DNA from: Myxococcales bacterium
Lineage (GTDB): Bacteria > Myxococcota_A > Polyangia > Polyangiales > Houyiibacteriaceae
Assembly (NCBI GenBank): GCA_029861865.1
Contig: JAOTYL010000004.1
Location: 124,001-188,000, forward strand
DNA length: 64,000 nt
Direction: 5' to 3'
Part shown: piece by piece, positions 1 to 64,000 of the stretch
Layout: each line of letters starts with the position of its first letter
How positions within the stretch are numbered: position 1 is the first letter of the stretch
Position numbers and translations under genes: made by a program
The notes under the pieces: model-generated
Seen by the model: only the letters and a program-made list of their open reading frames with translations
What the model was told of the DNA's origin: nothing
Databases searched by the model: none

Positions 1-2
1 TC

Positions 3-2126
3 GATCCCAAAGGAGACTTGGGGAATCTACTTCTCACCTTTCCGGAGCTGCGCCCGAGCGATTTCGAGCCTTGGATCGATCCTGCCGAGGCCGAGCGAAA
101 GGGCCGCTCGGTGGCGGAGCATGCCGAGGCGGTGGCGAACCTGTGGAGCGAGGGGCTCGCGAGCTGGGGCCAGGACGGCAACCGAATCTCCCGTTTCCGA
201 GACGCAGTCGACCTCGCGATCTACACACCCGGAAGCTCTGCGGGGCGACCACTCCGTGTGCTCGATGCCTTTACGCCGCCATCGGGGGCCGATGTCGACA
301 CCGATTGGAAGCGCGAGGAGCTGATGAGCGCGGTTTCGAGCCTGCTCGCCTTGATCGGAATCGAGCCGGATCCGGTGAATAGCAAGGAGCACATCCTTCT
401 CTCCAATCTCTTGTCCCACGCGTGGGACCGGGACGAGGCCGTCGGCCTCGGCGACTTGATTCGCTGGATCGGCGCTCCCCCGATCGACCGAATCGGAGTC
501 ATGGACCTGGATTCGTTCTATCCCGCGGCCGATCGGCAGAAGCTCGCGATGCGAATCAACGGCATGATCGCATCGCCAGGGTTCTCGACGTGGCTCGAAG
601 GGGAGCCCCTCGACATTCAGAGTCTCCTTTGGACCGAGGAGGGAAAGCCGCGGATTTCGATCCTTTCCATTGCGCACTTGAGCGACGCGGAGCGGATGTT
701 CTTCGTGAGCACGTTGTTGAGCCGTGTCGTGACCTGGATGCGAAAACAGTCGGGCACCTCGAGCCTCCGCGCGATCGTGTACATGGACGAGGTCTTCGGG
801 TTTCTTCCGCCGGTTGCAGAGCCGCCTTCGAAAGGGCCGCTCCTCACGTTGCTCAAACAGGCCCGCGCGTACGGGGTTGGCGTCGTGTTGGCGACGCAGA
901 ATCCGGTCGACATCGATTACAAGGCGCTCTCGAACTGCGGCACCTGGTTCCTTGGAAGGCTTCAGACCGAACGCGATGTGGCCCGGGTGCTCGATGGCCT
1001 GGCGGGCGCGTCGGAGGCCGCCGGTCACCCACTGCGACGGGGCGAGGTCGAAAGGCTTCTGGCCGGGCTCCGCAGCCGTGTCTTTCTCTTGAACAACGCC
1101 CACGAGGACGGGCACCTCTTGTTTCACACCCGATGGGCGATGTCGTATCTGCGCGGCCCGCTCACCCGAACCCAGATCAAGCAGTTGACTCCGGTCATTC
1201 ACGCGGCACCAGAGAAGACAGCCGCGCCGACACCTTCGAAAGCGAGCACGAGCGCTTCTGGGGGTGCGCCTCCAGTTCTTCCGGTGGGGATCGAGCAAGT
1301 GTTTTTGGACGACGGTCCAGGGACCTACGAGCCTCATCTGGTCGCGGCCGTCTCGCTTCACTATTCCCGGGCCACCTACGGTCTCGACGAGTGGAAAGAG
1401 CAGGTTCTTCTCGCGCCGCTCGAAGACGGAGACCCATGGGAGCAAGCGGAGGTGTTCGAGCCCGATGCGCTCGATCTGCTCGACACTGCCCCCGAACAGG
1501 CGGAGTTCGCGTCGCCGCCACCTCGCTCACTCGGAAAGATGCGCTTTCGGAGCTACAAAAAACAGCTCAAGAGCCACGTTTACCAGAACCAACCGAAAAC
1601 CCTCTGGCAGTGTAAGCCCCTCAAGCTTCGTTCGAAGCCCGAAGAATCGAAATCCGAGTTTGCTGCGCGGGTTCAGCTGGCGGTTCGCGAAAAGCGAGAC
1701 CTCAAGGTCGATGACCTCCGCGCGCGCTTCGAAAAGAAGATCAAGCAGATGGAACACCGGGTTCGTCGGGCGGAGGCTCGGGTCGAGCGCGAAAAGGGCC
1801 AGTACGATCAGCAAAAGCTGCAGACCGGGATCTCGATGGGTGCGACGATTCTCGGCACGATTTTCGGGAGCCGTGGTTTGGGGCGGGCGACGACGGCGGC
1901 ACGAGGCGCCGGTCGCGCCGCACGCGAACGCCAGGATGTCCTTCAGGCCGAAGAAGATATGCGGACGCTCGAGGAAGAACAAGAAGCGCTAAAGATCGAA
2001 GCCGAAGAAGAGATACGCGCCCTTCAAGCCGAGGTGGAGCCACCGGAGATTGAAGAAGTGGTCGTCCGCCCGAAGAAGGCAGACATCGAGATCTCCAACC
2101 TCAAACTAGCCTGGAAGCGGGTTTAG
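3..2126 (+). CDS. HerA-type ATP-binding protein, 5' end outside window
   Basis: The reading frame is open from the first bases of the window and begins with DPKGD (bases 3-17), an internal motif of HerA/FtsK-superfamily ATPases, so the gene starts upstream and the Walker A region is not visible. About 260 residues on, YMDEVFGF gives the acidic Walker B strand. It is followed by a [16 protein letters not shown] sensor segment, typical of HerA-like motors that pump DNA or protein. The C-terminal third is unlike the core. It holds a basic helical region, a coiled coil near bases 1690-1800, a Gly/Ala-rich hydrophobic stretch (about 1825-1925) that looks like a glycine zipper, and a second coiled coil rich in Glu. 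The gene's TAG stop overlaps the stop of the convergent VOC gene. The substrate cannot be told from this fragment. ATPase assignment is firm; role is unknown. Confidence 0.8.
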
Positions 2127-2593
2127 AGCGCCTCGAAGGCCTCGCGAACCTCTGCAGGAGCTTCGACGAGCTCGATGAGGACGCCTTGTCCACCGATCGG
2201 CCGCTCCTCGTTGCCCTTTGGGTGGATGAAGCACACGCGATGGCCTGCGGCTCCGAGGCGGATTCCGCCTGGTGTGAAGCGGACCCCCTGGTTGCCCAGC
2301 CACTTCACCGCCGCGTCGATGTCGTCGACCCACAACCCGATGTGATTGAGAGGTGGCGTGTCGACCCTCGGCTTCTTGTCGGGATCGATGGGTTGCATGA
2401 GGTCGACTTCGACCGTGAATGGGCCGGCGCCCATCGTGACGATGTCTTCGTCGACGTTTTCGGTTTCGCTTCGGAAATTACCGGTGGGCTCGAGCCCGAG
2501 CGTGTCGACCCACAGCCGACGAAGGGAGCTCTTGTCGGACGCGCCGACCGCGATCTGCTGGATGCCGAGGACTTTGAACGGACGATCTGCCAT
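2123..2593 (-). CDS. VOC-family protein, methylmalonyl-CoA epimerase-like
   Basis: The 156-residue protein has two beta-alpha-beta-beta-beta modules of the vicinal oxygen chelate fold. The second module carries NHIGLWVDD (a metal-ligand His) and ends with HPKG...[10 protein letters not shown], the pattern seen in methylmalonyl-CoA epimerases and related glyoxalase-fold enzymes, where the Glu is a metal ligand. In the first module the position usually occupied by the ligand His reads IQQIAVG, so one ligand appears to be Gln. An epimerase would convert (S)- to (R)-methylmalonyl-CoA, which would fit with the acyl-CoA carboxylase at 20.4-24.9 kb, but they are not adjacent. The ATG is preceded by TATGAA 9 nt upstream, a near match to the TAnnnT box seen at other genes here. 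It is divergent from trpS and could be another VOC enzyme. Confidence 0.65.
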
Positions 2594-2623
2594 GCTTCGG
2601 CGTTCATACCCCGGTTGCCGCGC

Positions 2624-3613
2624 ATGTCCACATGGGACAACCTCCGCCCGGTGAAGACGTCATTGACCGGCATCAAACCGACGCACCTTCCGCATCTCGG
2701 AAACTACCTCGGTGCGATCCGTCCCGCCCTCTCGCTCGTCGATCAGTATCGAACTCTGTACTTCATCGCGGACTATCACGCGCTCACCAGCGTTCGGGAC
2801 GCAGAGAAGCTCCGAAGCTACATTCGCGACGTTGCCGCGACGTGGCTCGCGTGCGGGCTCGATCCCGAGCGCACCTTGCTTTACCGACAGTCCGACGTGC
2901 CCGAGGTGTTCGAGCTCACATGGGTGTTGAGCTGCTTGCTGGCAACGGGGCAGCTCGAGCGCGGACATGCCTACAAAGACGCGCTTGCACGCGGCGGCTC
3001 ACCCAATGCAGGAATCTTCAACTATCCGGTGCTGATGGCGGCCGACATTCTTCTCTACGACACCGATGTGGTGCCGATCGGCAAAGACCAGAAGCAGCAT
3101 CTAGAGCTGACTCGCGACGTGGCGTCGCGATTGAACCACACCTATGGCGAGAACACGCTCGTCGTGCCGGAAGCCCTGATCACCGAGGCGCCCCTCGTTC
3201 CAGGGACCGACGGCGAGAAGATGAGCAAGAGCCGCGGCAACGGAATTCCCCTCTTCGAAACGCCGAAGAAGCTTCGGAAGGTGATCATGGGCATCACCAC
3301 CAGCTCCGAGGCGCTCGAGGAGCCGAAGCCAGCTGAAGGTTCCACCGTATACGATCTATATGCGCTCGTGGCCCCCGAGCAGGCCCCCGAGATGAAGCAA
3401 AAGCTCGAGGCGGGCGGCTACGGCTGGGGTCACGCAAAGCAGGACCTTTATGAGGCGATCGAAGCCGAGATCGGCTCCAAGCGAGAAGCCTACCTTGGGA
3501 TTCGTTCCGACGAGCCAAAGCTCGATGCGATCTTGCATGAGGGCGCCGACAAAGCGAGGTTGCTCGCTCACGCAACGATGCGGCGCGTGCGGAGCGCGGT
3601 GGGCGTCGACTGA
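2624..3613 (+). CDS. trpS: Tryptophan--tRNA ligase
   Basis: This class I aminoacyl-tRNA synthetase charges tRNA-Trp in the cytoplasm. The nucleotide-binding signature is seen as THLPHLGNY (HIGH-type) about 20 residues in, and the second signature as EKMSKS near base 3220, together with the family segment [15 protein letters not shown]. The frame stays open upstream to 2186, but that part is antisense to the VOC gene. The ATG at 2624 gives 329 residues, the usual bacterial TrpRS length, and begins just before the first beta strand. It is divergent from the VOC gene with 30 bp between the starts, so the two share a promoter region. It ends one base before the end of the convergent lipoprotein gene. 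Confidence 0.96.
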
Positions 3614-3614
3614 G

Positions 3615-4121
3615 TTACTCGGTGCTGCTCCACTGCGCGTCGTCGAAGTCCTCGTACTCTTCGCTCTCGACAGGTCCCTCTGCGGGCTGTTGCACCTCGG
3701 AAATCGCGAGCAGTCCGGGATGACCGCTTTCGACGGATTCGTTGGTCAGCAAAAACGTTTGTTTGTGCTTCTGCCATGCTTGCCGGACGATGGTCTGGGC
3801 GATGACCATCGTCTCGTGGTGGTACCACCGAATCGCCACTCGAGAGACCGCTCCCGAGCCATCTTCCTCGGTGTGGGCGTTCACCGCGAGGATCTCGCTG
3901 TCTGCGATCTGAATATCTCGTCCCCAGCGCATGTGCGTCAGGCGAAACTGGTTCTGGAACACGGGTGAAACATGACCGGTTGCGACGTCCATTCGACCCC
4001 AACGCACCCCCTCGTTGAGCTCGATCACCGAGTCGCGAAGCCTGGTTTCGGGACTCAGATTTTGTATCAAGCAGCCGCTCATCCCTAGCAACAGACCTGC
4101 CCACCAGAATCGTCCAAACAT
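3615..4121 (-). CDS. Predicted lipoprotein, unknown function
   Basis: The 168-residue protein starts with a short signal peptide and a lipobox LGMSGC, so it should be exported and lipidated on the Cys at about position 17. The mature part contains a beta-rich region with alternating polar and hydrophobic residues (about 60-125) and ends in an acidic tail rich in Glu and Asp. No catalytic motif is recognisable. It starts with ATG only 6 nt after a TAGCGT box and has no Shine-Dalgarno. It is convergent with trpS and divergent from nothing close. Lipoprotein localisation is well supported by the lipobox; function is not known. Confidence 0.75.
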   Translation of the reverse strand: MFGRFWWAGLLLGMSGCLIQNLSPETRLRDSVIELNEGVRWGRMDVATGHVSPVFQNQFRLTHMRWGRDIQIADSEILAVNAHTEEDGSGAVSRVAIRWYHHETMVIAQTIVRQAWQKHKQTFLLTNESVESGHPGLLAISEVQQPAEGPVESEEYEDFDDAQWSSTE

Positions 4122-4127
4122 GGGCCG

Positions 4128-4133
4128 ACGCTA
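4128..4133 (-). promoter_or_regulatory. -10 box TAGCGT, likely leaderless start
   Basis: TAGCGT on the minus strand lies exactly 6 nt before the ATG of the lipoprotein at 4121. A TTGCCC sits 18 nt further upstream as a possible -35. No ribosome-binding site can fit, so transcription would begin at the start codon. Confidence 0.5.
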
Positions 4134-4157
4134 GGCACGAGGACCGACAATGGGCAA

Positions 4158-6818
4158 CTAATTGGCGGCTCTGGCGTCTGTCTTGGCGAGACGGGCTTGC
4201 GCGGCCCGATTGTCGGGGTCCTGCGCGAGTGCTTTTCGCCAGGCTTCACGTGCCCGAATCACTTTACCCTGAAGCATGAAAGCATCTCCGAGCAGCACTT
4301 TGTACTGCGCGCGGCGCGGCCTTTTCACAACGGCCCGCCGTGCCCATTTTTCCGCTCCCTCGCCGTCCTTGACCGTGACGTAGAGCTTCGCGTAGCCGGC
4401 CATGGCCTGCGGGTTTTTGGGGTCGAGCTCCCAGGCTCGATCGAGCGTCGCCCCTGCCCGCTCCAGATCCCCGCTTCGGATCAAGGCAAGGGCTCGATGC
4501 ACCAGGACATCGGATGCCTTGCTTGGGTCTCGTGGGAGGTTCTGCGTTGGGATCACCGGCTTCGGCTCCTGCGCGGCTGGTGGCTCCTCTTGTGTGGCCG
4601 GGGTCGCCTCGGGCTCCACAGGCTCTTCTTCGAGGGGCTCGTCCGCGCTTGCCTCGTCGGCCTGCGGCTCCACGACTACCTCTTCCGGCGAGCGGATTTC
4701 CGCCACCAGGCCTTCATCCAAGGCTTCGAGACCATCCACCGGCCCGATGATCGGGGTTTGGTCGGGAGCGGTATCCTTTTCGACCTCCGCAGCCGCCATC
4801 GAGTCGGAGTCGGCGAGCCAGAGCTGCCAGGTCAAGAAACCCCCTCCTCCGAGGAGGGCGACGAGAAGCAGGATAGGAATCCAAATCGGCGTCGAGTGGG
4901 CCGAGGCAGGTGCGACGATCGTCGCACCTTCGAGCGTCGATGCGAGCTCATGATCGAATGCCTGGTCGGCAAACAGAGGAGCTCGCGAGGACTTCTTGCC
5001 GGCTGGCGGCGGAGGAGGCGGAGCCGGCTTCCCCGGGACCGGAATCGTCTTCTCCGTCTCGTCGGGCAGCATCTCGAACACCGGTGCAAGCCCCATTTGC
5101 GTCTTCTTTGGAGGACGCGAGAGACCGTGGTCGGTGTGTCGTTCGGGGCCGTTGCTCTCGTGTATGGCGGCCCCAGCGGCGACTTCTCGACGTCGAGTCT
5201 CGACCTTGCCGAGCATCCTCTTGTTCGTCGGGGCTTCTTCTTCGACAAAACCCTGTCCCCCGGCATCCGCGGTTTGAAGATGCCGAAACCTCGGCGGTGC
5301 CATGGTTCGGAGCTGCTCGAGTCCATCGCTCGGCAGAGCGCTCGGAGGCATCGTGGCGTGGTCTTGCACCTCGGGTGCAGCCGGCGGAACCGTTGCTGCG
5401 TCGCCCACGACGGCGTTTTCACCGTCCGCAACGCCTAGCTCGCGCGCAACGACCCCGAGCGCTTCGTCTACCGGCATCATGATGTTCGCGACCGACGGGA
5501 GGTCTTGCTCTCGGATCGAAACACGGCCTGAGTTCATTCCCCAGAGCGCAGTGAGAGCGGGCATGCCTTGGAGGCTCAGAGTCGTTGCTTCCCGAAGCGT
5601 CGCGTAGGCCCCCACGATGGAGTTGTCCGCGATATCGACTTCGACGCTCCGTTTGTTCCCGACGATCGCGACATGACGCACTCCGGCAACCGAACCGAGA
5701 GCGCGAAGTAAGCGTCCGGGACCGATAAGCTCGAGCCTGGTGTCGAAATCGACTTCGTCGGTGACTCGGCGAGCGGTTACCGCGTCCTGCTCGATGAGGG
5801 GTGTGACCCGCGAAACTAGCCGTGCGAGATCCGGCTCGGCATCCGAAGCCGCGCTCGGCCAAAAATCATCCCAGCGTACCACCAACATCGAAGCCCAACG
5901 AAGCTGCGGATCCCTGCGAATTGCGCGGACGAACTCGATCCCCTTGCCGCCGACCGCGACCGAGTCCATCACCACGACCTGCGGGTCGACTTCGCGAATT
6001 CGAGGGATGACTGCGGTCGAAAAATCGGCTGCAGCGACCTGCACCCCTTTTGCGTGAAGCGCGTGCGCGAGCTTCTCCGCCCGAAGCTCGTCGGTGTCTA
6101 GGATCACCATGCGAGACCCCTCGAGCACGCTCAGGTCGGCTTCTTTCTCGGCTTCTATCGCACCTGGCAGAGTCGAGAGGCGCCCGCCGCTCGCTTCGTG
6201 AAACTCGTATTCGAGCGGCTCGGACTCGGCCACCGCTTCGCGCAGCCGCTCGAGGATCAACTCCATGTTGTGCGCGCTTGGTGACTCGGTTTCGATGACG
6301 ATCGGCATGCCCTCGAGAACCCCTTTCGGGGATTGGATGCTCAGAATGCCGGTCTTGTGGTCGCTCGAAACCAAAGAGACGACATCTTTCAGGTTGTCCT
6401 CGTTGAGCTCGCCGCTCGCCATACCAGATCGGTCGGGAACCTCCTGCGCCAGCTCTGCGAGACGGCGGGCGATCGTGTCGGCTCCGGCGCCCCGCGGGAC
6501 GATCGCAACCGCACCGGTGCGAAAGTCGGGACCTTCGTGCTTGAGGACGGCCTCGTTCGAGACGACCGCAATCGGCAGAACGTCGGTGGCTCGGTTTGCC
6601 GCCATCCGCTGGACCACGCTTGCTCCACCCCGCACCGCCGCATCGCCGATCAAGACGACCAGATCCGGTGCGTAAACGCGGACGGCGTTTTCGAGCTCAG
6701 CGGTAGCGCTCGCCGCGACAGACACGCCGTGGCGACGAAGCGCTTCCCCCAACGCCGTCTGCATCGGTTCGCCCTGGCCCACCAGCAATACGGTGGGTCG
6801 GTGCTCCTCCTCCGACAT
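4158..6818 (-). CDS. Pseudo-receiver / DUF4388-like / TPR membrane signalling protein
   Basis: The 886-residue protein is mosaic. Residues 8-125 have a CheY-like fold, but the acidic pocket reads GQGE and the phospho-acceptor Asp of strand 3 is replaced (LVVLIG), so this receiver should not be phosphorylated. A second receiver-like domain (about 230-340) keeps LDTDE and VVMDS but lacks the conserved Lys. Between and after them are segments resembling DUF4388/PatA-N-type domains (about 135-165 and 365-440). A Pro-rich linker (PGKPAPPPPPPAGKK) leads to one membrane helix (about 649-671), then an acidic Pro/Glu linker and TPR repeats at the C terminus (about 790-880). The order puts the receivers in the cytoplasm and the TPRs outside, if the helix crosses the membrane. 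It is probably a protein-interaction scaffold. It is transcribed divergently from the SCP2 gene; a CATTCT box lies 6 nt before its ATG. Confidence 0.72.
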   Translation of the reverse strand: MSEEEHRPTVLLVGQGEPMQTALGEALRRHGVSVAASATAELENAVRVYAPDLVVLIGDAAVRGGASVVQRMAANRATDVLPIAVVSNEAVLKHEGPDFRTGAVAIVPRGAGADTIARRLAELAQEVPDRSGMASGELNEDNLKDVVSLVSSDHKTGILSIQSPKGVLEGMPIVIETESPSAHNMELILERLREAVAESEPLEYEFHEASGGRLSTLPGAIEAEKEADLSVLEGSRMVILDTDELRAEKLAHALHAKGVQVAAADFSTAVIPRIREVDPQVVVMDSVAVGGKGIEFVRAIRRDPQLRWASMLVVRWDDFWPSAASDAEPDLARLVSRVTPLIEQDAVTARRVTDEVDFDTRLELIGPGRLLRALGSVAGVRHVAIVGNKRSVEVDIADNSIVGAYATLREATTLSLQGMPALTALWGMNSGRVSIREQDLPSVANIMMPVDEALGVVARELGVADGENAVVGDAATVPPAAPEVQDHATMPPSALPSDGLEQLRTMAPPRFRHLQTADAGGQGFVEEEAPTNKRMLGKVETRRREVAAGAAIHESNGPERHTDHGLSRPPKKTQMGLAPVFEMLPDETEKTIPVPGKPAPPPPPPAGKKSSRAPLFADQAFDHELASTLEGATIVAPASAHSTPIWIPILLLVALLGGGGFLTWQLWLADSDSMAAAEVEKDTAPDQTPIIGPVDGLEALDEGLVAEIRSPEEVVVEPQADEASADEPLEEEPVEPEATPATQEEPPAAQEPKPVIPTQNLPRDPSKASDVLVHRALALIRSGDLERAGATLDRAWELDPKNPQAMAGYAKLYVTVKDGEGAEKWARRAVVKRPRRAQYKVLLGDAFMLQGKVIRAREAWRKALAQDPDNRAAQARLAKTDARAAN

Positions 6819-6857
6819 CGATCAGAATGGTGGCTGATTCTGAGCCATTTCGCCAGC

Positions 6858-6886
6858 TTGGTGCGGGTGGGCTTCTTAGCTACACT
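6858..6886 (+). promoter_or_regulatory. Sigma-70-like promoter TTGGTG-17-TACACT
   Basis: TTGGTG (6858-6863) and TACACT (6881-6886) are separated by 17 bp. The -10 box ends 9 nt before the ATG at 6896, and there is no Shine-Dalgarno between, so a leaderless or nearly leaderless transcript is expected. Confidence 0.55.
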
Positions 6887-6895
6887 CCGCCGCTC

Positions 6896-7531
6896 ATGAC
6901 CAAACAACCCATAGAGTTCCTCCGAGACACCTTTCCAAAGCTTTTCATCCGTGGAGTGGGGGTGCTCGAAAGTCGCGCCGCAGGGGGGGACGAGCGTGCG
7001 CAGCGGATCCTGGCCGACGTCAAAGGGGTGACGGGGGCCGTGCGCCTCGAGGTCGACGACCATCCACCGATCGTCCTATCGGGCAAGGCCGGCCTCCTGA
7101 CCTCCGGCAACGAGCCCGAAGAGGGCGTTCCCCTCAAGGCGACGGCGAAAATACCAGGCGATGCGGTCGAGCTCCTGCTCGGCTCGGCGCTGCGATCCGG
7201 CGCCTTGGAAGACGACGAAGTGGCCGTCGGAGCGGCTCAGACGGCCTCCAAGCGCTTCGAGGACGCCCTCGCTGGGCAGTCTTTGAGCTTCGTGGCCACG
7301 GTGAGGAACGTGCCGGAGCTCGGGGACGTGATCCTGCGGGTCGCCTTCAACGTTCCGGAGGTCCCAGCCGAGCCTGGATTCACCACCGAGCTCCAGTTCT
7401 CGGACCTCGAGGCCGTCCGGCACGGCGAGCTCACGGTCCAAGAGCTCTTCCTCGGTGGGAAGCTCAAGATGGAAGGCGATTATTCGCTGGCGCTCCAGAT
7501 CTCGATGCAGCTTCTCACCAATCCGCTCTGA
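6896..7531 (+). CDS. SCP2 sterol-binding domain protein
   Basis: The 211-residue protein matches the SCP2-type lipid-binding fold in layout: an N-terminal helix (EFLRDTFPKLFIRGVGVLE), beta strands that include AVRLEVDDHPPIVLSGKAG, and two copies of the SCP2-like pattern in which a short strand pair is followed by a DGE-like turn (HGELTVQELFLGGKLKMEGDY). Such domains bind acyl-CoA, sterols or other hydrophobic ligands in the cytoplasm. The frame extends up to 6827, but ATG 6896 is chosen because a promoter box ends 9 nt before it and the upstream residues are not family-like. No partner gene is adjacent apart from the divergent scaffold protein. The ligand is unknown. Confidence 0.75.
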   Translation: MTKQPIEFLRDTFPKLFIRGVGVLESRAAGGDERAQRILADVKGVTGAVRLEVDDHPPIVLSGKAGLLTSGNEPEEGVPLKATAKIPGDAVELLLGSALRSGALEDDEVAVGAAQTASKRFEDALAGQSLSFVATVRNVPELGDVILRVAFNVPEVPAEPGFTTELQFSDLEAVRHGELTVQELFLGGKLKMEGDYSLALQISMQLLTNPL

Positions 7532-7600
7532 ACGGAAGATCCGGAGATCCAAGCGGAACTTGCCGGGCCCTCCTGCGGACGGATACCCTGATCGCTGGTA

Positions 7601-9127
7601 GTGGGGGTCATGTTTCGGGCTATCGCCAAGAGCCGTTATATCGTTCCGGGGTTTTTGTGCTTCGTGCTTGCGTTCGTGGTCGGCCCTCTGGGGGCTGAGA
7701 CCGGAGCGCTGAGCATGGCTGCTGCAGGAGGCCTCGCGGCGGCCCTTGGTGTCCTCGGGATGCTGATCATCACCTCCGGTCTGCCTCCTTCGATCGAGGT
7801 CAGCGAGGTCGACGCGCGGCTCCGTGAGATCAAAGGCGAAGTCAAAGAGATCGAGAGCGTCATCGGGCAAAACGTTCGCGAGCTCACCAGCGGGCTCGGT
7901 GAGCAGATGGTTGCCGTCGAAGAGACCGCACGTGCGTTGAAGTCGATGGCCATCTCGCTCCAGGCGATCAGCGATCGGGTCGAATCGCTGTCCTCCAGCA
8001 CGGAAGAAAGCTCTTCGAGCATCCTGCAAATGACGGCGACGAACCACGAAGTTGCGGAGAATATGGGGAATCTCGGATCGAGCGTCCGCGAGACGGCGTC
8101 CTCCATCGAGGAGATGACCTACAGCATCAAGGAGGTGGCGCGGAACATCGATGCCTTGGCCCTGACCACCGACGAGACCTCCTCCTCGATGAACGAGATG
8201 GATGTTTCGATCGATCAGGTGCAGTCGAACGCCAACGAAACGGCGAGGCTCTCCGAAGAGGTCGCGACCGACGCGGAGATCGGCGCCGAATCGATCCTGA
8301 AGATCACCGAAGAGATCAATCACATCAAGTCGACCTCGCTGCAGGCCGTCAGCAAGATTTCGAATCTCGGAGACCGGATCGAGGCGATTGGCGACATCTT
8401 GAACGTGATCGATGACGTTGCCGAACAAACGAATCTATTGGCGCTCAATGCGGCGATCATCGCTGCGCAGGCCGGTGAGCACGGCAAGGGGTTCGCCGTC
8501 GTCGCCGACGAGATCAAGGACCTCGCCGAGCGCGCAGGCACATCCACGAGGGAGATCGCGGATCTGATCAAAGCGATCCAAGAAGAAACCAAGAATGCCA
8601 TCGAGGCGGTCGAGCGCGGTGCCAGCACAGTAGACCGAGGTGTCACGGTCAGCGCAGAAGCGGAGCGGGCCCTCAAGAAGATCCTCGAGTCGTCGAGGCA
8701 GTCGACGGTGATGGTGCGCGGTATTGCCCTCGCGACGGTCGAGCAATCGAAAGGGTCGAAGCAAGTGACTGACGCGATCGGCCGGATTGCCGAAACCGTT
8801 CAGCAGATCGCTGCGGCCACCGCCGAACAGGCTCGCGGTTCGGAGCTGATCATGAAGAGCGCGGACAACATGCGACTGATCACCCAGCAGATGGAGCGCA
8901 GCAGTCAGGAGCAGGCCGAGGGCGGTCGACAAATGACCGGAGCGATCGAGCACATCTCGGACATGGTTCTTCAGCTACAGCAGTCGCACCTCAAGCATTC
9001 TGAGACCTCCGAGCAGACGCTTGCAGCGGCCGCCCGCATTCAGCAGCTGACACGCGACTACGAAAGGCGGGTTCGTGCCGTCAATCATGCGGTGGAGCGA
9101 TTGCGACAGTTGCGTTTCGAGGCGTGA
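7601..9127 (+). CDS. Methyl-accepting chemotaxis protein without a large periplasmic domain
   Basis: Two hydrophobic segments (about residues 10-28 and 33-56) are separated by only a few residues. They are followed by a long alpha-helical coiled coil, so there is no extracellular sensing domain and no obvious HAMP. The signalling hairpin is clear: [20 protein letters not shown] followed by [15 protein letters not shown]. The hairpin carries Ile and Gln at two positions that are Glu and Arg in the enteric consensus; this variant occurs in other deltaproteobacterial receptors. Flanking helices are rich in Gln/Glu pairs suitable for methylation. It would signal to a CheA/CheW complex not present in this window. 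Start could be GTG 7601 or ATG 7610; TACCCT ends 11 nt before the GTG. It is a single gene before tatBC. Confidence 0.9.
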
Positions 9128-9188
9128 TCGGGATGCCTGAGGCGCTTAGGTTGCCCCGCGGGGTCCCTACGCTTCATTCTAGGGGAAC

Positions 9189-9596
9189 ATGTTTGGGATT
9201 GGGCCCACGGAGCTGATTTTCTTCTTGGTGATCCTTCTGCTGGCGGTGGGGCCGGAGAAGCTTCCGACCTTCATGCGAACGGTCGGCAAGGGTCTGCGCC
9301 AGTTGAGGAGCGCCAGCCGCGAGTTCAAAGACGCCATCGGGTTGGACGAGCTCATGCGAGAGGGCGATCCATTCCGCGCGCCGCCGGTCCGACCGCCGCG
9401 TGCACGACCGGTGCCGGTCAAATCCGAAGACGCCAAGCCGCAAGCGCAGCCTCCACCTCACCCTACGACGCCGCCTCCGGTCCCTCCTCCACGTGACGCC
9501 GCGCAGGCGCCTCAAAAGCCCGCGACACCCGAGACGTCGGCCGACGCAGATGCGCCTCCCGATCCCGACGCGTCTGCGGGGGCGAACCATCCATGA
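9189..9596 (+). CDS. tatB: Sec-independent translocase TatB-like subunit
   Basis: The protein has the TatA/B layout: an N-terminal membrane helix (MFGIGPTELIFFLVILLLAV), the hinge GPEKLP, then an amphipathic helix (FMRTVGKGLRQLRSASREFK) and a long Pro/Ala-rich, disordered tail. The Glu after GPTEL and the Pro in the hinge favour TatB over TatA. At 135 residues it is a normal TatB size. It forms the receptor for twin-arginine substrates together with TatC, whose gene overlaps its last 4 bases. A good Shine-Dalgarno (aggggaac) precedes the ATG, and a TACGCT box lies at 9168-9173. No tatA is in the window. Confidence 0.87.
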   Translation: MFGIGPTELIFFLVILLLAVGPEKLPTFMRTVGKGLRQLRSASREFKDAIGLDELMREGDPFRAPPVRPPRARPVPVKSEDAKPQAQPPPHPTTPPPVPPPRDAAQAPQKPATPETSADADAPPDPDASAGANHP

Positions 9597-10411
9597 CCGA
9601 GCCCATCCGAGCCACCGTTCCCGAGCCGCCGGCACTCCCCGAGCCGTCTTCGGCCCCCGAAGCCGATCAAGCGATGAGCTTCTTCGAACACCTAGGCGAG
9701 CTTCGGATGCGCTTGCTTCGAAGCACCTTGGCTCTCATTCCGGCGGTCGCGGTCGCATGGTTTTTCAAAAAAGAGATCAAAGACTTCTTGATCGCGCCGC
9801 TTCAGCCTGCGTGGGAGAAGCTCGACCTCCCCGGCGAAGCGGTGCTGCGTTTTGCCGGGCCCGCCGACGCATTCATGATGTACATGAAGAACTCGCTCAT
9901 CGCGGGCCTCTTGTTGGCTTCGCCCTTCATCTTCTGGCAGCTGTGGATGTTCATCGCCCCAGGACTCTACAAAAAGGAAAAGGCGTTGGCGGTCCCGTTC
10001 ATCATCGCATCTACCATCTGTTTCGTGGGCGGTGCGGTGTTCGGCTACAAGCTCGTCTTCCCGGAGGCATTCACGGTGTTGCTCGGCTTCAGCGACGAAA
10101 CACTGGTCGCGACGCTGTTCGTCAAGGACTACATGCCGTTCTTTCGAAGGATGCTGTTGGCGTTCGGCGTCGTCTTCGAGGTGCCCGTGATCGTCACGTT
10201 CCTCGCTGGTGCGGGCATCGTGACGTGGCGGCAGTTGCTGCAGTTCTCACGCTGGTGGATCATCGTCGCGGCCTTCATCTCGATGCTGCTCACGCCTCAA
10301 GATGTCTACACCATGGTGATGATGTTGATCCCGTTGGTGCTGCTCTATTTCGTAGGTGTCGGTGGCGCGTACCTGATCAGCCTGTTTCAGAAGAAAGAAG
10401 TGGAGCCCTAG
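9593..10411 (+). CDS. tatC: Sec-independent protein translocase TatC
   Basis: The 272-residue polytopic protein carries the TatC signatures SFFEHLGELRMRLLRS near residue 24, which is the cytoplasmic signal-binding region, and PGLYKKEKALAVPF after the second helix. There are six hydrophobic segments. A longer than usual periplasmic loop holds FLIAPLQPAWEKLDLPGEAV. TatC recognises twin-arginine signal peptides and builds the pore with TatA. The ATG overlaps the tatB stop by four bases (ATGA), so translation is coupled. It is convergent with the SDR gene; the 53 bp between their ends show no clear hairpin terminator. Confidence 0.96.
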   Translation: MTEPIRATVPEPPALPEPSSAPEADQAMSFFEHLGELRMRLLRSTLALIPAVAVAWFFKKEIKDFLIAPLQPAWEKLDLPGEAVLRFAGPADAFMMYMKNSLIAGLLLASPFIFWQLWMFIAPGLYKKEKALAVPFIIASTICFVGGAVFGYKLVFPEAFTVLLGFSDETLVATLFVKDYMPFFRRMLLAFGVVFEVPVIVTFLAGAGIVTWRQLLQFSRWWIIVAAFISMLLTPQDVYTMVMMLIPLVLLYFVGVGGAYLISLFQKKEVEP

Positions 10412-10464
10412 CTCCCTCTTAGTCCTCGCATTCGTCTTCGTCCTCGTGCGGCTATCAGTGCGTC

Positions 10465-11307
10465 CTACCCGCGGTTCGGAACCGGGTAGGGCGGATATTG
10501 TGGGACGTCCTCCGGGACTTCCCATTGCTCGCCCCAGATGCTCGCGCCCCCGTCGATGTAGAACGTCTGGCCGGTGATGAAGTCCGCGTACCGGGAGGCC
10601 AGGTAAGTGATCAGGTGAGAGACCTCCTCGGCGGTTCCCAGGCGATGGAGTGGGTTGGCCTTCTCCGCGCTATCGAGAAGCTCCGGTGGATACTGTTTGG
10701 TGCCGCTCGTCACGATGACGCCAGGCGCCACCGCGTTGGTTCGGATGCCATGCATGGCCCACTCGACCGCGAGGGTCTTGGTCATATTGTCGACCCCTGC
10801 TCGTGCGGCCCCCGTATGGATCATGCCCGGGAAGCCACGAGCAACGTTTGCGATGACGTTCACGATGCGCCCACGCTTTTGCGGGATCATCGCCTTGTTT
10901 GCCACGGCGTGGGTCATCGCCCACGTTCCCACCAAGTTGTTTCGGATGACGGCGTGAAAGCCCTTGGCCGACAGCGCCTCGGCGGTCGTGGGAAACTGGC
11001 CACCTGCATTGTTGATCAGGATGTCAACGCGGCTGAAACGCTCGAGCACCGCCTCGAGTAGGATGTCGATCATCTCAGGGTCACGAATGTCACACGGCGC
11101 CCCAAGAACGTCGATGCCGTCGGATCCGAGCTCGTCCACCGCGGCACGAAGAGGCTCCGGCCTTCTGCCGCAGAGTGCGACCTTGGCTCCTAGACGGCCC
11201 ATCTCCGTTGCACAGGCCAGCCCGATCCCCGTGCCACCGCCGGTGATCAAGACGACTTCATCGGCAAACAAGCGGTCCGCGTACACCTGATCCATGGCGC
11301 CGCTCAT
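10465..11307 (-). CDS. SDR oxidoreductase, 2,4-dienoyl/enoyl-CoA reductase-like
   Basis: The 280-residue Rossmann protein has TGGGTGIG for dinucleotide binding (about residues 20-27), NNAGG after strand 4, and a C-terminal family tail (FITGQTFYIDGG). The usual YxxxK catalytic pair is not present: the aligned segment reads HTGAARAGVDN, with Thr and Arg. Peroxisomal-type dienoyl-CoA and trans-enoyl-CoA reductases also depart from the classical Tyr and share the GQFP and GAARAGV segments, so a role in fatty acyl-CoA reduction is the best guess. The frame is open to 11601, but residues before 11307 are antisense to the response regulator. ATG 11307 or 11295 are both possible. It lies 32 bp downstream of the regulator and is probably co-transcribed. 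Confidence 0.78.
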   Translation of the reverse strand: MSGAMDQVYADRLFADEVVLITGGGTGIGLACATEMGRLGAKVALCGRRPEPLRAAVDELGSDGIDVLGAPCDIRDPEMIDILLEAVLERFSRVDILINNAGGQFPTTAEALSAKGFHAVIRNNLVGTWAMTHAVANKAMIPQKRGRIVNVIANVARGFPGMIHTGAARAGVDNMTKTLAVEWAMHGIRTNAVAPGVIVTSGTKQYPPELLDSAEKANPLHRLGTAEEVSHLITYLASRYADFITGQTFYIDGGASIWGEQWEVPEDVPQYPPYPVPNRG

Positions 11308-11339
11308 ACCACGGTATGCAGGCTCGGACGACGCAAGGC

Positions 11340-11729
11340 TCAACCCGCGGCTGCAGGTTCCTTGGCCCGCGTGTGAGCTACGACGAGGTCGAGCAAATCC
11401 TCGGCGAAAAATGGCTTTGCCAGGGTCGCTTCGACCTTGAGGTTGCGCGCGATTTCGTTGCGGGCTGTGCTTGCGCTGAGGAGTATGACCGGGACTTCGA
11501 CATGCCTCCACCGTCGACGGAACTCGCGCAAGAACATCTCGCCATCTTCGATGGGCAACATCAAATCGACGACCATGAGATCTGGGAGCTGCACCCCGCA
11601 CTGCGCTAACGCCGACCGCACGTCCCCGGCGGCGACCACCTGGTAGCCCTCCTTTTGGAGCATCACCTGCACCAAGTGGCGCACGGAAGGGTCGTCGTCG
11701 AGAATCAAGATGGTTGCCTTCGAGCTCAC
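11340..11729 (-). CDS. Single-domain response regulator (CheY-like)
   Basis: The roughly 129-residue protein is one complete receiver domain with every key residue: the acidic triad LDDD near position 11-13, the phospho-acceptor in LMVVDLMLP (Asp about 55), Ser in LLSAS, and Lys in AKPF. There is no output domain, so it must act by protein contact or as a phosphate relay. Both ATG (11732) and the next codon GTG (11729) can start it. GTG is preferred because a TACGAT box ends exactly 6 nt before it, as at other genes here. The SDR gene follows at 32 bp. The kinase partner is not adjacent. Confidence 0.9.
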   Translation of the reverse strand: MSSKATILILDDDPSVRHLVQVMLQKEGYQVVAAGDVRSALAQCGVQLPDLMVVDLMLPIEDGEMFLREFRRRWRHVEVPVILLSASTARNEIARNLKVEATLAKPFFAEDLLDLVVAHTRAKEPAAAG

Positions 11730-11735
11730 CATTGC

Positions 11736-11741
11736 ATCGTA
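11736..11741 (-). promoter_or_regulatory. -10 box TACGAT, likely leaderless start
   Basis: TACGAT on the minus strand is followed by 6 nt and then the GTG of the response regulator (11729). There is no ribosome-binding site between box and start. Confidence 0.5.
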
Positions 11742-11793
11742 ACAGGATGAGTTGCGTTCGCGAATATGCGCCTCCTGCCTACATCGGAGCTGC

Positions 11794-11799
11794 TAAGCT
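11794..11799 (+). promoter_or_regulatory. -10 box TAAGCT, likely leaderless start
   Basis: TAAGCT is followed by 7 nt (CACCTCG) and then the ATG of the lipoprotein at 11807. No Shine-Dalgarno fits in the gap. Confidence 0.5.
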
Positions 11800-11806
11800 C
11801 ACCTCG

Positions 11807-12397
11807 ATGAGGAGCTCGATAGGAGCACTTTTTCTGGTGGGGTCTGTCGTGTGCGGCTGCGGAGCGTCGAAACCCGTCGTGCCGGATTCGGCGATAGCGA
11901 TGTTACCGATCAATCTGTACCCACTGCGTTCTGGCAACGCATGGTCGTACGACGTGAACACCGGTGAGCCACAAAGCACACTGGCCGTCACCCGCGTCGA
12001 AACCGTGAACGGATCAATTGCGACGGTCCATACCGGTCGGGTAAGCGTGAAATACGAAATTCGCGAAGATGGAATACGCGTCGTATCCGAAGAAGCCTGG
12101 CTCTTTCGCGCACCATTCGAGGAGGGTGCTAGTTGGCCCGCGCGCGGCGGTCGGACCGGGCGTCTCGTGTCGACCGAGGTCGCGATCCAGACCCAGGCCG
12201 GGAGCTTCACCGGCTGCCTCGAAGTCGTCGAGACCGGGGGAAAGCTCGAGCTCGAAGTTCGAACCGTCTATTGTCCTTTCGTCGGACCGGTTGCGGTGGA
12301 TTCCACCATGCGCTCGAACTTGTCGGACCGTTCGGTTTCGGTCCATGCCCGGCTCCGCGGATACGACGTAAGCGGAGGAGCCTCGCTCACTCCTTAG
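11807..12397 (+). CDS. Predicted lipoprotein, unknown function
   Basis: The 196-residue protein starts with a signal peptide ending in VCGCG, so lipidation should fall on the Cys at about residue 18. The mature part begins with a Pro/Leu stretch (LYPLRSGNAWSYDVNTGE) followed by a run of beta strands with Thr, Val and Gly. This is a pattern common in secreted proteins annotated only as hypothetical, in which a first strand pair reads like 'WxYxV'. There are two Cys residues in the second half (GCLEV and VYCPF) that could form a disulphide. The 11-bp overlap at the end is with the convergent PEGA-like gene. It was not recognised beyond the fold class. Confidence 0.7.
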   Translation: MRSSIGALFLVGSVVCGCGASKPVVPDSAIAMLPINLYPLRSGNAWSYDVNTGEPQSTLAVTRVETVNGSIATVHTGRVSVKYEIREDGIRVVSEEAWLFRAPFEEGASWPARGGRTGRLVSTEVAIQTQAGSFTGCLEVVETGGKLELEVRTVYCPFVGPVAVDSTMRSNLSDRSVSVHARLRGYDVSGGASLTP

Positions 12398-12794
12398 CTT
12401 GCCGAACCGGTACCTGAACGAAATCTTCCCGCAGCTGAACGACCAGCGACACCGAGCCTGCAGCCGAGAAGACTTGGCGCCAGGAGCGACCGCTGGGGTC
12501 TCGAACCTCGAGCGCATGTCGCACGCCTGGGGCTACGCCAAACACGTTGTTCTCGATTCGCTGGCCATCGAGCATCACGTGGGCGCCCGGAGGGACTCCG
12601 AGCAACTCCACCTTGGCCGTGACACCTTGGTCGGGAGTCGTCACGGCCTGTTTGCTCGCGGGGTTTCGCTCGAGTAGCGCCCAGGCGATGGCGACCAGCA
12701 CCGCAAGGACGGCCACGGCCATCATCCACCGGCTGTCCAGCACGCGTCCCACACCGCCTCGGTGCGCTGGTTGATCGCCTGTCGTTCGGTTCAC
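12387..12794 (-). CDS. Membrane-anchored PEGA-like domain protein
   Basis: From the chosen GTG at 12794 the protein is 135 residues. A short basic N terminus is followed by one membrane helix (WMMAVAVLAVLVAIAWALLE) and then an external beta-sandwich of about 85 residues. The latter has VELLGVPPGAHVMLDGQRI, the typical strand-turn of PEGA domains, which in Myxococcota often follow a kinase or stand alone in the envelope. The frame is open to 12887, and ATG 12830 is possible. GTG 12794 is preferred because TACAAT ends exactly 6 nt before it, and it avoids overlap with the divergent ABC gene. It overlaps the convergent lipoprotein gene by 11 bp. Confidence 0.62.
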   Translation of the reverse strand: MNRTTGDQPAHRGGVGRVLDSRWMMAVAVLAVLVAIAWALLERNPASKQAVTTPDQGVTAKVELLGVPPGAHVMLDGQRIENNVFGVAPGVRHALEVRDPSGRSWRQVFSAAGSVSLVVQLREDFVQVPVRQAKE

Positions 12795-12800
12795 ATTGCC

Positions 12801-12806
12801 ATTGTA
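12801..12806 (-). promoter_or_regulatory. -10 box TACAAT, likely leaderless start
   Basis: TACAAT on the minus strand matches the sigma-70 -10 consensus at five of six positions. It stands 6 nt before a GTG (12794) that starts the PEGA-like gene in frame. This is what moves the start downstream from 12830 and 12887. Confidence 0.5.
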
Positions 12807-12849
12807 GGATGCTCCGCCATGTTTCGTCATCTTCCCAGGCGATTTCACG

Positions 12850-13773
12850 GTGACATCAGCGATTCTCGAGGCACGAGGGCTCACCAAGAGCTACGGAGGT
12901 AGGGTCGTAGTCGACCACTTGAACCTCGACTGCCGGCCGGGATCCGTGCTCGGTCTTCTTGGTCCAAACGGTGCGGGAAAGACGACGACCCTCAGGATGC
13001 TTTACGGCTTCGTCCCCCCCGACGAAGGCGCGATTTCATACGAAGGGATGGAGTTCTCGAAGCATCGCTCCGAGGCCAAGCGCATGATCGGCGTCTGTAC
13101 CCAGGAGGACTCGCTCGATTACGACTTCACGGTTGCTCAAAATCTATTCATCTATGCAAGCTATTTCCGACCAAGAGTCGAGAACCTCGATCGCCGCGTC
13201 GCCGAGCTGTTGGCGCGCTTCGAGCTCACTCCCTATGCCGACGCTTCACCTCATGTCTTGTCGGGCGGTTTCGTACGGCGGCTCTTGATCGCTCGGTCGA
13301 TCGTCCATCGCCCACGCGTGCTCTTCCTCGACGAGCCCACCACCGGTTTGGACCCGAGCGCTCGGCTCGATGCATGGGAGCTTATCGACGGGATGCGGTC
13401 GGACGGTCTCGCGATCGTTTTGACGACCCACTACATGGATGAGGCCGAGCGTCTGAGCGACGAGCTCCTAGTCGTTCACGAGGGACGCGATGTCGCGCAT
13501 GGCGAGCCTCATCGCGTGATCGGCGACCTCCTAGGCGACCACGTCGTCGTCATTCCACGTCACGAGCCAGCCCGGGATCGGATCGAAACGTGGCTGCAAA
13601 GTCGTGGGGCCCAGCAAGTGGCCACGGTGCTCGGCGAGCTGCGGGTCCCGGTTAGCAAGGACGATTTGCTCGCGTTGTCCGCCGAATTTGAGGGCGCCAC
13701 CTGGCAGGTTCGACCCCCCAATCTCGACGACTTGTTCATCGCCCTTGCACGGCGGAACGGGAGGATTCGATGA
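12850..13773 (+). CDS. ABC-2 transporter ATP-binding subunit (NodI/DrrA-like)
   Basis: The 307-residue ATPase has Walker A GPNGAGKTT (about residues 40-48), a Q-loop (VCTQED), the signature LSGGFVRR, Walker B VLFLDEPTTGLDP and the switch His in LTTHYMDEAE. After residue 230 comes the regulatory C-terminal extension usual for exporters of the DrrA/NodI type. It powers the permease encoded by the next gene, which overlaps by 4 bp (ATGA). Substrates of such pairs include polyketides, polysaccharides or lipids; nothing here decides which. The start is GTG 12850 because no other start lies upstream of the first strand. Confidence 0.9.
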   Translation: MTSAILEARGLTKSYGGRVVVDHLNLDCRPGSVLGLLGPNGAGKTTTLRMLYGFVPPDEGAISYEGMEFSKHRSEAKRMIGVCTQEDSLDYDFTVAQNLFIYASYFRPRVENLDRRVAELLARFELTPYADASPHVLSGGFVRRLLIARSIVHRPRVLFLDEPTTGLDPSARLDAWELIDGMRSDGLAIVLTTHYMDEAERLSDELLVVHEGRDVAHGEPHRVIGDLLGDHVVVIPRHEPARDRIETWLQSRGAQQVATVLGELRVPVSKDDLLALSAEFEGATWQVRPPNLDDLFIALARRNGRIR

Positions 13774-14588
13774 GCGCCGCCGAAAGCCTCACCGCGGCTT
13801 TCCACTGGCAGTCTTGGGCGGTATTCAGGCGAAACGCCCTCGTTTTCCTGAGAAATTGGCGGACCGCGGTCATTCCGCCTGCGATGGAGCCCGTGATCTT
13901 CTTCGTCGCTTTCGGCATCGGTTTCAGCGGTTACATCGAGGACCTCGACTATCGAGGAGCTCAGATGAACTATGCGACTTACGTCGCGGCCGGTCTCATC
14001 GCGTACACCGGGTTTGGCACGCCCTACTACGAAGCCCTCTACGCGGCGTATGTTCGAATGTTCTATCAGAAAACCTGGGACGGGATTCTGGCGACCCAAG
14101 TCGAGCTCCCAAGCGTGGTCTGGGGCGAGATCCTCTGGGCCGCGGTGCGCGGGATGGTCAACATCTCGATAGTCTGCTCAGTCATCGCCGTCTTCGATGT
14201 GATCGGCGTCGTCGACGTCAAGGTCGCCTTCCTCGTGTTCATGCCCTTTCTAGGCTTCATTGCGGGTTGCGCCTTTGCGTCGTTCGCGCTGATATTCACG
14301 GCGATCGTACCGGCAATCGATCACATGAACTATCCGGTCTTTCTGATCGGTTGGCCGTTGAGCCTCGTGAGCAATACTTTCTTCCCGATCGATCCGCAGA
14401 GCGTGGTGCTTCGCGCGCTATGGCAAATCAATCCCGTCTACCAACTCGCTGAGGCTGCGCGAGGTCTTTTGGTCTTCGGAGATCCCGGTCCGCACCTCGT
14501 CGGTCTGCTCGGATCAACCTTGCTTTTCCTCGTCCCTTGCACCGTCTTGTCCACCCGTTTGACGCGCAGACGAGTCCTCGGAGAGTGA
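13770..14588 (+). CDS. ABC-2 transporter permease (NodJ-like)
   Basis: The 272-residue protein has six hydrophobic helices in the ABC-2 arrangement. The N-terminal cytoplasmic helix (WAVFRRNALVFLRNW) precedes the first membrane span, and the family region of span 5 reads GWPLSLVSNTFFPIDPQ, close to the ABC-2 signature before the last helix. It forms the membrane pore with the ATPase encoded just upstream; the start codon overlaps the ATPase stop by 4 bp. The pair is isolated: the next gene is gyrB with 92 bp between, so it probably forms a two-gene operon. Confidence 0.9.
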   Translation: MSAAESLTAAFHWQSWAVFRRNALVFLRNWRTAVIPPAMEPVIFFVAFGIGFSGYIEDLDYRGAQMNYATYVAAGLIAYTGFGTPYYEALYAAYVRMFYQKTWDGILATQVELPSVVWGEILWAAVRGMVNISIVCSVIAVFDVIGVVDVKVAFLVFMPFLGFIAGCAFASFALIFTAIVPAIDHMNYPVFLIGWPLSLVSNTFFPIDPQSVVLRALWQINPVYQLAEAARGLLVFGDPGPHLVGLLGSTLLFLVPCTVLSTRLTRRRVLGE

Positions 14589-14611
14589 GCGCCAACGACC
14601 CAGAAATTCAT

Positions 14612-17141
<2,530 letters not shown>

Positions 17142-17143
<2 letters not shown>

Positions 17144-17265
17144 TGTGCGGATCTTTTCGCTTGTGGTCGGCTTACCTCCTCGCTCACTCCCTGCGAGGTA
17201 CGGACGTACCTCTCAGTCGCTCTCTGCGGGGGCGCTCGACCACAAACGAAAATCTCTCGCACACT
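17142..17265. repeat. 124-bp TIR-bounded element, copy A
   Basis: The element starts AGTGTGCGGATC and ends in CTCTCGCACACT. Its two ends are an imperfect inverted repeat of about 29 bp that share AGTGTGCG, then a variable 4-5 bases, then TTTTCG[CT]TTGTGGTCG. The centre carries GAGGTAC (17195-17201) and GTACCTC (17206-17212), a second inverted repeat with loop GGAC. The same sequence occurs reversed at 24957-25132 with a 52-bp insert. It lies between the convergent gyrB and kinase genes, and its first bases complete the gyrB stop TAG. There is no coding capacity, so this is either a MITE-like element or an intergenic palindromic repeat. Confidence 0.8.
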
Positions 17266-17276
17266 GCGTTCTCTAG

Positions 17277-19421
17277 TCATAAGGCGTGACGGCGAAGCAA
17301 CGCCTGCACCGCTTCTTCGACGCGGGGCACTTCCTCCGCGACTTGGCCTACCAGATCGCGAGCCGGCTCCACCGCCTCCTCGCGCTCGATCGCGCCGAGC
17401 AGCTCCCCCACACGGGATGCTCCGAGTTGCTTACTGGCGCCCTTGATGGAGTGGGCCGTCAGCCGCACCGTTTCCATGTCCGACGCCTCGAGTGCGTCGC
17501 GAAGGGTTATGACCGATTCGCGAAGTTGCTCGATGTACCTGACCATCACCTCTTCGATGAAGCCGTCATCCTCCTCGTCGAGCGAGACCAACTGGCGGAC
17601 CATGTTCATGTCGAGAGCCGAGGCTGGAGGTGACTTCATAGAAGGCACCACGACCGGAGGCTCGTCCGAAAGCGACACCCAACGCTTGAACAGCGTCTCC
17701 AATATGCTCGATTGCAAGGGTTTCCCGATCGTGTCGCTCATTCCGGCCTCGACGCATCGCAGACGGTCCTCGTCGGTGGTGCTAGCTGTCAGAGCGATGA
17801 TTGGGACTTCGCGGTTCGCAGGGTGCTCCCGAATTCTCCGGGTGGCCTGGAAGCCATTCATCTGCGGCATGTAGCAATCCATGAAGATGATGTCGTAACT
17901 GGTGGTCCGGACCTTCTCGAGAGCCATGCGCCCATCGGTTGCGATATCGACATCGCAGGCGAGCTTCCTGAGGAGTGCCTCTGTCACCATGCGGCTGGTC
18001 GGGTTGTCCTCTGCGAGAAGCACCTTGAGTCCTCGCCGAATCAATCGGTCGCCGTCGCCGGGTGAGCCCTCGAGGCGGAGCGTATCCTCGGGGCCCGGCT
18101 CGAGGTCGACTTCGACCCAGAACGTCGTCCCTTCGTCGACTTTGCTCTGCACCCCGAGCTTGCCTCCCATTAGCTCGACGAGCCGCTTCGAAATCGCGAG
18201 ACCGAGCCCCGTCCCACCAAAACGGTGACTCGTGGTTTGGTCCTGCTGTTGGTAGCGAGTGAAAATCTTGTCGATCGCCTCGTCTGGAATTCCGATGCCG
18301 GTGTCCCGCACCGAGATCCGCACGCGAACCTGCGCGGCGTGTTGCACCGTTTGGGCCTCGATGATGACCGACCCGGACTCGGTGAACTTGATGGCGTTGC
18401 TTGCGAAGTTGAGCAGCACTTGACGCAAGCGGCCGCCGTCACCGACGAAGCGCGAGCCAGTCAAACCCTCGAGGTCGGACCGGAGGTGTAACCCCTTCTT
18501 CTTGGCGCGGGGTCGCATTAGCTCCACCACGCCGTCGATCAGAAGCTCGAGGTCGAACGGAACCGTTTCGAGCTCGATCTGCCCCTTCTGAAGCTTCGAG
18601 AAGTCGAGGATCTCGTCGACCACGCCGACCAATGCCTCCGCCGAGTCTCGGATCGCGGAGGCCATCTTTTGTTGCTTTGGCTCGAGCTTCGTTTCGAGGA
18701 GCAGAGATCCCAAGCCGAGAACGCCCGTCATAGGGGTCCGCACTTCATGACTCATGTTGGCAAGGAACTCGCTTTTGGCTTGGGATGCTCGTTCAGCCGC
18801 GACTCGCAACTCATGAAGCTCGACCAGAGTTCGTCGCCGCACGACGTGCATGCCCATCGCGACCACCGAAAATCCGAGGAGATAGCCGATGCTCTGCATC
18901 CAGTTCACACCGTCGATGAACAACGAGGTGACGCCCCAGCCGATATCCGTGCACACCATGGTCACCAAGAGCCATGTACGGCTCTGAAGGAGCGCACCCG
19001 CAGCGAATTGAAGAAGGACGAAGAAGTAGAACATCGATGGATCGCGGCTGATCACGTACCCCACCGTCATGGTTGCCGCGACGATCACGAAAACGACACC
19101 CGCCACGTGAACCGACCAGTCCATCGGTAGGGGTTGCTGTCTTGCACGCAACGAAAACGCGAGGAGTGCGATGCCCGTCAGGCCATAGACCGACATCAAT
19201 GCAACCGCGACCTCATCCATGGACTGAGACCATTGCCCGAGGGCGATTCCGAGATACGCAAAGCCGGCGCAAGCCGTCATGGTGCCAATGTGGTGACCGG
19301 TGACCGAGTTGAGCATTCCTCGGCGCTGCTCTTCGCTCAGTCGGATCCGTGCAGCGATCGTTTCATCCGAAGGAGCCGCACCACGCCCCCACTCTGCCGG
19401 CTCTTTCCGCAGTCCCCCCAC
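17277..19421 (-). CDS. Hybrid sensor histidine kinase with REC and Hpt domains
   Basis: The 714-residue protein has five to six membrane helices in residues 48-195 with no large external loop. This is followed by a HisKA domain with FLANMSHEVRTPM (His about 225), an HATPase_c domain (NAIKFTESG, DTGIGIPDEAIDKIF, GTGLGLAISKRLVELMGG), a receiver with LLAEDNPTS and DIIFMDCYMPQMNG, and a C-terminal Hpt domain (LTAHSIKGASKQLGA). This is a complete ArcB/BarA-type phosphorelay in one chain, and the final acceptor regulator must be encoded elsewhere. The start is GTG 19421: a TAAAGT box ends exactly 6 nt before it. It is followed by the repeat element and convergent with gyrB. Confidence 0.94.
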   Translation of the reverse strand: MGGLRKEPAEWGRGAAPSDETIAARIRLSEEQRRGMLNSVTGHHIGTMTACAGFAYLGIALGQWSQSMDEVAVALMSVYGLTGIALLAFSLRARQQPLPMDWSVHVAGVVFVIVAATMTVGYVISRDPSMFYFFVLLQFAAGALLQSRTWLLVTMVCTDIGWGVTSLFIDGVNWMQSIGYLLGFSVVAMGMHVVRRRTLVELHELRVAAERASQAKSEFLANMSHEVRTPMTGVLGLGSLLLETKLEPKQQKMASAIRDSAEALVGVVDEILDFSKLQKGQIELETVPFDLELLIDGVVELMRPRAKKKGLHLRSDLEGLTGSRFVGDGGRLRQVLLNFASNAIKFTESGSVIIEAQTVQHAAQVRVRISVRDTGIGIPDEAIDKIFTRYQQQDQTTSHRFGGTGLGLAISKRLVELMGGKLGVQSKVDEGTTFWVEVDLEPGPEDTLRLEGSPGDGDRLIRRGLKVLLAEDNPTSRMVTEALLRKLACDVDIATDGRMALEKVRTTSYDIIFMDCYMPQMNGFQATRRIREHPANREVPIIALTASTTDEDRLRCVEAGMSDTIGKPLQSSILETLFKRWVSLSDEPPVVVPSMKSPPASALDMNMVRQLVSLDEEDDGFIEEVMVRYIEQLRESVITLRDALEASDMETVRLTAHSIKGASKQLGASRVGELLGAIEREEAVEPARDLVGQVAEEVPRVEEAVQALLRRHAL

Positions 19422-19427
19422 TCGTTC

Positions 19428-19433
19428 ACTTTA
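19428..19433 (-). promoter_or_regulatory. -10 box TAAAGT, likely leaderless start
   Basis: TAAAGT on the minus strand is 6 nt before the GTG of the hybrid kinase (19421). There is no Shine-Dalgarno between, and no good -35 is seen. Confidence 0.45.
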
Positions 19434-19452
19434 CCGTGTAGACCACATCGTT

Positions 19453-20307
19453 TCATGGTTTCTGGTCCTCGAGTTTGTAACGCGCCTCACGAACGGTGCT
19501 CAGGGCTGCGTCGTGAAGCAGGCCATTGGACGCGATCAGCTTTCCGGACCGAGGGTCGGCCTTGAGGCCCTCGTACGTCGAGAGCCGTCCACCGGCTTCG
19601 AGCACCATCAGAGCACCAGCGCACATGTCCCACGCATTGAGGCCTTGCTCCCAGTAGATGTCGTACGTCCCGTCAGCGACGAGACAAAGATCGATCGCAG
19701 CTGAGCCACAGCGCCGAATGCCACGTGTTCGCCGTAGAAACAAACCTAGCTCTTCGCGATTGTTGTCTGGCGTCGTCCAGCGATCGTACGGGAATCCGGT
19801 TGCACACAAGGCTTCTTCGAGCGCGGCACGCGTCGATACGTTGCAGCGCTCGCCGTTTCGAAACGCGCCCGAGTGCTTTGCGGCCTTCCAAGTCGTTCCG
19901 AGTGCCGGCGCGTGGACGACTCCGACCAACCCCTCGGCGCCATCGTAGAGGGCGACCGATACGCAGAAGAACGGATGACCGTGGGCAAAGTTCGTCGTTC
20001 CGTCGATCGGATCGACGTACCAAACCAGTTCGCCATCGCCCGTCTCTGCGGTTTCCTCTCCCACGATCCGGTGTCCCGGAAAGGCGTGCTCGAGCTCGGC
20101 GCGAATCAGCTCCTCGCTTCGAAGATCGTGCTCGGTGAGCAGGTCGAACCTCCCTTTGTGGGAGATATCGCCGCCGCCGCGCCAGCCTCGGAGGACCATC
20201 GACCCAGCGTCTCGAGCGACTCGTTCCGCGACCTCCAGGGCACGCTCGCACTCTTCTCGCTTGCGCATGAAGCCTTGCATTTTCGCGGATTTCGCCGCCC
20301 GCGCCAT
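19453..20307 (-). CDS. Inositol monophosphatase family protein
   Basis: The 284-residue protein has all metal-ligand motifs of the family: Glu in GEETAE (about residue 77), DPIDGTTNFAHG (about 95-107), and the second Asp in LNAWDMCAGALMVLEAGG (about 220). It hydrolyses inositol-1-phosphate or a related sugar phosphate in a Mg2+-dependent way, and SuhB-type members also bind the transcription machinery. The start ATG 20307 gives a basic N terminus (MARAAKSAKMQGFMRKRE); M10 and M14 are alternatives. Only 31 bp separates it from the start of the hybrid kinase downstream, which has its own box. It is divergent from the acyl-CoA carboxylase operon, with 114 bp between starts. A second relative of this fold is cysQ at 58 kb. 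Confidence 0.9.
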   Translation of the reverse strand: MARAAKSAKMQGFMRKREECERALEVAERVARDAGSMVLRGWRGGGDISHKGRFDLLTEHDLRSEELIRAELEHAFPGHRIVGEETAETGDGELVWYVDPIDGTTNFAHGHPFFCVSVALYDGAEGLVGVVHAPALGTTWKAAKHSGAFRNGERCNVSTRAALEEALCATGFPYDRWTTPDNNREELGLFLRRTRGIRRCGSAAIDLCLVADGTYDIYWEQGLNAWDMCAGALMVLEAGGRLSTYEGLKADPRSGKLIASNGLLHDAALSTVREARYKLEDQKP

Positions 20308-20406
20308 CGAGATCTGACCACTTGGCCGGTGTGCGCTGGCATTTGCCCAGCAAAACCCGTAAAAGCCCGTGCGCTACGAAGCCGACGGCTCGGGCGCGGC
20401 CTGCTG

Positions 20407-20412
20407 TAGGCT
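20407..20412 (+). promoter_or_regulatory. -10 box TAGGCT before acyl-CoA carboxylase operon
   Basis: TAGGCT is followed by 9 nt and the ATG at 20422. An in-frame GTG at 20416 lies only 3 nt from the box, which is too close to be a leaderless start. The expected -35 position is poor (GACGGC). Confidence 0.42.
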
Positions 20413-20421
20413 AGTGTGGTT

Positions 20422-22122
20422 ATGCCCGAGAAGGACATTGTAACGCCGACCCTTCGCAATCCACTCGGTGTGGATCGCGATCACCGTTCCGCCGCTCCGA
20501 AGGAGGCTGACGGACCGTACGAGGCAAGCGTGCGTGAGGGTGAGCGGCTCCGTGAGCGTCCGCGCACGGCCGCGGGCCTCGTCCAGATCGGCCGACAGCA
20601 CGCCAAAGAGCGAATGACAGTCTGGGAGCGGATCGACGTGCTTTTGGACCGCGGGACCGAGCCTACGATCCTCTATCAGAACTGGGGCCCGAATCTCGAT
20701 GGTGCCTCGATCGTGACCGCGATCGTTCAGATTCAGGGACGAAACGTCGCGCTCTACGGTCACGACTTCACGGTGCGTGCCGGTTCGATGGACGCCACCA
20801 ATGGTACGAAGCTCGCCAACTTGATTCGTTTGGCGGGGGATCAGGGTCTGCCTCTGATCGGGATGAACGACAGCGCCGGTGCGTTCGTGCCCGCCGGTGT
20901 GGGCGGCCTCGACGGGTACGCCGAAGCATTCACGGCTTTGCGCAAGATCAGCGGCGTCGTGCCGAGCATCATGTGCATGTTTGGCTACAACGCTGGAGGC
21001 GGCTCGTATCTCCCGCGTCAAGGGAGCTTCATGATTCAGCCCGACGACACGTTCTTCGGGCTGACCGGGCCAGGCGTCGTGAAGACCGTTCTCGGCGAGG
21101 ATGTCACGGCCGACGAGCTTGGCGGACCCGGCGTGCACGGCCAGAGTGGCGTGTCGGACCTTACCGTGAACGACGAGGTCGGCGCGCTTCGCACCGCCCA
21201 GCGGCTGCTGAGCTATTTGCCTGGCAACAACCACGAATTCGCGCCTTACCAAGAGACTTCGGACCCGATCGATCGCCCGACTGGCGAGATCGATACCCTG
21301 CTTCGCAAGGCGTTCAACTCGCCGACGGGGTTCAATACCCCGATCGACGTCAGCATCATTCTGCAACAGATCTGCGATCACGGAGACTATTTCGAGCTTC
21401 AACCACAACGTGCGCGGAACACCGTCACGGCGTTCGGGCGTCTCGGTGGACACGTGGTCGGGTTCGTTTGTAACAATAGTGCAGTCGCCTCGGGCCAGAT
21501 CGACGTCGATGCCGCATTCAAGAACTCGCGTTTCATTCGGTTCTGCAACTTGTACAACATTCCCGTCATCTTCATGGAAGACACGACGGGCTTCTTGCCT
21601 GGCCGCGACCAGGAGAGCCGTGGCATCGTGCAAGCAGGACGTGCAATGCTCGACTCGATCATCGATTTGCGGACGCCACGCCTCCTTTTGATCATTCGCA
21701 ACGCTTTCGGAGGCGCATACGCGGCGTTCAACTGCTACGTGACGGGCGCCGATCATGTCATGGCGCTTCCGACGACCCGTGTTGCGGTCATGGGGCCCGC
21801 GGGCAAGGAGTTCGTCTACAAGAAGGAGCTTCGTGCGATGCGAGCTAGCGCCAAAGCACGTATCCAGGAGGCGATCGAGGCAGGTGCCACTAGAGCAGAC
21901 GCGGAGCAAGCGGCTTCGGCTTGGATGAAAGAGCAAGATGCGGCGTTCAATGCCCGCTACGAAAAAGAGCTCATGAATCCCAAAGAAGCGTTGAGCCTCG
22001 GCTCGATCTCGGAGATTGTGATGCCCACCGACGTGCGCGCAGCGTTGGCGAAGAACCTCAACTTCTTCCTTTCCCACTACACCCCCGAGCCGCTTCAGGC
22101 CGTGCAGCGTGAGTTTCACTGA
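20422..22122 (+). CDS. Acyl-CoA carboxylase carboxyltransferase (beta) subunit
   Basis: The 566-residue protein has two crotonase-fold halves typical of propionyl/acetyl-CoA carboxyltransferases. The N half carries [15 protein letters not shown] and a [17 protein letters not shown] segment that forms the oxyanion pocket, and the C half carries [14 protein letters not shown] and [12 protein letters not shown]. It moves the carboxyl group from carboxybiotin to an acyl-CoA. The acceptor could be propionyl-CoA, acetyl-CoA or a longer acyl-CoA; sequence alone does not decide. Its stop overlaps the ATG of the biotin carboxylase/BCCP gene (TGATG), so the two are translationally coupled. ATG 20422 is preferred over GTG 20416 by box spacing. 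Confidence 0.92.
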
Positions 22123-24929
22123 TGGGCTCGTCGGATCTCTACCTGCACAACCCAATGATCCATCGAGACCGTCGACTCGGCGAGTCCGAATCGGACTGGG
22201 TGCGATCGTTCTCTTGCGAGGACATGTCGATCTTGATCGTATGTCGGGGACCGGTTCGTCAGGAAGCGCTCGACACCTTCGCGGAGATGGGGATCAGCAA
22301 GGTGGCGATCCTCCTGTCGGAGAAAGACTCGATCGTCTATCCTCGCGCCCTCGCGCCCGAGTTGCGCCGGCTCGATCCATCGCGCGTCCATGCGGTCGCC
22401 GATTACACTGGCGGGACTAAAGAGGAGCGCACTGCCCGCATTCGAGAGATCATCCAAATCGCCAAGCAAAACGGCTACGACTACATTTTTGCAGGCTACG
22501 GCTTCATGGCGGAGGACGAAGAGTTCGTCCGCTCGATCGAAGAGGCGGACCTTTGTTTCGTCGGACCTGGGTCTCACACGGTGCAAGCGGCAGGCTTTAA
22601 AGACGAGGCCAAACAGACGGCAGAACGCATCGATGTGAGCGTGACCCCTGGCGTCAACAACGCGACCGCCCGCCTCTTGCTGCGCAAGCACGGTGACCGT
22701 GCTGCGTTGAAATCCATAACTTCCAAGCATGGGCTCGAGGTTTCGGAGCTCAGCGACGACACCTTGGCGATCGAAGACGTTGCCGACGCGGTTCTCGCTG
22801 CATCCTACGATGCGGGCATCGATCTCTACACGGTCGACGAGCTTGCTGAGCAGATCCAAATTGAGGTGTCTGCGATCCTCGAAGCGCACCCGGGAAGTCG
22901 GGTTCGTCTCAAGGCGATCGGAGGCGGTGGCGGCAAGGGCCAGCGCATCGTTCGTAGCGCAAACCAGGCACCGGCGATGGTCCGCGAGATCCTCGGCGAG
23001 GTGAAGGCACTGGGGGTAGGCGACAACAAGAACCTTCTCGTCGAGCTCAACATCGAGACGACGCGGCACAACGAAATCCAGCTTCTTGGGAACGGCGACT
23101 GGTGCATCTCACTCGGCGGTCGGGATTGTTCGTTGCAGATGCACGAACAGAAGCTGCTTGAGGTTTCGGTCACTCAGGAGACACTCGGCGAAGCGGTCGA
23201 GCGGGAGCGCGAAGCGGGGAACGAAGAGCAAGCAGCCGCGATCGGTCAAGACCTCGCGATTCTTCGTCGGATGGAAGAACAGGCAGAGCGCTTCGGTCAG
23301 GAAGTTGGCCTAGACTCGGCCTCGACTTTCGAGTGCATCGTCGATGGGGCTCGACACTATTTCATGGAAGTGAATACGCGAATCCAGGTCGAGCACCGCG
23401 TCTCTGAGCTCTGCTATGCGCTGCGCTTCCGAAACCCAAACGACGCCGAGGATTACTTTGATGTAACCTCGATCGTCGAGGCCATGGCGCTCCTCGCGAA
23501 GCACAAGGGGCGGCTTCCACGACCGGGGCGCATTCAACGCGCGGGGTCTGCGGTCGAGGCCCGGCTCAATGCGACGGACCAGTCTTTGTCTCCGCACGCA
23601 GGAGGCGAGATCATGTTTTGGTCGGATCCGATCGAGGGCGAAGTCCGCGACGATCAAGGGATCTGCTTCAAGAATCCCGATACCGGGCTTTTCATGCGCT
23701 ACAAGTTCGCGGGCGCCTACGACAGCAACATCGCGCTCTTGGTCACTACAGGCGATGATCGGCGCGCGAGCTACGAGCAACTGCAAGAGGTTCTTCGCCA
23801 GACCGTGCTTCGCGGGCCGGATCTTCAGACGAATCTACAATTTCATTATGGGCTCGTCAGCTGGTTCCTTGCGAACGGAGTGGACGCCAAACCCACGACC
23901 CGTTTCGTCGTCCCCTACCTGACGTTGATGGGGGAGCTCCTCGATGAGGCCAACCACATCGACGTCGACTATGCCTACAAGCGGCTATGCAGCCAGTATC
24001 TCGGGGTCACGGCGGGCAACCCTGCGGCAACGAAGGTGACCGATGAAGTCGTCCAGCTGAAGGCTACGCTGCTGGGGCGGCCACTTCGCCGACTGCTTCG
24101 CGAGCCGCATCTTCTTTCGGCTTGGCTCAGCACCCATCGTCGAGATTACGACGTTAGCAATCGTCGGGTGACGTGGCACCGCAATCCACTGCTGCTTCTG
24201 GCCGACACCTACCGACTCCTACACATGGAGGCGAGCATCGATGCACCGGCTGCTCACCGAGTTTGGGAGCAAGACCAACTCGTGCTCGATGAAGGCGAGG
24301 CGTTTTACGCGGCGGTCGCCGATCGAATTGGTGACATTTCCTGGCCGGAGCTCGACGCGTTGCTTCGCGGCGAGGCCCCGGCGGCGGGCTTCGAACCGGC
24401 TGAATGGAAGCCAGTTCGTGAGGCCCACCTCGGGTTCCAGCTCGGGACGGAGCTACTCGGGCTTCTGCCCCTGCTTGCCGAGAAAGTTGGCTTCTATGAT
24501 CTGCGGGTCAACGATGACCTCACCATCACGATCCCCGAGCGCCTTCTCGACGTGGACCACCAGGCAAAGATGAAGAAGGTCCTAGTCCCACCTCCGGTCA
24601 ACAAGGCGGACGAAATCGTCGCGGTCAGCGGCGGCATGTACTACGCACAGGAAGCCCCAGGCATGCCGAGATTCGTCGAAGAGGGCCAACACTTCGAAGT
24701 TGGCGACCCATTGTACGTCGTCGAAGTCATGAAGATGTTCAACAAGGTATACGCTCCTTTCTCGGGCACAATTGACAAGATACTCGTCGATGCTGACGGC
24801 ACGATCGTGGCCAAGGGCCAGCCCCTGTTCAAAGTCACCCCGGACGAGCAGTTCGTGGAAGTCGATCCCGCGCAGTTCCAAGCCCGGGTCGAAACCACCA
24901 CCGAAGAATACCTAAGCAAAGTCGCGTAA
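22122..24929 (+). CDS. Acyl-CoA carboxylase biotin carboxylase-BCCP subunit
   Basis: The 935-residue protein joins an ATP-grasp biotin carboxylase to a biotin carrier. The N domain has IVCRGPVRQEALDTF; the ATP-grasp core has KAIGGGGGKGQRI and the family loop EVNTRIQVEHRVSELCYAL. In the usual enzyme this last loop reads EMNTRLQVEHPVTE, so Pro is replaced by Arg here. About 95 residues separate the VTPGVNN and KAIGGGGG segments, where ordinary carboxylases have roughly 35, so there is an insert of about 60 residues in the lid region. A C-terminal half of unassigned helices leads to the biotinyl domain with EVMKMFN, the Lys being the biotin site. It starts at the ATG overlapping the upstream stop. 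A terminator overlaps its TAA. It completes the carboxylase holoenzyme with the gene upstream. Confidence 0.9.
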   Translation: MGSSDLYLHNPMIHRDRRLGESESDWVRSFSCEDMSILIVCRGPVRQEALDTFAEMGISKVAILLSEKDSIVYPRALAPELRRLDPSRVHAVADYTGGTKEERTARIREIIQIAKQNGYDYIFAGYGFMAEDEEFVRSIEEADLCFVGPGSHTVQAAGFKDEAKQTAERIDVSVTPGVNNATARLLLRKHGDRAALKSITSKHGLEVSELSDDTLAIEDVADAVLAASYDAGIDLYTVDELAEQIQIEVSAILEAHPGSRVRLKAIGGGGGKGQRIVRSANQAPAMVREILGEVKALGVGDNKNLLVELNIETTRHNEIQLLGNGDWCISLGGRDCSLQMHEQKLLEVSVTQETLGEAVEREREAGNEEQAAAIGQDLAILRRMEEQAERFGQEVGLDSASTFECIVDGARHYFMEVNTRIQVEHRVSELCYALRFRNPNDAEDYFDVTSIVEAMALLAKHKGRLPRPGRIQRAGSAVEARLNATDQSLSPHAGGEIMFWSDPIEGEVRDDQGICFKNPDTGLFMRYKFAGAYDSNIALLVTTGDDRRASYEQLQEVLRQTVLRGPDLQTNLQFHYGLVSWFLANGVDAKPTTRFVVPYLTLMGELLDEANHIDVDYAYKRLCSQYLGVTAGNPAATKVTDEVVQLKATLLGRPLRRLLREPHLLSAWLSTHRRDYDVSNRRVTWHRNPLLLLADTYRLLHMEASIDAPAAHRVWEQDQLVLDEGEAFYAAVADRIGDISWPELDALLRGEAPAAGFEPAEWKPVREAHLGFQLGTELLGLLPLLAEKVGFYDLRVNDDLTITIPERLLDVDHQAKMKKVLVPPPVNKADEIVAVSGGMYYAQEAPGMPRFVEEGQHFEVGDPLYVVEVMKMFNKVYAPFSGTIDKILVDADGTIVAKGQPLFKVTPDEQFVEVDPAQFQARVETTTEEYLSKVA

Positions 24930-24949
24930 AGGGGACAGTCCCTTTTTTT
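24928..24949 (+). terminator. Rho-independent terminator after the carboxylase operon
   Basis: AAAGGG (24928-24933) pairs with CCCTTT (24940-24945) over the loop GACAGT, and seven T residues (24943-24949) follow directly. The stem begins inside the TAA stop (24927-24929). This is the clearest terminator in the window. Confidence 0.75.
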
Positions 24950-24956
24950 CGAACGT

Positions 24957-25132
24957 AGTGTGCGAGAGATTTTCGTTTGTGGTCGAGCGCCCCCGCAGAG
25001 AGCGACTGAGAGGTACGTCCGGACCGCCTGCGGCGGGCAATTGGTCCCGCCCCACCGCCCCCACACTATCGCCTACCTCGCAGGGAGCGAACGAGGAGGA
25101 AAGCCGGTCACAAGCGAAAAGATCCGCACACT
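24957..25132. repeat. 176-bp TIR-bounded element, copy B (inverted, with insert)
   Basis: Read on the plus strand this is the reverse complement of copy A (17142-17265), with a few base changes and an extra 52 bp. Its ends give TAGTGTGCG and CGCACACTA, a perfect inverted repeat including a TA at each border. The extra 52 bp (25022-25073) interrupts the central palindrome GAGGTAC/GTACCTC of copy A. It lies between the convergent carboxylase and diguanylate cyclase genes. The cyclase stop TAG is made by the last bases of this element, in the same relation as gyrB has to copy A. Confidence 0.8.
25022..25073. repeat. 52-bp insert in element B, core shared with 38827-38869
   Basis: This segment is absent from copy A. 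It starts with a G/C-rich stem (CCGCctGCGG), followed by GGCAATTGGTCCCGCC and a C-rich run. From 25036 to 25078 it matches 38827-38869 at 42 of 43 bases, the one difference being A or G in CAC[AG]CTATCG. Confidence 0.75.
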
Positions 25133-26180
25133 ACAGGCGATCATCGCGGCCGGTGGCTAGCACGACCCGATTTCTGCCAGCAGCTTTGGCCCGAAAAAGC
25201 GCGCGATCGGCGGTCATCATCAATCTTGCACGGAGGTCGCGTCGCGGTCGCCCGTTCCGGCGACGCAGGCCGCTGAGGGTTGCGACGCCCACCGAGACGG
25301 TGATCTTCGGAAGCACGCCGTCGGGGCGCATCGGTCCAGCGGTGCTCGCAGCGACGTGGCTCCTCAGATGGTCGGCGAGTGCCCGGGCGCTTTCTTTCGA
25401 GGCGTGCCTCTGCACCACGACGAACTCGTCACCACCAAAACGAAAGACGGAACCGATACCTGCCGCAGCCTCGTCGAGAGCCCTACCCGTACGTTTCAGC
25501 GCCTCACTGCCGGCGGCGTGTCCCAGCTTGCTGTTCACCTTCTTCAGATGATCGACATCGACGAACATCAGCGCCATGTCCCTTTCAGCACGGCGCGCGG
25601 ACGTCACCGCTCTCGTCAGCTCGCTGTTGAGCTCGCGGATATTGCGTAGGCCCGTCAATGGGTCGTGTGCCGCTAGAAGCTCTTGCTTTCGCAGCGACAT
25701 CGTTTGGATGAGCGAAGTTGTGATGTATCGGCTGAGGCCGGCGATCAGTTGCGCTTCGTGCTCGCTGAACCGTCCTTTGGGGTTGATGAGTTGAAGCAAA
25801 CCGAGGTTCTGGTCGCCATCGTGCAGCCTGCCGATCACGGCGTGTTTCGTGCGCCGCGATGATCCAGACCGAAACTGCGGGTCGGGATCCGATCCTGAAA
25901 CGACGAGCGGCAGCAATCGCGCAAGCGCGCGCTTTGCGAGGGCACGGTTGAAAGGCTGACCGTGCTCGAGAACGTGCTTCGCCTCGGGGCCGAACGCGGC
26001 AACGCAAAGGAGCACATCTGCGCCTTCGCCGATGAAGATCGCGCCAGCGCTAGCCCGCACCCCGAGCGCCGCCGCCTCGAGCCCTTCTTCGAGCACACGC
26101 ACGAAAGGCCGCGCCCGAGAGCACGAGGCCCCAAGAACGGATTCCTCGAGCTTTGCCCCCCTCAAGGTGTGGATCCGCAC
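25131..26180 (-). CDS. Diguanylate cyclase with N-terminal GAF-like domain
   Basis: The roughly 349-residue protein has a GAF-like region (about 20-170) with alternating strands (AGAIFIGEGADVLLCVAAFG, GLLQLINPKG), and a GGDEF domain (about 195-340) with the intact catalytic loop RFGGDEFVVV and the substrate motif HDPLTGLRN. No RxxD inhibitory site precedes GGDEF, so product feedback is not expected at that site. It would make cyclic di-GMP in the cytoplasm in response to a ligand bound by the GAF part. GTG 26180 is chosen because TACGAT ends exactly 6 nt before it. The frame is open to a TTG at 26216. Its TAG stop is made by the inverted repeat element. It opposes the EAL protein at 53.6 kb functionally. 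Confidence 0.88.
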   Translation of the reverse strand: MRIHTLRGAKLEESVLGASCSRARPFVRVLEEGLEAAALGVRASAGAIFIGEGADVLLCVAAFGPEAKHVLEHGQPFNRALAKRALARLLPLVVSGSDPDPQFRSGSSRRTKHAVIGRLHDGDQNLGLLQLINPKGRFSEHEAQLIAGLSRYITTSLIQTMSLRKQELLAAHDPLTGLRNIRELNSELTRAVTSARRAERDMALMFVDVDHLKKVNSKLGHAAGSEALKRTGRALDEAAAGIGSVFRFGGDEFVVVQRHASKESARALADHLRSHVAASTAGPMRPDGVLPKITVSVGVATLSGLRRRNGRPRRDLRARLMMTADRALFRAKAAGRNRVVLATGRDDRL

Positions 26181-26186
26181 CCTCCA

Positions 26187-26192
26187 ATCGTA
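26187..26192 (-). promoter_or_regulatory. -10 box TACGAT (with TTGGCT at -35), likely leaderless start
   Basis: TACGAT on the minus strand is 6 nt before GTG 26180, and TTGGCT (26211-26216) lies 18 bp further upstream. This is the best sigma-70 pairing among the minus-strand starts here and moves the cyclase start to GTG 26180. Confidence 0.5.
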
Positions 26193-26302
26193 GAAAGTCC
26201 CAGTCGAACAAGCCAATCGAGTACGGCATTGTGGTGCCTTGTAGGTAACCTTTGACTTGAATACCGCGTAGTATGGAGGACCGTGAAGTGGGAGGGCCGT
26301 GG

Positions 26303-29300
26303 ATGAGATGCGAGCGTGTATGCGCCCTGCTTGTTTTTCTTACGCTAGCTAGCGCCGCTGCGGGCTGTGGAAAGCAAAGGGCACCGGTCGATCGCGTCGG
26401 GACGAACGCGGTGGAAAAGCGCTTCTTCGAGAACTCGTCCTGGTACTTCAGTCGCACCGTCATCGACGTCGACTATGAAGGTGGCCAGCTCGGCAGCTTC
26501 CCCGGCGACGCGGCGCTCGACTTTCAGGGCTCTGACCTCGCGTCGATACCCCGCGTTCGCTGGGTCATCGAGGAGAAGACGCTCTTGGCGTTCCGCGACT
26601 ATGAGCTTGTCGAGGGTGCCAATCCTGGCTCGCCGGAGCCAGGCACCATCGTCGGTCAACCGGTGGCCGCTTTCGAAATCGAAAAGCACTTCGATATTCG
26701 TCGCGCGTACGAGGATTCCACCGGCGAAGAGCTCAACATCATCGAGGAGAACGACACCGACCGACCTTGGTACGAGCGCGAGTTCATGCGAGTGAACTGG
26801 GCCGACAACATCCTACCCGGGTACTACGGTCAAGTCAGCGAGCTCAACGAGCTCCTCGGTCTTTTCGAAAGACAGTCGGCGAACCTCTTCATTCAAGCGG
26901 AATCGGAGTTTCCGGATTCCTGGCGGCTGCGGTTCCACTTCATGGCATGTGATGGGCTCGAAGATGAGAGCGAGGAATGCGAGGAGCACGAGAGGTCATG
27001 GGCATCTGACTATCCACGAGACGAGCTCTATGCCTTCGACTTCGTGACCCAAGAGCTTCTCGCACCGGGCACGGTCATCGATCCCTTCGAGCGGGTTCCC
27101 GTCAACTTCTGCGATTCGAACTTCACGGACGCGCCTCTGTGCACGAGCGCGGCGATGTACGTGCGAAACAGTTTCTTGCGGGTCAGCGATCAGCGCCAGT
27201 ACGAGCCGGTGAACTGGGTCGACTCTCGTTTCGAGCGGGCCGGCTATTTTCGCCTCGAGCGCCCGACCGTCGATCGATCCACGGGAGCAGATGATCCGGC
27301 CTTTTTCGCGACCGACTTCCTGAACTACAACATCAATCGTCACAACATCTGGTACGAATGGTGGGACGAGGACGGCGACCCCATTCCATATGCCGAACGT
27401 CGTGTGCGACCGGTGATTTTCTACACCACGCCGGAGCTACCCGCGCACTTGGTTCAAACGAGCTTCGAAGTCGCTGCTCGCTGGAACGAAGTCTTCATGC
27501 AGACGGTGCGGCGCCTTCGAGGAAAAGCGGATGCGGTGTTTCCCGATGTGGCATGTCAGGACGACAATCCCGATCAGCACTGCGCTTGCGTTCGCGACCC
27601 GGATACGGGCACGCTTCTCAATCCGACGTGCCCGGGGCGATACGACCCGTTCGAGACTCCAGCACAGGCCGAAGCGCGCGGGATTTCGAATCCCTACGAC
27701 TGTTATGTGGATGTCCCCGACGATGCGCAGCCTGATTTCGATCGCGCCGACCTGAGCGACGAGCATTTCGAGGGGTGGTTTGACGCGGAGCAGGTGGGCT
27801 CGGAGTGCGTTCTTTCGCTCCGGATCAATAGCTGCAACAAGGCCACGATCGCGGCCAACGACGGCACAATGGAGGGACTCGAATGTCAGGAGCGCGGTGA
27901 CTCGCGGTTCAAGTTCCTGAGCTACGTCGACCAGCCGGGCACAGGTTTTCTCGGTATCGCAACGCTTCGTGGCGATCCGGTAACCGGAGAAATTCTGGTC
28001 GGTGACGCCAATATTGGCGGCCCGGCTCTCGACGGCTACCGCACCACCGCGCTCCAGATGTACGATCTCATCAACGGTGACCTGACCGACGAAGAGTTTC
28101 TGACCGGAGAAGACGTTCGCCTCTACCTCGAGAATCTCGATCGGGTCCAGTTGCCAGCCCGACCGCGCATCGACTTCAACGCGGCGCTCAAGCACGGAAG
28201 CGCGCTCCCAATCGACGTACAGAGTATCGACAACCGGATGGCGGCCTTTGCGAGCCGTGCCGATGCCCTTGCAGGGCCTGCGGGCCGAGCTGCCACGTTC
28301 ATCGATCGTCGCACCGATCTGGTAGGCACGAACATCGAGTACCGGGTGATGGAGAGCTTCGAGACGTTGATGCTTGCGGGCATCGAAGTCGTCCCAGATG
28401 GGTTCGGTCCGGCAGACATCAGTGACGATCTACTCGACCGGGTGTCGCCTTTCCGCGCGCCGATGCACGAACAGATGCGGAAGCTCGCCGATCTAGAGAC
28501 CGCCGCCTCCCGAAACAACGTGATGATGCCGAACGAGTTCGTCGACAACTCGGTCCTCTTCTTCGTCAACCAGCACAGAGACTGGCCGCGAGCACGCATC
28601 GAGATCGCGCTCAATCAACTGCTCTATTTTCACACGCAGCTCCACGAGCTTGGCCACTGCCTCGGGCTTCGACACGACTTCGGAGCGTCGGCCGACACGG
28701 AAAACTACGACGACGAGTACTATCAAATCGCACAGCGATTCCCTTTGCCTGACCCCGCCGACTACGACCTCGATGGCACTGCTGGGTTGAGCGCCAACGA
28801 GCAGATCGCATTCGAAACCGCGTTCGACGCGATGCGAGAGAAGCGCGAGCTCGCGGGGATCGACTCCCACATGGACTCGTCGGTGATGGAATACATCGCA
28901 CAGTGGTACGGTCGCACCACCACGGAGGCCGGCCGATACGACGTGGCGGCAGTGAGCTTCGGGTATGGCGACCTCGTGGAGCTCTACGACAATCGCGGAG
29001 GTCTCCACATCAGCGACATCGACCCGACCAATGCCGACAGGGTGTGGGCGAAGTATTACCAAGGCGGTGAGGTCTGTGAGGCCGATGCAGATTGCCCGTT
29101 CTCCGAGTCCGGATCTCGTAGCGCCGAGTTGAGCGCCGTGAACATGGCTGCCGGGCTGACCCAGTCGTGTGTCCCGCACCCCCAGGGGGCCGCTACGCAT
29201 GGCAGCATCTGTTCGGGCTTCGACGAAGACGCGGCGGCTCTTGCACTCGGCGATCCACGCGGGCCTTACCTGCCCGTGAGCTACCGCTTCTGCTCGGACG

Positions 29301-30622
29301 AGCGCGTTGGGACGCTAGGCTGGTGCCACCGCTTCGACGAAGGAGACAGCTATCGCGAGGTCGTACGAAACCTCTCCGAGCAGTATGAACGCCAGTACAT
29401 CTTCACGAACTTCAGGCGCTATAGGTCGGACTTCGACATCGGGCCATACATCTCGAACCGACTCGTCGGCCGTCACTTCACGATCTTGCAAGCGATCTTC
29501 CGAGACCTGATCTACCGCTACCAAACCGATCCAGCTTTCCGCAACGATACCGAAGATTTCGGCTTCTACGATCAGTTCATGGCGAGTGCCGACGTGCTGA
29601 ATTTCTATGCGAGGGTGCTTGGGCAACCGGACATCGGCTCCTATTTGTTCGACCCCGTCACCGGAAACTTCGAGCGCGCCAGCCCCATCCCCGGCCTTCC
29701 TGGATCTGAGCTCGACCTCTCGATCGGGCTCGGGCGGTATTTCTCCTCCACGTATCAACGTGGGCTCACCGGTATCTCCCGCATCGAGCGCATCGGCTCC
29801 TTTTACGACAAGTGGATTGCAATCCAGATGCTGACCGATCGCGGTGGCGCGATGGACTACACGCGCGACGTCCCGTTTTGGGTGAACTTCCACGACCTCT
29901 TCCCGATCGAGATGCAGCAGATCTTCCAAGGGATGATCCAAGATGAACCCGAGTCGATCTCTCCCCGCGTCGTTTGCGCGACGCCAGGGCCCGGAGGCGT
30001 CTGCAACGACCCCCGCGTCGTGTACATGGACTTCTATCGCGGCGACTGCTCGGCCCCGGAGACCTGTAGGCCCGATCCGATCGAGGAGACATACGCGGGC
30101 CTCGATGTCGTCGATGGGGGAAGCTCGGTATTACTCCAGTTTCTCGCCGCTGCTTTCGCCCTTGCCGACTTCCCGGTTTTCTTCGACACCACTTTCCAGA
30201 ATCAGCTCTTCATTTGTGTCGAAGGCGAGGGGGATTGCTTTGCTCCGAGTGACGGTTCGGTAGAGGGTATCGACTTCGTTCGGCATAGCTCGACCAGGTT
30301 CGGAAAGACATTCCTCGCCTTTCAAATTGAGCCTGCAATCGCGGTTCCCAATCAGGAGTCGATAGGCTTCAACATGGTCAAAGAGGCCTCGGACAACGCG
30401 TTCGCCATCGATGTCCTCGAGCGGATCGGGAACGGAGAGATGGTCTCGCAGGGTGAGCTCGATCAACTAACCGCCGGCGGGTATCGCATTCCTGCAGATG
30501 CAGTCGAGGCGATCTCCGACCTGAACATCCTCGATCGTCGGCAGCGCAACCTCGAATCCTTCTTCTTCCAGTTGATCGACCTTCAACGCCAGCTCGGCAT
30601 TGCTGGGTACTTGAGGTTCTGA
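26303..30622 (+). CDS. Giant lipoprotein metzincin-type metalloprotease, paralog 1
   Basis: The 1439-residue protein has a signal peptide ending in SAAAGC (lipobox), so it is probably an outer-membrane or surface lipoprotein. The zinc site is HELGHCLGLRH (His781, Glu782, His785, His791), the metzincin form HExxHxxGxxH. The Met-turn is SSVMEY (Met862). Between them lies a degenerate EF-hand-like loop (DYDLDG, about 821). The rest is about 750 residues of unknown N-terminal domains and about 550 residues after the zinc domain. Start ATG 26303 follows a GGGAGG ribosome site; ATG 26273 is in frame. It is one base upstream of paralog 2, and the two probably form an operon. The layout resembles DUF4953-type 'Met-zincin' proteins. 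Substrate is unknown. Confidence 0.82.
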   Translation: MRCERVCALLVFLTLASAAAGCGKQRAPVDRVGTNAVEKRFFENSSWYFSRTVIDVDYEGGQLGSFPGDAALDFQGSDLASIPRVRWVIEEKTLLAFRDYELVEGANPGSPEPGTIVGQPVAAFEIEKHFDIRRAYEDSTGEELNIIEENDTDRPWYEREFMRVNWADNILPGYYGQVSELNELLGLFERQSANLFIQAESEFPDSWRLRFHFMACDGLEDESEECEEHERSWASDYPRDELYAFDFVTQELLAPGTVIDPFERVPVNFCDSNFTDAPLCTSAAMYVRNSFLRVSDQRQYEPVNWVDSRFERAGYFRLERPTVDRSTGADDPAFFATDFLNYNINRHNIWYEWWDEDGDPIPYAERRVRPVIFYTTPELPAHLVQTSFEVAARWNEVFMQTVRRLRGKADAVFPDVACQDDNPDQHCACVRDPDTGTLLNPTCPGRYDPFETPAQAEARGISNPYDCYVDVPDDAQPDFDRADLSDEHFEGWFDAEQVGSECVLSLRINSCNKATIAANDGTMEGLECQERGDSRFKFLSYVDQPGTGFLGIATLRGDPVTGEILVGDANIGGPALDGYRTTALQMYDLINGDLTDEEFLTGEDVRLYLENLDRVQLPARPRIDFNAALKHGSALPIDVQSIDNRMAAFASRADALAGPAGRAATFIDRRTDLVGTNIEYRVMESFETLMLAGIEVVPDGFGPADISDDLLDRVSPFRAPMHEQMRKLADLETAASRNNVMMPNEFVDNSVLFFVNQHRDWPRARIEIALNQLLYFHTQLHELGHCLGLRHDFGASADTENYDDEYYQIAQRFPLPDPADYDLDGTAGLSANEQIAFETAFDAMREKRELAGIDSHMDSSVMEYIAQWYGRTTTEAGRYDVAAVSFGYGDLVELYDNRGGLHISDIDPTNADRVWAKYYQGGEVCEADADCPFSESGSRSAELSAVNMAAGLTQSCVPHPQGAATHGSICSGFDEDAAALALGDPRGPYLPVSYRFCSDERVGTLGWCHRFDEGDSYREVVRNLSEQYERQYIFTNFRRYRSDFDIGPYISNRLVGRHFTILQAIFRDLIYRYQTDPAFRNDTEDFGFYDQFMASADVLNFYARVLGQPDIGSYLFDPVTGNFERASPIPGLPGSELDLSIGLGRYFSSTYQRGLTGISRIERIGSFYDKWIAIQMLTDRGGAMDYTRDVPFWVNFHDLFPIEMQQIFQGMIQDEPESISPRVVCATPGPGGVCNDPRVVYMDFYRGDCSAPETCRPDPIEETYAGLDVVDGGSSVLLQFLAAAFALADFPVFFDTTFQNQLFICVEGEGDCFAPSDGSVEGIDFVRHSSTRFGKTFLAFQIEPAIAVPNQESIGFNMVKEASDNAFAIDVLERIGNGEMVSQGELDQLTAGGYRIPADAVEAISDLNILDRRQRNLESFFFQLIDLQRQLGIAGYLRF

Positions 30623-30623
30623 G

Positions 30624-33600
30624 ATGAGAACCATGCCAAAGCTCTTCATCTCTCGTCTCGCGGCGACCCTGTTGGTGTCGATCACCATTGGTTGCACCAA
30701 AGGAGGCCCCACGGCCGACCGCGTCCAACCGAACCTGATCGACAAGGATGTCTTTCAGGGCGAGTGGTGGGTCACCCAGACGGTGATCGATGCAGACGCA
30801 GAAGCGACCGGCCCCACGTGGACCGGCGACGCCGGATGGGATCGCAGCCTCGACAAGGGGCAATCAGGCTCATTGGGGCGCATCCGTTGGGTCATCGACG
30901 AGAAGTTTCTCTTTGCGTTCAGGTCGTATGAGCTCGTCGAGGGTGCCAACCCGAATGGCGACCAGGAGGAGTTCCGAGGGCAGCCACTCGCGGCCTTCGA
31001 GGTTATCGATCACGTCGACGTTCGACCGCAGTACAACGAAGTCACCGGAGAAACGCGCAACGTCGTTGAGGAGAACACCGAAGACCGTCGCTGGTATGAG
31101 CGACAGTTCATGCGGGTTGATTGGTCCAAGAACCAAGTGAAATCCTTCTTTTTCCCGGCCGAGCTCGATTCCTTAGGGGGCTGGACCATGGAGCCCGGTG
31201 ACTTCTTCATTCAAGACGCGAGCTCGCATTGCACGGGCGAAGGCGACGAAGAGCAGTGCAGCTTTCCCAAGTCTTGGGAGCCGCAATTCGTGACCCTCGC
31301 CGAAGACCCGAGCTATCGATTCGCCAATGAGTGGCCCGACGGCAGCGAAGACACCACCCACTACATGAGCTTCGTCACCTTCATGAACCTCTCTCCCAAC
31401 GCGAACTGTGTTTTCGCGAGCGGCGCGGCATGTCAAACCCTGTCGATCCCTTCGCGGCTTGCCTTCTTGCGCGTTCCGCCCGATCACCAATACGCTGCGG
31501 CCACGCAAAGCCACGAAGAGTTCGACAAGTTCGGCGTGTTTCGGACCTATCAAAGGACCTACATCGGCGCTTCGGACGGCGGTACCACCCGTCGATGCGA
31601 TCGGGACATCGACTGCGGAACAGGCGGCTTTTGCAACGTAGAAACGCACGTCTGCGAGGGTGGTCTTGGGGAAGACTTCGGCGAGACCGATTCGCTCGCG
31701 TTTCTGCGACCACGCCACAATTTCTTTGCCGAATCGCTGACCGATCAAGAATGCACTGCCGATTGGGAGTGCGATGGGCGCTTTGGTGACCAGCCGAGCG
31801 CCGCGGGGTCGGTCTGCGATGCGCGCGCACGTCGATGCACGATTCCGATGCGCGAGCGGGTGCCTCGCCAGCTCACGGACGGCCCCGGGTCGGTAGCGTA
31901 CTACCTGAACCCCGGCTTTCCGAAGCATCTCGTTCATCCGGCGATGGAGGTGATGGGGAACTGGAACGAGGTGTTCATGCGGGGCTGGCGAGTCACCCGC
32001 GGAGAGGCTCTACCGACATACGAGTCGGTGCGGATCGATTGCCAGGCGCAAGACCCGACACGCTACTGCTTTTGCGGGTCGCCCGATGACGTCGGAGGGA
32101 CTTGTCGGGGGCGCTATGACCCGTTCGTCACCCCTGCCGATTGGGCCGCGCGGGGCGTCACTGAGCCCTACCAATGCCACATCGAGAACACCGAGTTCAG
32201 CGAGCCGCTCTCGCCCACCTCTTTTGATGACTACCCGCTCCCGCAAGTGTACCGGTACCAATTCATCGGGGACGAGTGTCTTTTCGTCTTGCGCACCAAT
32301 ACCTGCGATTGGCACCGAACCGATGCATCCCAGATCTGCGAAGATGTCCTCGATCTCGAAGGCGAGCCGGTCGTTTGGGAGCAGCTCGGCGACCTTCGCT
32401 ACCAATTCTTCAACTTCATCGACCAAGTGAACACACCGTTCGGGGGGGTGTCGAGCCCGTTGGCTGACCCGACAACCGGCGAGCTGATCACGGCGAATGC
32501 GAATTTCTCCGCGAGGGGGGTCGAGGCCCGCGCCACGCAGGCGCTCGACTTCTTTCCGGTGCTCCGATGCGCCAACGAAGACCTCGGCTGTGATGCGGGC
32601 GATGAAGCTGCAGCCGAGCGCTATCTGACGGGCGAAAACCTCCGAGGGTACTTCTCGAACCTCGGTCGAACCGAGCATCCGGCCGGGCTCGCCGCCTCGG
32701 GCTCGGACGGCTTCAGCATCGATGACACGTCCCGCCCGCAGCTTCCGGTGGACGTCAACGGGGCCCTACGCAACGCCATGTACCGCGCAGAGGACCGCAT
32801 TGACAGCCTTCGCGGCCAAGAGGGTCGCGCGCAGCTCTTGAGCGACCGAATGCGACGACTGGCTGGGACCTCGATCGAGCAAAAGCTGATGGGCTCTCTC
32901 GGTGTCGACGGATACGAAGCCCTGAATCGACATTTCGATCACGGCCAACAATTCGTTTTTGGGCTCACACCGCAGACCACCATCTACGACCAGGACATTC
33001 TCGACCAGATTTCGCCGTTTCGCGGAAACAGCTTCATTCGCACGCTCGGCGCGGGGACGGCCGCCGACGATGAGCTATCGAGTCACAACATCTGTTTCGG
33101 TAACGAAACGCCTTTCCGCAGGCGCTACCTCGAGTATTGGGCCGAGGCGTTTCGCGGCCGGCCTCCGGCTGAAGCCTCGATCCGCATGCAGCAGCTTTAC
33201 ACGAGGCAAGTGCAATACCACGAGGTCGGCCATTCGGTTGGGCTTCGGCACAACTTTGCTGCAAGTCTGGATCGTGACAACTACGGGGACGGCTACTTCA
33301 ACCTGGTCATCGGCGACTCCGCGTCGAGCAGCGACGACTTGCCCCTTCCGAGGCTCGAGGACTACGACTTGGACGATGATGGCTTCGTAGCGGGGCCCGA
33401 GTTCGACCAGTACTTGAGTGAACTTCGCGAAACGCGGAACGAACGAGCCAAGCGGGGTGCGCACAACTACATGTCGAGCTCGACGATGGACTACAGCGGT
33501 GACCAGTCGGACGCACAGGGCTTGGGTCGCTACGACGTGGCGGCAACGATCTGGAACCACTTCGACCAACAGGAAGTCTACAATCGGTCGAGGGACATCG

Positions 33601-35246
33601 TAGAGACCGACGAAGACGGTCCATTCCAAGGGCTGAAACGCTCCCACGAAGTGAGCCGTGTCTGGTGGCACTCTTACCTCGGTGGCGAGAGCTGCGGAGT
33701 CGATACCGAATGTCCGTACTCCCGTGCGTCGGGGGCGATTCCGGAGTCGCAACCGGTCTATCAGCGATGTGTCCAAAACCCCCGGAGGGTATTTCCCCAA
33801 CAAGAGTGCTCGGGCCAATCGGACTGTGTCTGTTCCAATTTCGATTCCGATGTCGACGACTACGCGGACACAGCCGGCTATCCGGAAGCCGGCCTGGACC
33901 GAAACTTCGCCCCAGTACGTTACCTGTTCTGTCCTGACGATCGCACCAAGGATATCTCCTGGTGCACGCGCTTCGATGCGGGAGAGAGTTTCCGCGAGGT
34001 GATCGATCACTATCGTCGTAGTTGGGAAGAGCTCTACCCGTCCGAGTACTACAGGCGCTTCCAACGAGGCGGCGCCCGGGGTCGTAAGTCGGTCGGCATG
34101 GTCGAGCAGGCGGCCAAGATCTATCAACACCTCTTCTTCCGCTTCAATTTCGAGCCTGGGTTTTCGCTGAACACCGGGCCGCTCGGCTTCGACGATCAGT
34201 TCTTGGCCTCGATCGACGCCATGAACTGGTTCATCGAGATCGTGAACCTACCGGACGAAGGGTCGTACCAGTACGACGCGGGTCAGAACATCTATCGCTT
34301 GATGGGCGAGGCCGTCGATCTTCCGGGCGCCGACTTCAGCTTCCTGCCAGGGCAAGGGTTTGGCATGTGGACCAAGTACCAGGAAGGCTATTTTGGGTTC
34401 TTTCGGCCCGAACGCGCCGGGGTTTTCTACGACAAGTTCACCGCGCTCCTTGCGCTTGCGATTCGAGATTGGGGGCTGAGCTTCACGGTCGACGAGCGTT
34501 ACTTCATCAACTTCTACGACCTCTTTCAAACCGAGATGACCGAGTTCTTCGGTGGCGTCATTCTCCAAGACGAGAGCTGGTTCGCACCGCGACTTCGCAT
34601 CGAAGATGGCGAGCCGGTCGTACAGCACATGAGCTGGTACCGTGGAACGGCGCTCGGCGAATGCTTTGAAAACAACGCGTTCGTCCCCTGCCGCGGCAGC
34701 CAGCGCGAAGTCTATCCTGACGCCGCGATCGAGGGAACGACTAACGAGGTGCTTCGAAGCTGGGCGGCGATTCTCGCGCTTGCGCAGTTCCCGGTGTACT
34801 ACGACACGAGCTTCGAGCAGCGGCTCCTGATCTTCAAAGCAGGCAGCGGCTCCGGTTTCAACATTCCGGACATCCAAGCCGATGGCAGCCCCACCTGCGT
34901 CTACGGAACGGACGGCCTCGGGGCAGGTCATGTGGTCGTCGACCCTGGCGTTCCGAATGATTGTGACACGGCAGAGGATGCCGACTACGTCGTCTTCGAG
35001 TCGAACCGGTTCCGCACCCCTTACGTCGCCGTGAAGGTCCGGCCAAGCCTCGAATTGAACCTCGAGGAAGAGCAGGTCGGCTTTCAACTGCTCAAACGAC
35101 TCGTAGACCTACAGAACGAGCTCGGCGCCCTTCCGCCAACCGATCCGTCGGTGCCCGGCAAGCTACGAGAGCTTCAACAGGGAGAATCATTCCTCGAGTA
35201 CCTCATCGAGCTTCAAACGGCGTTCGGAATCAGCAACTTCTTCTGA
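30624..35246 (+). CDS. Giant lipoprotein metzincin-type metalloprotease, paralog 2
   Basis: The 1540-residue protein is a tandem paralog of the preceding one. It has a lipobox SITIGC and shares the ARDR/SVQPN-type start and the RWVI[DE]EK, YELVEGANP and YER[EQ]FMRV[DN]W blocks. The zinc site is HEVGHSVGLRH (His866, Glu867, His870, His876) and the Met-turn is SSTMDY (Met955). A full EF-hand loop lies between them: DLDDDGFVAGPE (Asp915 to Glu926), with Asp or Glu at positions 1, 3, 5 and 12. It also has Cys-rich inserts not present in paralog 1 (about 320-350 and 385-410, CDRDIDCGTGGFC type) that look like small disulphide modules. It starts at ATG 30624, one base after the first stop. Likely extracytoplasmic, Ca2+- and Zn2+-dependent. 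Confidence 0.82.
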   Translation: MRTMPKLFISRLAATLLVSITIGCTKGGPTADRVQPNLIDKDVFQGEWWVTQTVIDADAEATGPTWTGDAGWDRSLDKGQSGSLGRIRWVIDEKFLFAFRSYELVEGANPNGDQEEFRGQPLAAFEVIDHVDVRPQYNEVTGETRNVVEENTEDRRWYERQFMRVDWSKNQVKSFFFPAELDSLGGWTMEPGDFFIQDASSHCTGEGDEEQCSFPKSWEPQFVTLAEDPSYRFANEWPDGSEDTTHYMSFVTFMNLSPNANCVFASGAACQTLSIPSRLAFLRVPPDHQYAAATQSHEEFDKFGVFRTYQRTYIGASDGGTTRRCDRDIDCGTGGFCNVETHVCEGGLGEDFGETDSLAFLRPRHNFFAESLTDQECTADWECDGRFGDQPSAAGSVCDARARRCTIPMRERVPRQLTDGPGSVAYYLNPGFPKHLVHPAMEVMGNWNEVFMRGWRVTRGEALPTYESVRIDCQAQDPTRYCFCGSPDDVGGTCRGRYDPFVTPADWAARGVTEPYQCHIENTEFSEPLSPTSFDDYPLPQVYRYQFIGDECLFVLRTNTCDWHRTDASQICEDVLDLEGEPVVWEQLGDLRYQFFNFIDQVNTPFGGVSSPLADPTTGELITANANFSARGVEARATQALDFFPVLRCANEDLGCDAGDEAAAERYLTGENLRGYFSNLGRTEHPAGLAASGSDGFSIDDTSRPQLPVDVNGALRNAMYRAEDRIDSLRGQEGRAQLLSDRMRRLAGTSIEQKLMGSLGVDGYEALNRHFDHGQQFVFGLTPQTTIYDQDILDQISPFRGNSFIRTLGAGTAADDELSSHNICFGNETPFRRRYLEYWAEAFRGRPPAEASIRMQQLYTRQVQYHEVGHSVGLRHNFAASLDRDNYGDGYFNLVIGDSASSSDDLPLPRLEDYDLDDDGFVAGPEFDQYLSELRETRNERAKRGAHNYMSSSTMDYSGDQSDAQGLGRYDVAATIWNHFDQQEVYNRSRDIVETDEDGPFQGLKRSHEVSRVWWHSYLGGESCGVDTECPYSRASGAIPESQPVYQRCVQNPRRVFPQQECSGQSDCVCSNFDSDVDDYADTAGYPEAGLDRNFAPVRYLFCPDDRTKDISWCTRFDAGESFREVIDHYRRSWEELYPSEYYRRFQRGGARGRKSVGMVEQAAKIYQHLFFRFNFEPGFSLNTGPLGFDDQFLASIDAMNWFIEIVNLPDEGSYQYDAGQNIYRLMGEAVDLPGADFSFLPGQGFGMWTKYQEGYFGFFRPERAGVFYDKFTALLALAIRDWGLSFTVDERYFINFYDLFQTEMTEFFGGVILQDESWFAPRLRIEDGEPVVQHMSWYRGTALGECFENNAFVPCRGSQREVYPDAAIEGTTNEVLRSWAAILALAQFPVYYDTSFEQRLLIFKAGSGSGFNIPDIQADGSPTCVYGTDGLGAGHVVVDPGVPNDCDTAEDADYVVFESNRFRTPYVAVKVRPSLELNLEEEQVGFQLLKRLVDLQNELGALPPTDPSVPGKLRELQQGESFLEYLIELQTAFGISNFF

Positions 35247-35268
35247 TGGCGCTCGTAAAGCCTTCCTG

Positions 35269-35274
35269 TAAGCT
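35269..35274 (+). promoter_or_regulatory. -10 box TAAGCT, likely leaderless start
   Basis: TAAGCT is followed by exactly 6 nt (ATCGAC) and then GTG, the start of the E1 alpha gene at 35281. There is no ribosome-binding site. The box marks the E1alpha-E1beta-E2 operon as separate from the metzincin genes 22 bp upstream. Confidence 0.5.
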
Positions 35275-35280
35275 ATCGAC

Positions 35281-36261
35281 GTGGGGACGCCGTTGCCGGA
35301 CAAGGACGACCTGCTCAGACAATACCGGTCGATGATGCGGATACGCCGCTTCGAAGAGGAGGCGGCGCGAAACTATGCCAAGGGCAAGATCGGCGGCTTC
35401 CTCCATCTGTACATCGGGCAGGAGGCGATCGCCGTCGGGGCGGTCGATGCGCTTCGAGACCAGGACTACGTCTTTCAGACCTACCGCGACCATGGCATTG
35501 CCCTTGCGCGCGGGATGCCGGCCAAGGCCGCGATGGCCGAGCTCTTTGGCAAAGACACGGGCTGCTCGCGCGGGATGGGCGGCTCGATGCACTTCTTCGA
35601 TGTCGAGCGCAACTTCCTCGGAGGCTGGGCCATCGTCGGTGGCCACATGGCGCTCGCCGCCGGCACCGCATTCAAGTCCGTATACAACGGTGAAGATCGT
35701 GTGACGATCTGCTTCTTCGGTGAAGGCTCGACCAATATCGGGGGCTTTCATGAAGCGATGAGCCTGGCTGGTCTTTGGAAGCTGCCCATCGTGTTCGTTT
35801 GCGAGAACAACCAATACGCCATGGGGACCCCGCTCGAGCGCACGAGTGCGCTCAAAGACCTCTCGATCAAGGCCAAAGGCTACGCAATGGTGGGCGACCG
35901 GTTTGAGGGCCACGACGTGACGCTCGTCCGGGAACGGCTCGCCGAGGCGGTGGATCGCGCGCGGACGGGGGCTGGGCCTACCTTTATCGAGGTGCTCACA
36001 TATCGGTTTCGTGGTCACTCGATGAGCGATCCCGCGAAGTACAGGTCGCGCACCGAGCTCGAGCAGAGGAAGCAGCTCGACCCAATCCAGGTGGCCCGCG
36101 AAAGGCTGCTCGAACTCGGTGTCGAGGAGACCAAGCTCGACGACATCGACCTCGAAATCGATGAAGAGATCGAGGCGGCCGTGAAATTTGCCGAAGAGTC
36201 CGAGCCTGCGCTGAGAGAAGTCATGCTGGGCACGGTCTACGCCGAGGAGGGAGACTCGTGA
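35281..36261 (+). CDS. pdhA: Pyruvate dehydrogenase E1 component, alpha subunit
   Basis: The 326-residue protein is the thiamine-diphosphate-binding alpha chain of a 2-oxoacid dehydrogenase. Signatures are GFLHLYIGQEAIAVG, TYRDHG, GGSMH and the ThDP-Mg2+ motif GEGSTNIGGFHEAMSLAGLW...ENNQYAMGTP. The phosphorylation loop region is RFRGHSMSDPAKYRS. These are more like pyruvate than branched-chain E1 alpha. Start is GTG 35281 from the TAAGCT box. The stop overlaps the GTG of the beta gene by 4 bp. With the next two genes it forms E1alpha-E1beta-E2; E3 is not in the window. Confidence 0.94.
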   Translation: MGTPLPDKDDLLRQYRSMMRIRRFEEEAARNYAKGKIGGFLHLYIGQEAIAVGAVDALRDQDYVFQTYRDHGIALARGMPAKAAMAELFGKDTGCSRGMGGSMHFFDVERNFLGGWAIVGGHMALAAGTAFKSVYNGEDRVTICFFGEGSTNIGGFHEAMSLAGLWKLPIVFVCENNQYAMGTPLERTSALKDLSIKAKGYAMVGDRFEGHDVTLVRERLAEAVDRARTGAGPTFIEVLTYRFRGHSMSDPAKYRSRTELEQRKQLDPIQVARERLLELGVEETKLDDIDLEIDEEIEAAVKFAEESEPALREVMLGTVYAEEGDS

Positions 36262-37244
36262 GAGAGCTTCGCTACCGAGAAGCGCTCCGCGAAGCGATGC
36301 TCGAGGAGATGGAGCGCGACGAGCGGGTCTTCCTGATGGGAGAAGAAGTCGGGCACTATCAAGGTGCGTACAAAGTTTCTGAAGGGCTTCTCGACAAGTT
36401 CGGCGAGCGTCGTGTCATCGACACCCCAATCGCCGAAGCAGGGTTTGCGGGCATCGGCATTGGTGCCGCGATGGTGGGCCTTCGACCGATCATCGAGTTC
36501 ATGACGTGGAACTTCTCGTTCGTAGCTTTTGACCAGATCATCAGCAACGCTGCCAAGATCCATCAGATGAGCGCGGGAGCGCTTCAGGTACCGATCGTCT
36601 TCCGTGGTCCGAATGGTTCCGCGCGGCAGGTGGCGTCGCAGCACAGCCATGCGGTGGCACCGTTCTACGTCAGCATCCCGGGGCTTTATGTGTGCCAGCC
36701 AAGCACACCGCGCGACGCCAAGGGTCTGCTCAAGACCGCGATTCGTAGCAATAATCCCGTCGTCTTCCTCGAGGGCGAGACGCTCTACGGTGTGAAAGGC
36801 GAAGTCCCGGACGAAGGGGTAGAAGAGCTGATTCCTTTCGGCGAAAGCCGAGTCGCCCGCAACGGCGCCGACTGCACCATCGTGACCTGGGGCCGCCCAT
36901 ACTATGTGGCGATGGCAGCAGCTGAGAAGCTTGCAGCCGACGGGACCGAGTGCGAGGTCATCGATCCTCGGACCCTGCGCCCTCTCGACATGGGACCAAT
37001 CATCGAAAGCGTGCGAAGAACCAATCGGTGCGTGGTGGTGCACGAGCACTGGCCGTATGGTGGTCCTGGTGCCGAGATTGTTGACCGAGTGCAGCGGGAG
37101 GCGTTTGATTACCTCGATGCTCCGGTGGAGCGGGTGACCGGCCTTGACGTGCCGATGCCTTATGCGCTCAATCTCGAAAACGAAGTGCTTCCAACCGAGG
37201 AGCGAATCATCGACGCGGTGAAGCGCGTCAGCTACGCGAAGTGA
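36258..37244 (+). CDS. pdhB: Pyruvate dehydrogenase E1 component, beta subunit
   Basis: The 328-residue protein carries the transketolase pyrimidine-binding fold. The N half has MGEEVGHYQGAYKVSEGL, followed by DTPIAEAGFAGIGIGAAMVG, typical of E1 beta, and SQHSHAVAPFY, IPGLYVCQPSTPRDAKGL and the C-terminal half with CVVVHEHWPYGGPGAEI. It pairs with the alpha chain as a heterotetramer that decarboxylates pyruvate and transfers the acyl group to the E2 lipoyl arm. It starts at GTG 36258 within a GTGA overlap, so it is translationally coupled. Confidence 0.95.
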   Translation: MRELRYREALREAMLEEMERDERVFLMGEEVGHYQGAYKVSEGLLDKFGERRVIDTPIAEAGFAGIGIGAAMVGLRPIIEFMTWNFSFVAFDQIISNAAKIHQMSAGALQVPIVFRGPNGSARQVASQHSHAVAPFYVSIPGLYVCQPSTPRDAKGLLKTAIRSNNPVVFLEGETLYGVKGEVPDEGVEELIPFGESRVARNGADCTIVTWGRPYYVAMAAAEKLAADGTECEVIDPRTLRPLDMGPIIESVRRTNRCVVVHEHWPYGGPGAEIVDRVQREAFDYLDAPVERVTGLDVPMPYALNLENEVLPTEERIIDAVKRVSYAK

Positions 37245-37247
37245 ATC

Positions 37248-38543
37248 ATGGCGAAGATCATCGGACTCCCCAAGCTCTCACCGACGATGGAAGAAGGCAC
37301 GCTCGTCTCATGGGCCAAGAAGGAGGGCGACACGGTAGATGTCGATGATCTCCTCGCGGAGGTCGAAACCGACAAAGCGACGATGGAGTTTCGGTCGTTT
37401 GACCGCGGCGTGCTCTTGAAGATTTTGGTTCCCGAGGGCGTGACTCTCGAGGCCGAGGTTCCGGTGGCGATCATCGGGAAGGCTGGGGAAGACATCACCG
37501 AGCTGCTGGCGCAGGTGGAGTCGGCGGGGGCGGCGGCGACAGAGGCAGCGCCAGCGGCAGAGTCAGCGCCAGCGGCAGAGTCAGCGCCAGAGTCAGCGTC
37601 AGCGTCAGTGTCAGCGGCAGAGTCAGGGCCAGCGTCAGCGCCAGAGTCAGTGCCAGCGCCAGTGTCGGCGTCAGCGCCAGGATCTAGGGGCGGGCGGGTG
37701 ATTTCTTCGCCGCTCGTGCGGCGGTTGGCTCGGGAGCGGAGCATCGATCTACGGTCGGTGCAGGGGTCGGGGCCGCATGGGCGCATCGTCAAGCGGGACA
37801 TCGAGTCGTACGCCGGCCCCGTCGCGGCCCGGTCGATGCTCGGTGGCGAGCGCTTGCCCCCAGAGGTTCGTCAAGCCAGCAGCATGCGGCGGACGATCGC
37901 GAGGCGGCTCACCGAGTCGAAGCAAACCATCCCGCACTACTATCTGACGATCGACTGCGATATCGGCCCGCTTTCTGATGCGCGCAAGGCGATGAACGCG
38001 GAGCTCGAAGCGGACGGAAAGAAGGTATCGCTCAACGACTTGATCATCAAAGCGGCGGCGGTCGCCCTGCGTCGCGTTCCCGAGGTCAACGCATCGTTTA
38101 TGGGCAAAGAGATTCACTACCACCAAGTCGTGGATATCTCGGTCGCGGTTGCAGTCGACGAAGGGCTGATGACGCCGGTCATTCGCGACGCCGACCGCAA
38201 AGGGATCGGCCAAATCGCCGAGGAGGTTCGTGAGCTCGCCGGCCGTGCCCGGGACCGAAAGCTATCGATCGAAGAGATGACCAACGGGACCTTCTCGATT
38301 TCGAACCTCGGTATGTACGGCATCGAGGAGTTCACCGCGGTCATCAATCCGCCGGAGGCTGCCATTCTTGCCGTCGGGACCATCCGAGAAGAGCCCATCG
38401 TTCAGGCTGGCGCGGTCGTCCCGGGCCGCCGCATGCGCTTCACCATGAGCTGCGACCACCGAATCGTCGATGGTGCGACGGGTGCCCGATACCTGGCGGC
38501 CTTCAAACGCATCATCGAATCCCCCCTCAACATGCTCCTTTGA
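37248..38543 (+). CDS. pdhC: Dihydrolipoyl acetyltransferase (E2) of pyruvate dehydrogenase
   Basis: The 431-residue protein has one lipoyl domain (about 1-80, with VETDKATMEF carrying the lipoyl Lys), then an Ala/Ser/Pro linker (about 95-145) encoded by a repetitive DNA stretch, the E3-binding domain (SSPLVRRLARERSIDLRSV...GRIVKRDI), and the catalytic acyltransferase domain with the end motif SCDHRIVDGATGARYL (catalytic His and Asp). The lone lipoyl domain is typical of E2 in many bacteria. It follows pdhB after 3 bp. It is convergent with the FAD oxidase across 324 bp that hold the small ORF and a repeat. Pyruvate versus branched-chain substrate is not certain. Confidence 0.93.
   Translation: MAKIIGLPKLSPTMEEGTLVSWAKKEGDTVDVDDLLAEVETDKATMEFRSFDRGVLLKILVPEGVTLEAEVPVAIIGKAGEDITELLAQVESAGAAATEAAPAAESAPAAESAPESASASVSAAESGPASAPESVPAPVSASAPGSRGGRVISSPLVRRLARERSIDLRSVQGSGPHGRIVKRDIESYAGPVAARSMLGGERLPPEVRQASSMRRTIARRLTESKQTIPHYYLTIDCDIGPLSDARKAMNAELEADGKKVSLNDLIIKAAAVALRRVPEVNASFMGKEIHYHQVVDISVAVAVDEGLMTPVIRDADRKGIGQIAEEVRELAGRARDRKLSIEEMTNGTFSISNLGMYGIEEFTAVINPPEAAILAVGTIREEPIVQAGAVVPGRRMRFTMSCDHRIVDGATGARYLAAFKRIIESPLNMLL
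37540..37680 (+). repeat. Repetitive DNA encoding the E2 Ala/Ser/Pro linker
   Basis: Short units such as GCAGAGTCAGCGCCAGC recur with little change. They use almost only TCA, CCA and GCA/GCG codons, whereas the rest of the gene prefers TCG and CCG. This points to DNA-level expansion by slippage, giving an extended flexible linker. It is not a CRISPR: there are no spacers. Confidence 0.8.
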
Positions 38544-38867
38544 GCCAGTCGGTGGTCCCGCGCCCGCTCCGCGCGCCACTCGATTGATCACTCTTTGCGT
38601 TCACAGGAAGAGCCGGAACACGAGCACGAACGCCATGACGAACGCGGCTACGAACGCCACGGTTTCGAGCTTCTTCCGCATTGCCGCGCCGCGAGCGTAT
38701 GCGAAATCGGCATCGCGTTGCTAGCCGTACGCGGACGTCGCCTGTGTGGGGCTTGGCGCACAGCAACGCACACACAGCGCTCCACCTTGACCATCACTTG
38801 GGTGATCCCGGTCGGGCCTTTGGCCCGGCAATTGGTCCCGCCCCACCGCCCCCACGCTATCGCCTAC
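38544..38867. other. 324-bp convergent intergenic region
   Basis: The stretch between the E2 stop and the FAD-oxidase stop holds, from left to right, a C/G-rich start, a possible 26-codon membrane peptide on the minus strand (38601-38681), a weak 7-bp stem (CTGTGTG/CACACAG), two short hairpins (38793-38806 and 38813-38827), and the repeat shared with element B. No longer ORF with family similarity or coding-like codon use is seen. Confidence 0.7.
38601..38681 (-). CDS. Possible 26-residue single-span membrane peptide
   Basis: An ATG-initiated ORF of 26 codons encodes MRKKLETVAFVAAFVMAFVL, followed by VFRLFL and a stop. A basic N terminus followed by one hydrophobic helix of about 18 residues is the classic form of a small membrane protein. 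Third positions are G or C in 23 of 25 sense codons after the start, as in coding DNA of this genome. An in-frame TAG lies 14 codons upstream, and no clear ribosome-binding site is present. It lies downstream of the FAD-oxidase stop (same strand) and is antisense to the E2 3' flank. It is only suggested by sequence; function is unknown. Confidence 0.35.
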   Translation of the reverse strand: MRKKLETVAFVAAFVMAFVLVFRLFL

Positions 38868-38869
38868 CT
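38793..38869. repeat. Dispersed hairpin repeat, copy C
   Basis: Two short hairpins, ATCACttggGTGAT (38793-38806) and CGGGCCtttGGCCCG (38813-38827), are followed by the 43-bp sequence (38827-38869) that matches element B at 42 positions. The last bases overlap the TAG stop of the FAD-oxidase gene. On the FAD-oxidase strand these hairpins follow the stop and could end its transcript. Confidence 0.72.
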
Positions 38870-40274
38870 AGCACGCTCCGTGGAAGCGCTTGGCGTCGGT
38901 CGGAAAGATCTTTCCGGGGTTCAGGATGTGCTTCGGATCGAAGACGCTCTTGATCCGTTGTTGAAGATCGATGAGCGCGGGCGACTGCTCCATTGGGAGA
39001 TAGGGGGCCTTCAGAACACCGATCCCGTGCTCACCGCTCAGGGTTCCCTTGAGCTCGATCACACGTTCGAAGAGTCGTCGCACTGCCTTTTTCACGATGC
39101 GCTTTTGATCGGGGTCGTCCCACAAGAAATTCACGTGGAGGTTTCCGTCACCGGCATGGCCATACGTGGGAATGATCAACCTGTTCTCCTCGGATAGCTC
39201 CGTGCAGGTTTGAAGCAGGTCGGCCATTTTCGTGCGGGGGACGACCACATCCTCCGAGAGTTTGTTCTTCGCCTGTCGTCGGAGGCTGTAGCTGAGCTCA
39301 CGCCGCGAGGCCCACAGACGCTCCCGCTCTCCGCTATTCTGCGCCACCAAAACCTCGATTGCACCGACGTCGGTAAGCGCGTTCCCGCAGACCTCCAAAT
39401 CGCCGTCGAGTCGGTCTGCGTCGCCGTCGAGCTCCAAGAGAAGGATCGCTTTCGTTTCGTCGGGAATCGTCAACCCCGCCTCGGGCCGCACGATCCGAAT
39501 CGCTTCCGCATCCAGCAGCTCGATGCAGGACGGCACATGGCCCTGCGACAACAAAGCTCGCACCGCTGGAGCGACGTCGTCGAGGCTCGGGAAACAGGCG
39601 AGGAGGGTAACCGTCGCTTCCGGCTTTGGAATCAGGCGCAATGTCGCTTCGGTCACGATCCCCAACGTGCCTTCGCTCCCGACCATCAACGCGGTGAGAT
39701 CGTACCCCGTAACGCCCTTCTTCGTTTCGTGGCCGAGCTCGAGCACGGTGCCGTCCGCCAACACCACCTCCATGCCCAGCACATACTCCCGCGTAACCCC
39801 ATACTTGAACGCTCGCGGCCCACCCGCATTGGTGGCCAGGTTTCCCCCGATGGCGCAGGAGTCGCGCGAGTTGGGGTCCGGCGGGTAATAGAGATGCTCG
39901 TCCTCGACCGCGCGCTTGAGGTTTCCCGTGATCACGCCGGGTTGCACCCTCGTGGTGAGCTCGTTTCGATCGATATGCTTGACCGCACTCATCCGGTCGA
40001 ACGTGAGCACGATGCCGCCTGGAACGGGTACGGCACCGCCGACGCGTCCGGTACCGCCACCACGAGGTGTTACCGGCACTCCATGCTCGAACGCCGCTCG
40101 CATGACTTCCGAGACTTGCTGGGTGTTGCTCGCCCGAACCACCGCTTCGGGAACGCACGGCGTCGTTTCGCTCTCGTCTCCGGCGTATCCTTCGAGCAGG
40201 GTTTCGTCTCGAATTACCGAGCCCGATCCACACGCGCGCTCGATGGCAAGCAAAGCGTTGTCCAATGAAGACAT
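38868..40274 (-). CDS. FAD-linked oxidase (GlcD/D-lactate dehydrogenase family)
   Basis: The 468-residue enzyme has the PCMH-type FAD-binding domain (VTPRGGGTGRVGGAVPV, about residues 70-86; DPNSRDSCAIGGNLATNAGG, about 135-155; GSEGTLGIVTEATLRL) and a C-terminal cap (PTYGHAGDGNLHVNF, SGEHGIG, PKHILNPGKIF). These are shared by glycolate oxidase GlcD, D-lactate dehydrogenase and related 2-hydroxyacid oxidases. The substrate is probably a D-2-hydroxyacid. No GlcE/GlcF gene is next to it. Start ATG 40274. Its stop is the start of repeat C. It is divergent from the Cys-rich lipoprotein. Confidence 0.92.
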   Translation of the reverse strand: MSSLDNALLAIERACGSGSVIRDETLLEGYAGDESETTPCVPEAVVRASNTQQVSEVMRAAFEHGVPVTPRGGGTGRVGGAVPVPGGIVLTFDRMSAVKHIDRNELTTRVQPGVITGNLKRAVEDEHLYYPPDPNSRDSCAIGGNLATNAGGPRAFKYGVTREYVLGMEVVLADGTVLELGHETKKGVTGYDLTALMVGSEGTLGIVTEATLRLIPKPEATVTLLACFPSLDDVAPAVRALLSQGHVPSCIELLDAEAIRIVRPEAGLTIPDETKAILLLELDGDADRLDGDLEVCGNALTDVGAIEVLVAQNSGERERLWASRRELSYSLRRQAKNKLSEDVVVPRTKMADLLQTCTELSEENRLIIPTYGHAGDGNLHVNFLWDDPDQKRIVKKAVRRLFERVIELKGTLSGEHGIGVLKAPYLPMEQSPALIDLQQRIKSVFDPKHILNPGKIFPTDAKRFHGAC

Positions 40275-40339
40275 AGCGCGAGCCTTGGGCCGTCGGTCCG
40301 AGCGGTCAAGGGCAGCGTGCGATCGGCAGGAAGAGGAGC

Positions 40340-40345
40340 TAAGCT
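40340..40345 (+). promoter_or_regulatory. -10-like TAAGCT upstream of Cys-rich lipoprotein
   Basis: TAAGCT stands 33 nt before the GTG at 40379. The palindrome AGCCGCGGCT (40350-40359) lies just downstream and could be an operator or a hairpin in the leader. The -35 position is poor. Confidence 0.3.
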
Positions 40346-40378
40346 GCTGAGCCGCGGCTGCTCCGCCGCCCCCTGACC

Positions 40379-41305
40379 GTGCGATTCTTTGCTTGCGTGT
40401 TGCTGGCCGTTGCGGCGGCGGCTGGCTGTAGTGATGCCGATTCCACCGCGACCCTAGATCCGGGGCGCGACGCGAGTATCGATCTGGATGGAGGTACGGA
40501 CGGCGGTGGCGACGCTGGTTTCGATGCGGGGCCTCGTTGCGGCACCAACGCGCTCTGCCTGAGGTGCCCCGACGAAAAAGACCTCTGCGACGACGATAAT
40601 CCCTGCCCGGCGGGCGAGGAATGCCACGAGACTGGATGCGATGATCTCAAGCGTTGCTTCGTGAGCCCAGGTGGCGCGTGCCCGTCCGACGGCGATTGCG
40701 TCGACCCCGACTACGCGTGCAATCTCGAGGCCGGCAGGTGTCTTCGAACGACCCCCGGTTGCGATGATTCCAACGATTGCGTGACGGGTTTCGCCTGTGA
40801 GAACAACACCTGCGTCGACCGACGCGTGCCGTGCATCTCGAACTCGGATTGCCCGCACGGGTTTACCTGTCGGGTCATCGGCGACTATCAACGGTTCTGT
40901 CGTCGCGTCACGCGGCCTTGTGACGACGACATCGATTGCACCCCAACCCTCGGCGTGGTCTGCGGCGACGTCGAAGGCGATGGCCTGATGGAGTGCATGG
41001 CCCCGTTCGAGTTCGGCGATCCTGTTTCGTGTGATAACTCACAATGTCTGCTGGACACGGCTCCGGTCTGCGAGGTCACCGAGCAAGGTACCGAAGCGAC
41101 CTGCGGGCACTTCGGGCTGTGCACCTCAGCGGCCGATTGCGCGAATGACTTCGAGTACGAGTGCATCGACCTTTGGGGCGACGGCCGAAGCGAGTGCGTT
41201 TTGTCCGGGGGTTGCGTGGATTCCAGCGAATGCGCGGTACGTGAAGTCTGCGCCACGCCCCGATCTGGAGGTTCCCCGTCGTGTGTAGGTGGCGCGGTGA
41301 TGTAG
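40379..41305 (+). CDS. Cysteine-rich lipoprotein
   Basis: The 308-residue protein has a signal peptide ending in AAAGC (lipobox). A low-complexity Asp/Gly linker (about 20-50) leads to a mature region with about 36 Cys, mostly spaced as C-x4-6-C-x5-C-x3-5-C, with repeated motifs such as DSNDCVTGFACENNTCV and SNSDCPHGFTC. This is like the small disulphide modules seen in exported Myxococcota proteins. It should be anchored at the outer membrane with the modules outside. The start GTG 40379 is the only one before the signal peptide. The following VWA lipoprotein has its own promoter. No enzyme motif is present; it may bind ligands or adhere. Confidence 0.78.
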   Translation: MRFFACVLLAVAAAAGCSDADSTATLDPGRDASIDLDGGTDGGGDAGFDAGPRCGTNALCLRCPDEKDLCDDDNPCPAGEECHETGCDDLKRCFVSPGGACPSDGDCVDPDYACNLEAGRCLRTTPGCDDSNDCVTGFACENNTCVDRRVPCISNSDCPHGFTCRVIGDYQRFCRRVTRPCDDDIDCTPTLGVVCGDVEGDGLMECMAPFEFGDPVSCDNSQCLLDTAPVCEVTEQGTEATCGHFGLCTSAADCANDFEYECIDLWGDGRSECVLSGGCVDSSECAVREVCATPRSGGSPSCVGGAVM

Positions 41306-41308
41306 CAC

Positions 41309-41337
41309 TTACACTACGGTCCGATTTCCTGTAGGCT
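41309..41337 (+). promoter_or_regulatory. Sigma-70-like promoter TTACAC-17-TAGGCT
   Basis: TTACAC (41309-41314) and TAGGCT (41332-41337) have a 17-bp spacer. The ATG at 41366 lies 28 nt after the -10 box, so a short leader of about 20 nt is expected. Two positions depart from the -35 consensus. Confidence 0.5.
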
Positions 41338-41365
41338 AATCCCCTTCCATGTAAGCGATATCATC

Positions 41366-43792
41366 ATGAATTGGCTTCAAAAAACGCTTGCTCGTAGATG
41401 GTGCGTCGCGGCCCTGTTCGCGGTGGCGGCGTGTCGTGGCGGAGATGGCGTCGACGATAGCTCGAGTGCGATCATCGATCCGCCCCAGGAATGCTCGCCG
41501 AACCGCCCGGACTGTTCGATCAGCTCCGACTTCCCGGTCCAAGGGGATCTCAACGCGACCAACTCGGCAGGCGTTCGGTATTCGCAAACGACCGGCTCAC
41601 TCGTGATCGACCGTGCGAGCTCTCTCCCGGATAGTGATCTTGACGGTGTCCCCGATGATGCCGACGATTGCCCTATGATGCCCGGCTGGCGGACGCCTTG
41701 CGACGGCGACCCCAGCAACGACGGGATCTACCAAGTGCTGTTCTTCGATCCACTCGGCACCCCGGAGGCGGTTCGGACCTCGATCATCGCGACGACCGCC
41801 GACATCCCCGCGATCGACATCTATTTCTTGGTCGATGCCACGACTTCGATGGCCGGCGAAATCGGTGTGCTCCAAAACGAGATCATGACCGTCATTTCCG
41901 ACATCGAGGCGTTGTTCGATGACCCTCGGCTCGGCTTAGGGCTCTACCGCGAGTATCCGGTGGACACAGTGGACCCAGTAGTGGGCACACTGGCGATGCC
42001 GTACAGTCAAGCGCCCTACCATCACATCCTCGATTTGACCGACGACACGTTGCTGTTCGAGAAGGCGGTGAGCACCCTCAATACGGTCAGCAACATGACC
42101 GAGGACCGGGAGGCCGGCTCGCAGGCGTTGTTCGCAGTCGCCAGTGGTCAAGGCTTGGGCGACTTCGTGCCAAACCGAGCCCCGTGTGCTGACGGGGAGG
42201 TCGGCTACCCCTGTTTTCGCTCTGACGTCATGCGGCTGGTCCTGAACATCAGCGACGCAGAGATGTACAACGGCCCCGCGGGTCCGCCGTATCCCGCCTT
42301 CATGCCGTCTCGACCTGGCGTAATGGACCTGCCGCCCGTCCAGATGTTCCCTGATGACGCCCTCTTCGACGCGGATGACGCCGTCTCGGCACTCGACTTG
42401 GGTGACCTCTCGGCCCAGTCGCTCACCCTGATGGGGATGAGCAGCCTGCTCAGTAACCAGGTCAACACCGCCATGGCTCCAGGATGCATAACGGGAATGC
42501 CCCCGGACAATGACATGGACGACAAAGACGTCGTCATCACCTTTCGATTCGACTCGCCAGGCGTGACCCTCGTAGATGTGTTCGCCGACAACACCCACTG
42601 GCCGGGTGCGAACGTCGCCTTGTTCGACAACATGGTGCTCGATCCACTCGCGACGCTTGGTTGCGACGGAATGGCTACGGGGAACTGGGGTGCGGTCCAG
42701 TTGATGATGCCCATCGCGACTCAGCAGTACTACCTCGTGGTTGACGGTCAGGTTCCGGCCGGCCAAACCGTCGAGCCCGAAGGCGCCTTCAGCCTTTCGA
42801 TCGTCCACGACGGCGACCCTTCGAATCCGACTTGGATGACGGTGGACGCGCCGGTCGATTGGGCTCCGGTAGAAACGGCCCTGCTCGCCAATGACATTCG
42901 GGTGGCTAGTGTCCTGTCACCGAAAGACATGATGACCATGCCGAGCGACGCCGATCCGGATGCGCGCGCGGTGGCCACGGCAACGGGCGCCGTGACGAAA
43001 GTCGGCGGACAGTGGGTCGGCGAGATCACGGCACCTGACGGGGACGGCTTGGGCGCCCAAATCACGATCACGCTCAACTTGATTCTCGATGAGAGTATCT
43101 ATGACATCCAGGTCATTGCCGTCGAAGACCCCGCGACCCCGATGTTCGACGAGACCGACTTCATCGCCTCGCTAGGGGCTCAAGACTGCGCAGAGGGCGA
43201 AACCTTCGAATGCAACGCCCCCTCGATGGATCGGTGCCCGGCCTGCGAGCCAGGGGCGGATATCGAGTTCGAGCTTCGTCTTTTGAACGACAGCGTTCCG
43301 CAGGCTGCCACCTCCCAGGTTTTCGATTTCGAGATCATCCTCTGGGTCGACGACACCATCGAGCTCGAGCGCATTCCGGTTCGCGTGATGGTGCCCGATG
43401 ACGCGACACTCGACTTCAACGATGCGCCTGGCGCCAACTTCTACCAAAACAGCTACGACAGCATAGACCGCTGCACGATCCCCCCCGAGCGTCCCGATTG
43501 GGGCGACCTGACCTGGACCGGGAGCACCCCTGGCGATTCTTCGATCGAGTTCCAAATCCGCGCCGCGAACACCACCGCCGAGCTCGACACCGCGGTTCCC
43601 GCCGTGGTCATCATCCCCACCGACACGACCGACACCACTCTCGACGTCGGTCAGGAGCTCATCAACGACGGCATCCCGAATGGGTTGCCGTTCCTTCGCG
43701 TGACCGCAATCCTCAATCCCACTTCGGACTTGGCCAACACCCCGGAGCTCGAAGGCTGGGAGCTCGAATTCGTTTGCTTTGCTGCGGAATGA
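41366..43792 (+). CDS. VWA-domain lipoprotein with calcium-binding thrombospondin-type repeat
   Basis: The 808-residue protein has a lipobox AVAAC and then a short Asp-rich calcium repeat (DSDLDGVPDDADDCP, about 92-106). A von Willebrand A-like domain begins with the MIDAS-type strand IYFLVDATTSM (DxTxS instead of DxSxS), followed by a long insert with a YREYPVDTVDP loop. The later part has beta-sandwich regions of the PPC/Ig type (about 375-470) and a Cys pair (ECNAPSMDRCPACEP). It should lie on the cell surface and bind proteins or matrix. The VWA boundaries are approximate. Start ATG 41366. Confidence 0.72.
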   Translation: MNWLQKTLARRWCVAALFAVAACRGGDGVDDSSSAIIDPPQECSPNRPDCSISSDFPVQGDLNATNSAGVRYSQTTGSLVIDRASSLPDSDLDGVPDDADDCPMMPGWRTPCDGDPSNDGIYQVLFFDPLGTPEAVRTSIIATTADIPAIDIYFLVDATTSMAGEIGVLQNEIMTVISDIEALFDDPRLGLGLYREYPVDTVDPVVGTLAMPYSQAPYHHILDLTDDTLLFEKAVSTLNTVSNMTEDREAGSQALFAVASGQGLGDFVPNRAPCADGEVGYPCFRSDVMRLVLNISDAEMYNGPAGPPYPAFMPSRPGVMDLPPVQMFPDDALFDADDAVSALDLGDLSAQSLTLMGMSSLLSNQVNTAMAPGCITGMPPDNDMDDKDVVITFRFDSPGVTLVDVFADNTHWPGANVALFDNMVLDPLATLGCDGMATGNWGAVQLMMPIATQQYYLVVDGQVPAGQTVEPEGAFSLSIVHDGDPSNPTWMTVDAPVDWAPVETALLANDIRVASVLSPKDMMTMPSDADPDARAVATATGAVTKVGGQWVGEITAPDGDGLGAQITITLNLILDESIYDIQVIAVEDPATPMFDETDFIASLGAQDCAEGETFECNAPSMDRCPACEPGADIEFELRLLNDSVPQAATSQVFDFEIILWVDDTIELERIPVRVMVPDDATLDFNDAPGANFYQNSYDSIDRCTIPPERPDWGDLTWTGSTPGDSSIEFQIRAANTTAELDTAVPAVVIIPTDTTDTTLDVGQELINDGIPNGLPFLRVTAILNPTSDLANTPELEGWELEFVCFAAE

Positions 43793-43804
43793 TCTGACCC
43801 CTGC

Positions 43805-43810
43805 TAGCAT
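43805..43810 (+). promoter_or_regulatory. -10 box TAGCAT, likely leaderless start
   Basis: TAGCAT is followed by 8 nt (CGGAGCGA) and then the GTG at 43819. The box lies just after the stop of the VWA gene. No Shine-Dalgarno is seen in the gap. Confidence 0.45.
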
Positions 43811-43818
43811 CGGAGCGA

Positions 43819-44757
43819 GTGGCGGACCCAGGCCGAAAGTCGAGCCTTGCTGCGTGGGTTTGGGTGCTGGTCGCCTGCGTGGCGGTCTTCGAGCTCGTGG
43901 CGGATACGGTTATCCGCGCTCGCGTTCCAACCGATGCCTCGTGGGAGGATGCAACCGCGTTCGTACGAGAGCGGTTCGAGCCTACCGACCGGGTCGTCGC
44001 TGCACCACGTTGGATCGATCCGCTCGTCCGCAGTTACCTCGGCGACCTCTTTTCGTTGAGCTCTGCATCGGTCGGCGACCTAGCTGGAGTTAGGCGCGTC
44101 TGGGAGGTCGGGATCCGTGGGGCGACGAGTCGAAGGGAGCCTCCCGCGCTCGAGGAGTCGTTTGGCGGCGTGCGTGTTCGCATGTGGCCTGTGACAACGG
44201 ACGAAGTGCTCTTCGATTTCGTCGAAGGGATCGGTCGCGCAAAAGTCGACCTCCTCACCGAACGCGGCGCACAGCCTTGCCCTTGGATCCACGCGAAAGT
44301 CGAGGGTGGCGGCCTCGGCCACGGCCCGCTACCCCCTCCTGACCGCTTCGTCTGCGATCCTGGTCGGCCTTGGCTTTGGGTCGGTCCGACCGTGGTGGCC
44401 GACCTCGATCTCCAGCCGAGGCGCTGCGTGTGGCAACACCCCGCCGGCCGGGAGCCCGTGAGAGCCACGTTTCGCGACGTTCCCCTCGGGGACAAGCTCG
44501 TCGTGCAAGGAGGCCTCGATTACAACAACGAACGCACCGCCGGAAACATCGCGGTGCGGCTTCGGGTCTTCATCGACGGTCGCTTGGCAGGGGAGATGCG
44601 CCACCAAGATCGAGACGGCTGGTCACGGCTCGAGATCGACACCGCACGACTGAATGGTTCCGTGCGTCAGGTACGCATCGAGACCATTGCAGCCAAATCC
44701 CACGGGCGCACTTTTTGTTGGTCTGCGTCGACGCGACGCGCGCAGGGCGAGCCATGA
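43819..44757 (+). CDS. Membrane-anchored protein of unknown function, paired with GT39
   Basis: The 312-residue protein has one N-terminal membrane helix (AAWVWVLVACVAVFELVADTVI) and a soluble domain of about 280 residues. The latter has an acidic/basic mixed N half and a beta-rich C half (LVVQGGLDYNNERTAGNIAVRL followed by strands) that may be a carbohydrate-binding or jelly-roll-like fold. No catalytic motif is recognised. The stop overlaps the ATG of the glycosyltransferase by 4 bp, so the two are coupled and probably act together in surface glycan or protein glycosylation. Start GTG 43819 by box spacing. Confidence 0.62.
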   Translation: MADPGRKSSLAAWVWVLVACVAVFELVADTVIRARVPTDASWEDATAFVRERFEPTDRVVAAPRWIDPLVRSYLGDLFSLSSASVGDLAGVRRVWEVGIRGATSRREPPALEESFGGVRVRMWPVTTDEVLFDFVEGIGRAKVDLLTERGAQPCPWIHAKVEGGGLGHGPLPPPDRFVCDPGRPWLWVGPTVVADLDLQPRRCVWQHPAGREPVRATFRDVPLGDKLVVQGGLDYNNERTAGNIAVRLRVFIDGRLAGEMRHQDRDGWSRLEIDTARLNGSVRQVRIETIAAKSHGRTFCWSASTRRAQGEP

Positions 44758-46379
44758 CGGTCCGGAGGCTCACTTCGTCCGAGCAGTTGATCGGAGCCGC
44801 ATTGTGCGTCGGATACGTGATGATGCTCGTTTGGACGGCTCCTGATCTCGCGATGTCGCGCGACGAAAGCTTCTATGCGCATGCTGCCAAGGAGTACGGT
44901 GGCTGGGTGGTGGAGCTCCTGAAAAACCCCAGCTCCGCACTCACCCGCGAGCAGATCGATCGAGCTTGGGACTACAACTGGGAGCATCCGGCGTGGATGA
45001 AGCTCACGTTCGCGTGGGCCTGGCTCGTTCACCAAAAGCTCGGCCTCTTTTCGTCGGAATCGCTCGCGTTTCGTTTCCCCGGCATGCTCACTGCAGGGCT
45101 CCTCCTGTGGCTCATCTATGCCTGGGGCGCTGTCATCATCGGGCGGACGGGCGCGCTTTTTGGGGCACTCGCATTTGCCACGCTGCCCCGGGTTTTTTAT
45201 CACAGTCATCTTGCGGCGTTTGACGTCCCGATCGCGTTCTTGATCACGCTCACGGCATATGCGTACTGGCGGACCCTTTCCGACAGCAAATGGGCGTTGT
45301 TGACCGGGCTCGCTTTCGGCCTTGCTCTCGCGACCAAGCACAACAGCTGGATCCTTCCGGGCATCTTTCTCATTCATTATCTCTGGGTGCGGCGACAATA
45401 TGCCCTAGCCGACCGCCTCGATCGTCCCACGCTCGCATGGTTGCCATCGATGCTCGTCATCGGGCCGATCGTGCTGATCGCGACCTGGCCGTGGGTCTGG
45501 CACCACACGGCGAGCCGGCTGTTGGCATACGCGCAATTTCACCTCAGTCACGTACATTACACCTACGAGTATCTCGGGGTGAGCTACTTCGAACCGCCGC
45601 TTCCGATCTCGGTGCCGTTCATCATGACTTTGTTCACCGTGCCGCTCACCATCCTGGTTCTGGCACTGATCGGTCTCGTCCATCGCCGTGCAGCATTGGC
45701 CCCGCCTTGGAGAACTCGCCGCGGCGATCCAACCGACACCAGGGCGGACGTACTGTGGCTGGGCTGCCTAGCCGCCCCATTGCTCGCAATTGCGCTTCCC
45801 TCGTCGCCTATCTTCGGGGGTACCAAGCACTGGATCACCGCCTATCCCTTCCTTGCCTTGTTCGCCGGTTGGGGCTTCGTGGCTGTCACTGATCTCGCCC
45901 GCGGTCCCCTTTCGACCGAACGGCGGTGGCCGGCCTGGACGTTTGCTGCCCTGTTCCTCGCACCTGGGCTCGTCCAAACCACACACAGCCATCCATTCGG
46001 TCTATCGCACTACACGCCGATCGCAGGCGGCGTTGCGGGCGCCGCCGACCTCGGGATGAACCGTCAGTTTTGGGGCTTCACGACGGGGAGCCTCGCAGAT
46101 TGGATCGTCGAAACCCTTCCCGACGGCGGCACCGTGTGGACATGCGATACGACCTGGGGCGCCTGGCGGATGATGCAAGCCGATCGACGCCTTCCAAGCA
46201 ATATCCGTCCCGTGCGTTCGATGGCGGAGGCCGACCTTGTGCTCGTGCACCACGAGCCCCATTTCAATGAAGTCGATTTTCAAGCGTGGATGGCGTTCGA
46301 TGACGTCCAGCCTGTGCACGTCCTGACCTATGACGGTGTGCCCATCATTTCGGTGTACCAAAACAGGCGAAAGAGGTGA
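44754..46379 (+). CDS. Membrane glycosyltransferase, GT39/ArnT-like
   Basis: The 541-residue protein has about eleven hydrophobic helices and, in the first outer loop, the SRDESFYAHAAKEYGGW segment, whose Asp-Glu pair is typical of the catalytic region of GT39/ArnT/PMT-type enzymes. These move a sugar from a lipid carrier to a protein or lipid on the outside face of the membrane. Other family-like features are a His-Trp segment (NWEHPAWMKL) and a C-terminal soluble tail of about 120 residues. The frame is open to 44370, but ATG 44754 overlaps the upstream stop (ATGA). Acceptor is unknown. Convergent with pssA. Confidence 0.82.
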   Translation: MTVRRLTSSEQLIGAALCVGYVMMLVWTAPDLAMSRDESFYAHAAKEYGGWVVELLKNPSSALTREQIDRAWDYNWEHPAWMKLTFAWAWLVHQKLGLFSSESLAFRFPGMLTAGLLLWLIYAWGAVIIGRTGALFGALAFATLPRVFYHSHLAAFDVPIAFLITLTAYAYWRTLSDSKWALLTGLAFGLALATKHNSWILPGIFLIHYLWVRRQYALADRLDRPTLAWLPSMLVIGPIVLIATWPWVWHHTASRLLAYAQFHLSHVHYTYEYLGVSYFEPPLPISVPFIMTLFTVPLTILVLALIGLVHRRAALAPPWRTRRGDPTDTRADVLWLGCLAAPLLAIALPSSPIFGGTKHWITAYPFLALFAGWGFVAVTDLARGPLSTERRWPAWTFAALFLAPGLVQTTHSHPFGLSHYTPIAGGVAGAADLGMNRQFWGFTTGSLADWIVETLPDGGTVWTCDTTWGAWRMMQADRRLPSNIRPVRSMAEADLVLVHHEPHFNEVDFQAWMAFDDVQPVHVLTYDGVPIISVYQNRRKR

Positions 46380-46383
46380 CCGT

Positions 46384-47163
46384 CTAGAGCGAGCCCTGGC
46401 CGGCTTTGCTTACCGCCCCGCGAGCCCGCGCCATCAACGCGAACAGGCTCTCGACGATCCCGATCACCACGTAAGCCGATAGCAGCCAGACAAGGGCCAT
46501 TGATGGGTGGTAGCGCAACGCGATCCACACCGTCACGGCGAGCGCCATCGAAATGAAGAGCACCGTTCGCCATGAAAGCCGCAAGTCCTTGAAGGAACGA
46601 AACGGCATCGAGCTCAGCATGAACACCGACAAAGTCACCACCAAGGCCGAAATGATGATCGGCGAGAATGGGAGCTTCCCGGTCAACGTGTTGGCGACGA
46701 CAATCGAAATCAGGATTGCGGCCGCCGCCGGAATAGGCAGGCCCTGGGTGTACTTTCCTGGTGTGTGCGGCTGTCCGTCGTCTCCCGTCGAGGTCACGTT
46801 GAAGCGCGCGAGGCGGATCGCGCCGCTTCCGACGAAGACGAAGCCTACGAGCATGCCGGCGGTCCCCATCTCTGCGAGTGACCAATGGTAGACCAGAATT
46901 GCTGGCGCAACGCCGAAGGAGATCACGTCGGCAAGCGAATCCAGCTGCACGCCGATCGCAGTCTGTGTGCGCGTCAACCGTGCGACCCGGCCGTCGATCG
47001 TGTCGAAGAATAGCGCGAAGATGATCAACAGGGCCGCTCGGTAGAGGTCGTCGCCGGTTGGTTGATCCGAGCAGATCAGGATCGCGTAGTATCCGCAGAG
47101 CACGCTTCCGAGCGTGAACAGATTGGGTAAAATGAAGAGGCTCTTCCTGAGGTCGACTTTCAC
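46384..47163 (-). CDS. pssA: CDP-diacylglycerol--serine O-phosphatidyltransferase
   Basis: The 259-residue membrane protein has the CDP-alcohol phosphotransferase signature DGRVARLTRTQTAIGVQLDS (D-G-x2-A-R-x8-G-x3-D), completed by ADVISFG. It also has a conserved N-terminal FILPNLFTLGSVLCGYYAI segment and seven to eight hydrophobic helices. It makes phosphatidylserine, the precursor of phosphatidylethanolamine. The type II (membrane, CDP-alcohol) form is seen, not the PLD-type enzyme of enterics. The start is GTG 47163, since no upstream start is better. No psd gene is adjacent. It lies 4 bp from the end of the GT39 gene, convergent. Confidence 0.92.
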   Translation of the reverse strand: MKVDLRKSLFILPNLFTLGSVLCGYYAILICSDQPTGDDLYRAALLIIFALFFDTIDGRVARLTRTQTAIGVQLDSLADVISFGVAPAILVYHWSLAEMGTAGMLVGFVFVGSGAIRLARFNVTSTGDDGQPHTPGKYTQGLPIPAAAAILISIVVANTLTGKLPFSPIIISALVVTLSVFMLSSMPFRSFKDLRLSWRTVLFISMALAVTVWIALRYHPSMALVWLLSAYVVIGIVESLFALMARARGAVSKAGQGSL

Positions 47164-47243
47164 GGGAGTTTCGATCTTTTTCCGCTAATTCCGAACCTCC
47201 AGGCTACGAGATGCAGATTCTCCTGTCCACTACGTCGGTCGCG

Positions 47244-48068
47244 TCATCGTTGCACGGCCCTTGCGGCGTGGAACGCCCCGAGCGCCAGATTCCGCAGCCT
47301 GAGCTCCCGACTTTCTACGTAAAGCGCCTCCAACAGCTTGGCTGCCTTTTCGGGTCGCTGCTCGAGCAGATCGAAGAGCGCCGAAGCTTCTTTTGCGTTC
47401 GCGCCTCCAGCATCCCGATATGCAACGAGAGCGTCTCGACGCTCCCCCAATGGCACCCCCCATCCGTGGAGCGCGAGCCAGCCCCAGTACGCTTGGAGCT
47501 CGATCTCGGAAAAACCATTGGTTGCTTGCATGCGGTGGATCAAATTCCATCGCGCCTTGTACAACGCCCGCACCGTCATCTCAGGCGCAATCAAGACCTC
47601 CTGATAGATCGCCCCGTATCTTCCGAGAATCTCTCGAAACCCGCCGACCGCGCCGATGTCGTCTTCGGTGTCGAGCTTGCCCCTGCCGTCGCCAAAGAGA
47701 TGCATGAAGTCATCGATGGCACGTGCTCGCATCGCGCCGAAGGCTTCGGGGCCTTGCGCTTCCGCGAGTGCCTTGATGGCGCGATAGATGTTCGCCTGCC
47801 GAGTGTCGTAATCGACCTTCGCGTAGGGTGGGTTGACCTCCGCCAGCCCGTGACCGATGAAGAGCGCCCGAAGACGATCGACTTCCTCACCGTCCGAGAG
47901 AGTCGCGGCGAGCGCCTCGTTTCGCCTCATCTGCTCCGCGACGGCCTTTCGGTTCAGGACCAAGCTCGGCATCTCCCATGGATCGACAGGCTGGGGGATG
48001 GCCAACATCGCGCCGGTCAAACTTGCTGCGACCGCCCACAGCACCAACTTCACGCCTGACTCCGTCAC
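47244..48068 (-). CDS. Secreted helical protein of unknown function
   Basis: The 274-residue protein starts with a hydrophobic signal segment (VKLVLWAVAASLTGAMLA) and is otherwise almost all helical, with Arg- and Glu-rich amphipathic stretches. No Cys-lipobox is seen, so it is either periplasmic or a signal-anchor protein. The GTG at 48068 is preceded by TAGGAT exactly 6 nt upstream and is preferred over the in-frame GTG 48053, though a more typical signal peptide starts there. No family recognised. It is divergent from moaDE with 73 bp between. Confidence 0.62.
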   Translation of the reverse strand: MTESGVKLVLWAVAASLTGAMLAIPQPVDPWEMPSLVLNRKAVAEQMRRNEALAATLSDGEEVDRLRALFIGHGLAEVNPPYAKVDYDTRQANIYRAIKALAEAQGPEAFGAMRARAIDDFMHLFGDGRGKLDTEDDIGAVGGFREILGRYGAIYQEVLIAPEMTVRALYKARWNLIHRMQATNGFSEIELQAYWGWLALHGWGVPLGERRDALVAYRDAGGANAKEASALFDLLEQRPEKAAKLLEALYVESRELRLRNLALGAFHAARAVQR

Positions 48069-48074
48069 GCCAGC

Positions 48075-48080
48075 ATCCTA
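48075..48080 (-). promoter_or_regulatory. -10 box TAGGAT, likely leaderless start
   Basis: TAGGAT on the minus strand is 6 nt before GTG 48068 of the secreted helical protein. There is no room for a ribosome-binding site. Confidence 0.48.
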
Positions 48081-48141
48081 GCATGGCACCCGAACGCCGA
48101 GCTGACGCACTTCCAACGCCTGCTACGCTTGTCGAGCGTCG

Positions 48142-48813
48142 ATGAAGGTTCATGTCCACTACTATGCTGCCGCGCGTGAGCTCGCAGGCTGTGAGGCCGC
48201 GACCTTCGAATTCCCAGCTTCAGCGGTCGCGCAGAGGGATTTTCGTCGGGCTGTAGCGGAGCGTTATCCGTCGATCGCGGCCTTCCTCGAGCGTATGCGC
48301 CTCGCCGTCAATGGAGATTTCGTCGACGATTCCCAGGAGATCCGTGATGGAGACCGCGTCGACCTGCTGCCGCCCGTCGCCGGTGGAGCTCCTGTTGCCC
48401 TCTGCCGGGTCAGCGATGATGACGTCTCTCTCGACGAGGTGCGAAACGCGGTTGCACACAGCGGGGCGGGTGCGATCTGCATTTTCACGGGCGTGGTTCG
48501 CGACAACGCCGAAGGCAAAGAGGTCGCTCGCCTCGATTATGAGGCCCACGAGAGCCTCGCGCTCAAGGAGATGGAACGGGTCCTCGAAGGCGTCGACGCG
48601 GAGCATGCGGGGGTGCGGCTTGCGGCGGTTCACCGGGTTGGAACGCTTGCAATTGGAGACATCGCAGTTTGCGTGGCAGCGAGCGCTGCGCACCGAGAGG
48701 AGGCATTCGCTGCCTGCCGTAAGGCGATCGATCGCATCAAAGAGACGGTCCCCTTGTGGAAGAAGGAGTGGGGGCCTTCGGGCGAAGCCCACTGGGTAAA
48801 CCTCGAGGGTTAG
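48142..48813 (+). CDS. MoaD-MoaE fusion, molybdopterin synthase
   Basis: The 223-residue protein joins the two subunits of molybdopterin synthase. Residues 1-82 are MoaD, a ubiquitin-like fold ending in LPPVAGG with the Gly-Gly at 81-82. Residues 83-223 are MoaE, with FTGVVRDNAEGKEV, LDYEAHESLALKEME, HRVGTLAIGD and the catalytic-region KETVPLWKKE. In the normal enzyme the MoaD tail is free and is thiocarboxylated by MoaB/MoeB-type activation. Here it is followed directly by Ala-Pro-Val, so the chain must be cut after Gly82 or act in a different way. Mycobacterial MoaX is a known fused and cleaved counterpart. No other moa gene is near. It is convergent with the M16 gene by 4 bp (TTAG). Confidence 0.92.
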   Translation: MKVHVHYYAAARELAGCEAATFEFPASAVAQRDFRRAVAERYPSIAAFLERMRLAVNGDFVDDSQEIRDGDRVDLLPPVAGGAPVALCRVSDDDVSLDEVRNAVAHSGAGAICIFTGVVRDNAEGKEVARLDYEAHESLALKEMERVLEGVDAEHAGVRLAAVHRVGTLAIGDIAVCVAASAAHREEAFAACRKAIDRIKETVPLWKKEWGPSGEAHWVNLEG

Positions 48814-50114
48814 GCGCGGACCAACCCCTGGACTGCCGAGAGGAGCTCATCGTCGAGCATGCCGACGCAGGTCAGGTAGGCGCGTTCGGGGTCTAGGTAC
48901 TTCTGGGCAGCCCCTTGAATGTCATCGCCGGTCACAGCTGTGACCTGGTGCGCGATCGTCGATATCTGCTCGGGAATCCCGAAAAGAACGCTCGTGCCCA
49001 CGAAATCGACGGCGTCCTCTGGATCGTCCCGAACGGTTTGCAGGTCCCACAGGTATCTCCGTTTTGCCTTCTCGACCTCTTCTTCGGTGGGACCCGACTC
49101 TTGGAGCTCACGGATCAATGCGAGCATGGTCTCAACGAGCAACGGCGCCTTCTTGTGCTCGACCGACGCCCCGAAATCGAAGACGCCGCAGTCTTCGAAG
49201 GTGTCGTTTCCAGCAAATGCGTCGTACGCCAAACCGCGTTCTTCGCAGATTATCCGGTGGACCCGCGTGCTCAGACCGTCGTCTAGGACCCGGTCGAGGA
49301 GCAAGAACACCGGTGCCAAGGGGCTCTTCACCCCTGGCGTATGAAACGAAAGCTGCACTTCGGTCTGGCTACCGGGTTCACGGACGTAATCAAAGCGCCT
49401 CTGATCTCCATTTTGGACCCTCGGCGCAGGCTCGACGGGTCCACCTTCCCGCATCCCTTCGAAGCACTTCCCAATCGCATCCACCAAGCGTTCTTCGTCA
49501 AACGCGCCCGCGATGCACACCACGGAGTTCGGCCCGGTGTAGTGATGTCGGTGGTGGCGCTGGAGATCATCTGTCGCGAAGCGCTCGAGGTTCTCCAACG
49601 GACCCGCGATCGAGAACCCGAGTGGGTGATCTCGATAGAGCAACCGGCGTGAGACGTTATCGATGTCGATCTGCTCACCACTTTCGTTCAAGTCCTCGAG
49701 GATCTCTTCTCGGATGATCTGCTTCTCAGTGCCCATGTGGGTCAGCAAGGGTTGCCCAAGCACCTCCGCGAGAAGCTCGGTCCCTCGGGCGATCGTTTCC
49801 CTCGGCAGTGTCAGGTCATAGCTCGTGAAATCGACGTGGGTCGCGGCGTCGAGCGTGCCGCCAAGCCTTTCGATCGCGAGGCTGAGGTCGTGCGCCGCGG
49901 GGTGTCGTTCCGTCCCGCGGTAGAGCATGTGCTCGAGAAAGTGACTCAGTCCGTTCGTTTCCAGAGTTTCGTAGCGCGATCCGACTCGCAGGAAGCAAGA
50001 AATCGTCGCGGACTGCAAATGCGGCAAAGGGATGAGGCGAACCCGGAGGCCGTTTGAAAGCGTCATCGACGCACACGGCAGCTCGGGAAGGCTCACTCCG
50101 TTACCTGTTGCCAT
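48810..50114 (-). CDS. M16 (insulinase/pitrilysin family) metallopeptidase
   Basis: The 434-residue protein has the inverted zinc motif HFLEH (His58, Glu61, His62) followed by the second Glu ligand region (REEILEDL, about 137-144), and a second half with the M16 C-domain fold (GLAYDAFAGNDTFEDCGVFD, FVGTSVLFGIP). It is one complete two-domain M16B unit, as in bacterial processing-peptidase-like enzymes. No signal peptide is seen, so it is probably cytoplasmic. It overlaps the parvulin gene upstream by 14 bp and is thus in one operon with it. Substrates are small unfolded peptides by family. Confidence 0.9.
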   Translation of the reverse strand: MATGNGVSLPELPCASMTLSNGLRVRLIPLPHLQSATISCFLRVGSRYETLETNGLSHFLEHMLYRGTERHPAAHDLSLAIERLGGTLDAATHVDFTSYDLTLPRETIARGTELLAEVLGQPLLTHMGTEKQIIREEILEDLNESGEQIDIDNVSRRLLYRDHPLGFSIAGPLENLERFATDDLQRHHRHHYTGPNSVVCIAGAFDEERLVDAIGKCFEGMREGGPVEPAPRVQNGDQRRFDYVREPGSQTEVQLSFHTPGVKSPLAPVFLLLDRVLDDGLSTRVHRIICEERGLAYDAFAGNDTFEDCGVFDFGASVEHKKAPLLVETMLALIRELQESGPTEEEVEKAKRRYLWDLQTVRDDPEDAVDFVGTSVLFGIPEQISTIAHQVTAVTGDDIQGAAQKYLDPERAYLTCVGMLDDELLSAVQGLVRA

Positions 50115-51705
50115 CCTGCGTCGGGAGCGGGTTGATTCGCAAAGCTTGGTCGGCGGCCGCTTGGTCGCGGAGCTTTCGGATGTAGAGGTCTACCGTCTCC
50201 TTCTTCTTGAGTGTACGAAGGACTTCGCGTGTCGAGTCGCGGAGGTCGTCGGTGAACGCTGCTTCGTCCGGACGCTGTCTATCGATGATCCGGAAGACGA
50301 TCCACTCGCGTCCGACCTGTACGGGCTCGGAGGGGAATTCTTCCCCCTCGGGCACCGCAAACACGGCGTCGAGCAGCGCGCTCGTTGGCAAACCGATCAA
50401 CGGAGCATCGCTCCGTCCGAACTCATCCGTCTCCAAGAGAGTAGGCGTCAGTGTGGACTCTGGGGTCTTCTTGCCATCGGCGGCCAGCTTGTTTCGCACC
50501 ACCCGTTCGTCAGAGCTCTTCCAGAGGGCGAGCGTCGCAGCCGCCGCTTCTTCCGCGCGAGATTGGATCAGAGCCCTTCGGTATAGATCCTCGGCAAGCT
50601 CACGCTTGGCCTCTTCTTTGGGGACGTCTCCTTCTCGAATGCCGATCACCTTGATGATGTGGTAGCCAAACTCGGTCTCGACGACTTCCGAGATCTCTCC
50701 GACTTGCATCGCAAAGACAGCTTGGTCGTAGCCTTCAGGCATGGTGCCTTTCGGCTGGTATCCGAGGTCGCCCCCCTTGGGGCCCGTGATCTGATCCTCG
50801 CTGTTCCGGCGAGCCAGAGTCGAGAAATCCTCGCCTGTGATCGCGCGCTTGCGCAACGCGTCGGCCTTCATCTTGGCCTCGGCCTTCTGTTCTTCGGAGA
50901 TGTACGATCCGGTCTTGACCAAGATGTGCCGTGAGCGGACTTGCTTGTCCAAATTCGTGTAGCGGTACTTGTTGGCCTGATACTCTTTTTCGAGGCGCTC
51001 GTCGTTGTCGGCGATCCAATCTTCGAGCGCTGCTTTCGAGGTGTCCGGCTGCTCTTTGCTGTAATACGCCGGCGAGAAGCGGACATACTGCAGCTTCGCC
51101 TTGTCGTTCTCGCGCACGTAGTCATCCCATGCTTCCGCGTCGCTCACATTGACTGTCGAGGCCACCAACTCGCGCATCTTCGCGGCTAGGTATTCGTCGA
51201 CCTGTCCCTCCGCGAACTCGCCCACGCTTCTACGAAGGCCGTTCTCGATGTACCGTTTCGCAAGCTCTGCGTTGAACTTCCCCTCTTTGTCGGCAAAAGA
51301 CACGGGAATCTCACCCTGCGGCACCTCGGGAGGCGCATCGACACCGAGGGACAACAGAATGATGCCGTCATTGACGAAGCGCTCCATCACTTCATCCGCA
51401 CCGACCTCGAACCCGACCTTGCGGGCCTGCCGGGCCAACAATGTGCGGTCGATCAATCCGTTGAGAACCAACTGTGGCAACGCCATTGCCTTTTGAGTTT
51501 CCTCAGGCAGTCGTCCAAAGTTGCCTATCGCATATGCCGCCTCGAAGTCGCCTCGGCTGAGGGTCTTGTCGTATACACGAGCGAGGTAGGTCGACCCCCC
51601 GGCAGTGCAACCTTCCGCTTGTCCGCCCCCGAATTGAAGAGCAAACACCGCCGAGAGCAGCACCACGAGAAGGACGAGAAAGAACCCTTTGAGCTTGTCC
51701 GCCAT
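50101..51705 (-). CDS. Parvulin peptidyl-prolyl isomerase, SurA/PpiD-like
   Basis: The 534-residue protein starts with a membrane segment (FFLVLLVVLLSAVFALQFGGG), then has a SurA_N-like region and one clear parvulin domain (VRSRHILVKTGSYISEEQ through FGYHIIKVIGIREG, about 265-375), with an additional C-terminal segment of about 140 residues. It should act as a periplasmic folding factor for outer-membrane proteins, like PpiD or SurA. It is anchored if the segment is not cleaved. ATG 51705 is chosen because the open frame to 52185 runs antisense into the AgmX-like gene. It lies upstream of the M16 gene in one operon and is divergent from the AgmX-like gene. Confidence 0.85.
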   Translation of the reverse strand: MADKLKGFFLVLLVVLLSAVFALQFGGGQAEGCTAGGSTYLARVYDKTLSRGDFEAAYAIGNFGRLPEETQKAMALPQLVLNGLIDRTLLARQARKVGFEVGADEVMERFVNDGIILLSLGVDAPPEVPQGEIPVSFADKEGKFNAELAKRYIENGLRRSVGEFAEGQVDEYLAAKMRELVASTVNVSDAEAWDDYVRENDKAKLQYVRFSPAYYSKEQPDTSKAALEDWIADNDERLEKEYQANKYRYTNLDKQVRSRHILVKTGSYISEEQKAEAKMKADALRKRAITGEDFSTLARRNSEDQITGPKGGDLGYQPKGTMPEGYDQAVFAMQVGEISEVVETEFGYHIIKVIGIREGDVPKEEAKRELAEDLYRRALIQSRAEEAAAATLALWKSSDERVVRNKLAADGKKTPESTLTPTLLETDEFGRSDAPLIGLPTSALLDAVFAVPEGEEFPSEPVQVGREWIVFRIIDRQRPDEAAFTDDLRDSTREVLRTLKKKETVDLYIRKLRDQAAADQALRINPLPTQDGNR

Positions 51706-51795
51706 CACCGATTGCCGTTTAAAGAGGCCGAACCATAGAGGAGAGGGTGAGGAACGGCAAACTGGGGTTTCCAGCCGGCCGGGGCTTTTCGGGAG

Positions 51796-51824
51796 TTTGC
51801 TAGATCCCGTGGGGAATCTAAACT
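51796..51824 (+). promoter_or_regulatory. Promoter TTTGCT-17-TAAACT inside a palindromic region
   Basis: TTTGCT (51796-51801) and TAAACT (51819-51824) have a 17-bp spacer. The stretch GAGTTTGCTAGATCCC and the downstream GGGGAATCTAAACTC are near-complementary halves of an inverted repeat that covers both boxes, so a repressor or activator could bind there. The ATG/GTG starts are about 48 nt downstream. Moderate confidence. Confidence 0.45.
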
Positions 51825-51871
51825 CCGCGGCGTGTCCGAGAAACGGCCCCGACGCGGGCAAGTGAGGGGAT

Positions 51872-52441
51872 GTGGTCCAAGGTTCGAGCCTACCGCCGCT
51901 GAAGACCAACAAGGGTAAGTACGGGATCCTGCTGCTGATTTGTCTGCTAGCGATCGGCGGGTTTTGGCTGTGCACCCAGAGGACTAAGGCACCCGAGTCC
52001 AAAGCTGAGCTCCCGGCACCCGTTCCCCCAACTCGGGAGCAGTTCACCACCGAGATCGAGATTCCGGAAGAAGATGCGGGGGAGCCGGACGAGGGCGAAG
52101 TCGACGTGGCCAAGCGCGAGCGATCTCGAGAGCTCGTCGAGTGTAGCGGCGTTCTCGACGCTGCACAGATCCGCGTCGTCATCAATGGTCCGCCTCGGAA
52201 ACAGGTTCAGACTTGCTACGAGCGCCGTCTCAAGGACAACAACCTGCTTCAGGGTCAGATGACGGTGCTATTGACGATTGCACCATCCGGTTCTGTGAGA
52301 AAAGTTTCGGTGTCGGGGTCTTTGCGCGATGCCCAGGTCAGTACGTGCGTGAAACGGGTGGCGCGAACCTGGAAATTTCCGAAGCCCGAAGGAGGATGTG
52401 TTCGCACTTCGGTCCCCTTCACGATGACGCCTAAGCTGTAG
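51872..52441 (+). CDS. TonB/AgmX-PglI C-terminal domain protein
   Basis: The 189-residue protein has an N-terminal membrane helix (KYGILLLICLLAIGGFWLC), a Pro/Glu-rich linker (about 45-80) and a C-terminal domain (about 95-185) with the pattern CYERRLKDNNLLQGQMTVLL, then IAPSGSVRKVSVSGS, a Cys pair and RTWKFPKP, as in AgmX/PglI C-terminal domains and relatives of TonB. Such proteins sit in the inner membrane with the linker and domain in the periplasm. In Myxococcus they belong to gliding-machinery complexes. Start GTG 51872. The fold call is good; a gliding role is an inference. It overlaps fbp by 11 bp. Confidence 0.72.
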   Translation: MVQGSSLPPLKTNKGKYGILLLICLLAIGGFWLCTQRTKAPESKAELPAPVPPTREQFTTEIEIPEEDAGEPDEGEVDVAKRERSRELVECSGVLDAAQIRVVINGPPRKQVQTCYERRLKDNNLLQGQMTVLLTIAPSGSVRKVSVSGSLRDAQVSTCVKRVARTWKFPKPEGGCVRTSVPFTMTPKL

Positions 52442-53486
52442 GCGGCCCATGGTCTTGGCCCCGGACGAAGCGAAGCACATCTGCGACGTCCGATGGGCTT
52501 CCCATGAACACCGGGGTGCGTTGGTGAAGCTTCTTTGGCTGGATGTCTAGAATGCGGTCCTCGCCATCCGACGCGGCTCCGCCTGCTGCTTCCACCAAGA
52601 ACGCCATCGGATTGGCCTCATAGAGAAGGCGAAGCTTTCCTTTGCGGTTTTTCACATCCTCCGGGTAAGCGAAGATCCCTCCTCGCAACAGGGTCCGGTG
52701 CAGATCGGCGACCATCGCCCCGATGTATCGTAACCGGTAGGCCTGCCTGTTCTTGCTTGGCGTCTTGATCCAGTCGACCCAGTTCTGAATGCGGTCGTCC
52801 CAGTTGTGGTAGTTGCCCTCGTTGATCGAATAGATTCCGCCGCGCTTGGGAATGCGAATATTGGGGTGCGACAGGAAAAACTCGCCGACACCTGGGTCAT
52901 AGGTGAAGCCGTCAACGCCCACGCCAGTCGAGTAGACCAGCATGTTCGAGGAGCCATAGACGATGTAGCCCGCAGCGATGATGTCACGCCCAGGTTGCAG
53001 GAGATCCTCGAGCGTGCCTGGCGTGCCATCGGGGCTGATGCGTCGATGAATCGAAAAGATCGTCCCGATCGAGGCATTGATGTCGATGTTCCCAGAGCCG
53101 TCGAGCGGGTCGAACTGCAGAACGTACTTCCCCTGCGGGTACTGGATCGGGACGGGGATCGGCTGCGCGATCTCCTCGCTTCCCATCACGCAGACATGGC
53201 CACCGGCCTCGACCGTGTTGACGATCGTGTTGTTGGCGAACATGTCGAGCTTCTGGACCGCCTCGCCCTGGACATTGGTCTTGCCAGTCAAGCCGAGGAT
53301 TCCCGAAAGCCCGGCCTTGCTCACCCTGCTGGCGATGATTTTCGACGCGAGCGTGATCTGCTGGAAGAGCCCGGTGAAATCGCCTGTAGCCTCGGGCATC
53401 CGACGCTGGCGGTCGAGAAGATGTCGCTCTAAGGTGGTGCCGATGGGGCTGACTTCCGCGGGGCCGATCGAACCTACCTTGCTCAT
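52431..53486 (-). CDS. fbp: Fructose-1,6-bisphosphatase, class I
   Basis: The 351-residue protein has the class I motifs: Glu in GSEEIAQPI (about 100), DPLDGSGNIDINASIGTIFSI (metal ligands and substrate site), and the C-terminal catalytic region RYIGAMVADLHRTLLRGGIF, which continues into YP and ends with LYEANPMAFLVEAAGGAAS. It hydrolyses fructose-1,6-bisphosphate in gluconeogenesis. There is no extra regulatory domain. Start ATG 53486; a TATGCC box ends 8 nt before it. It overlaps the convergent AgmX-like gene by 11 bp. Confidence 0.96.
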   Translation of the reverse strand: MSKVGSIGPAEVSPIGTTLERHLLDRQRRMPEATGDFTGLFQQITLASKIIASRVSKAGLSGILGLTGKTNVQGEAVQKLDMFANNTIVNTVEAGGHVCVMGSEEIAQPIPVPIQYPQGKYVLQFDPLDGSGNIDINASIGTIFSIHRRISPDGTPGTLEDLLQPGRDIIAAGYIVYGSSNMLVYSTGVGVDGFTYDPGVGEFFLSHPNIRIPKRGGIYSINEGNYHNWDDRIQNWVDWIKTPSKNRQAYRLRYIGAMVADLHRTLLRGGIFAYPEDVKNRKGKLRLLYEANPMAFLVEAAGGAASDGEDRILDIQPKKLHQRTPVFMGSPSDVADVLRFVRGQDHGPPTA

Positions 53487-53546
53487 GGCTGCGCGGCATA
53501 CCAGAGGCCCCCACGGCGCGCTAGGTCGGCCGAAGGAAAGGTTGGC

Positions 53547-53564
53547 TATCCCTGATTAGGGATA
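53547..53564. promoter_or_regulatory. Perfect inverted repeat TATCCCT-4-AGGGATA
   Basis: A perfect 7-bp inverted repeat TATCCCT (53547-53553) / AGGGATA (53558-53564) with loop GATT lies in the 124-bp divergent region between fbp and the EAL gene. It is followed by GTAAacTTAC (53586-53595). One or both could be operators. Neither sits over an obvious sigma-70 box. Confidence 0.45.
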
Positions 53565-53610
53565 CCAATCTACGGTTGTAATCGTGTAAACTTACCGTGT
53601 TGGGATATTT

Positions 53611-54408
53611 GTGACGAACTTTCGTAACTGGTTGAAAGGCATCCACGCACGACGCTCGGGAATCCCGCGAGTGAGAGGCGTCAAGGGGCTGCCCAACGTG
53701 CTGACACGCGGCGAGCTGAGCGTGGTCTACCAGCCGATCGTCTCTCTCACCACCATGGAGCCTTTCGCCTATGAAGCCCTCGTTCGGAGCGATTCACCGC
53801 ACTGGATCAACCCCCCCAAGCTCTTCGACGAGGCGATCAGTAGCCGTTGCGTCGGCGCACTCGGGCGCGCGATCCGCGAGATCGCCACGGCGAACTGCGG
53901 CAACGCGCCGCTGTTTCTCAACGTGCATCCGAACGAGTTCGACGAGTCATGGCTGGTCCAGCCCGATGACCCGATCTTCACGCATGATCAACCGATTTAT
54001 CTCGAGGTCACTGAGTCGGTTCCACTGACTCACTTCGCATACTGTCACAGCGTCCTTCGCGAGATCCGAGGCAAGGGCGTTTCGCTGGCGGTCGACGACC
54101 TCGGCGCTGGCTATTCCAACCTCAAGTACATCGCCGACCTCAAGCCCGAGATTGTGAAGCTCGATCGAACGCTGATTGCAGACCTCGCGGATGACCGTCG
54201 CGCTCAGGTGCTCGTGCGGCACATCGTTCGGCTTTGTCACGAGCTCGGTGCACGCGTCGTTGCCGAAGGCATCGAGCAAGAGACGGAGATGAAAGTGGTG
54301 GTCGACTGTGGTGCCAACTTTGGCCAAGGCTACTATTTCGCGCGACCTGCCTATCCCGCCCCCGGCGTCAGCGCGACGCCGCGCGCCGTGATGAGCAAGG
54401 GGGCTTAG
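53611..54408 (+). CDS. EAL-domain c-di-GMP phosphodiesterase
   Basis: The 265-residue protein is nearly all EAL domain, from ELSVVYQPIVSL to FARPAYP. Catalytic and metal residues are present: Glu in YEALVR, Asn in LNVHPNEF, Glu in LEVTES, Asp-Asp in VDDLGAGYSNL, Lys in KLDR, Glu in AEGIEQ and Gln in GQGYYFARP. It should hydrolyse cyclic di-GMP in the cytoplasm. There is no sensor domain beyond about 25 N-terminal residues. The start is GTG 53611. Its stop shares TTAG with the convergent FHA gene. A GGDEF protein is at 25.1 kb. Confidence 0.93.
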   Translation: MTNFRNWLKGIHARRSGIPRVRGVKGLPNVLTRGELSVVYQPIVSLTTMEPFAYEALVRSDSPHWINPPKLFDEAISSRCVGALGRAIREIATANCGNAPLFLNVHPNEFDESWLVQPDDPIFTHDQPIYLEVTESVPLTHFAYCHSVLREIRGKGVSLAVDDLGAGYSNLKYIADLKPEIVKLDRTLIADLADDRRAQVLVRHIVRLCHELGARVVAEGIEQETEMKVVVDCGANFGQGYYFARPAYPAPGVSATPRAVMSKGA

Positions 54409-56051
54409 AAGGGCACCGATTGATAGCTCACGTCGCCGCCCTCGTGGCCTTCGACTTCGTGAATCGCCGTCACTCGGCTGCCATCGGACCCACGCTCGAC
54501 TGCGACGACCGCATGAACGGTGCTTCCGACCAGCTCCGCGATGCAAGGTCGATTCGCGCCACCACAGCTGGCCGCCAACACCAAGCCTTCGATTGCGTCT
54601 TTGGTACTCGAGCAGTGGACGCCGAGGAGATGCCCGGGGTCGCGTCCGCTCACGGCGGAAAGTGCGGCTATCGAATCGGCCCCGGTGAGGTCGTTCATGA
54701 TGACGTGGTCGGCGCGTAGGCGCGCGCCCTGCGTGATCGTCTCTACCATCGACATACCGGCCTCCGCTGCGGTAAGCGCGATCACTTTCTTGCGATCGAC
54801 ATCGAGGTCGGGAATCGCTTCGATGACGACGGTGTTCTCCTCCTCGGGAAGTTGTTGCGCCATGGCGGATAGCAAGGTGGTGACTCCGGACCCCTGAGGG
54901 CCGACTACGACGATATTGCGGCATTCGGCGATGGCCTTTGTCAGGTATGCTGCTGCGTCCGTGCTCATCCACCCTTCTTCGGCGAGCTTGTCGAGCGACA
55001 CGGCGCGGCCGACTCGGATCTCGATCACGGGGCCATTGGCTACCAGCGGGGCTTGCAGGATCGTCACCCGCGGGCCAAACGACAAGCGACCGTGAAAGAC
55101 CGGCTGGTCTTCGAGCGCGCGACCGGTCTGGGCAGCGAGCCGGCGGGCTACGACTTGCAGTGCACGAGATGACGAGAACAACAACGCCGTCGATCGAATG
55201 CCTGCGCCGGTATCGATGAGCACACGGTTCGGTCCGTTCACGACGACCATTTGAACCGCCTCGTTCGATAGCACGTCATCGAGGGCGCCGAGGCCTACCG
55301 CTTCATGCAGCGCAATATGCGCGACCTCGCGCATGTCGACTTCCGCGTTGACGGATCCATCGGTCTGCATCGAAAGAAACGTTTCTGCGATTGCCGCGCG
55401 CGCCGCGGACCAACGCTCTTGGTCCTTCATCAGTGCGGGGTCCGCGCCTTCGACGTCGATTCGCTCTCCTAGCCGGGACATCAGCTCGGCAGCAGGTTCG
55501 CCCGTCGGCTCACTCTTTTTCGAAAGCACGGCCTCGTCGGTTTGTCTGCGTTCGATGCGCGGGGGCAAGCTGGTTTTCAAGATGTCGTTTGGTTGGCCAC
55601 TCCTAGCTCTCGAGGCTCTGGATGCTCTCAACGGCATCGAAGTTCTGACCGGTATCGAAGACTTGATCGGGATTGACGCGTTGAGTGGCATCGACGATTC
55701 AGCCGGCAGGGGAGGCGGTTCCGACAAACTGCTTTGTGCCGAGCTCCCGGGTTGATCATCTTCGTCCGGTTCGAGCGTGATGATGAAGTTGGCGATGTAG
55801 ATCTTGTCGCCCGATTTCAAAGGATGGGGTGAGGTGATCTTGCGACCGTTGACCCATGTTCCGTTCGTGCTGTTTAGGTCGACTACGACCGCTTTTTCAC
55901 CTGCAAGAGACAAGCGTGCATGCTGCTTGGACACATTGCGTTTGGCCAAGACGATGTCGTTTCCTTGAACGCGCCCGACGGTCACTTCCGGCTTCGAAAA
56001 ATCGAGCCGTCGCCGTACGCCCCCCTCATCGGTGATCACCACCGCGTACAT
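54405..56051 (-). CDS. FHA domain fused to a degenerate CpaF/VirB11-type ATPase
   Basis: The roughly 548-residue protein begins with an FHA domain (about 1-90) with the phosphothreonine-binding motif GRVQGNDIVL, then SKQHARL and STNGTWVNG. A Ser/Pro/Leu-rich linker (about 105-165) follows, then a region of the secretion-ATPase superfamily: the N-terminal domain of CpaF (VNGPNRVLID, about 265-275) and the RecA-like core. In the core, Walker A reads GPQGSGVTT, with Val in place of the essential Lys; the Asp-box reads IEAIPDLDV and Walker B NDLTG, while the His-box is kept as GHLLGVHCSS. It should bind but not turn over ATP, or neither. ATG 56051 is used; TTG 56066 is in frame. It shares TTAG with the EAL gene end. 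Confidence 0.83.
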   Translation of the reverse strand: MYAVVITDEGGVRRRLDFSKPEVTVGRVQGNDIVLAKRNVSKQHARLSLAGEKAVVVDLNSTNGTWVNGRKITSPHPLKSGDKIYIANFIITLEPDEDDQPGSSAQSSLSEPPPLPAESSMPLNASIPIKSSIPVRTSMPLRASRASRARSGQPNDILKTSLPPRIERRQTDEAVLSKKSEPTGEPAAELMSRLGERIDVEGADPALMKDQERWSAARAAIAETFLSMQTDGSVNAEVDMREVAHIALHEAVGLGALDDVLSNEAVQMVVVNGPNRVLIDTGAGIRSTALLFSSSRALQVVARRLAAQTGRALEDQPVFHGRLSFGPRVTILQAPLVANGPVIEIRVGRAVSLDKLAEEGWMSTDAAAYLTKAIAECRNIVVVGPQGSGVTTLLSAMAQQLPEEENTVVIEAIPDLDVDRKKVIALTAAEAGMSMVETITQGARLRADHVIMNDLTGADSIAALSAVSGRDPGHLLGVHCSSTKDAIEGLVLAASCGGANRPCIAELVGSTVHAVVAVERGSDGSRVTAIHEVEGHEGGDVSYQSVPF

Positions 56052-56157
56052 TGCCCATTCATTCAACGGCCGCCGAACGCCCTCGTCAAGTGACTGGGAA
56101 TTGCTCGCCCGCAGGATGACCGCGGCCCCAAACGCTCCCCCAGAGGGAGTAGCAAGC

Positions 56158-56163
56158 TAAGCT
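56158..56163 (+). promoter_or_regulatory. -10-like TAAGCT upstream of the LuxR-type regulator
   Basis: TAAGCT lies 123 nt before the ATG at 56287. GGGGttaaaaaagCCCC follows in the leader and could form a small hairpin. The -35 position is poor. Low confidence. Confidence 0.25.
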
Positions 56164-56286
56164 GTTGAAATTACTGGATTGAAATCCGTCTACGGTCGCG
56201 CCTTCCCTGCTAACGGGGTTAAAAAAGCCCCTCGACTAGCCGGAATCGGTACCACCGAAGGGGTCAACTGGGGTAGCTTACGCCGG

Positions 56287-56931
56287 ATGCCGGGAGGGTT
56301 TTTGATCGTCGAGGACGAGCCTACGCTTGCTCGTACTCTCGCTCGTACTTTCGGCCGTCACGGGCCGGTCGAAGTCGTTCACAACATGGCGGCTGCCCGC
56401 GACAAACTGCGAAACCAGGGCGAATGGACGGGCGTCGTGCTCGATTTGATCCTGCCGGACGGATACGGCTTGGACCTTCTGGCCGAAATTCGCCAGGTTC
56501 ACGGGGCACTCCCAGTTCTGGTGCTCACCGGCGAGCTGAATCGTGATGTGGTCAACAAAGTTCAGACGATGCGCGGCGAATACGTGTGCAAGCCCGCCTC
56601 GGCCGACAACTTGAATCCATTCATTCAGCGGGCGTTGGCGCAAGAGCGGGTCGACGATGCGGCGATCGGCCAGCGGATCGAGCACCTGTCTCGGCAGCTC
56701 AAGCTCACTCGGCGAGAGACCGAGCTCTTGACCCTCTCGGTCGATGGGCTGTCCCGAAAAGAGCTGGCGGAGGAGCTCGGCGTCGCCGAGAACACGGTCA
56801 AGGCCCAAATCCGCTCACTCTTGAAGAAGAGCGGCGCGCGCAGCCTCGCGACACTAGCGCAAAAAGTCATCAAGGGTGCGGCCCACGACAGCATACCCCC
56901 GGGCAGCCCAAATCCAGACGTCACAGGTTGA
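56287..56931 (+). CDS. NarL/LuxR-type response regulator
   Basis: The 214-residue protein is a receiver domain (about 1-120) with LIVEDEP, the phospho-acceptor in VVLDLILPDG (Asp53), Thr in LVLTGE and Lys in VCKPAS. It is followed by a LuxR/GerE helix-turn-helix (about 150-205) with LTRRETELLTLSVDGLSRKE, continuing LAEELGVAENTVKAQIRSLLKKSG. It should bind DNA as a dimer after phosphorylation. The frame extends to 56179, but ATG 56287 puts the family start at residue 3. The overlapping lipoprotein (TTGA) may be its target or partner. Confidence 0.92.
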   Translation: MPGGFLIVEDEPTLARTLARTFGRHGPVEVVHNMAAARDKLRNQGEWTGVVLDLILPDGYGLDLLAEIRQVHGALPVLVLTGELNRDVVNKVQTMRGEYVCKPASADNLNPFIQRALAQERVDDAAIGQRIEHLSRQLKLTRRETELLTLSVDGLSRKELAEELGVAENTVKAQIRSLLKKSGARSLATLAQKVIKGAAHDSIPPGSPNPDVTG

Positions 56932-57482
56932 GCGCTTCTTCTGCGATTTCGGGTTGGACGGTCGCACTCTGGGTGTTGGGACTCGCAGCGTGCACCGAGA
57001 AGGACGGCGTGCCCGAGGTGCCGGCGGAGCTTCCTGCGACAGGCCCGGCCGATCCGTACTCGGACTCGCCTTCGCGTTTTGGGGTCGTGCATCTGCACGC
57101 CGGGTTCAATCCCGATCCGCGCGTGATCGAGGGGACCGCCCTCGGTGAAGTGCCGGCGCGCTCGATTCACCGAAGGTGCACCGGGTGGATCGGCGAGATT
57201 CCCGACTACGTTCTCGCCACCGACACCGCCTTCCTTCGGCTTCACGTGCTCGGGCGTTCCCGCGAGGATGTGTCGCTGGTCGTCCGCAAACCCGATGGGA
57301 GCGTGGTTTGCAACGACGACCGGAATGGCACGCGGGATCCCATGGTTCGATCCGACTTCCCGATCGGCTCCACCCAGATTTGGGTCGGCGTTCCAAGAGA
57401 GGGCGCCACCGCCCTCTACCGCATCGGATTTTCCGAGGTGAGATGGCGCTCGTCGGTGGTTCCGTTGCCCGATCCTTACTAG
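56928..57482 (+). CDS. Lipoprotein with PPC-like domain
   Basis: The roughly 184-residue protein starts at TTG 56928, which overlaps the regulator stop as TTGA. It has a hydrophobic signal segment ending in the lipobox GLAAC. Unusually, the signal has no basic residue, which weakens the start choice. The mature part is a beta-sandwich of about 130 residues with RCTGWIGEIPDYVLATDTAF and strands typical of PPC-like domains from exported bacterial proteins (VRKPDGSVVCNDDRNG is a Ca-type turn). A Cys pair (RCTGW, VVCND) may form a disulphide. It is co-transcribed with the regulator and converges with the methyltransferase (CTAG overlap). Confidence 0.65.
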   Translation: MSASSAISGWTVALWVLGLAACTEKDGVPEVPAELPATGPADPYSDSPSRFGVVHLHAGFNPDPRVIEGTALGEVPARSIHRRCTGWIGEIPDYVLATDTAFLRLHVLGRSREDVSLVVRKPDGSVVCNDDRNGTRDPMVRSDFPIGSTQIWVGVPREGATALYRIGFSEVRWRSSVVPLPDPY

Positions 57483-58081
57483 TCGCGCCCTTTACGGCGC
57501 CATAGGGCAAGGCGTTCTTTGCCCTCTCGTCCGGGGTGTGTTTGCTCGGCTTCGGTCACTTCCAGCAGCTCGAATCCGTCCGCGATCAGTCCTCGGACCA
57601 GGTCGGTGTTGACAGGCCACGGAGGGCCCGACGCATCGGCAGGAATCGGATCCACGTACGGAAAGAGCAGGGTAGCGAGCAGACCATTCGGCTTCACCAA
57701 GCGCGACATGATTCGAGCCCACACCTCTCGTTCTCCTGGGTCGAGCGCGCAGAAGAAGGTGTAGTCCCAAACGAAGTCGAAGGGATGGGTTGGGTGATAC
57801 TCGAAGAAATCGCCCACTTCGTAGGTGACCCTACCGGGAAGGTCTTTGTAGCTCTCCGCGAACGTGGCCCGTGCCTCGCTCGAAACGTCCAGACCTATCA
57901 CCTCGCGATCGCTGTCGGCTAGGGTGGCGAGATCGTAGCCCGCACCACAACCGGGTACAAAGATTCGCCCCGAGGGGACGCGCCCTTCAGCCAGCAAGCG
58001 TTGGAGCGCGGGTGGGGACTGCCCCTCATCCCAAGGCGTGACACGTTTTTTCCAAGCGTCTTCCCAATCGACCGGTGCCAA
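57479..58081 (-). CDS. TPMT-family SAM-dependent methyltransferase
   Basis: The 200-residue protein has the class I methyltransferase core with the SAM-binding motif VPGCGAGYDLATLA (about 43-56), then VIGLDVSSEA and GDFFEYHP. The N terminus (DWEDAWKKRVTPWDEGQSPP) is typical of the thiopurine S-methyltransferase-like branch, which also includes thiocyanate/halide and tellurite methyltransferases. The physiological substrate is not known. It is the last gene of otsA-otsB-cysQ-methyltransferase, 3 bp after cysQ. Start ATG 58081. Confidence 0.86.
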   Translation of the reverse strand: MAPVDWEDAWKKRVTPWDEGQSPPALQRLLAEGRVPSGRIFVPGCGAGYDLATLADSDREVIGLDVSSEARATFAESYKDLPGRVTYEVGDFFEYHPTHPFDFVWDYTFFCALDPGEREVWARIMSRLVKPNGLLATLLFPYVDPIPADASGPPWPVNTDLVRGLIADGFELLEVTEAEQTHPGREGKERLALWRRKGRD

Positions 58082-58084
58082 TCC

Positions 58085-58930
58085 TCACTCCCCTTCGATC
58101 AAGCCAACTCGTCGAGCAACCTGGCGTACGACCGGCAAGACGGCATCATACGCAGCTGCATTGCAGGCCAATATGCCGCGGTCGTTTCGCATGTCGATGC
58201 CACCATACCGATAAGCGCGACCGTCGAGATCGCTAAAGCGCCCGCCCGCAGCCTTCAAGACCGCCTCGGGGCCGCATGCATCCCACTGGCTCGATTTGCT
58301 CGACATGTGAACATACAAATCTGCCCGCTGCTCCGCAATGAGACCGATCTTGAGCCCGACCGAGCCGCTTCTCGTTTCTTGCGTGATGCCGAGCTTCTTC
58401 ATCACCTCGTCGATCCTCTTGCCACGATGCGAGCGCGAAACCACGAGCTCGAGATCCCGAGGGTCATCGACGTTGCTTACCAGCAGCTCCCTTCGCTCAC
58501 CACGTTGTTCGAGATACGCTCCGGCGCCCACCACGCCGGCGTAGAGCTTGTCGTGCTCGGGCTGGTAAACGACTCCGAGCGTGGACACGCCGTCGACCGC
58601 TAAGCCCAGCATCACGGCGAATTCCCCGTTTTTGGCGATGAACTCTTTGGTGCCATCGAGCGGATCTACATACCAACATCGACCTCCGCGAAGCCCATCG
58701 CTCTTGTCTTCGGTCTCCTCAGCCACCACTCCATCGGTGGGGAAGGCGTTGCGCAGCTCCTTGACGATGTACGTGTTGGCGCGTGTGTCGGCCTCGGTCA
58801 CAGGATCGGACTTGGTCTTGTATGCGACGCTGAAGTCCGTCGCGTAGACGTCTAGGACGATGACGCCCGCCCGCCTCGCGATGCGCACCGCTTCTCGAAG
58901 CTCTCTTTCGAGCATACCCGGCTCTACCAC
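58085..58930 (-). CDS. cysQ: 3'(2'),5'-bisphosphate nucleotidase
   Basis: The 281-residue protein is of the Mg2+-dependent, Li+-sensitive phosphatase fold. It has SDPVTEADTRAN (about 41-52), Glu in VAEETED, the signature YVDPLDGTKEFI (about 87-98) and the second Asp in SSQWDACGPEAVLKAAGG (about 214-231). It removes 3'-phosphate from PAP(S), as in sulfate assimilation, or acts on a related inositol phosphate. TKEF and the C-terminal form favour CysQ. The start GTG 58930 or ATG 58915 are both possible. It is part of the otsA-otsB-cysQ-methyltransferase operon. Confidence 0.9.
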   Translation of the reverse strand: MVEPGMLERELREAVRIARRAGVIVLDVYATDFSVAYKTKSDPVTEADTRANTYIVKELRNAFPTDGVVAEETEDKSDGLRGGRCWYVDPLDGTKEFIAKNGEFAVMLGLAVDGVSTLGVVYQPEHDKLYAGVVGAGAYLEQRGERRELLVSNVDDPRDLELVVSRSHRGKRIDEVMKKLGITQETRSGSVGLKIGLIAEQRADLYVHMSSKSSQWDACGPEAVLKAAGGRFSDLDGRAYRYGGIDMRNDRGILACNAAAYDAVLPVVRQVARRVGLIEGE

Positions 58931-58956
58931 GGGATGTTGGTTGGGCCCACCACCGG

Positions 58957-59715
58957 TCAGACGAGGCGATGCGAAAGTTCCGCAAGCAGTTGGGCGACCT
59001 CGCTCGCGCTCTCGATCACGACCATCGACTCGCTCGGGGGCTTCGGCTTCTCAGCTGAAAGAACGAATGCGCCGATGCCGTGGTTGTTTGCAAACTCGAT
59101 CGCGGGGACATCGGTTACGTCATCGCCGGCGAAGAATACACTTCGCGCTCCGCTGCGCTCGAAGATCTGCCGTAGCGCCTCGCCCTTGTCGAATGAGAGC
59201 GCCTCGGCTTCTCGGACACAGCGCCCTTTTCGCACGTGTAGCCCCAATCTGGTGGCGAGCTCCTCCGCCTCGTCGAGGAGCCTGTTGGCTCGGTCGGGGT
59301 CGGTTTCCGCGATTGCGCGCACGTGCACCGCGACAGCTCGTGGCTTGTACTCGACGAACGCATCTTCGGCGTGGTCACGCACCCACTCTCTGAAACGTGC
59401 AAGCGCAAGCTCGTGCTCCTCGGCGAGCTTTCGCTCTCGAGGTTGTTCGCTTGGGCCGAGCACGAGGCCGCCATGCTCCACGCCGCGCCAGATTCCATCG
59501 AGCCGTTCCATGCGTGAGAGGGACTCGAGGTCGCGACCGGTGATCAGGGCTACCTCCACCGTGGATGCCGAGGCGAGCACCTTCAGAAGTTCCAGCGTTT
59601 GTGGCGGAATCATAGCCTCGTCGGGGTCTCGAACGATGGGAGCGAGGGTGCCGTCGACGTCCAGGGCTACCAGAAGTGGGCGATCGAGGGCCACCAGGTC
59701 GTCGACGAGACTCAA
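58957..59715 (-). CDS. otsB: Trehalose-6-phosphate phosphatase
   Basis: The 252-residue HAD-family protein has motif I DVDGTLAPIV (nucleophile Asp19, acid Asp21), motif II ITGRD, and motif III/IV Lys in FDKGEAL and FAGDDVTD. The cap of the trehalose-phosphatase type lies between. It dephosphorylates trehalose-6-phosphate from OtsA. It starts with TTG 59715 overlapping the otsA stop (TTGA), so translation is coupled. cysQ follows after 26 bp. Confidence 0.94.
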   Translation of the reverse strand: MSLVDDLVALDRPLLVALDVDGTLAPIVRDPDEAMIPPQTLELLKVLASASTVEVALITGRDLESLSRMERLDGIWRGVEHGGLVLGPSEQPRERKLAEEHELALARFREWVRDHAEDAFVEYKPRAVAVHVRAIAETDPDRANRLLDEAEELATRLGLHVRKGRCVREAEALSFDKGEALRQIFERSGARSVFFAGDDVTDVPAIEFANNHGIGAFVLSAEKPKPPSESMVVIESASEVAQLLAELSHRLV

Positions 59716-61103
59716 ACTCCCTCCAACTCAGCAATGTGTTTGTCCGCCCAACGATGAACATCGAGCCGCCTGACCTCCGCCCGCAACGCTCTCATGCGCT
59801 TGCGTATTTCGGCGCGCTTCATGTGGAGCGCGCGGTACACGGCGTCGGTCATCGCTCCGACGTCGTAGGGATTCACCAGCACGGCAGCCTCGAGGTGCTT
59901 GGCAGCACCCGCGAACTCGCTCAACACGAGCACACCCTCCTCGTCGGTCCGGGCGGCGGCGTACTCGTGCGCGACCAAGTTCATGCCGTCACGAAGCGGC
60001 GTGACCCAGGCGACGTCCGCCGCGCGATAATGCGCGAAAAGCGCCCGCTGACCCAGGTTGCGATAGAGATAGTGGATCGGAATGCGGCCCGTCTCAGAGT
60101 ACCGTCCGTTGATGTCGCCTACCATTCGGTCGATTTCTTCTTTGAGATCGGCATACGCCTTCACATCGGTACGACTGGGGACCATGATCTGGATTAGTGC
60201 GTACCGCTTCCGCGCCGAGCGCTCCCGACGAAGCAAGCCCTCGAAGGCGGCTAGACGTTCGGGGATCCCCTTGGTGTAGTCGAGTCGATCCACACTGAGG
60301 ATCAACTGGCGGTTGCCCATCGTCTGACGAATCCTGCCGACCTCACGTTCGACATCCGGTTCGATCGCAAGCGCCTCGAGGTCGTGTATCGGTACTCCGA
60401 TCGGCGCAGCGATGGTCTTCACCGTGCGGCTGTGATGTCGAATCGTATTTCGAGAAATCCGATGCGGCGTGAATCGCTCAACACAATGGCGAAAATGCTC
60501 GGCGTACTCGGGAAGGTGAAAGCCGAGAAGGTCCGCGCCGAGCAACCCTTCGAGGATCTCTTCGCGCCAGGGAAGGATGCCGAACGTGTCGGGCGACGGC
60601 CAGGGTATGTGGCAGAACCAGCCGACGCGTGCCTTCGGGCGCTTGGCGCGAATGAAGCCCGGGACGAGCATCAAGTGGTAGTCCTGCACCCAGATCAGGT
60701 CGGATGGGTTGCTAGTCGAGAGCGTGACGTCGGCGAACTCGCGATTGGCGCTGACATAACTGGCCCATGGCGCGCTGCCTACGCGAATCGTCGGCCGGAA
60801 GCCATGAAGCAGCGGCCAGAGCACCGCGTTTGAAACGCCCTCGTAAAAGCCCCGTTCCTCGGAGCGCTTGAGCGCGATGTGCGCGAGATCGTACTCGAGC
60901 TGAGGCGCGGGCACCGTGATCGCGTCGAAGTCTTTGGCTTGCTTCGCGCTGACCCACACACCGCCGCGCTTTTGCAGCACAGGGTCGAGCGCGGCGACCA
61001 GACCGCCCGCCGAGCGAACCCAACGCTCTTTGCCGCGCGTCGCTTCGTGACGATAAGGGCCCCGGTTCGATACCACCACCAGCTTTCGACTCTTCTTCGC
61101 CAT
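59712..61103 (-). CDS. otsA: Trehalose-6-phosphate synthase
   Basis: The 463-residue GT20 enzyme has the family signatures [63 protein letters not shown], and [14 protein letters not shown]. These bind UDP-glucose and glucose-6-phosphate to form trehalose-6-phosphate. ATG 61103 is preceded by TATGCT, 8 nt upstream, so the operon may begin leaderless. It leads otsB, cysQ and the methyltransferase. Trehalose protects against osmotic or desiccation stress. Confidence 0.96.
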
Positions 61104-61111
61104 CCGGTGGG

Positions 61112-61117
61112 AGCATA
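61112..61117 (-). promoter_or_regulatory. -10 box TATGCT, otsAB operon, likely leaderless start
   Basis: TATGCT on the minus strand ends 8 nt before the ATG of otsA (61103). There is no ribosome-binding site between. Confidence 0.45.
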
Positions 61118-61159
61118 GCAGGATCGACCCTGCGTCGGATTTCTGGTACCCGTTTCTTC

Positions 61160-61660
61160 ATGGGCAACGACCCTGCACAGTTTCTTCAGGGACGTACGCG
61201 CGAAACGCAGATTCGCCGCGATGCGAGGGGTCGTTGGTTCAATGGTGAGGATCGCATCGATCACCCAAACTTGGCCCGTTCATTCGATGGTTGGGTCGAT
61301 CGCGCAGAGGACGGACGTTTCTGCCTCAGCAACTCGATCAACTGGGCCTATGTCGAAATTGAAGGCCCCGCGTACTTCGTCAAAGACGTCAGCACGACAA
61401 ATGACCAAGTCACCCTTCACCTGTCGGGCGGACTCGACGAAACGCTCGACCCGGAGTCGCTTCGACAGGGGCCCGAAGGTGCGCTGTGGTGTACGGTTCG
61501 GGAGGGGCGATGCCCGGCCCGGTTTGACAATCATGCGGTCAGTAAGATGTCAGACGTCGTGGGCGAAGACGACGACGGCGTATACCTGCAAATCGGGGCG
61601 CAGAAAGTCCGTCCGCCCGAGGTCCCGGATCCACTTTCGCTCGGCTTGGAAAAGCGCTAG
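61160..61660 (+). CDS. Conserved soluble protein of unknown function
   Basis: The 166-residue protein has no signal peptide or membrane helix. It begins with a short segment (FLQGRTRETQIRRDARGRWF) followed by a region rich in Asp and Asn (NGEDRIDHPNLARSFDGWV, about 28-46) and strands, somewhat like DUF1285-type proteins, in which a Trp/Gly start precedes an Asp-Gly-Arg-Phe repeat. I am not sure of this family. It is divergent from otsA with 56 bp between, and 9 bp from the TlpA-type gene on the same strand, so the two may be co-transcribed. Confidence 0.6.
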   Translation: MGNDPAQFLQGRTRETQIRRDARGRWFNGEDRIDHPNLARSFDGWVDRAEDGRFCLSNSINWAYVEIEGPAYFVKDVSTTNDQVTLHLSGGLDETLDPESLRQGPEGALWCTVREGRCPARFDNHAVSKMSDVVGEDDDGVYLQIGAQKVRPPEVPDPLSLGLEKR

Positions 61661-61669
61661 GCCTCACCG

Positions 61670-62278
61670 ATGACGCGACGGGAGCTCATCGCCACGGTCA
61701 TCGTGGCCGCGATCGCCTTTCCCCTGGTATTCGCTTTTGCGGGTGCGGTCGCTGATGCACGTGCGAGGGCTATCGAGGCGCCTTTTCGTGCGATCCTCGG
61801 CAACGCGCGCTTCGAGGAGCTGATGGATGGCCAGGGTGGGGTTCCGCATTACCTCGGCGCATCGCTCCTCGCCCCCGACTTCACGTTGCCCGAGCAGTCC
61901 GGCGGCGAATGGAAGCTCTCCGACCAGCGCGGAAAGGTCGTCGTAATGAACTTCTGGACGGTGACCTGTCGTCCGTGCATCCAGGAGATGCCGACGATCG
62001 AGCTCCTCGCCGACATCACCAAGGATTGGGGTGATGTCGAGGTCGTTACCGTGTCGACGGACCGTAACTGGGCGGAGGTGGAGGCCATCATCCCGAAAAA
62101 CTCGAGGATCACCAGCCTTCTCGACGCTGAACGGGAAGTCGTCACCGACGCATTTGGTACCAAGCTCTTCCCCGAGACCTGGATCATCGACAAAGGCGGG
62201 CTCGTTCGTCTTCGCTTCGATGGTGCCTTCGATTGGGCGAGCCCCATCGCGCTCGACCTGATCCGTGCGTATCGCTGA
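61670..62278 (+). CDS. Membrane-anchored thioredoxin-like protein (TlpA/ResA type)
   Basis: The 202-residue protein has an N-terminal membrane anchor (about 8-28) and a thioredoxin-like domain (about 65-200) with the active-site TCRPC (Cys100, Cys103) and LAPDFTLPEQSGGEWKLSDQ before the first strand, as in TlpA/ResA/CcmG. Such proteins reduce apocytochrome c or other periplasmic disulphides. It converges with ccmB over 3 bp. The nearness to ccmA/ccmB supports a cytochrome c role, though they are on the opposite strand. Confidence 0.85.
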   Translation: MTRRELIATVIVAAIAFPLVFAFAGAVADARARAIEAPFRAILGNARFEELMDGQGGVPHYLGASLLAPDFTLPEQSGGEWKLSDQRGKVVVMNFWTVTCRPCIQEMPTIELLADITKDWGDVEVVTVSTDRNWAEVEAIIPKNSRITSLLDAEREVVTDAFGTKLFPETWIIDKGGLVRLRFDGAFDWASPIALDLIRAYR

Positions 62279-62281
62279 GGC

Positions 62282-62962
62282 CTAGGCCTCGGCGAGGAGA
62301 TAACGAGACACCCATAGGCCGAAGCCTATGAAGAGCAGGTCGAACGCAGCGAGGATCCGCATCCAGCCAAGCACCTCGGGCAGGGACGCACCAGCAAAGA
62401 GCTCTCGGGTCGCCACGGCCGCAGCGAGAAGGGCGGGTGCGACCAGCGGAAACACCAAGACACTCAGCATCAGGTCCCGAGCCCGAGTCCGAATCCCCAC
62501 CGCAGAAAACAACGTGGCCGTCGCGACGAATCCGACCGAACCGAGAAATACGAGAGCGATCAGGGGTAGCAGCTTGTCGTTCGGATCGATTTGAAAGAAC
62601 ACGAGGCAAAGCGGCACCAGGAGCAGCTCGACGACGAACAATAGAACCAGCGCGCTGAGCGACTTCCCGATGTAGATCGATGCCCGCGGAATCGGCGCGA
62701 GCAGCATGCCGAAAATCGCGTCGTTCTCGCGCTCGAGGGACCAGCTTCGACCGATCAAGAGGATTCCGCAGAAGAGAATCGAGATCCAGAGCACACCCGG
62801 AGCGATGTTTGGGGCGCTAACCGGGTCGGTGTAGAACGCGAGCGAACCGAGGGTCACCACCAGCACCGCAAAGAGCCCGGTGGACGTCAGGATCTCTTTG
62901 GTCCGGAGCTCGAGCCTGAGATCCTTGAGCGCGACCAACCATGCGGGGCGTAGTGTCTTCAC
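62282..62962 (-). CDS. ccmB: Heme exporter protein CcmB
   Basis: The 226-residue membrane protein has six hydrophobic helices and the CcmB signature region WSLERENDAIFGMLLAPIPR, followed by the SLSALV segment. With CcmA it forms the ABC transporter that acts on CcmE-heme during cytochrome c maturation. The frame is open to 63232 but that part is antisense-free only within ccmA. GTG 62962 is chosen because it overlaps the ccmA stop as GTGA. CcmC and later ccm genes are not downstream; the tlpA-like gene is convergent instead. Confidence 0.87.
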   Translation of the reverse strand: MKTLRPAWLVALKDLRLELRTKEILTSTGLFAVLVVTLGSLAFYTDPVSAPNIAPGVLWISILFCGILLIGRSWSLERENDAIFGMLLAPIPRASIYIGKSLSALVLLFVVELLLVPLCLVFFQIDPNDKLLPLIALVFLGSVGFVATATLFSAVGIRTRARDLMLSVLVFPLVAPALLAAAVATRELFAGASLPEVLGWMRILAAFDLLFIGFGLWVSRYLLAEA

Positions 62963-63615
62963 GAGCTCCGCTCCACGATTCTGCCTCGGTCCATGTGGAG
63001 CACCTGATCGGCGACCCTCTTCGCAAAGCCTAGTTCGTGGCTCACTACGATTACGATAGCGCCGTCCTGCTTTTCCTGTTCGATCAGACGAAGCAGCGCT
63101 TGGGCCGACTGCACATCGAGACCCGTCGAGGGTTCGTCCATCAAGAGAAGGCGCGGCTCGTGCAGCAAAGCGCGCGCGATGGCAACCCGCTGCGCTTGCC
63201 CACGAGAGTACGTCCGCAAGGGGCGGTTCCAATACTCGAAGAGCGAGAGTGCTTCTCCGAGATCGGTGGCGCGTTTGTCGGCGTAGGGGATGCCTTGAAG
63301 CTTTGCCGCCAAGACCAGGTTCTCATGGCCGCTGAGTCCAGGGTAGAGCTGAAGCTGATGCGCGACGAAGCCGATCCTTCCACGCAAGTCGTCGGTTCGG
63401 TCGGTTCCATATGCGCCGTATCGAATGTCCCCACGTGTTGGGTGCGCGAGCAACGCGAGCAACCAAAGGAGCGTCGACTTTCCAGAACCGTTCGCGCCCT
63501 GAACGACCGTCACCGTGCCCCGCGCGAAGCTCAGGTCCACCCCCGCGAGCGCCAACGTCGGGCCGTAGGACTTTGCGAGACCCGTGACGGCGACTTCTTC
63601 GAAATCCAGCTTCAC
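62959..63615 (-). CDS. ccmA: ABC transporter ATP-binding protein CcmA
   Basis: The 218-residue ATPase has Walker A GANGSGKST (about 39-47), signature YSRGQAQRVAIARAL, Walker B LLLMDEPSTGLD and the switch His in VVSHE. The Ser-Arg-Gly-Gln signature, with Arg in place of Gly-Gly, is seen in CcmA proteins. It powers heme handling with CcmB in cytochrome c maturation. Start GTG 63615. It follows hemW by 11 bp and overlaps ccmB by 4 bp, so hemW-ccmA-ccmB may be one transcript. Confidence 0.88.
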   Translation of the reverse strand: MKLDFEEVAVTGLAKSYGPTLALAGVDLSFARGTVTVVQGANGSGKSTLLWLLALLAHPTRGDIRYGAYGTDRTDDLRGRIGFVAHQLQLYPGLSGHENLVLAAKLQGIPYADKRATDLGEALSLFEYWNRPLRTYSRGQAQRVAIARALLHEPRLLLMDEPSTGLDVQSAQALLRLIEQEKQDGAIVIVVSHELGFAKRVADQVLHMDRGRIVERSS

Positions 63616-63626
63616 CGCTTCGCAGT

Positions 63627-64000
63627 CTAGAACAAGTCTCGGACAATACCGTCAAGTTTCAGCCAGCGATCGTGCGGAACACGAAGCCAGTCACCATCCT
63701 GGACGAGATCTCCCTTCTGCATGGCGAGCTCGAGATCGCGCTCACGCCCTACCCGCGGGTCTCGGCCGGCACGCCGTTGCGTCGCGACCAAGTCGGTGCC
63801 TCGTGCCGTCCGCAGTCCCAGCATGAGCGCTTCGCGCACGATTTCGTCGGGGCCGAGGTTCTCGGTTTCGGTCCGATGTGTCGGGTGTGCGAGATATCGC
63901 TGCGGGATAGGCTCGTTCCGCCAGCGAAAGGCGTCTCCCGGTCCGCGGTCGAGGCAGCCGACCGCGGCAGCGCCGAGCCCCACGTAAGCGCCACCTCGCC
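63627..64000 (-). CDS. HemW/HemN-like radical SAM protein, 3' part only
   Basis: The 5' part lies beyond the window. The visible C-terminal 123 residues, read in the frame open to the edge, start with GGAYVGLGAAAVG and continue with FRWRNEPIPQRYL and ENLGPDEIVREALMLGLRTA, then a winged-helix-like end. This matches the C-terminal region of HemW-type, coproporphyrinogen-III-oxidase-like enzymes, where YxGLGxGA and the LRT segment are conserved. HemW is a heme chaperone of the radical SAM family, consistent with ccmAB next to it. The radical SAM CxxxCxxC is not in the window, so the family cannot be proven here. Confidence 0.72.
   Translation of the reverse strand, partial: RGGAYVGLGAAAVGCLDRGPGDAFRWRNEPIPQRYLAHPTHRTETENLGPDEIVREALMLGLRTARGTDLVATQRRAGRDPRVGRERDLELAMQKGDLVQDGDWLRVPHDRWLKLDGIVRDLF

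Follow-up and report, generated by a model that had tools for sequence, protein, structure and literature searches.

Within a 64,000-nucleotide stretch of a Myxococcales genome (the window), we found a gene that joins an FHA domain to the body of a CpaF-type secretion ATPase, here termed FHA-pseudoCpaF. The encoded protein has lost both catalytic and platform-contact features, and the gene is conserved, evolves under purifying selection and is present in genomes in which no canonical CpaF was found. Because the motor residues are lost, the FHA domain is intact and the gene is kept without a canonical CpaF, the protein is probably a signalling scaffold and not a motor. Our favoured reading, held with moderate confidence, is that of an ATP-independent, phosphothreonine-reading oligomeric scaffold that derives from a class III CpaF and has been released from the Tad system.

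Domain layout and the degenerate ATPase site

The features of the gene and its neighbours are collected in Table 1. The ATG start codon at 56051 is conserved in all 17 genus rows aligned, and an in-frame TTG is also present at 56066. Pfam matched PF00498 (FHA) at residues 23-86 (E 1.7e-19), in agreement with the complete FHA motif reported in the original prediction, and PF00437 (the secretion-ATPase domain) at residues 260-490 (E 4.9e-9)—and CpaF chains were the best sequence match to the window protein among solved structures (E 1.5e-31). Against the NCBIfam model TIGR03819, the protein scored 152 bits with a cut-off of 373, a threshold that the canonical Tad FHA-CpaF of the genus, at 335 bits, did not reach either.

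A predicted model of the window protein was built from 16 sequences (mean pLDDT 77, pTM 0.55). Its residues 180-548 aligned with the CpaF structures 9e24 (Z 28.7, rmsd 6.4, 359 residues aligned) and 8rjf (Z 28.6, rmsd 4.2), and its residues 1-97 with the FHA domain of EmbR (Z 16.8) and with GarA and OdhI chains (Z about 16). By structure and sequence comparison, the 3HB-NTD-CAD fold of CpaF is present in the protein—the kept fold and His box anticipated by the original prediction being borne out by the 9e24 alignment and by H479. The protein also matches the class III CpaF domain order (FHA-IDR-3HB-NTD-CAD) given in PMC12019362.

Table 1. Coordinates of FHA-pseudoCpaF, its sequence features and the neighbouring genes (positions within the window)
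Feature	Coordinates	Strand	Basis or remark
FHA-pseudoCpaF gene, 548 aa	54405..56051	(-)	ORF and motif calls
FHA domain, residues 1-97	55761..56051	(-)	Pfam and predicted model
Pro/Ser-rich linker, residues 98-182, predicted disordered	55506..55760	(-)	pLDDT <50
Linker segment TSLPPRIERRQT holding T160 and T171	55539..55574	(-)	Genus alignment
CpaF-like body: three-helix bundle (3HB), NTD, RecA-like CAD	54408..55505	(-)	Sequence and model
Degenerate Walker A GPQGSGVTT, Val390 codon 54882-54884	54876..54902	(-)	Alignment
Degenerate Asp box EAIPDLDV	54798..54821	(-)	Alignment
Shortened pore-loop site	54747..54773	(-)	Pairwise alignment with CpaF chain
Arg-finger segment RLRADH and degenerate Walker B MNDLTG	54681..54722	(-)	R444 kept, Glu replaced by D454
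His box, H479 kept	54606..54635	(-)	Alignment
EAL-domain gene, convergent, 4-bp overlap with the gene end	53611..54408	(+)	Pfam
Response regulator with LuxR-type HTH, divergent	56179..56931	(+)	Pfam
Fructose-1,6-bisphosphatase (FBPase)	52431..53486	(-)	Pfam; neighbour in other families of the order too

In Caulobacter CpaF, according to PMC12019362, the working residues are K287/T288 in Walker A, E312 in the Asp box and E357 in Walker B, the arginine fingers are R217, R223 and R347, and a pore loop spans T325-T337, with its tip touching platform proteins in a predicted complex; the K287A mutation abolishes ATPase activity. We mapped these residues onto 81 of 87 non-redundant CpaF-like rows, with six ungrouped rows (L062-L065, L122 and L134) left out of the residue counts. 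Forty rows make up an order-wide group, termed here the V-clade, to which the genus contributes 18 and other genera 22.

The Walker A motif of the window protein reads G384-P-Q-G-S-G-V390-T-T, with V390 at the position of CpaF K287 and its codon, GTC (54884-54882), shared with the sister genome G018; E357 and E312 correspond to D454 (in NDLTG) and D415, respectively. The original prediction had already named the replacement of the Walker A Lys by Val, the codon of which we re-read in the DNA, together with deviations in the Asp box and Walker B, where alignment located the two Asp residues. Its list of changes did not include the shortened pore loop, which is six residues shorter than that of the CpaF chain in a pairwise alignment.

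All 18 genus sequences (the window's own and those of 17 relatives) carry Val at the Lys position, as do 35 of the 40 V-clade rows, the rest having Leu (two) or a gap (three), and none Lys. Moreover, the Walker B Glu357 occurs in 0/40 V-clade rows (Asp in 26/40), and the E331 position of the pore loop is gapped in 40/40; Lys and the Walker B Glu are each found in 35/35 canonical rows. The clade-wide alignment that the original prediction called for thus places Val throughout the genus and in most of the order-wide clade, which rules out a sequencing error—the doubt attached to that prediction—as well as a lone mutation at this codon. Loss of catalytic features in FHA-pseudoCpaF is well supported by these alignments, and ATPase activity has probably been lost too.

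Part of the site remains, as T391, R444 (the equivalent of CpaF R347), H479 and the G-x-x-G-x-G loop are retained in the window protein, and the persistence of R444, T391 and an acidic Walker B residue makes weak nucleotide binding possible. These residues would suit a sensor—a loose analogue of FlaH—that binds nucleotide without the Lys, changes its conformation and so couples nucleotide state to FHA signalling, as would the constraint on the CAD, whose dN/dS of 0.065 between the host genome (G000) and G018, the two closest genomes, is the lowest of any region. We nonetheless regard such a sensor as rather unlikely, given what has become of the pocket outside the genus. The inter-subunit finger at the R347 position, which is Arg in 18/18 genus rows, is Arg in 12 of the 22 other V-clade rows; 9 of these 22 retain the P-loop Gly284, 11 the His and 17 the Val, such that Val outlasts the pocket around it. 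This erosion of the Gly284, Arg and His positions is unlike a conserved nucleotide pocket.

Retention without a canonical CpaF and purifying selection

The host genome (4.2 Mb, rated 100% complete) contains seven T2SSE-family matches, one of which is this gene. Among the others, one scored over the NCBI PilB cut-off, three scored over the PilT-family cut-off and two stretches had GspE as the best model with scores below the cut-offs (GspE/PilB-like). T2SSF was represented by two proteins only, beside GspE-like and PilT-family genes. The searches of the host genome revealed neither TadB/C nor other Tad components. The search for an intact CpaF paralogue, by profile among the seven T2SSE matches and with a canonical CpaF query, was likewise negative, the query finding nothing else CpaF-like in this genome. 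The original prediction stands as regards an FHA-bearing protein whose ATPase site has degenerated, a kept fold and a clade-wide Val; its suggested regulator of a genuine CpaF/VirB11 hexamer does not fit this host, where neither another CpaF nor TadB/C was found.

Canonical FHA-CpaF, whole or partial, is present in 16/19 genus genomes, and the three without it (G000, G018 and G005) are all rated 100% complete. With absence judged at E 1e-30 across 57 genomes, the host's own included, nine were without a canonical CpaF: G000, G005, G018, G020, G021, G026, G029, G033 and G042 (39 of 42 candidates were scored in G020, 39 of 48 in G021 and all in the other seven). Eight of these nine, including the host, keep the FHA pseudo-CpaF among the matches listed—seven with Val and G042 with a decayed P-loop—and none was seen in G029 among the matches listed.

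This distribution bears on the idea that the protein regulates or poisons an active CpaF/Tad ring by joining it or docking on it, and that binding of a phosphopartner by the FHA domain switches pilus assembly. Such a role would suit a CpaF relative with an Arg finger conserved in the genus, most genomes of which do have a canonical FHA-CpaF. However, retention in eight of the nine CpaF-less genomes counts against it, as do the host's own lack of any other detectable CpaF or TadB/C, the low dN/dS in CpaF-less lineages (save that the CAD of G005 may be slightly relaxed) and the shortening of the pore loop that would contact the platform. Additionally, we compared picked ORFs near family genes with the L149 secretin and with nine proteins from the Tad cluster of G013; outside Tad-type loci, the only match was one secretin in L063. 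CpaF/Tad regulation as a general role is contradicted here, and we consider it very unlikely; the independence of FHA-pseudoCpaF from Tad is well supported.

Selection was assessed as dN/dS by the Nei-Gojobori method, using our own script. Between G000 and G018, the values were 0.116 for the whole gene, 0.139 for the FHA domain, 0.172 for the linker and 0.118 for the NTD, in addition to the CAD value given above. Both of these genomes are without a canonical CpaF. Five other genus members, compared in ten pairs, gave whole-gene values of 0.063-0.143, among which the four pairs that set G005 (no canonical CpaF) against CpaF-bearing relatives spanned 0.075-0.099. For the CAD alone, dN/dS was 0.046-0.091 in the six pairs of canonical-CpaF genomes and 0.061-0.120 in the four G005 pairs, exceeding the whole-gene value in three of the latter, which makes a slight relaxation of the CAD possible in that lineage. 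All values lie far below 1, with the whole gene at 0.06-0.14 over 11 pairs: FHA-pseudoCpaF is under purifying selection.

Among the matches listed, 17/18 genus relatives carry the gene (in G009, as two pieces on separate contigs), the exception being a genome of 66% completeness, and the orthologues contain no internal stops. From the degenerate catalytic motifs and from the further loss of the P-loop in other lineages, one might suspect a functionless gene in decay, but this reading is contradicted by the selection just described, and the open frames and near-complete retention in the genus also speak against it—we find it hardly credible.

Gene neighbourhood and family tree

Loci of the genus share the order response regulator, FHA-pseudoCpaF, EAL gene and FBPase, with the FBPase and the response regulator found in 12/12 and the EAL gene in 11/12. 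In other genera, an FBPase lies downstream in 7/24 loci, in families f1, f2, f8 and f9, the 24 loci being the 22 surveyed plus L048 and L072. Neighbour genes were called by a simple ORF rule that missed some (at L048 and L072, for instance, even the family gene), and Pfam was applied to some neighbours only. Since GarA/OdhI FHA proteins control metabolic enzymes, FHA-pseudoCpaF could, by analogy, control the neighbouring FBPase or EAL protein, a role with which the FBPase downstream throughout the genus and in part of the other-genus loci would agree. We hold this to be improbable, as 17 of the 24 other-genus loci are without an FBPase (although two of them, L068 and L073, stop at the gene or close to it), the opposite-strand EAL gene parts FHA-pseudoCpaF from the FBPase in the genus and neighbourhood by itself is weak evidence.

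In families f1, f5 and f8, a small membrane protein, c16, is encoded next to the gene in several genera. It was found in 27/57 genomes and in 0/19 of the window's genus, which rules it out as a universal partner; c16 was taken to be transmembrane on visual inspection, a Pfam run on one member gave no hit and by-eye inspection of the c16 tail revealed no conserved phosphothreonine motif. At locus L063 of genome G050, a family member with Arg at the Lys position and c16 stand directly before pilM, pilO and a secretin gene on the same strand, indicating a possible tie of this locus to type IVa pili. A protein that forms mixed rings with, or docks on, the type IVa pilus motors PilB/PilT or the type II secretion machinery would be compatible with this arrangement, and PilB, PilT-family, GspE-like and PilM proteins all occur in the host genome. 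Nevertheless, the linkage was seen only once, at L063, and we do not take it as a general feature; the PilM and PilO proteins of that locus had no match in any other fetched locus, the host's PilM matches lie on contigs other than the window's and the protein is distant from the PilB/PilT/GspE ATPases (36 bits to PF00437). We therefore deem a regulator of these machines unlikely.

The host genome holds 44 Pkinase matches, 43 of them over the cut-off. None of the 44 lies within the window, so the adjacent Ser/Thr kinase that the original prediction had proposed to look for was not found there. Kinase control of FHA-pseudoCpaF is possible.

A search of the phylum covered 377 genomes, with five candidates scored per genome, and the 87 rows taken from it and from the order-wide search are a selection among the matches listed and not a census. 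After dropping 15 close copies and excluding the catalytic columns, 72 rows were placed on a tree. The family with a high-scoring FHA domain (37 tree rows) falls on one side of a branch that parts it from the 35 canonical rows, with a support of 98/94 and presence in 99% of 200 bootstraps; five of the 37 (L031-L034 and L106) have no FHA, most likely owing to contig ends. The tree carries four state changes for the Val label, two for Lys and three for the Walker B Glu, and long branches (L055 with L029) leave some inner placements unsure.

Family members differ in how far the site has decayed. L122 and L134 keep the Lys, the Thr/Ser after it and the Walker B Glu; the f15 rows keep the Lys in 6/6, but four of them have Ala, Asn or Gly in place of the following Thr, four have Asp in place of the Walker B Glu and all six are without the His. 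L062 and L063 carry Arg at the Lys position, L064-L067 have no recognisable P-loop and the rest of the V-clade shows Val or a gap. Given that the Lys is kept outside the V-clade, in f15, L122 and L134, the family as a whole is not dead. In L231 of G034, a stop follows the FHA domain and linker, and the CpaF body is absent; this member seems to have lost its CpaF part, making the body dispensable there. Moreover, a member of a double-FHA TPR cluster adjoins the L122 and L134 genes, and the cluster is also represented close to two canonical FHA-CpaFs that have a secretin gene (assigned by Pfam in L146 and L149 and by clustering in the other two), which fits an origin of the family in a Tad-like cluster. 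As the tree root was not inferred, the order of the decay steps is a reading and not a result; evolution probably ran from motor to pseudo-motor.

Putative phosphothreonine reading, proposed mechanism and known systems

Nine FHA residues—G26, R27, S41, H44, S61, T62, N63, G64 and T65—are invariant in 31/31 family rows. They include the GR, SxxH and NG positions, which we take to be the phosphothreonine-binding core motif of FHA domains and which are present in the window protein and in all 31 rows. The sequence thus suggests that FHA-pseudoCpaF would bind phosphothreonine. In the linker, T160 and T171 are invariant in 17/17 rows of a within-genus comparison and the remainder is variable, making these two residues candidate phosphorylation sites. 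According to PDB titles (related paper PMC6733907), DgcB of Bdellovibrio has an FHA domain that binds the phosphorylated N-terminal peptide of DgcB itself. We propose by analogy that phosphorylated T160/T171 could be bound by the protein's own FHA domain.

In the scaffold reading that we favour, the ancestor would have been a class III CpaF, with an FHA domain, a disordered linker and the 3HB-NTD-CAD body, that was freed from the Tad pilus. The ATPase site would then have decayed by replacement of Lys with Val and loss of the Walker B Glu in the V-clade, and the platform-contact pore loop would have been cut back, the FHA domain and CpaF fold being retained. The body would have been kept for its shape, serving as a scaffold that needs no ATP. 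CpaF forms hexamers, so a ring of such bodies would hold and present several FHA domains on flexible linkers; on this analogy, the pseudo-CpaF body presumably oligomerises, possibly into a ring. The FHA domains would then bind putative threonine-phosphorylated clients, or the protein's own linker threonines, and binding would be switched by the activity of one of the genome's Ser/Thr kinases.

A broader statement, which we put forward tentatively and lean slightly against, is that in Myxococcota an ATP-free ring of dead CpaF with FHA domains on long linkers serves as a general multivalent phosphothreonine reader, Tad-free, whose partly decayed relatives record the dismantling of the motor and to which the small membrane protein was possibly an early partner. 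Pseudo-enzymes that keep a motor body without its chemistry reveal other uses of that body, and the members of this family form natural gradations between a motor and a putative scaffold. FHA-pseudoCpaF also gives phosphothreonine signalling a definite target in a genome with 44 Pkinase matches.

Among known systems, the protein resembles CpaF/TadA (class III of PMC12019362) in domain order, fold and the Arg finger at the R347 position. Unlike CpaF/TadA, it is without the Walker A Lys and the Walker B Glu and has a shortened pore loop; its gene lies outside a Tad cluster and persists in genomes in which the searches found no canonical CpaF. In Myxococcus xanthus, KilF is the FHA-fused CpaF of a prey-killing Tad-like system (PMC8460266). 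The window protein likewise fuses an FHA domain to a CpaF body in a myxobacterium; by its published description, KilF is the ATPase that the Kil system requires, whereas the window protein lacks the motor residues and its gene stands outside a Kil-type cluster.

FlaH belongs to a family other than CpaF. It stimulates the ATPase of FlaI optimally at 1:1, according to PMC6011876, and the likeness to FlaH/ArlH of the archaellum is that of an accessory partner in a pilus-type motor. FlaH/ArlH binds ATP, whereas the window protein is without the Lys, and the search of its host revealed no CpaF partner. Regulators of the GarA/OdhI/FhaB type are small FHA proteins with which the window protein shares the FHA fold, as the structural matches above illustrate; unlike them, it adds a pseudo-motor body of some 360 residues. 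The FHA-CpaF architecture itself is already known. For a conserved, apparently non-ATPase and Tad-free branch of it, such as the one to which the window protein belongs, we found no description in the open-licence literature searched.

Genes linked to the FHA pseudo-CpaF

The EAL gene accompanies the gene for the FHA pseudo-CpaF, the FHA-domain protein with a CpaF-like body and Val390 at the Walker A Lys position, in 11 of 12 loci of the window's genus and additionally in loci L049 and L051. Reading by eye, we recognized EAL, DDLGAGYS and QGYYFARP in its product, which we take to be motifs of EAL-domain proteins—on this basis, the protein is possibly an active c-di-GMP phosphodiesterase. Linkage to a fructose-1,6-bisphosphatase (FBPase) gene extends over four families of the order, and in several loci this gene lies immediately downstream on the same strand. 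The two-ORF form of FBPase in one genome may reflect a frameshift, a stop or an assembly error.

Features in the window and in related loci (L-numbers)
Feature	Location	Strand	Remark
FBPase gene	window 52431-53486	-	linked to FHA pseudo-CpaF
EAL-domain protein gene	window 53611-54408	+	convergent with FHA pseudo-CpaF gene, 4 bp overlap
FBPase as two adjacent ORFs	L060:8341-9400	+	genome G040
c16, small membrane protein family, about 170 aa	L054:7868-8392 and relatives	-	
Arg-bearing FHA-CpaF relative and c16, then pilM, pilO, secretin gene	L063:1613-9927	-	
FHA domain and long Pro/Ala-rich linker, then stop, without any CpaF body (pseudo-CpaF family)	L231:3855-5411	+	genome G034

The c16 family and a type IVa pilus row

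Present in 27 of the 57 genomes, c16 adjoins the pseudo-CpaF in families f1, f5 and f8; it was found in no genome of the window's genus, and the one member tested had no Pfam match. In L063, TruB, RbfA and IF-2 genes precede the Arg-bearing relative and c16, and the genes directly following constitute a type IVa pilus row—a neighborhood seen in this locus alone.

Apparent decay in relatives and possible loss of Tad pili

Six class-level relatives (L100, L101, L103, L106, L109 and L114) retain the Walker A Lys. Four of them lack the Thr after it, four lack the Walker B Glu, and none has kept the His. They appear to be FHA-CpaF proteins at an intermediate stage of decay. The canonical FHA-CpaF of the Tad cluster is present in 16 of the 19 genus members and was not found in G000 (the host genome), G018 and G005, each rated 100% complete, which suggests that Tad pili were lost repeatedly in this genus.
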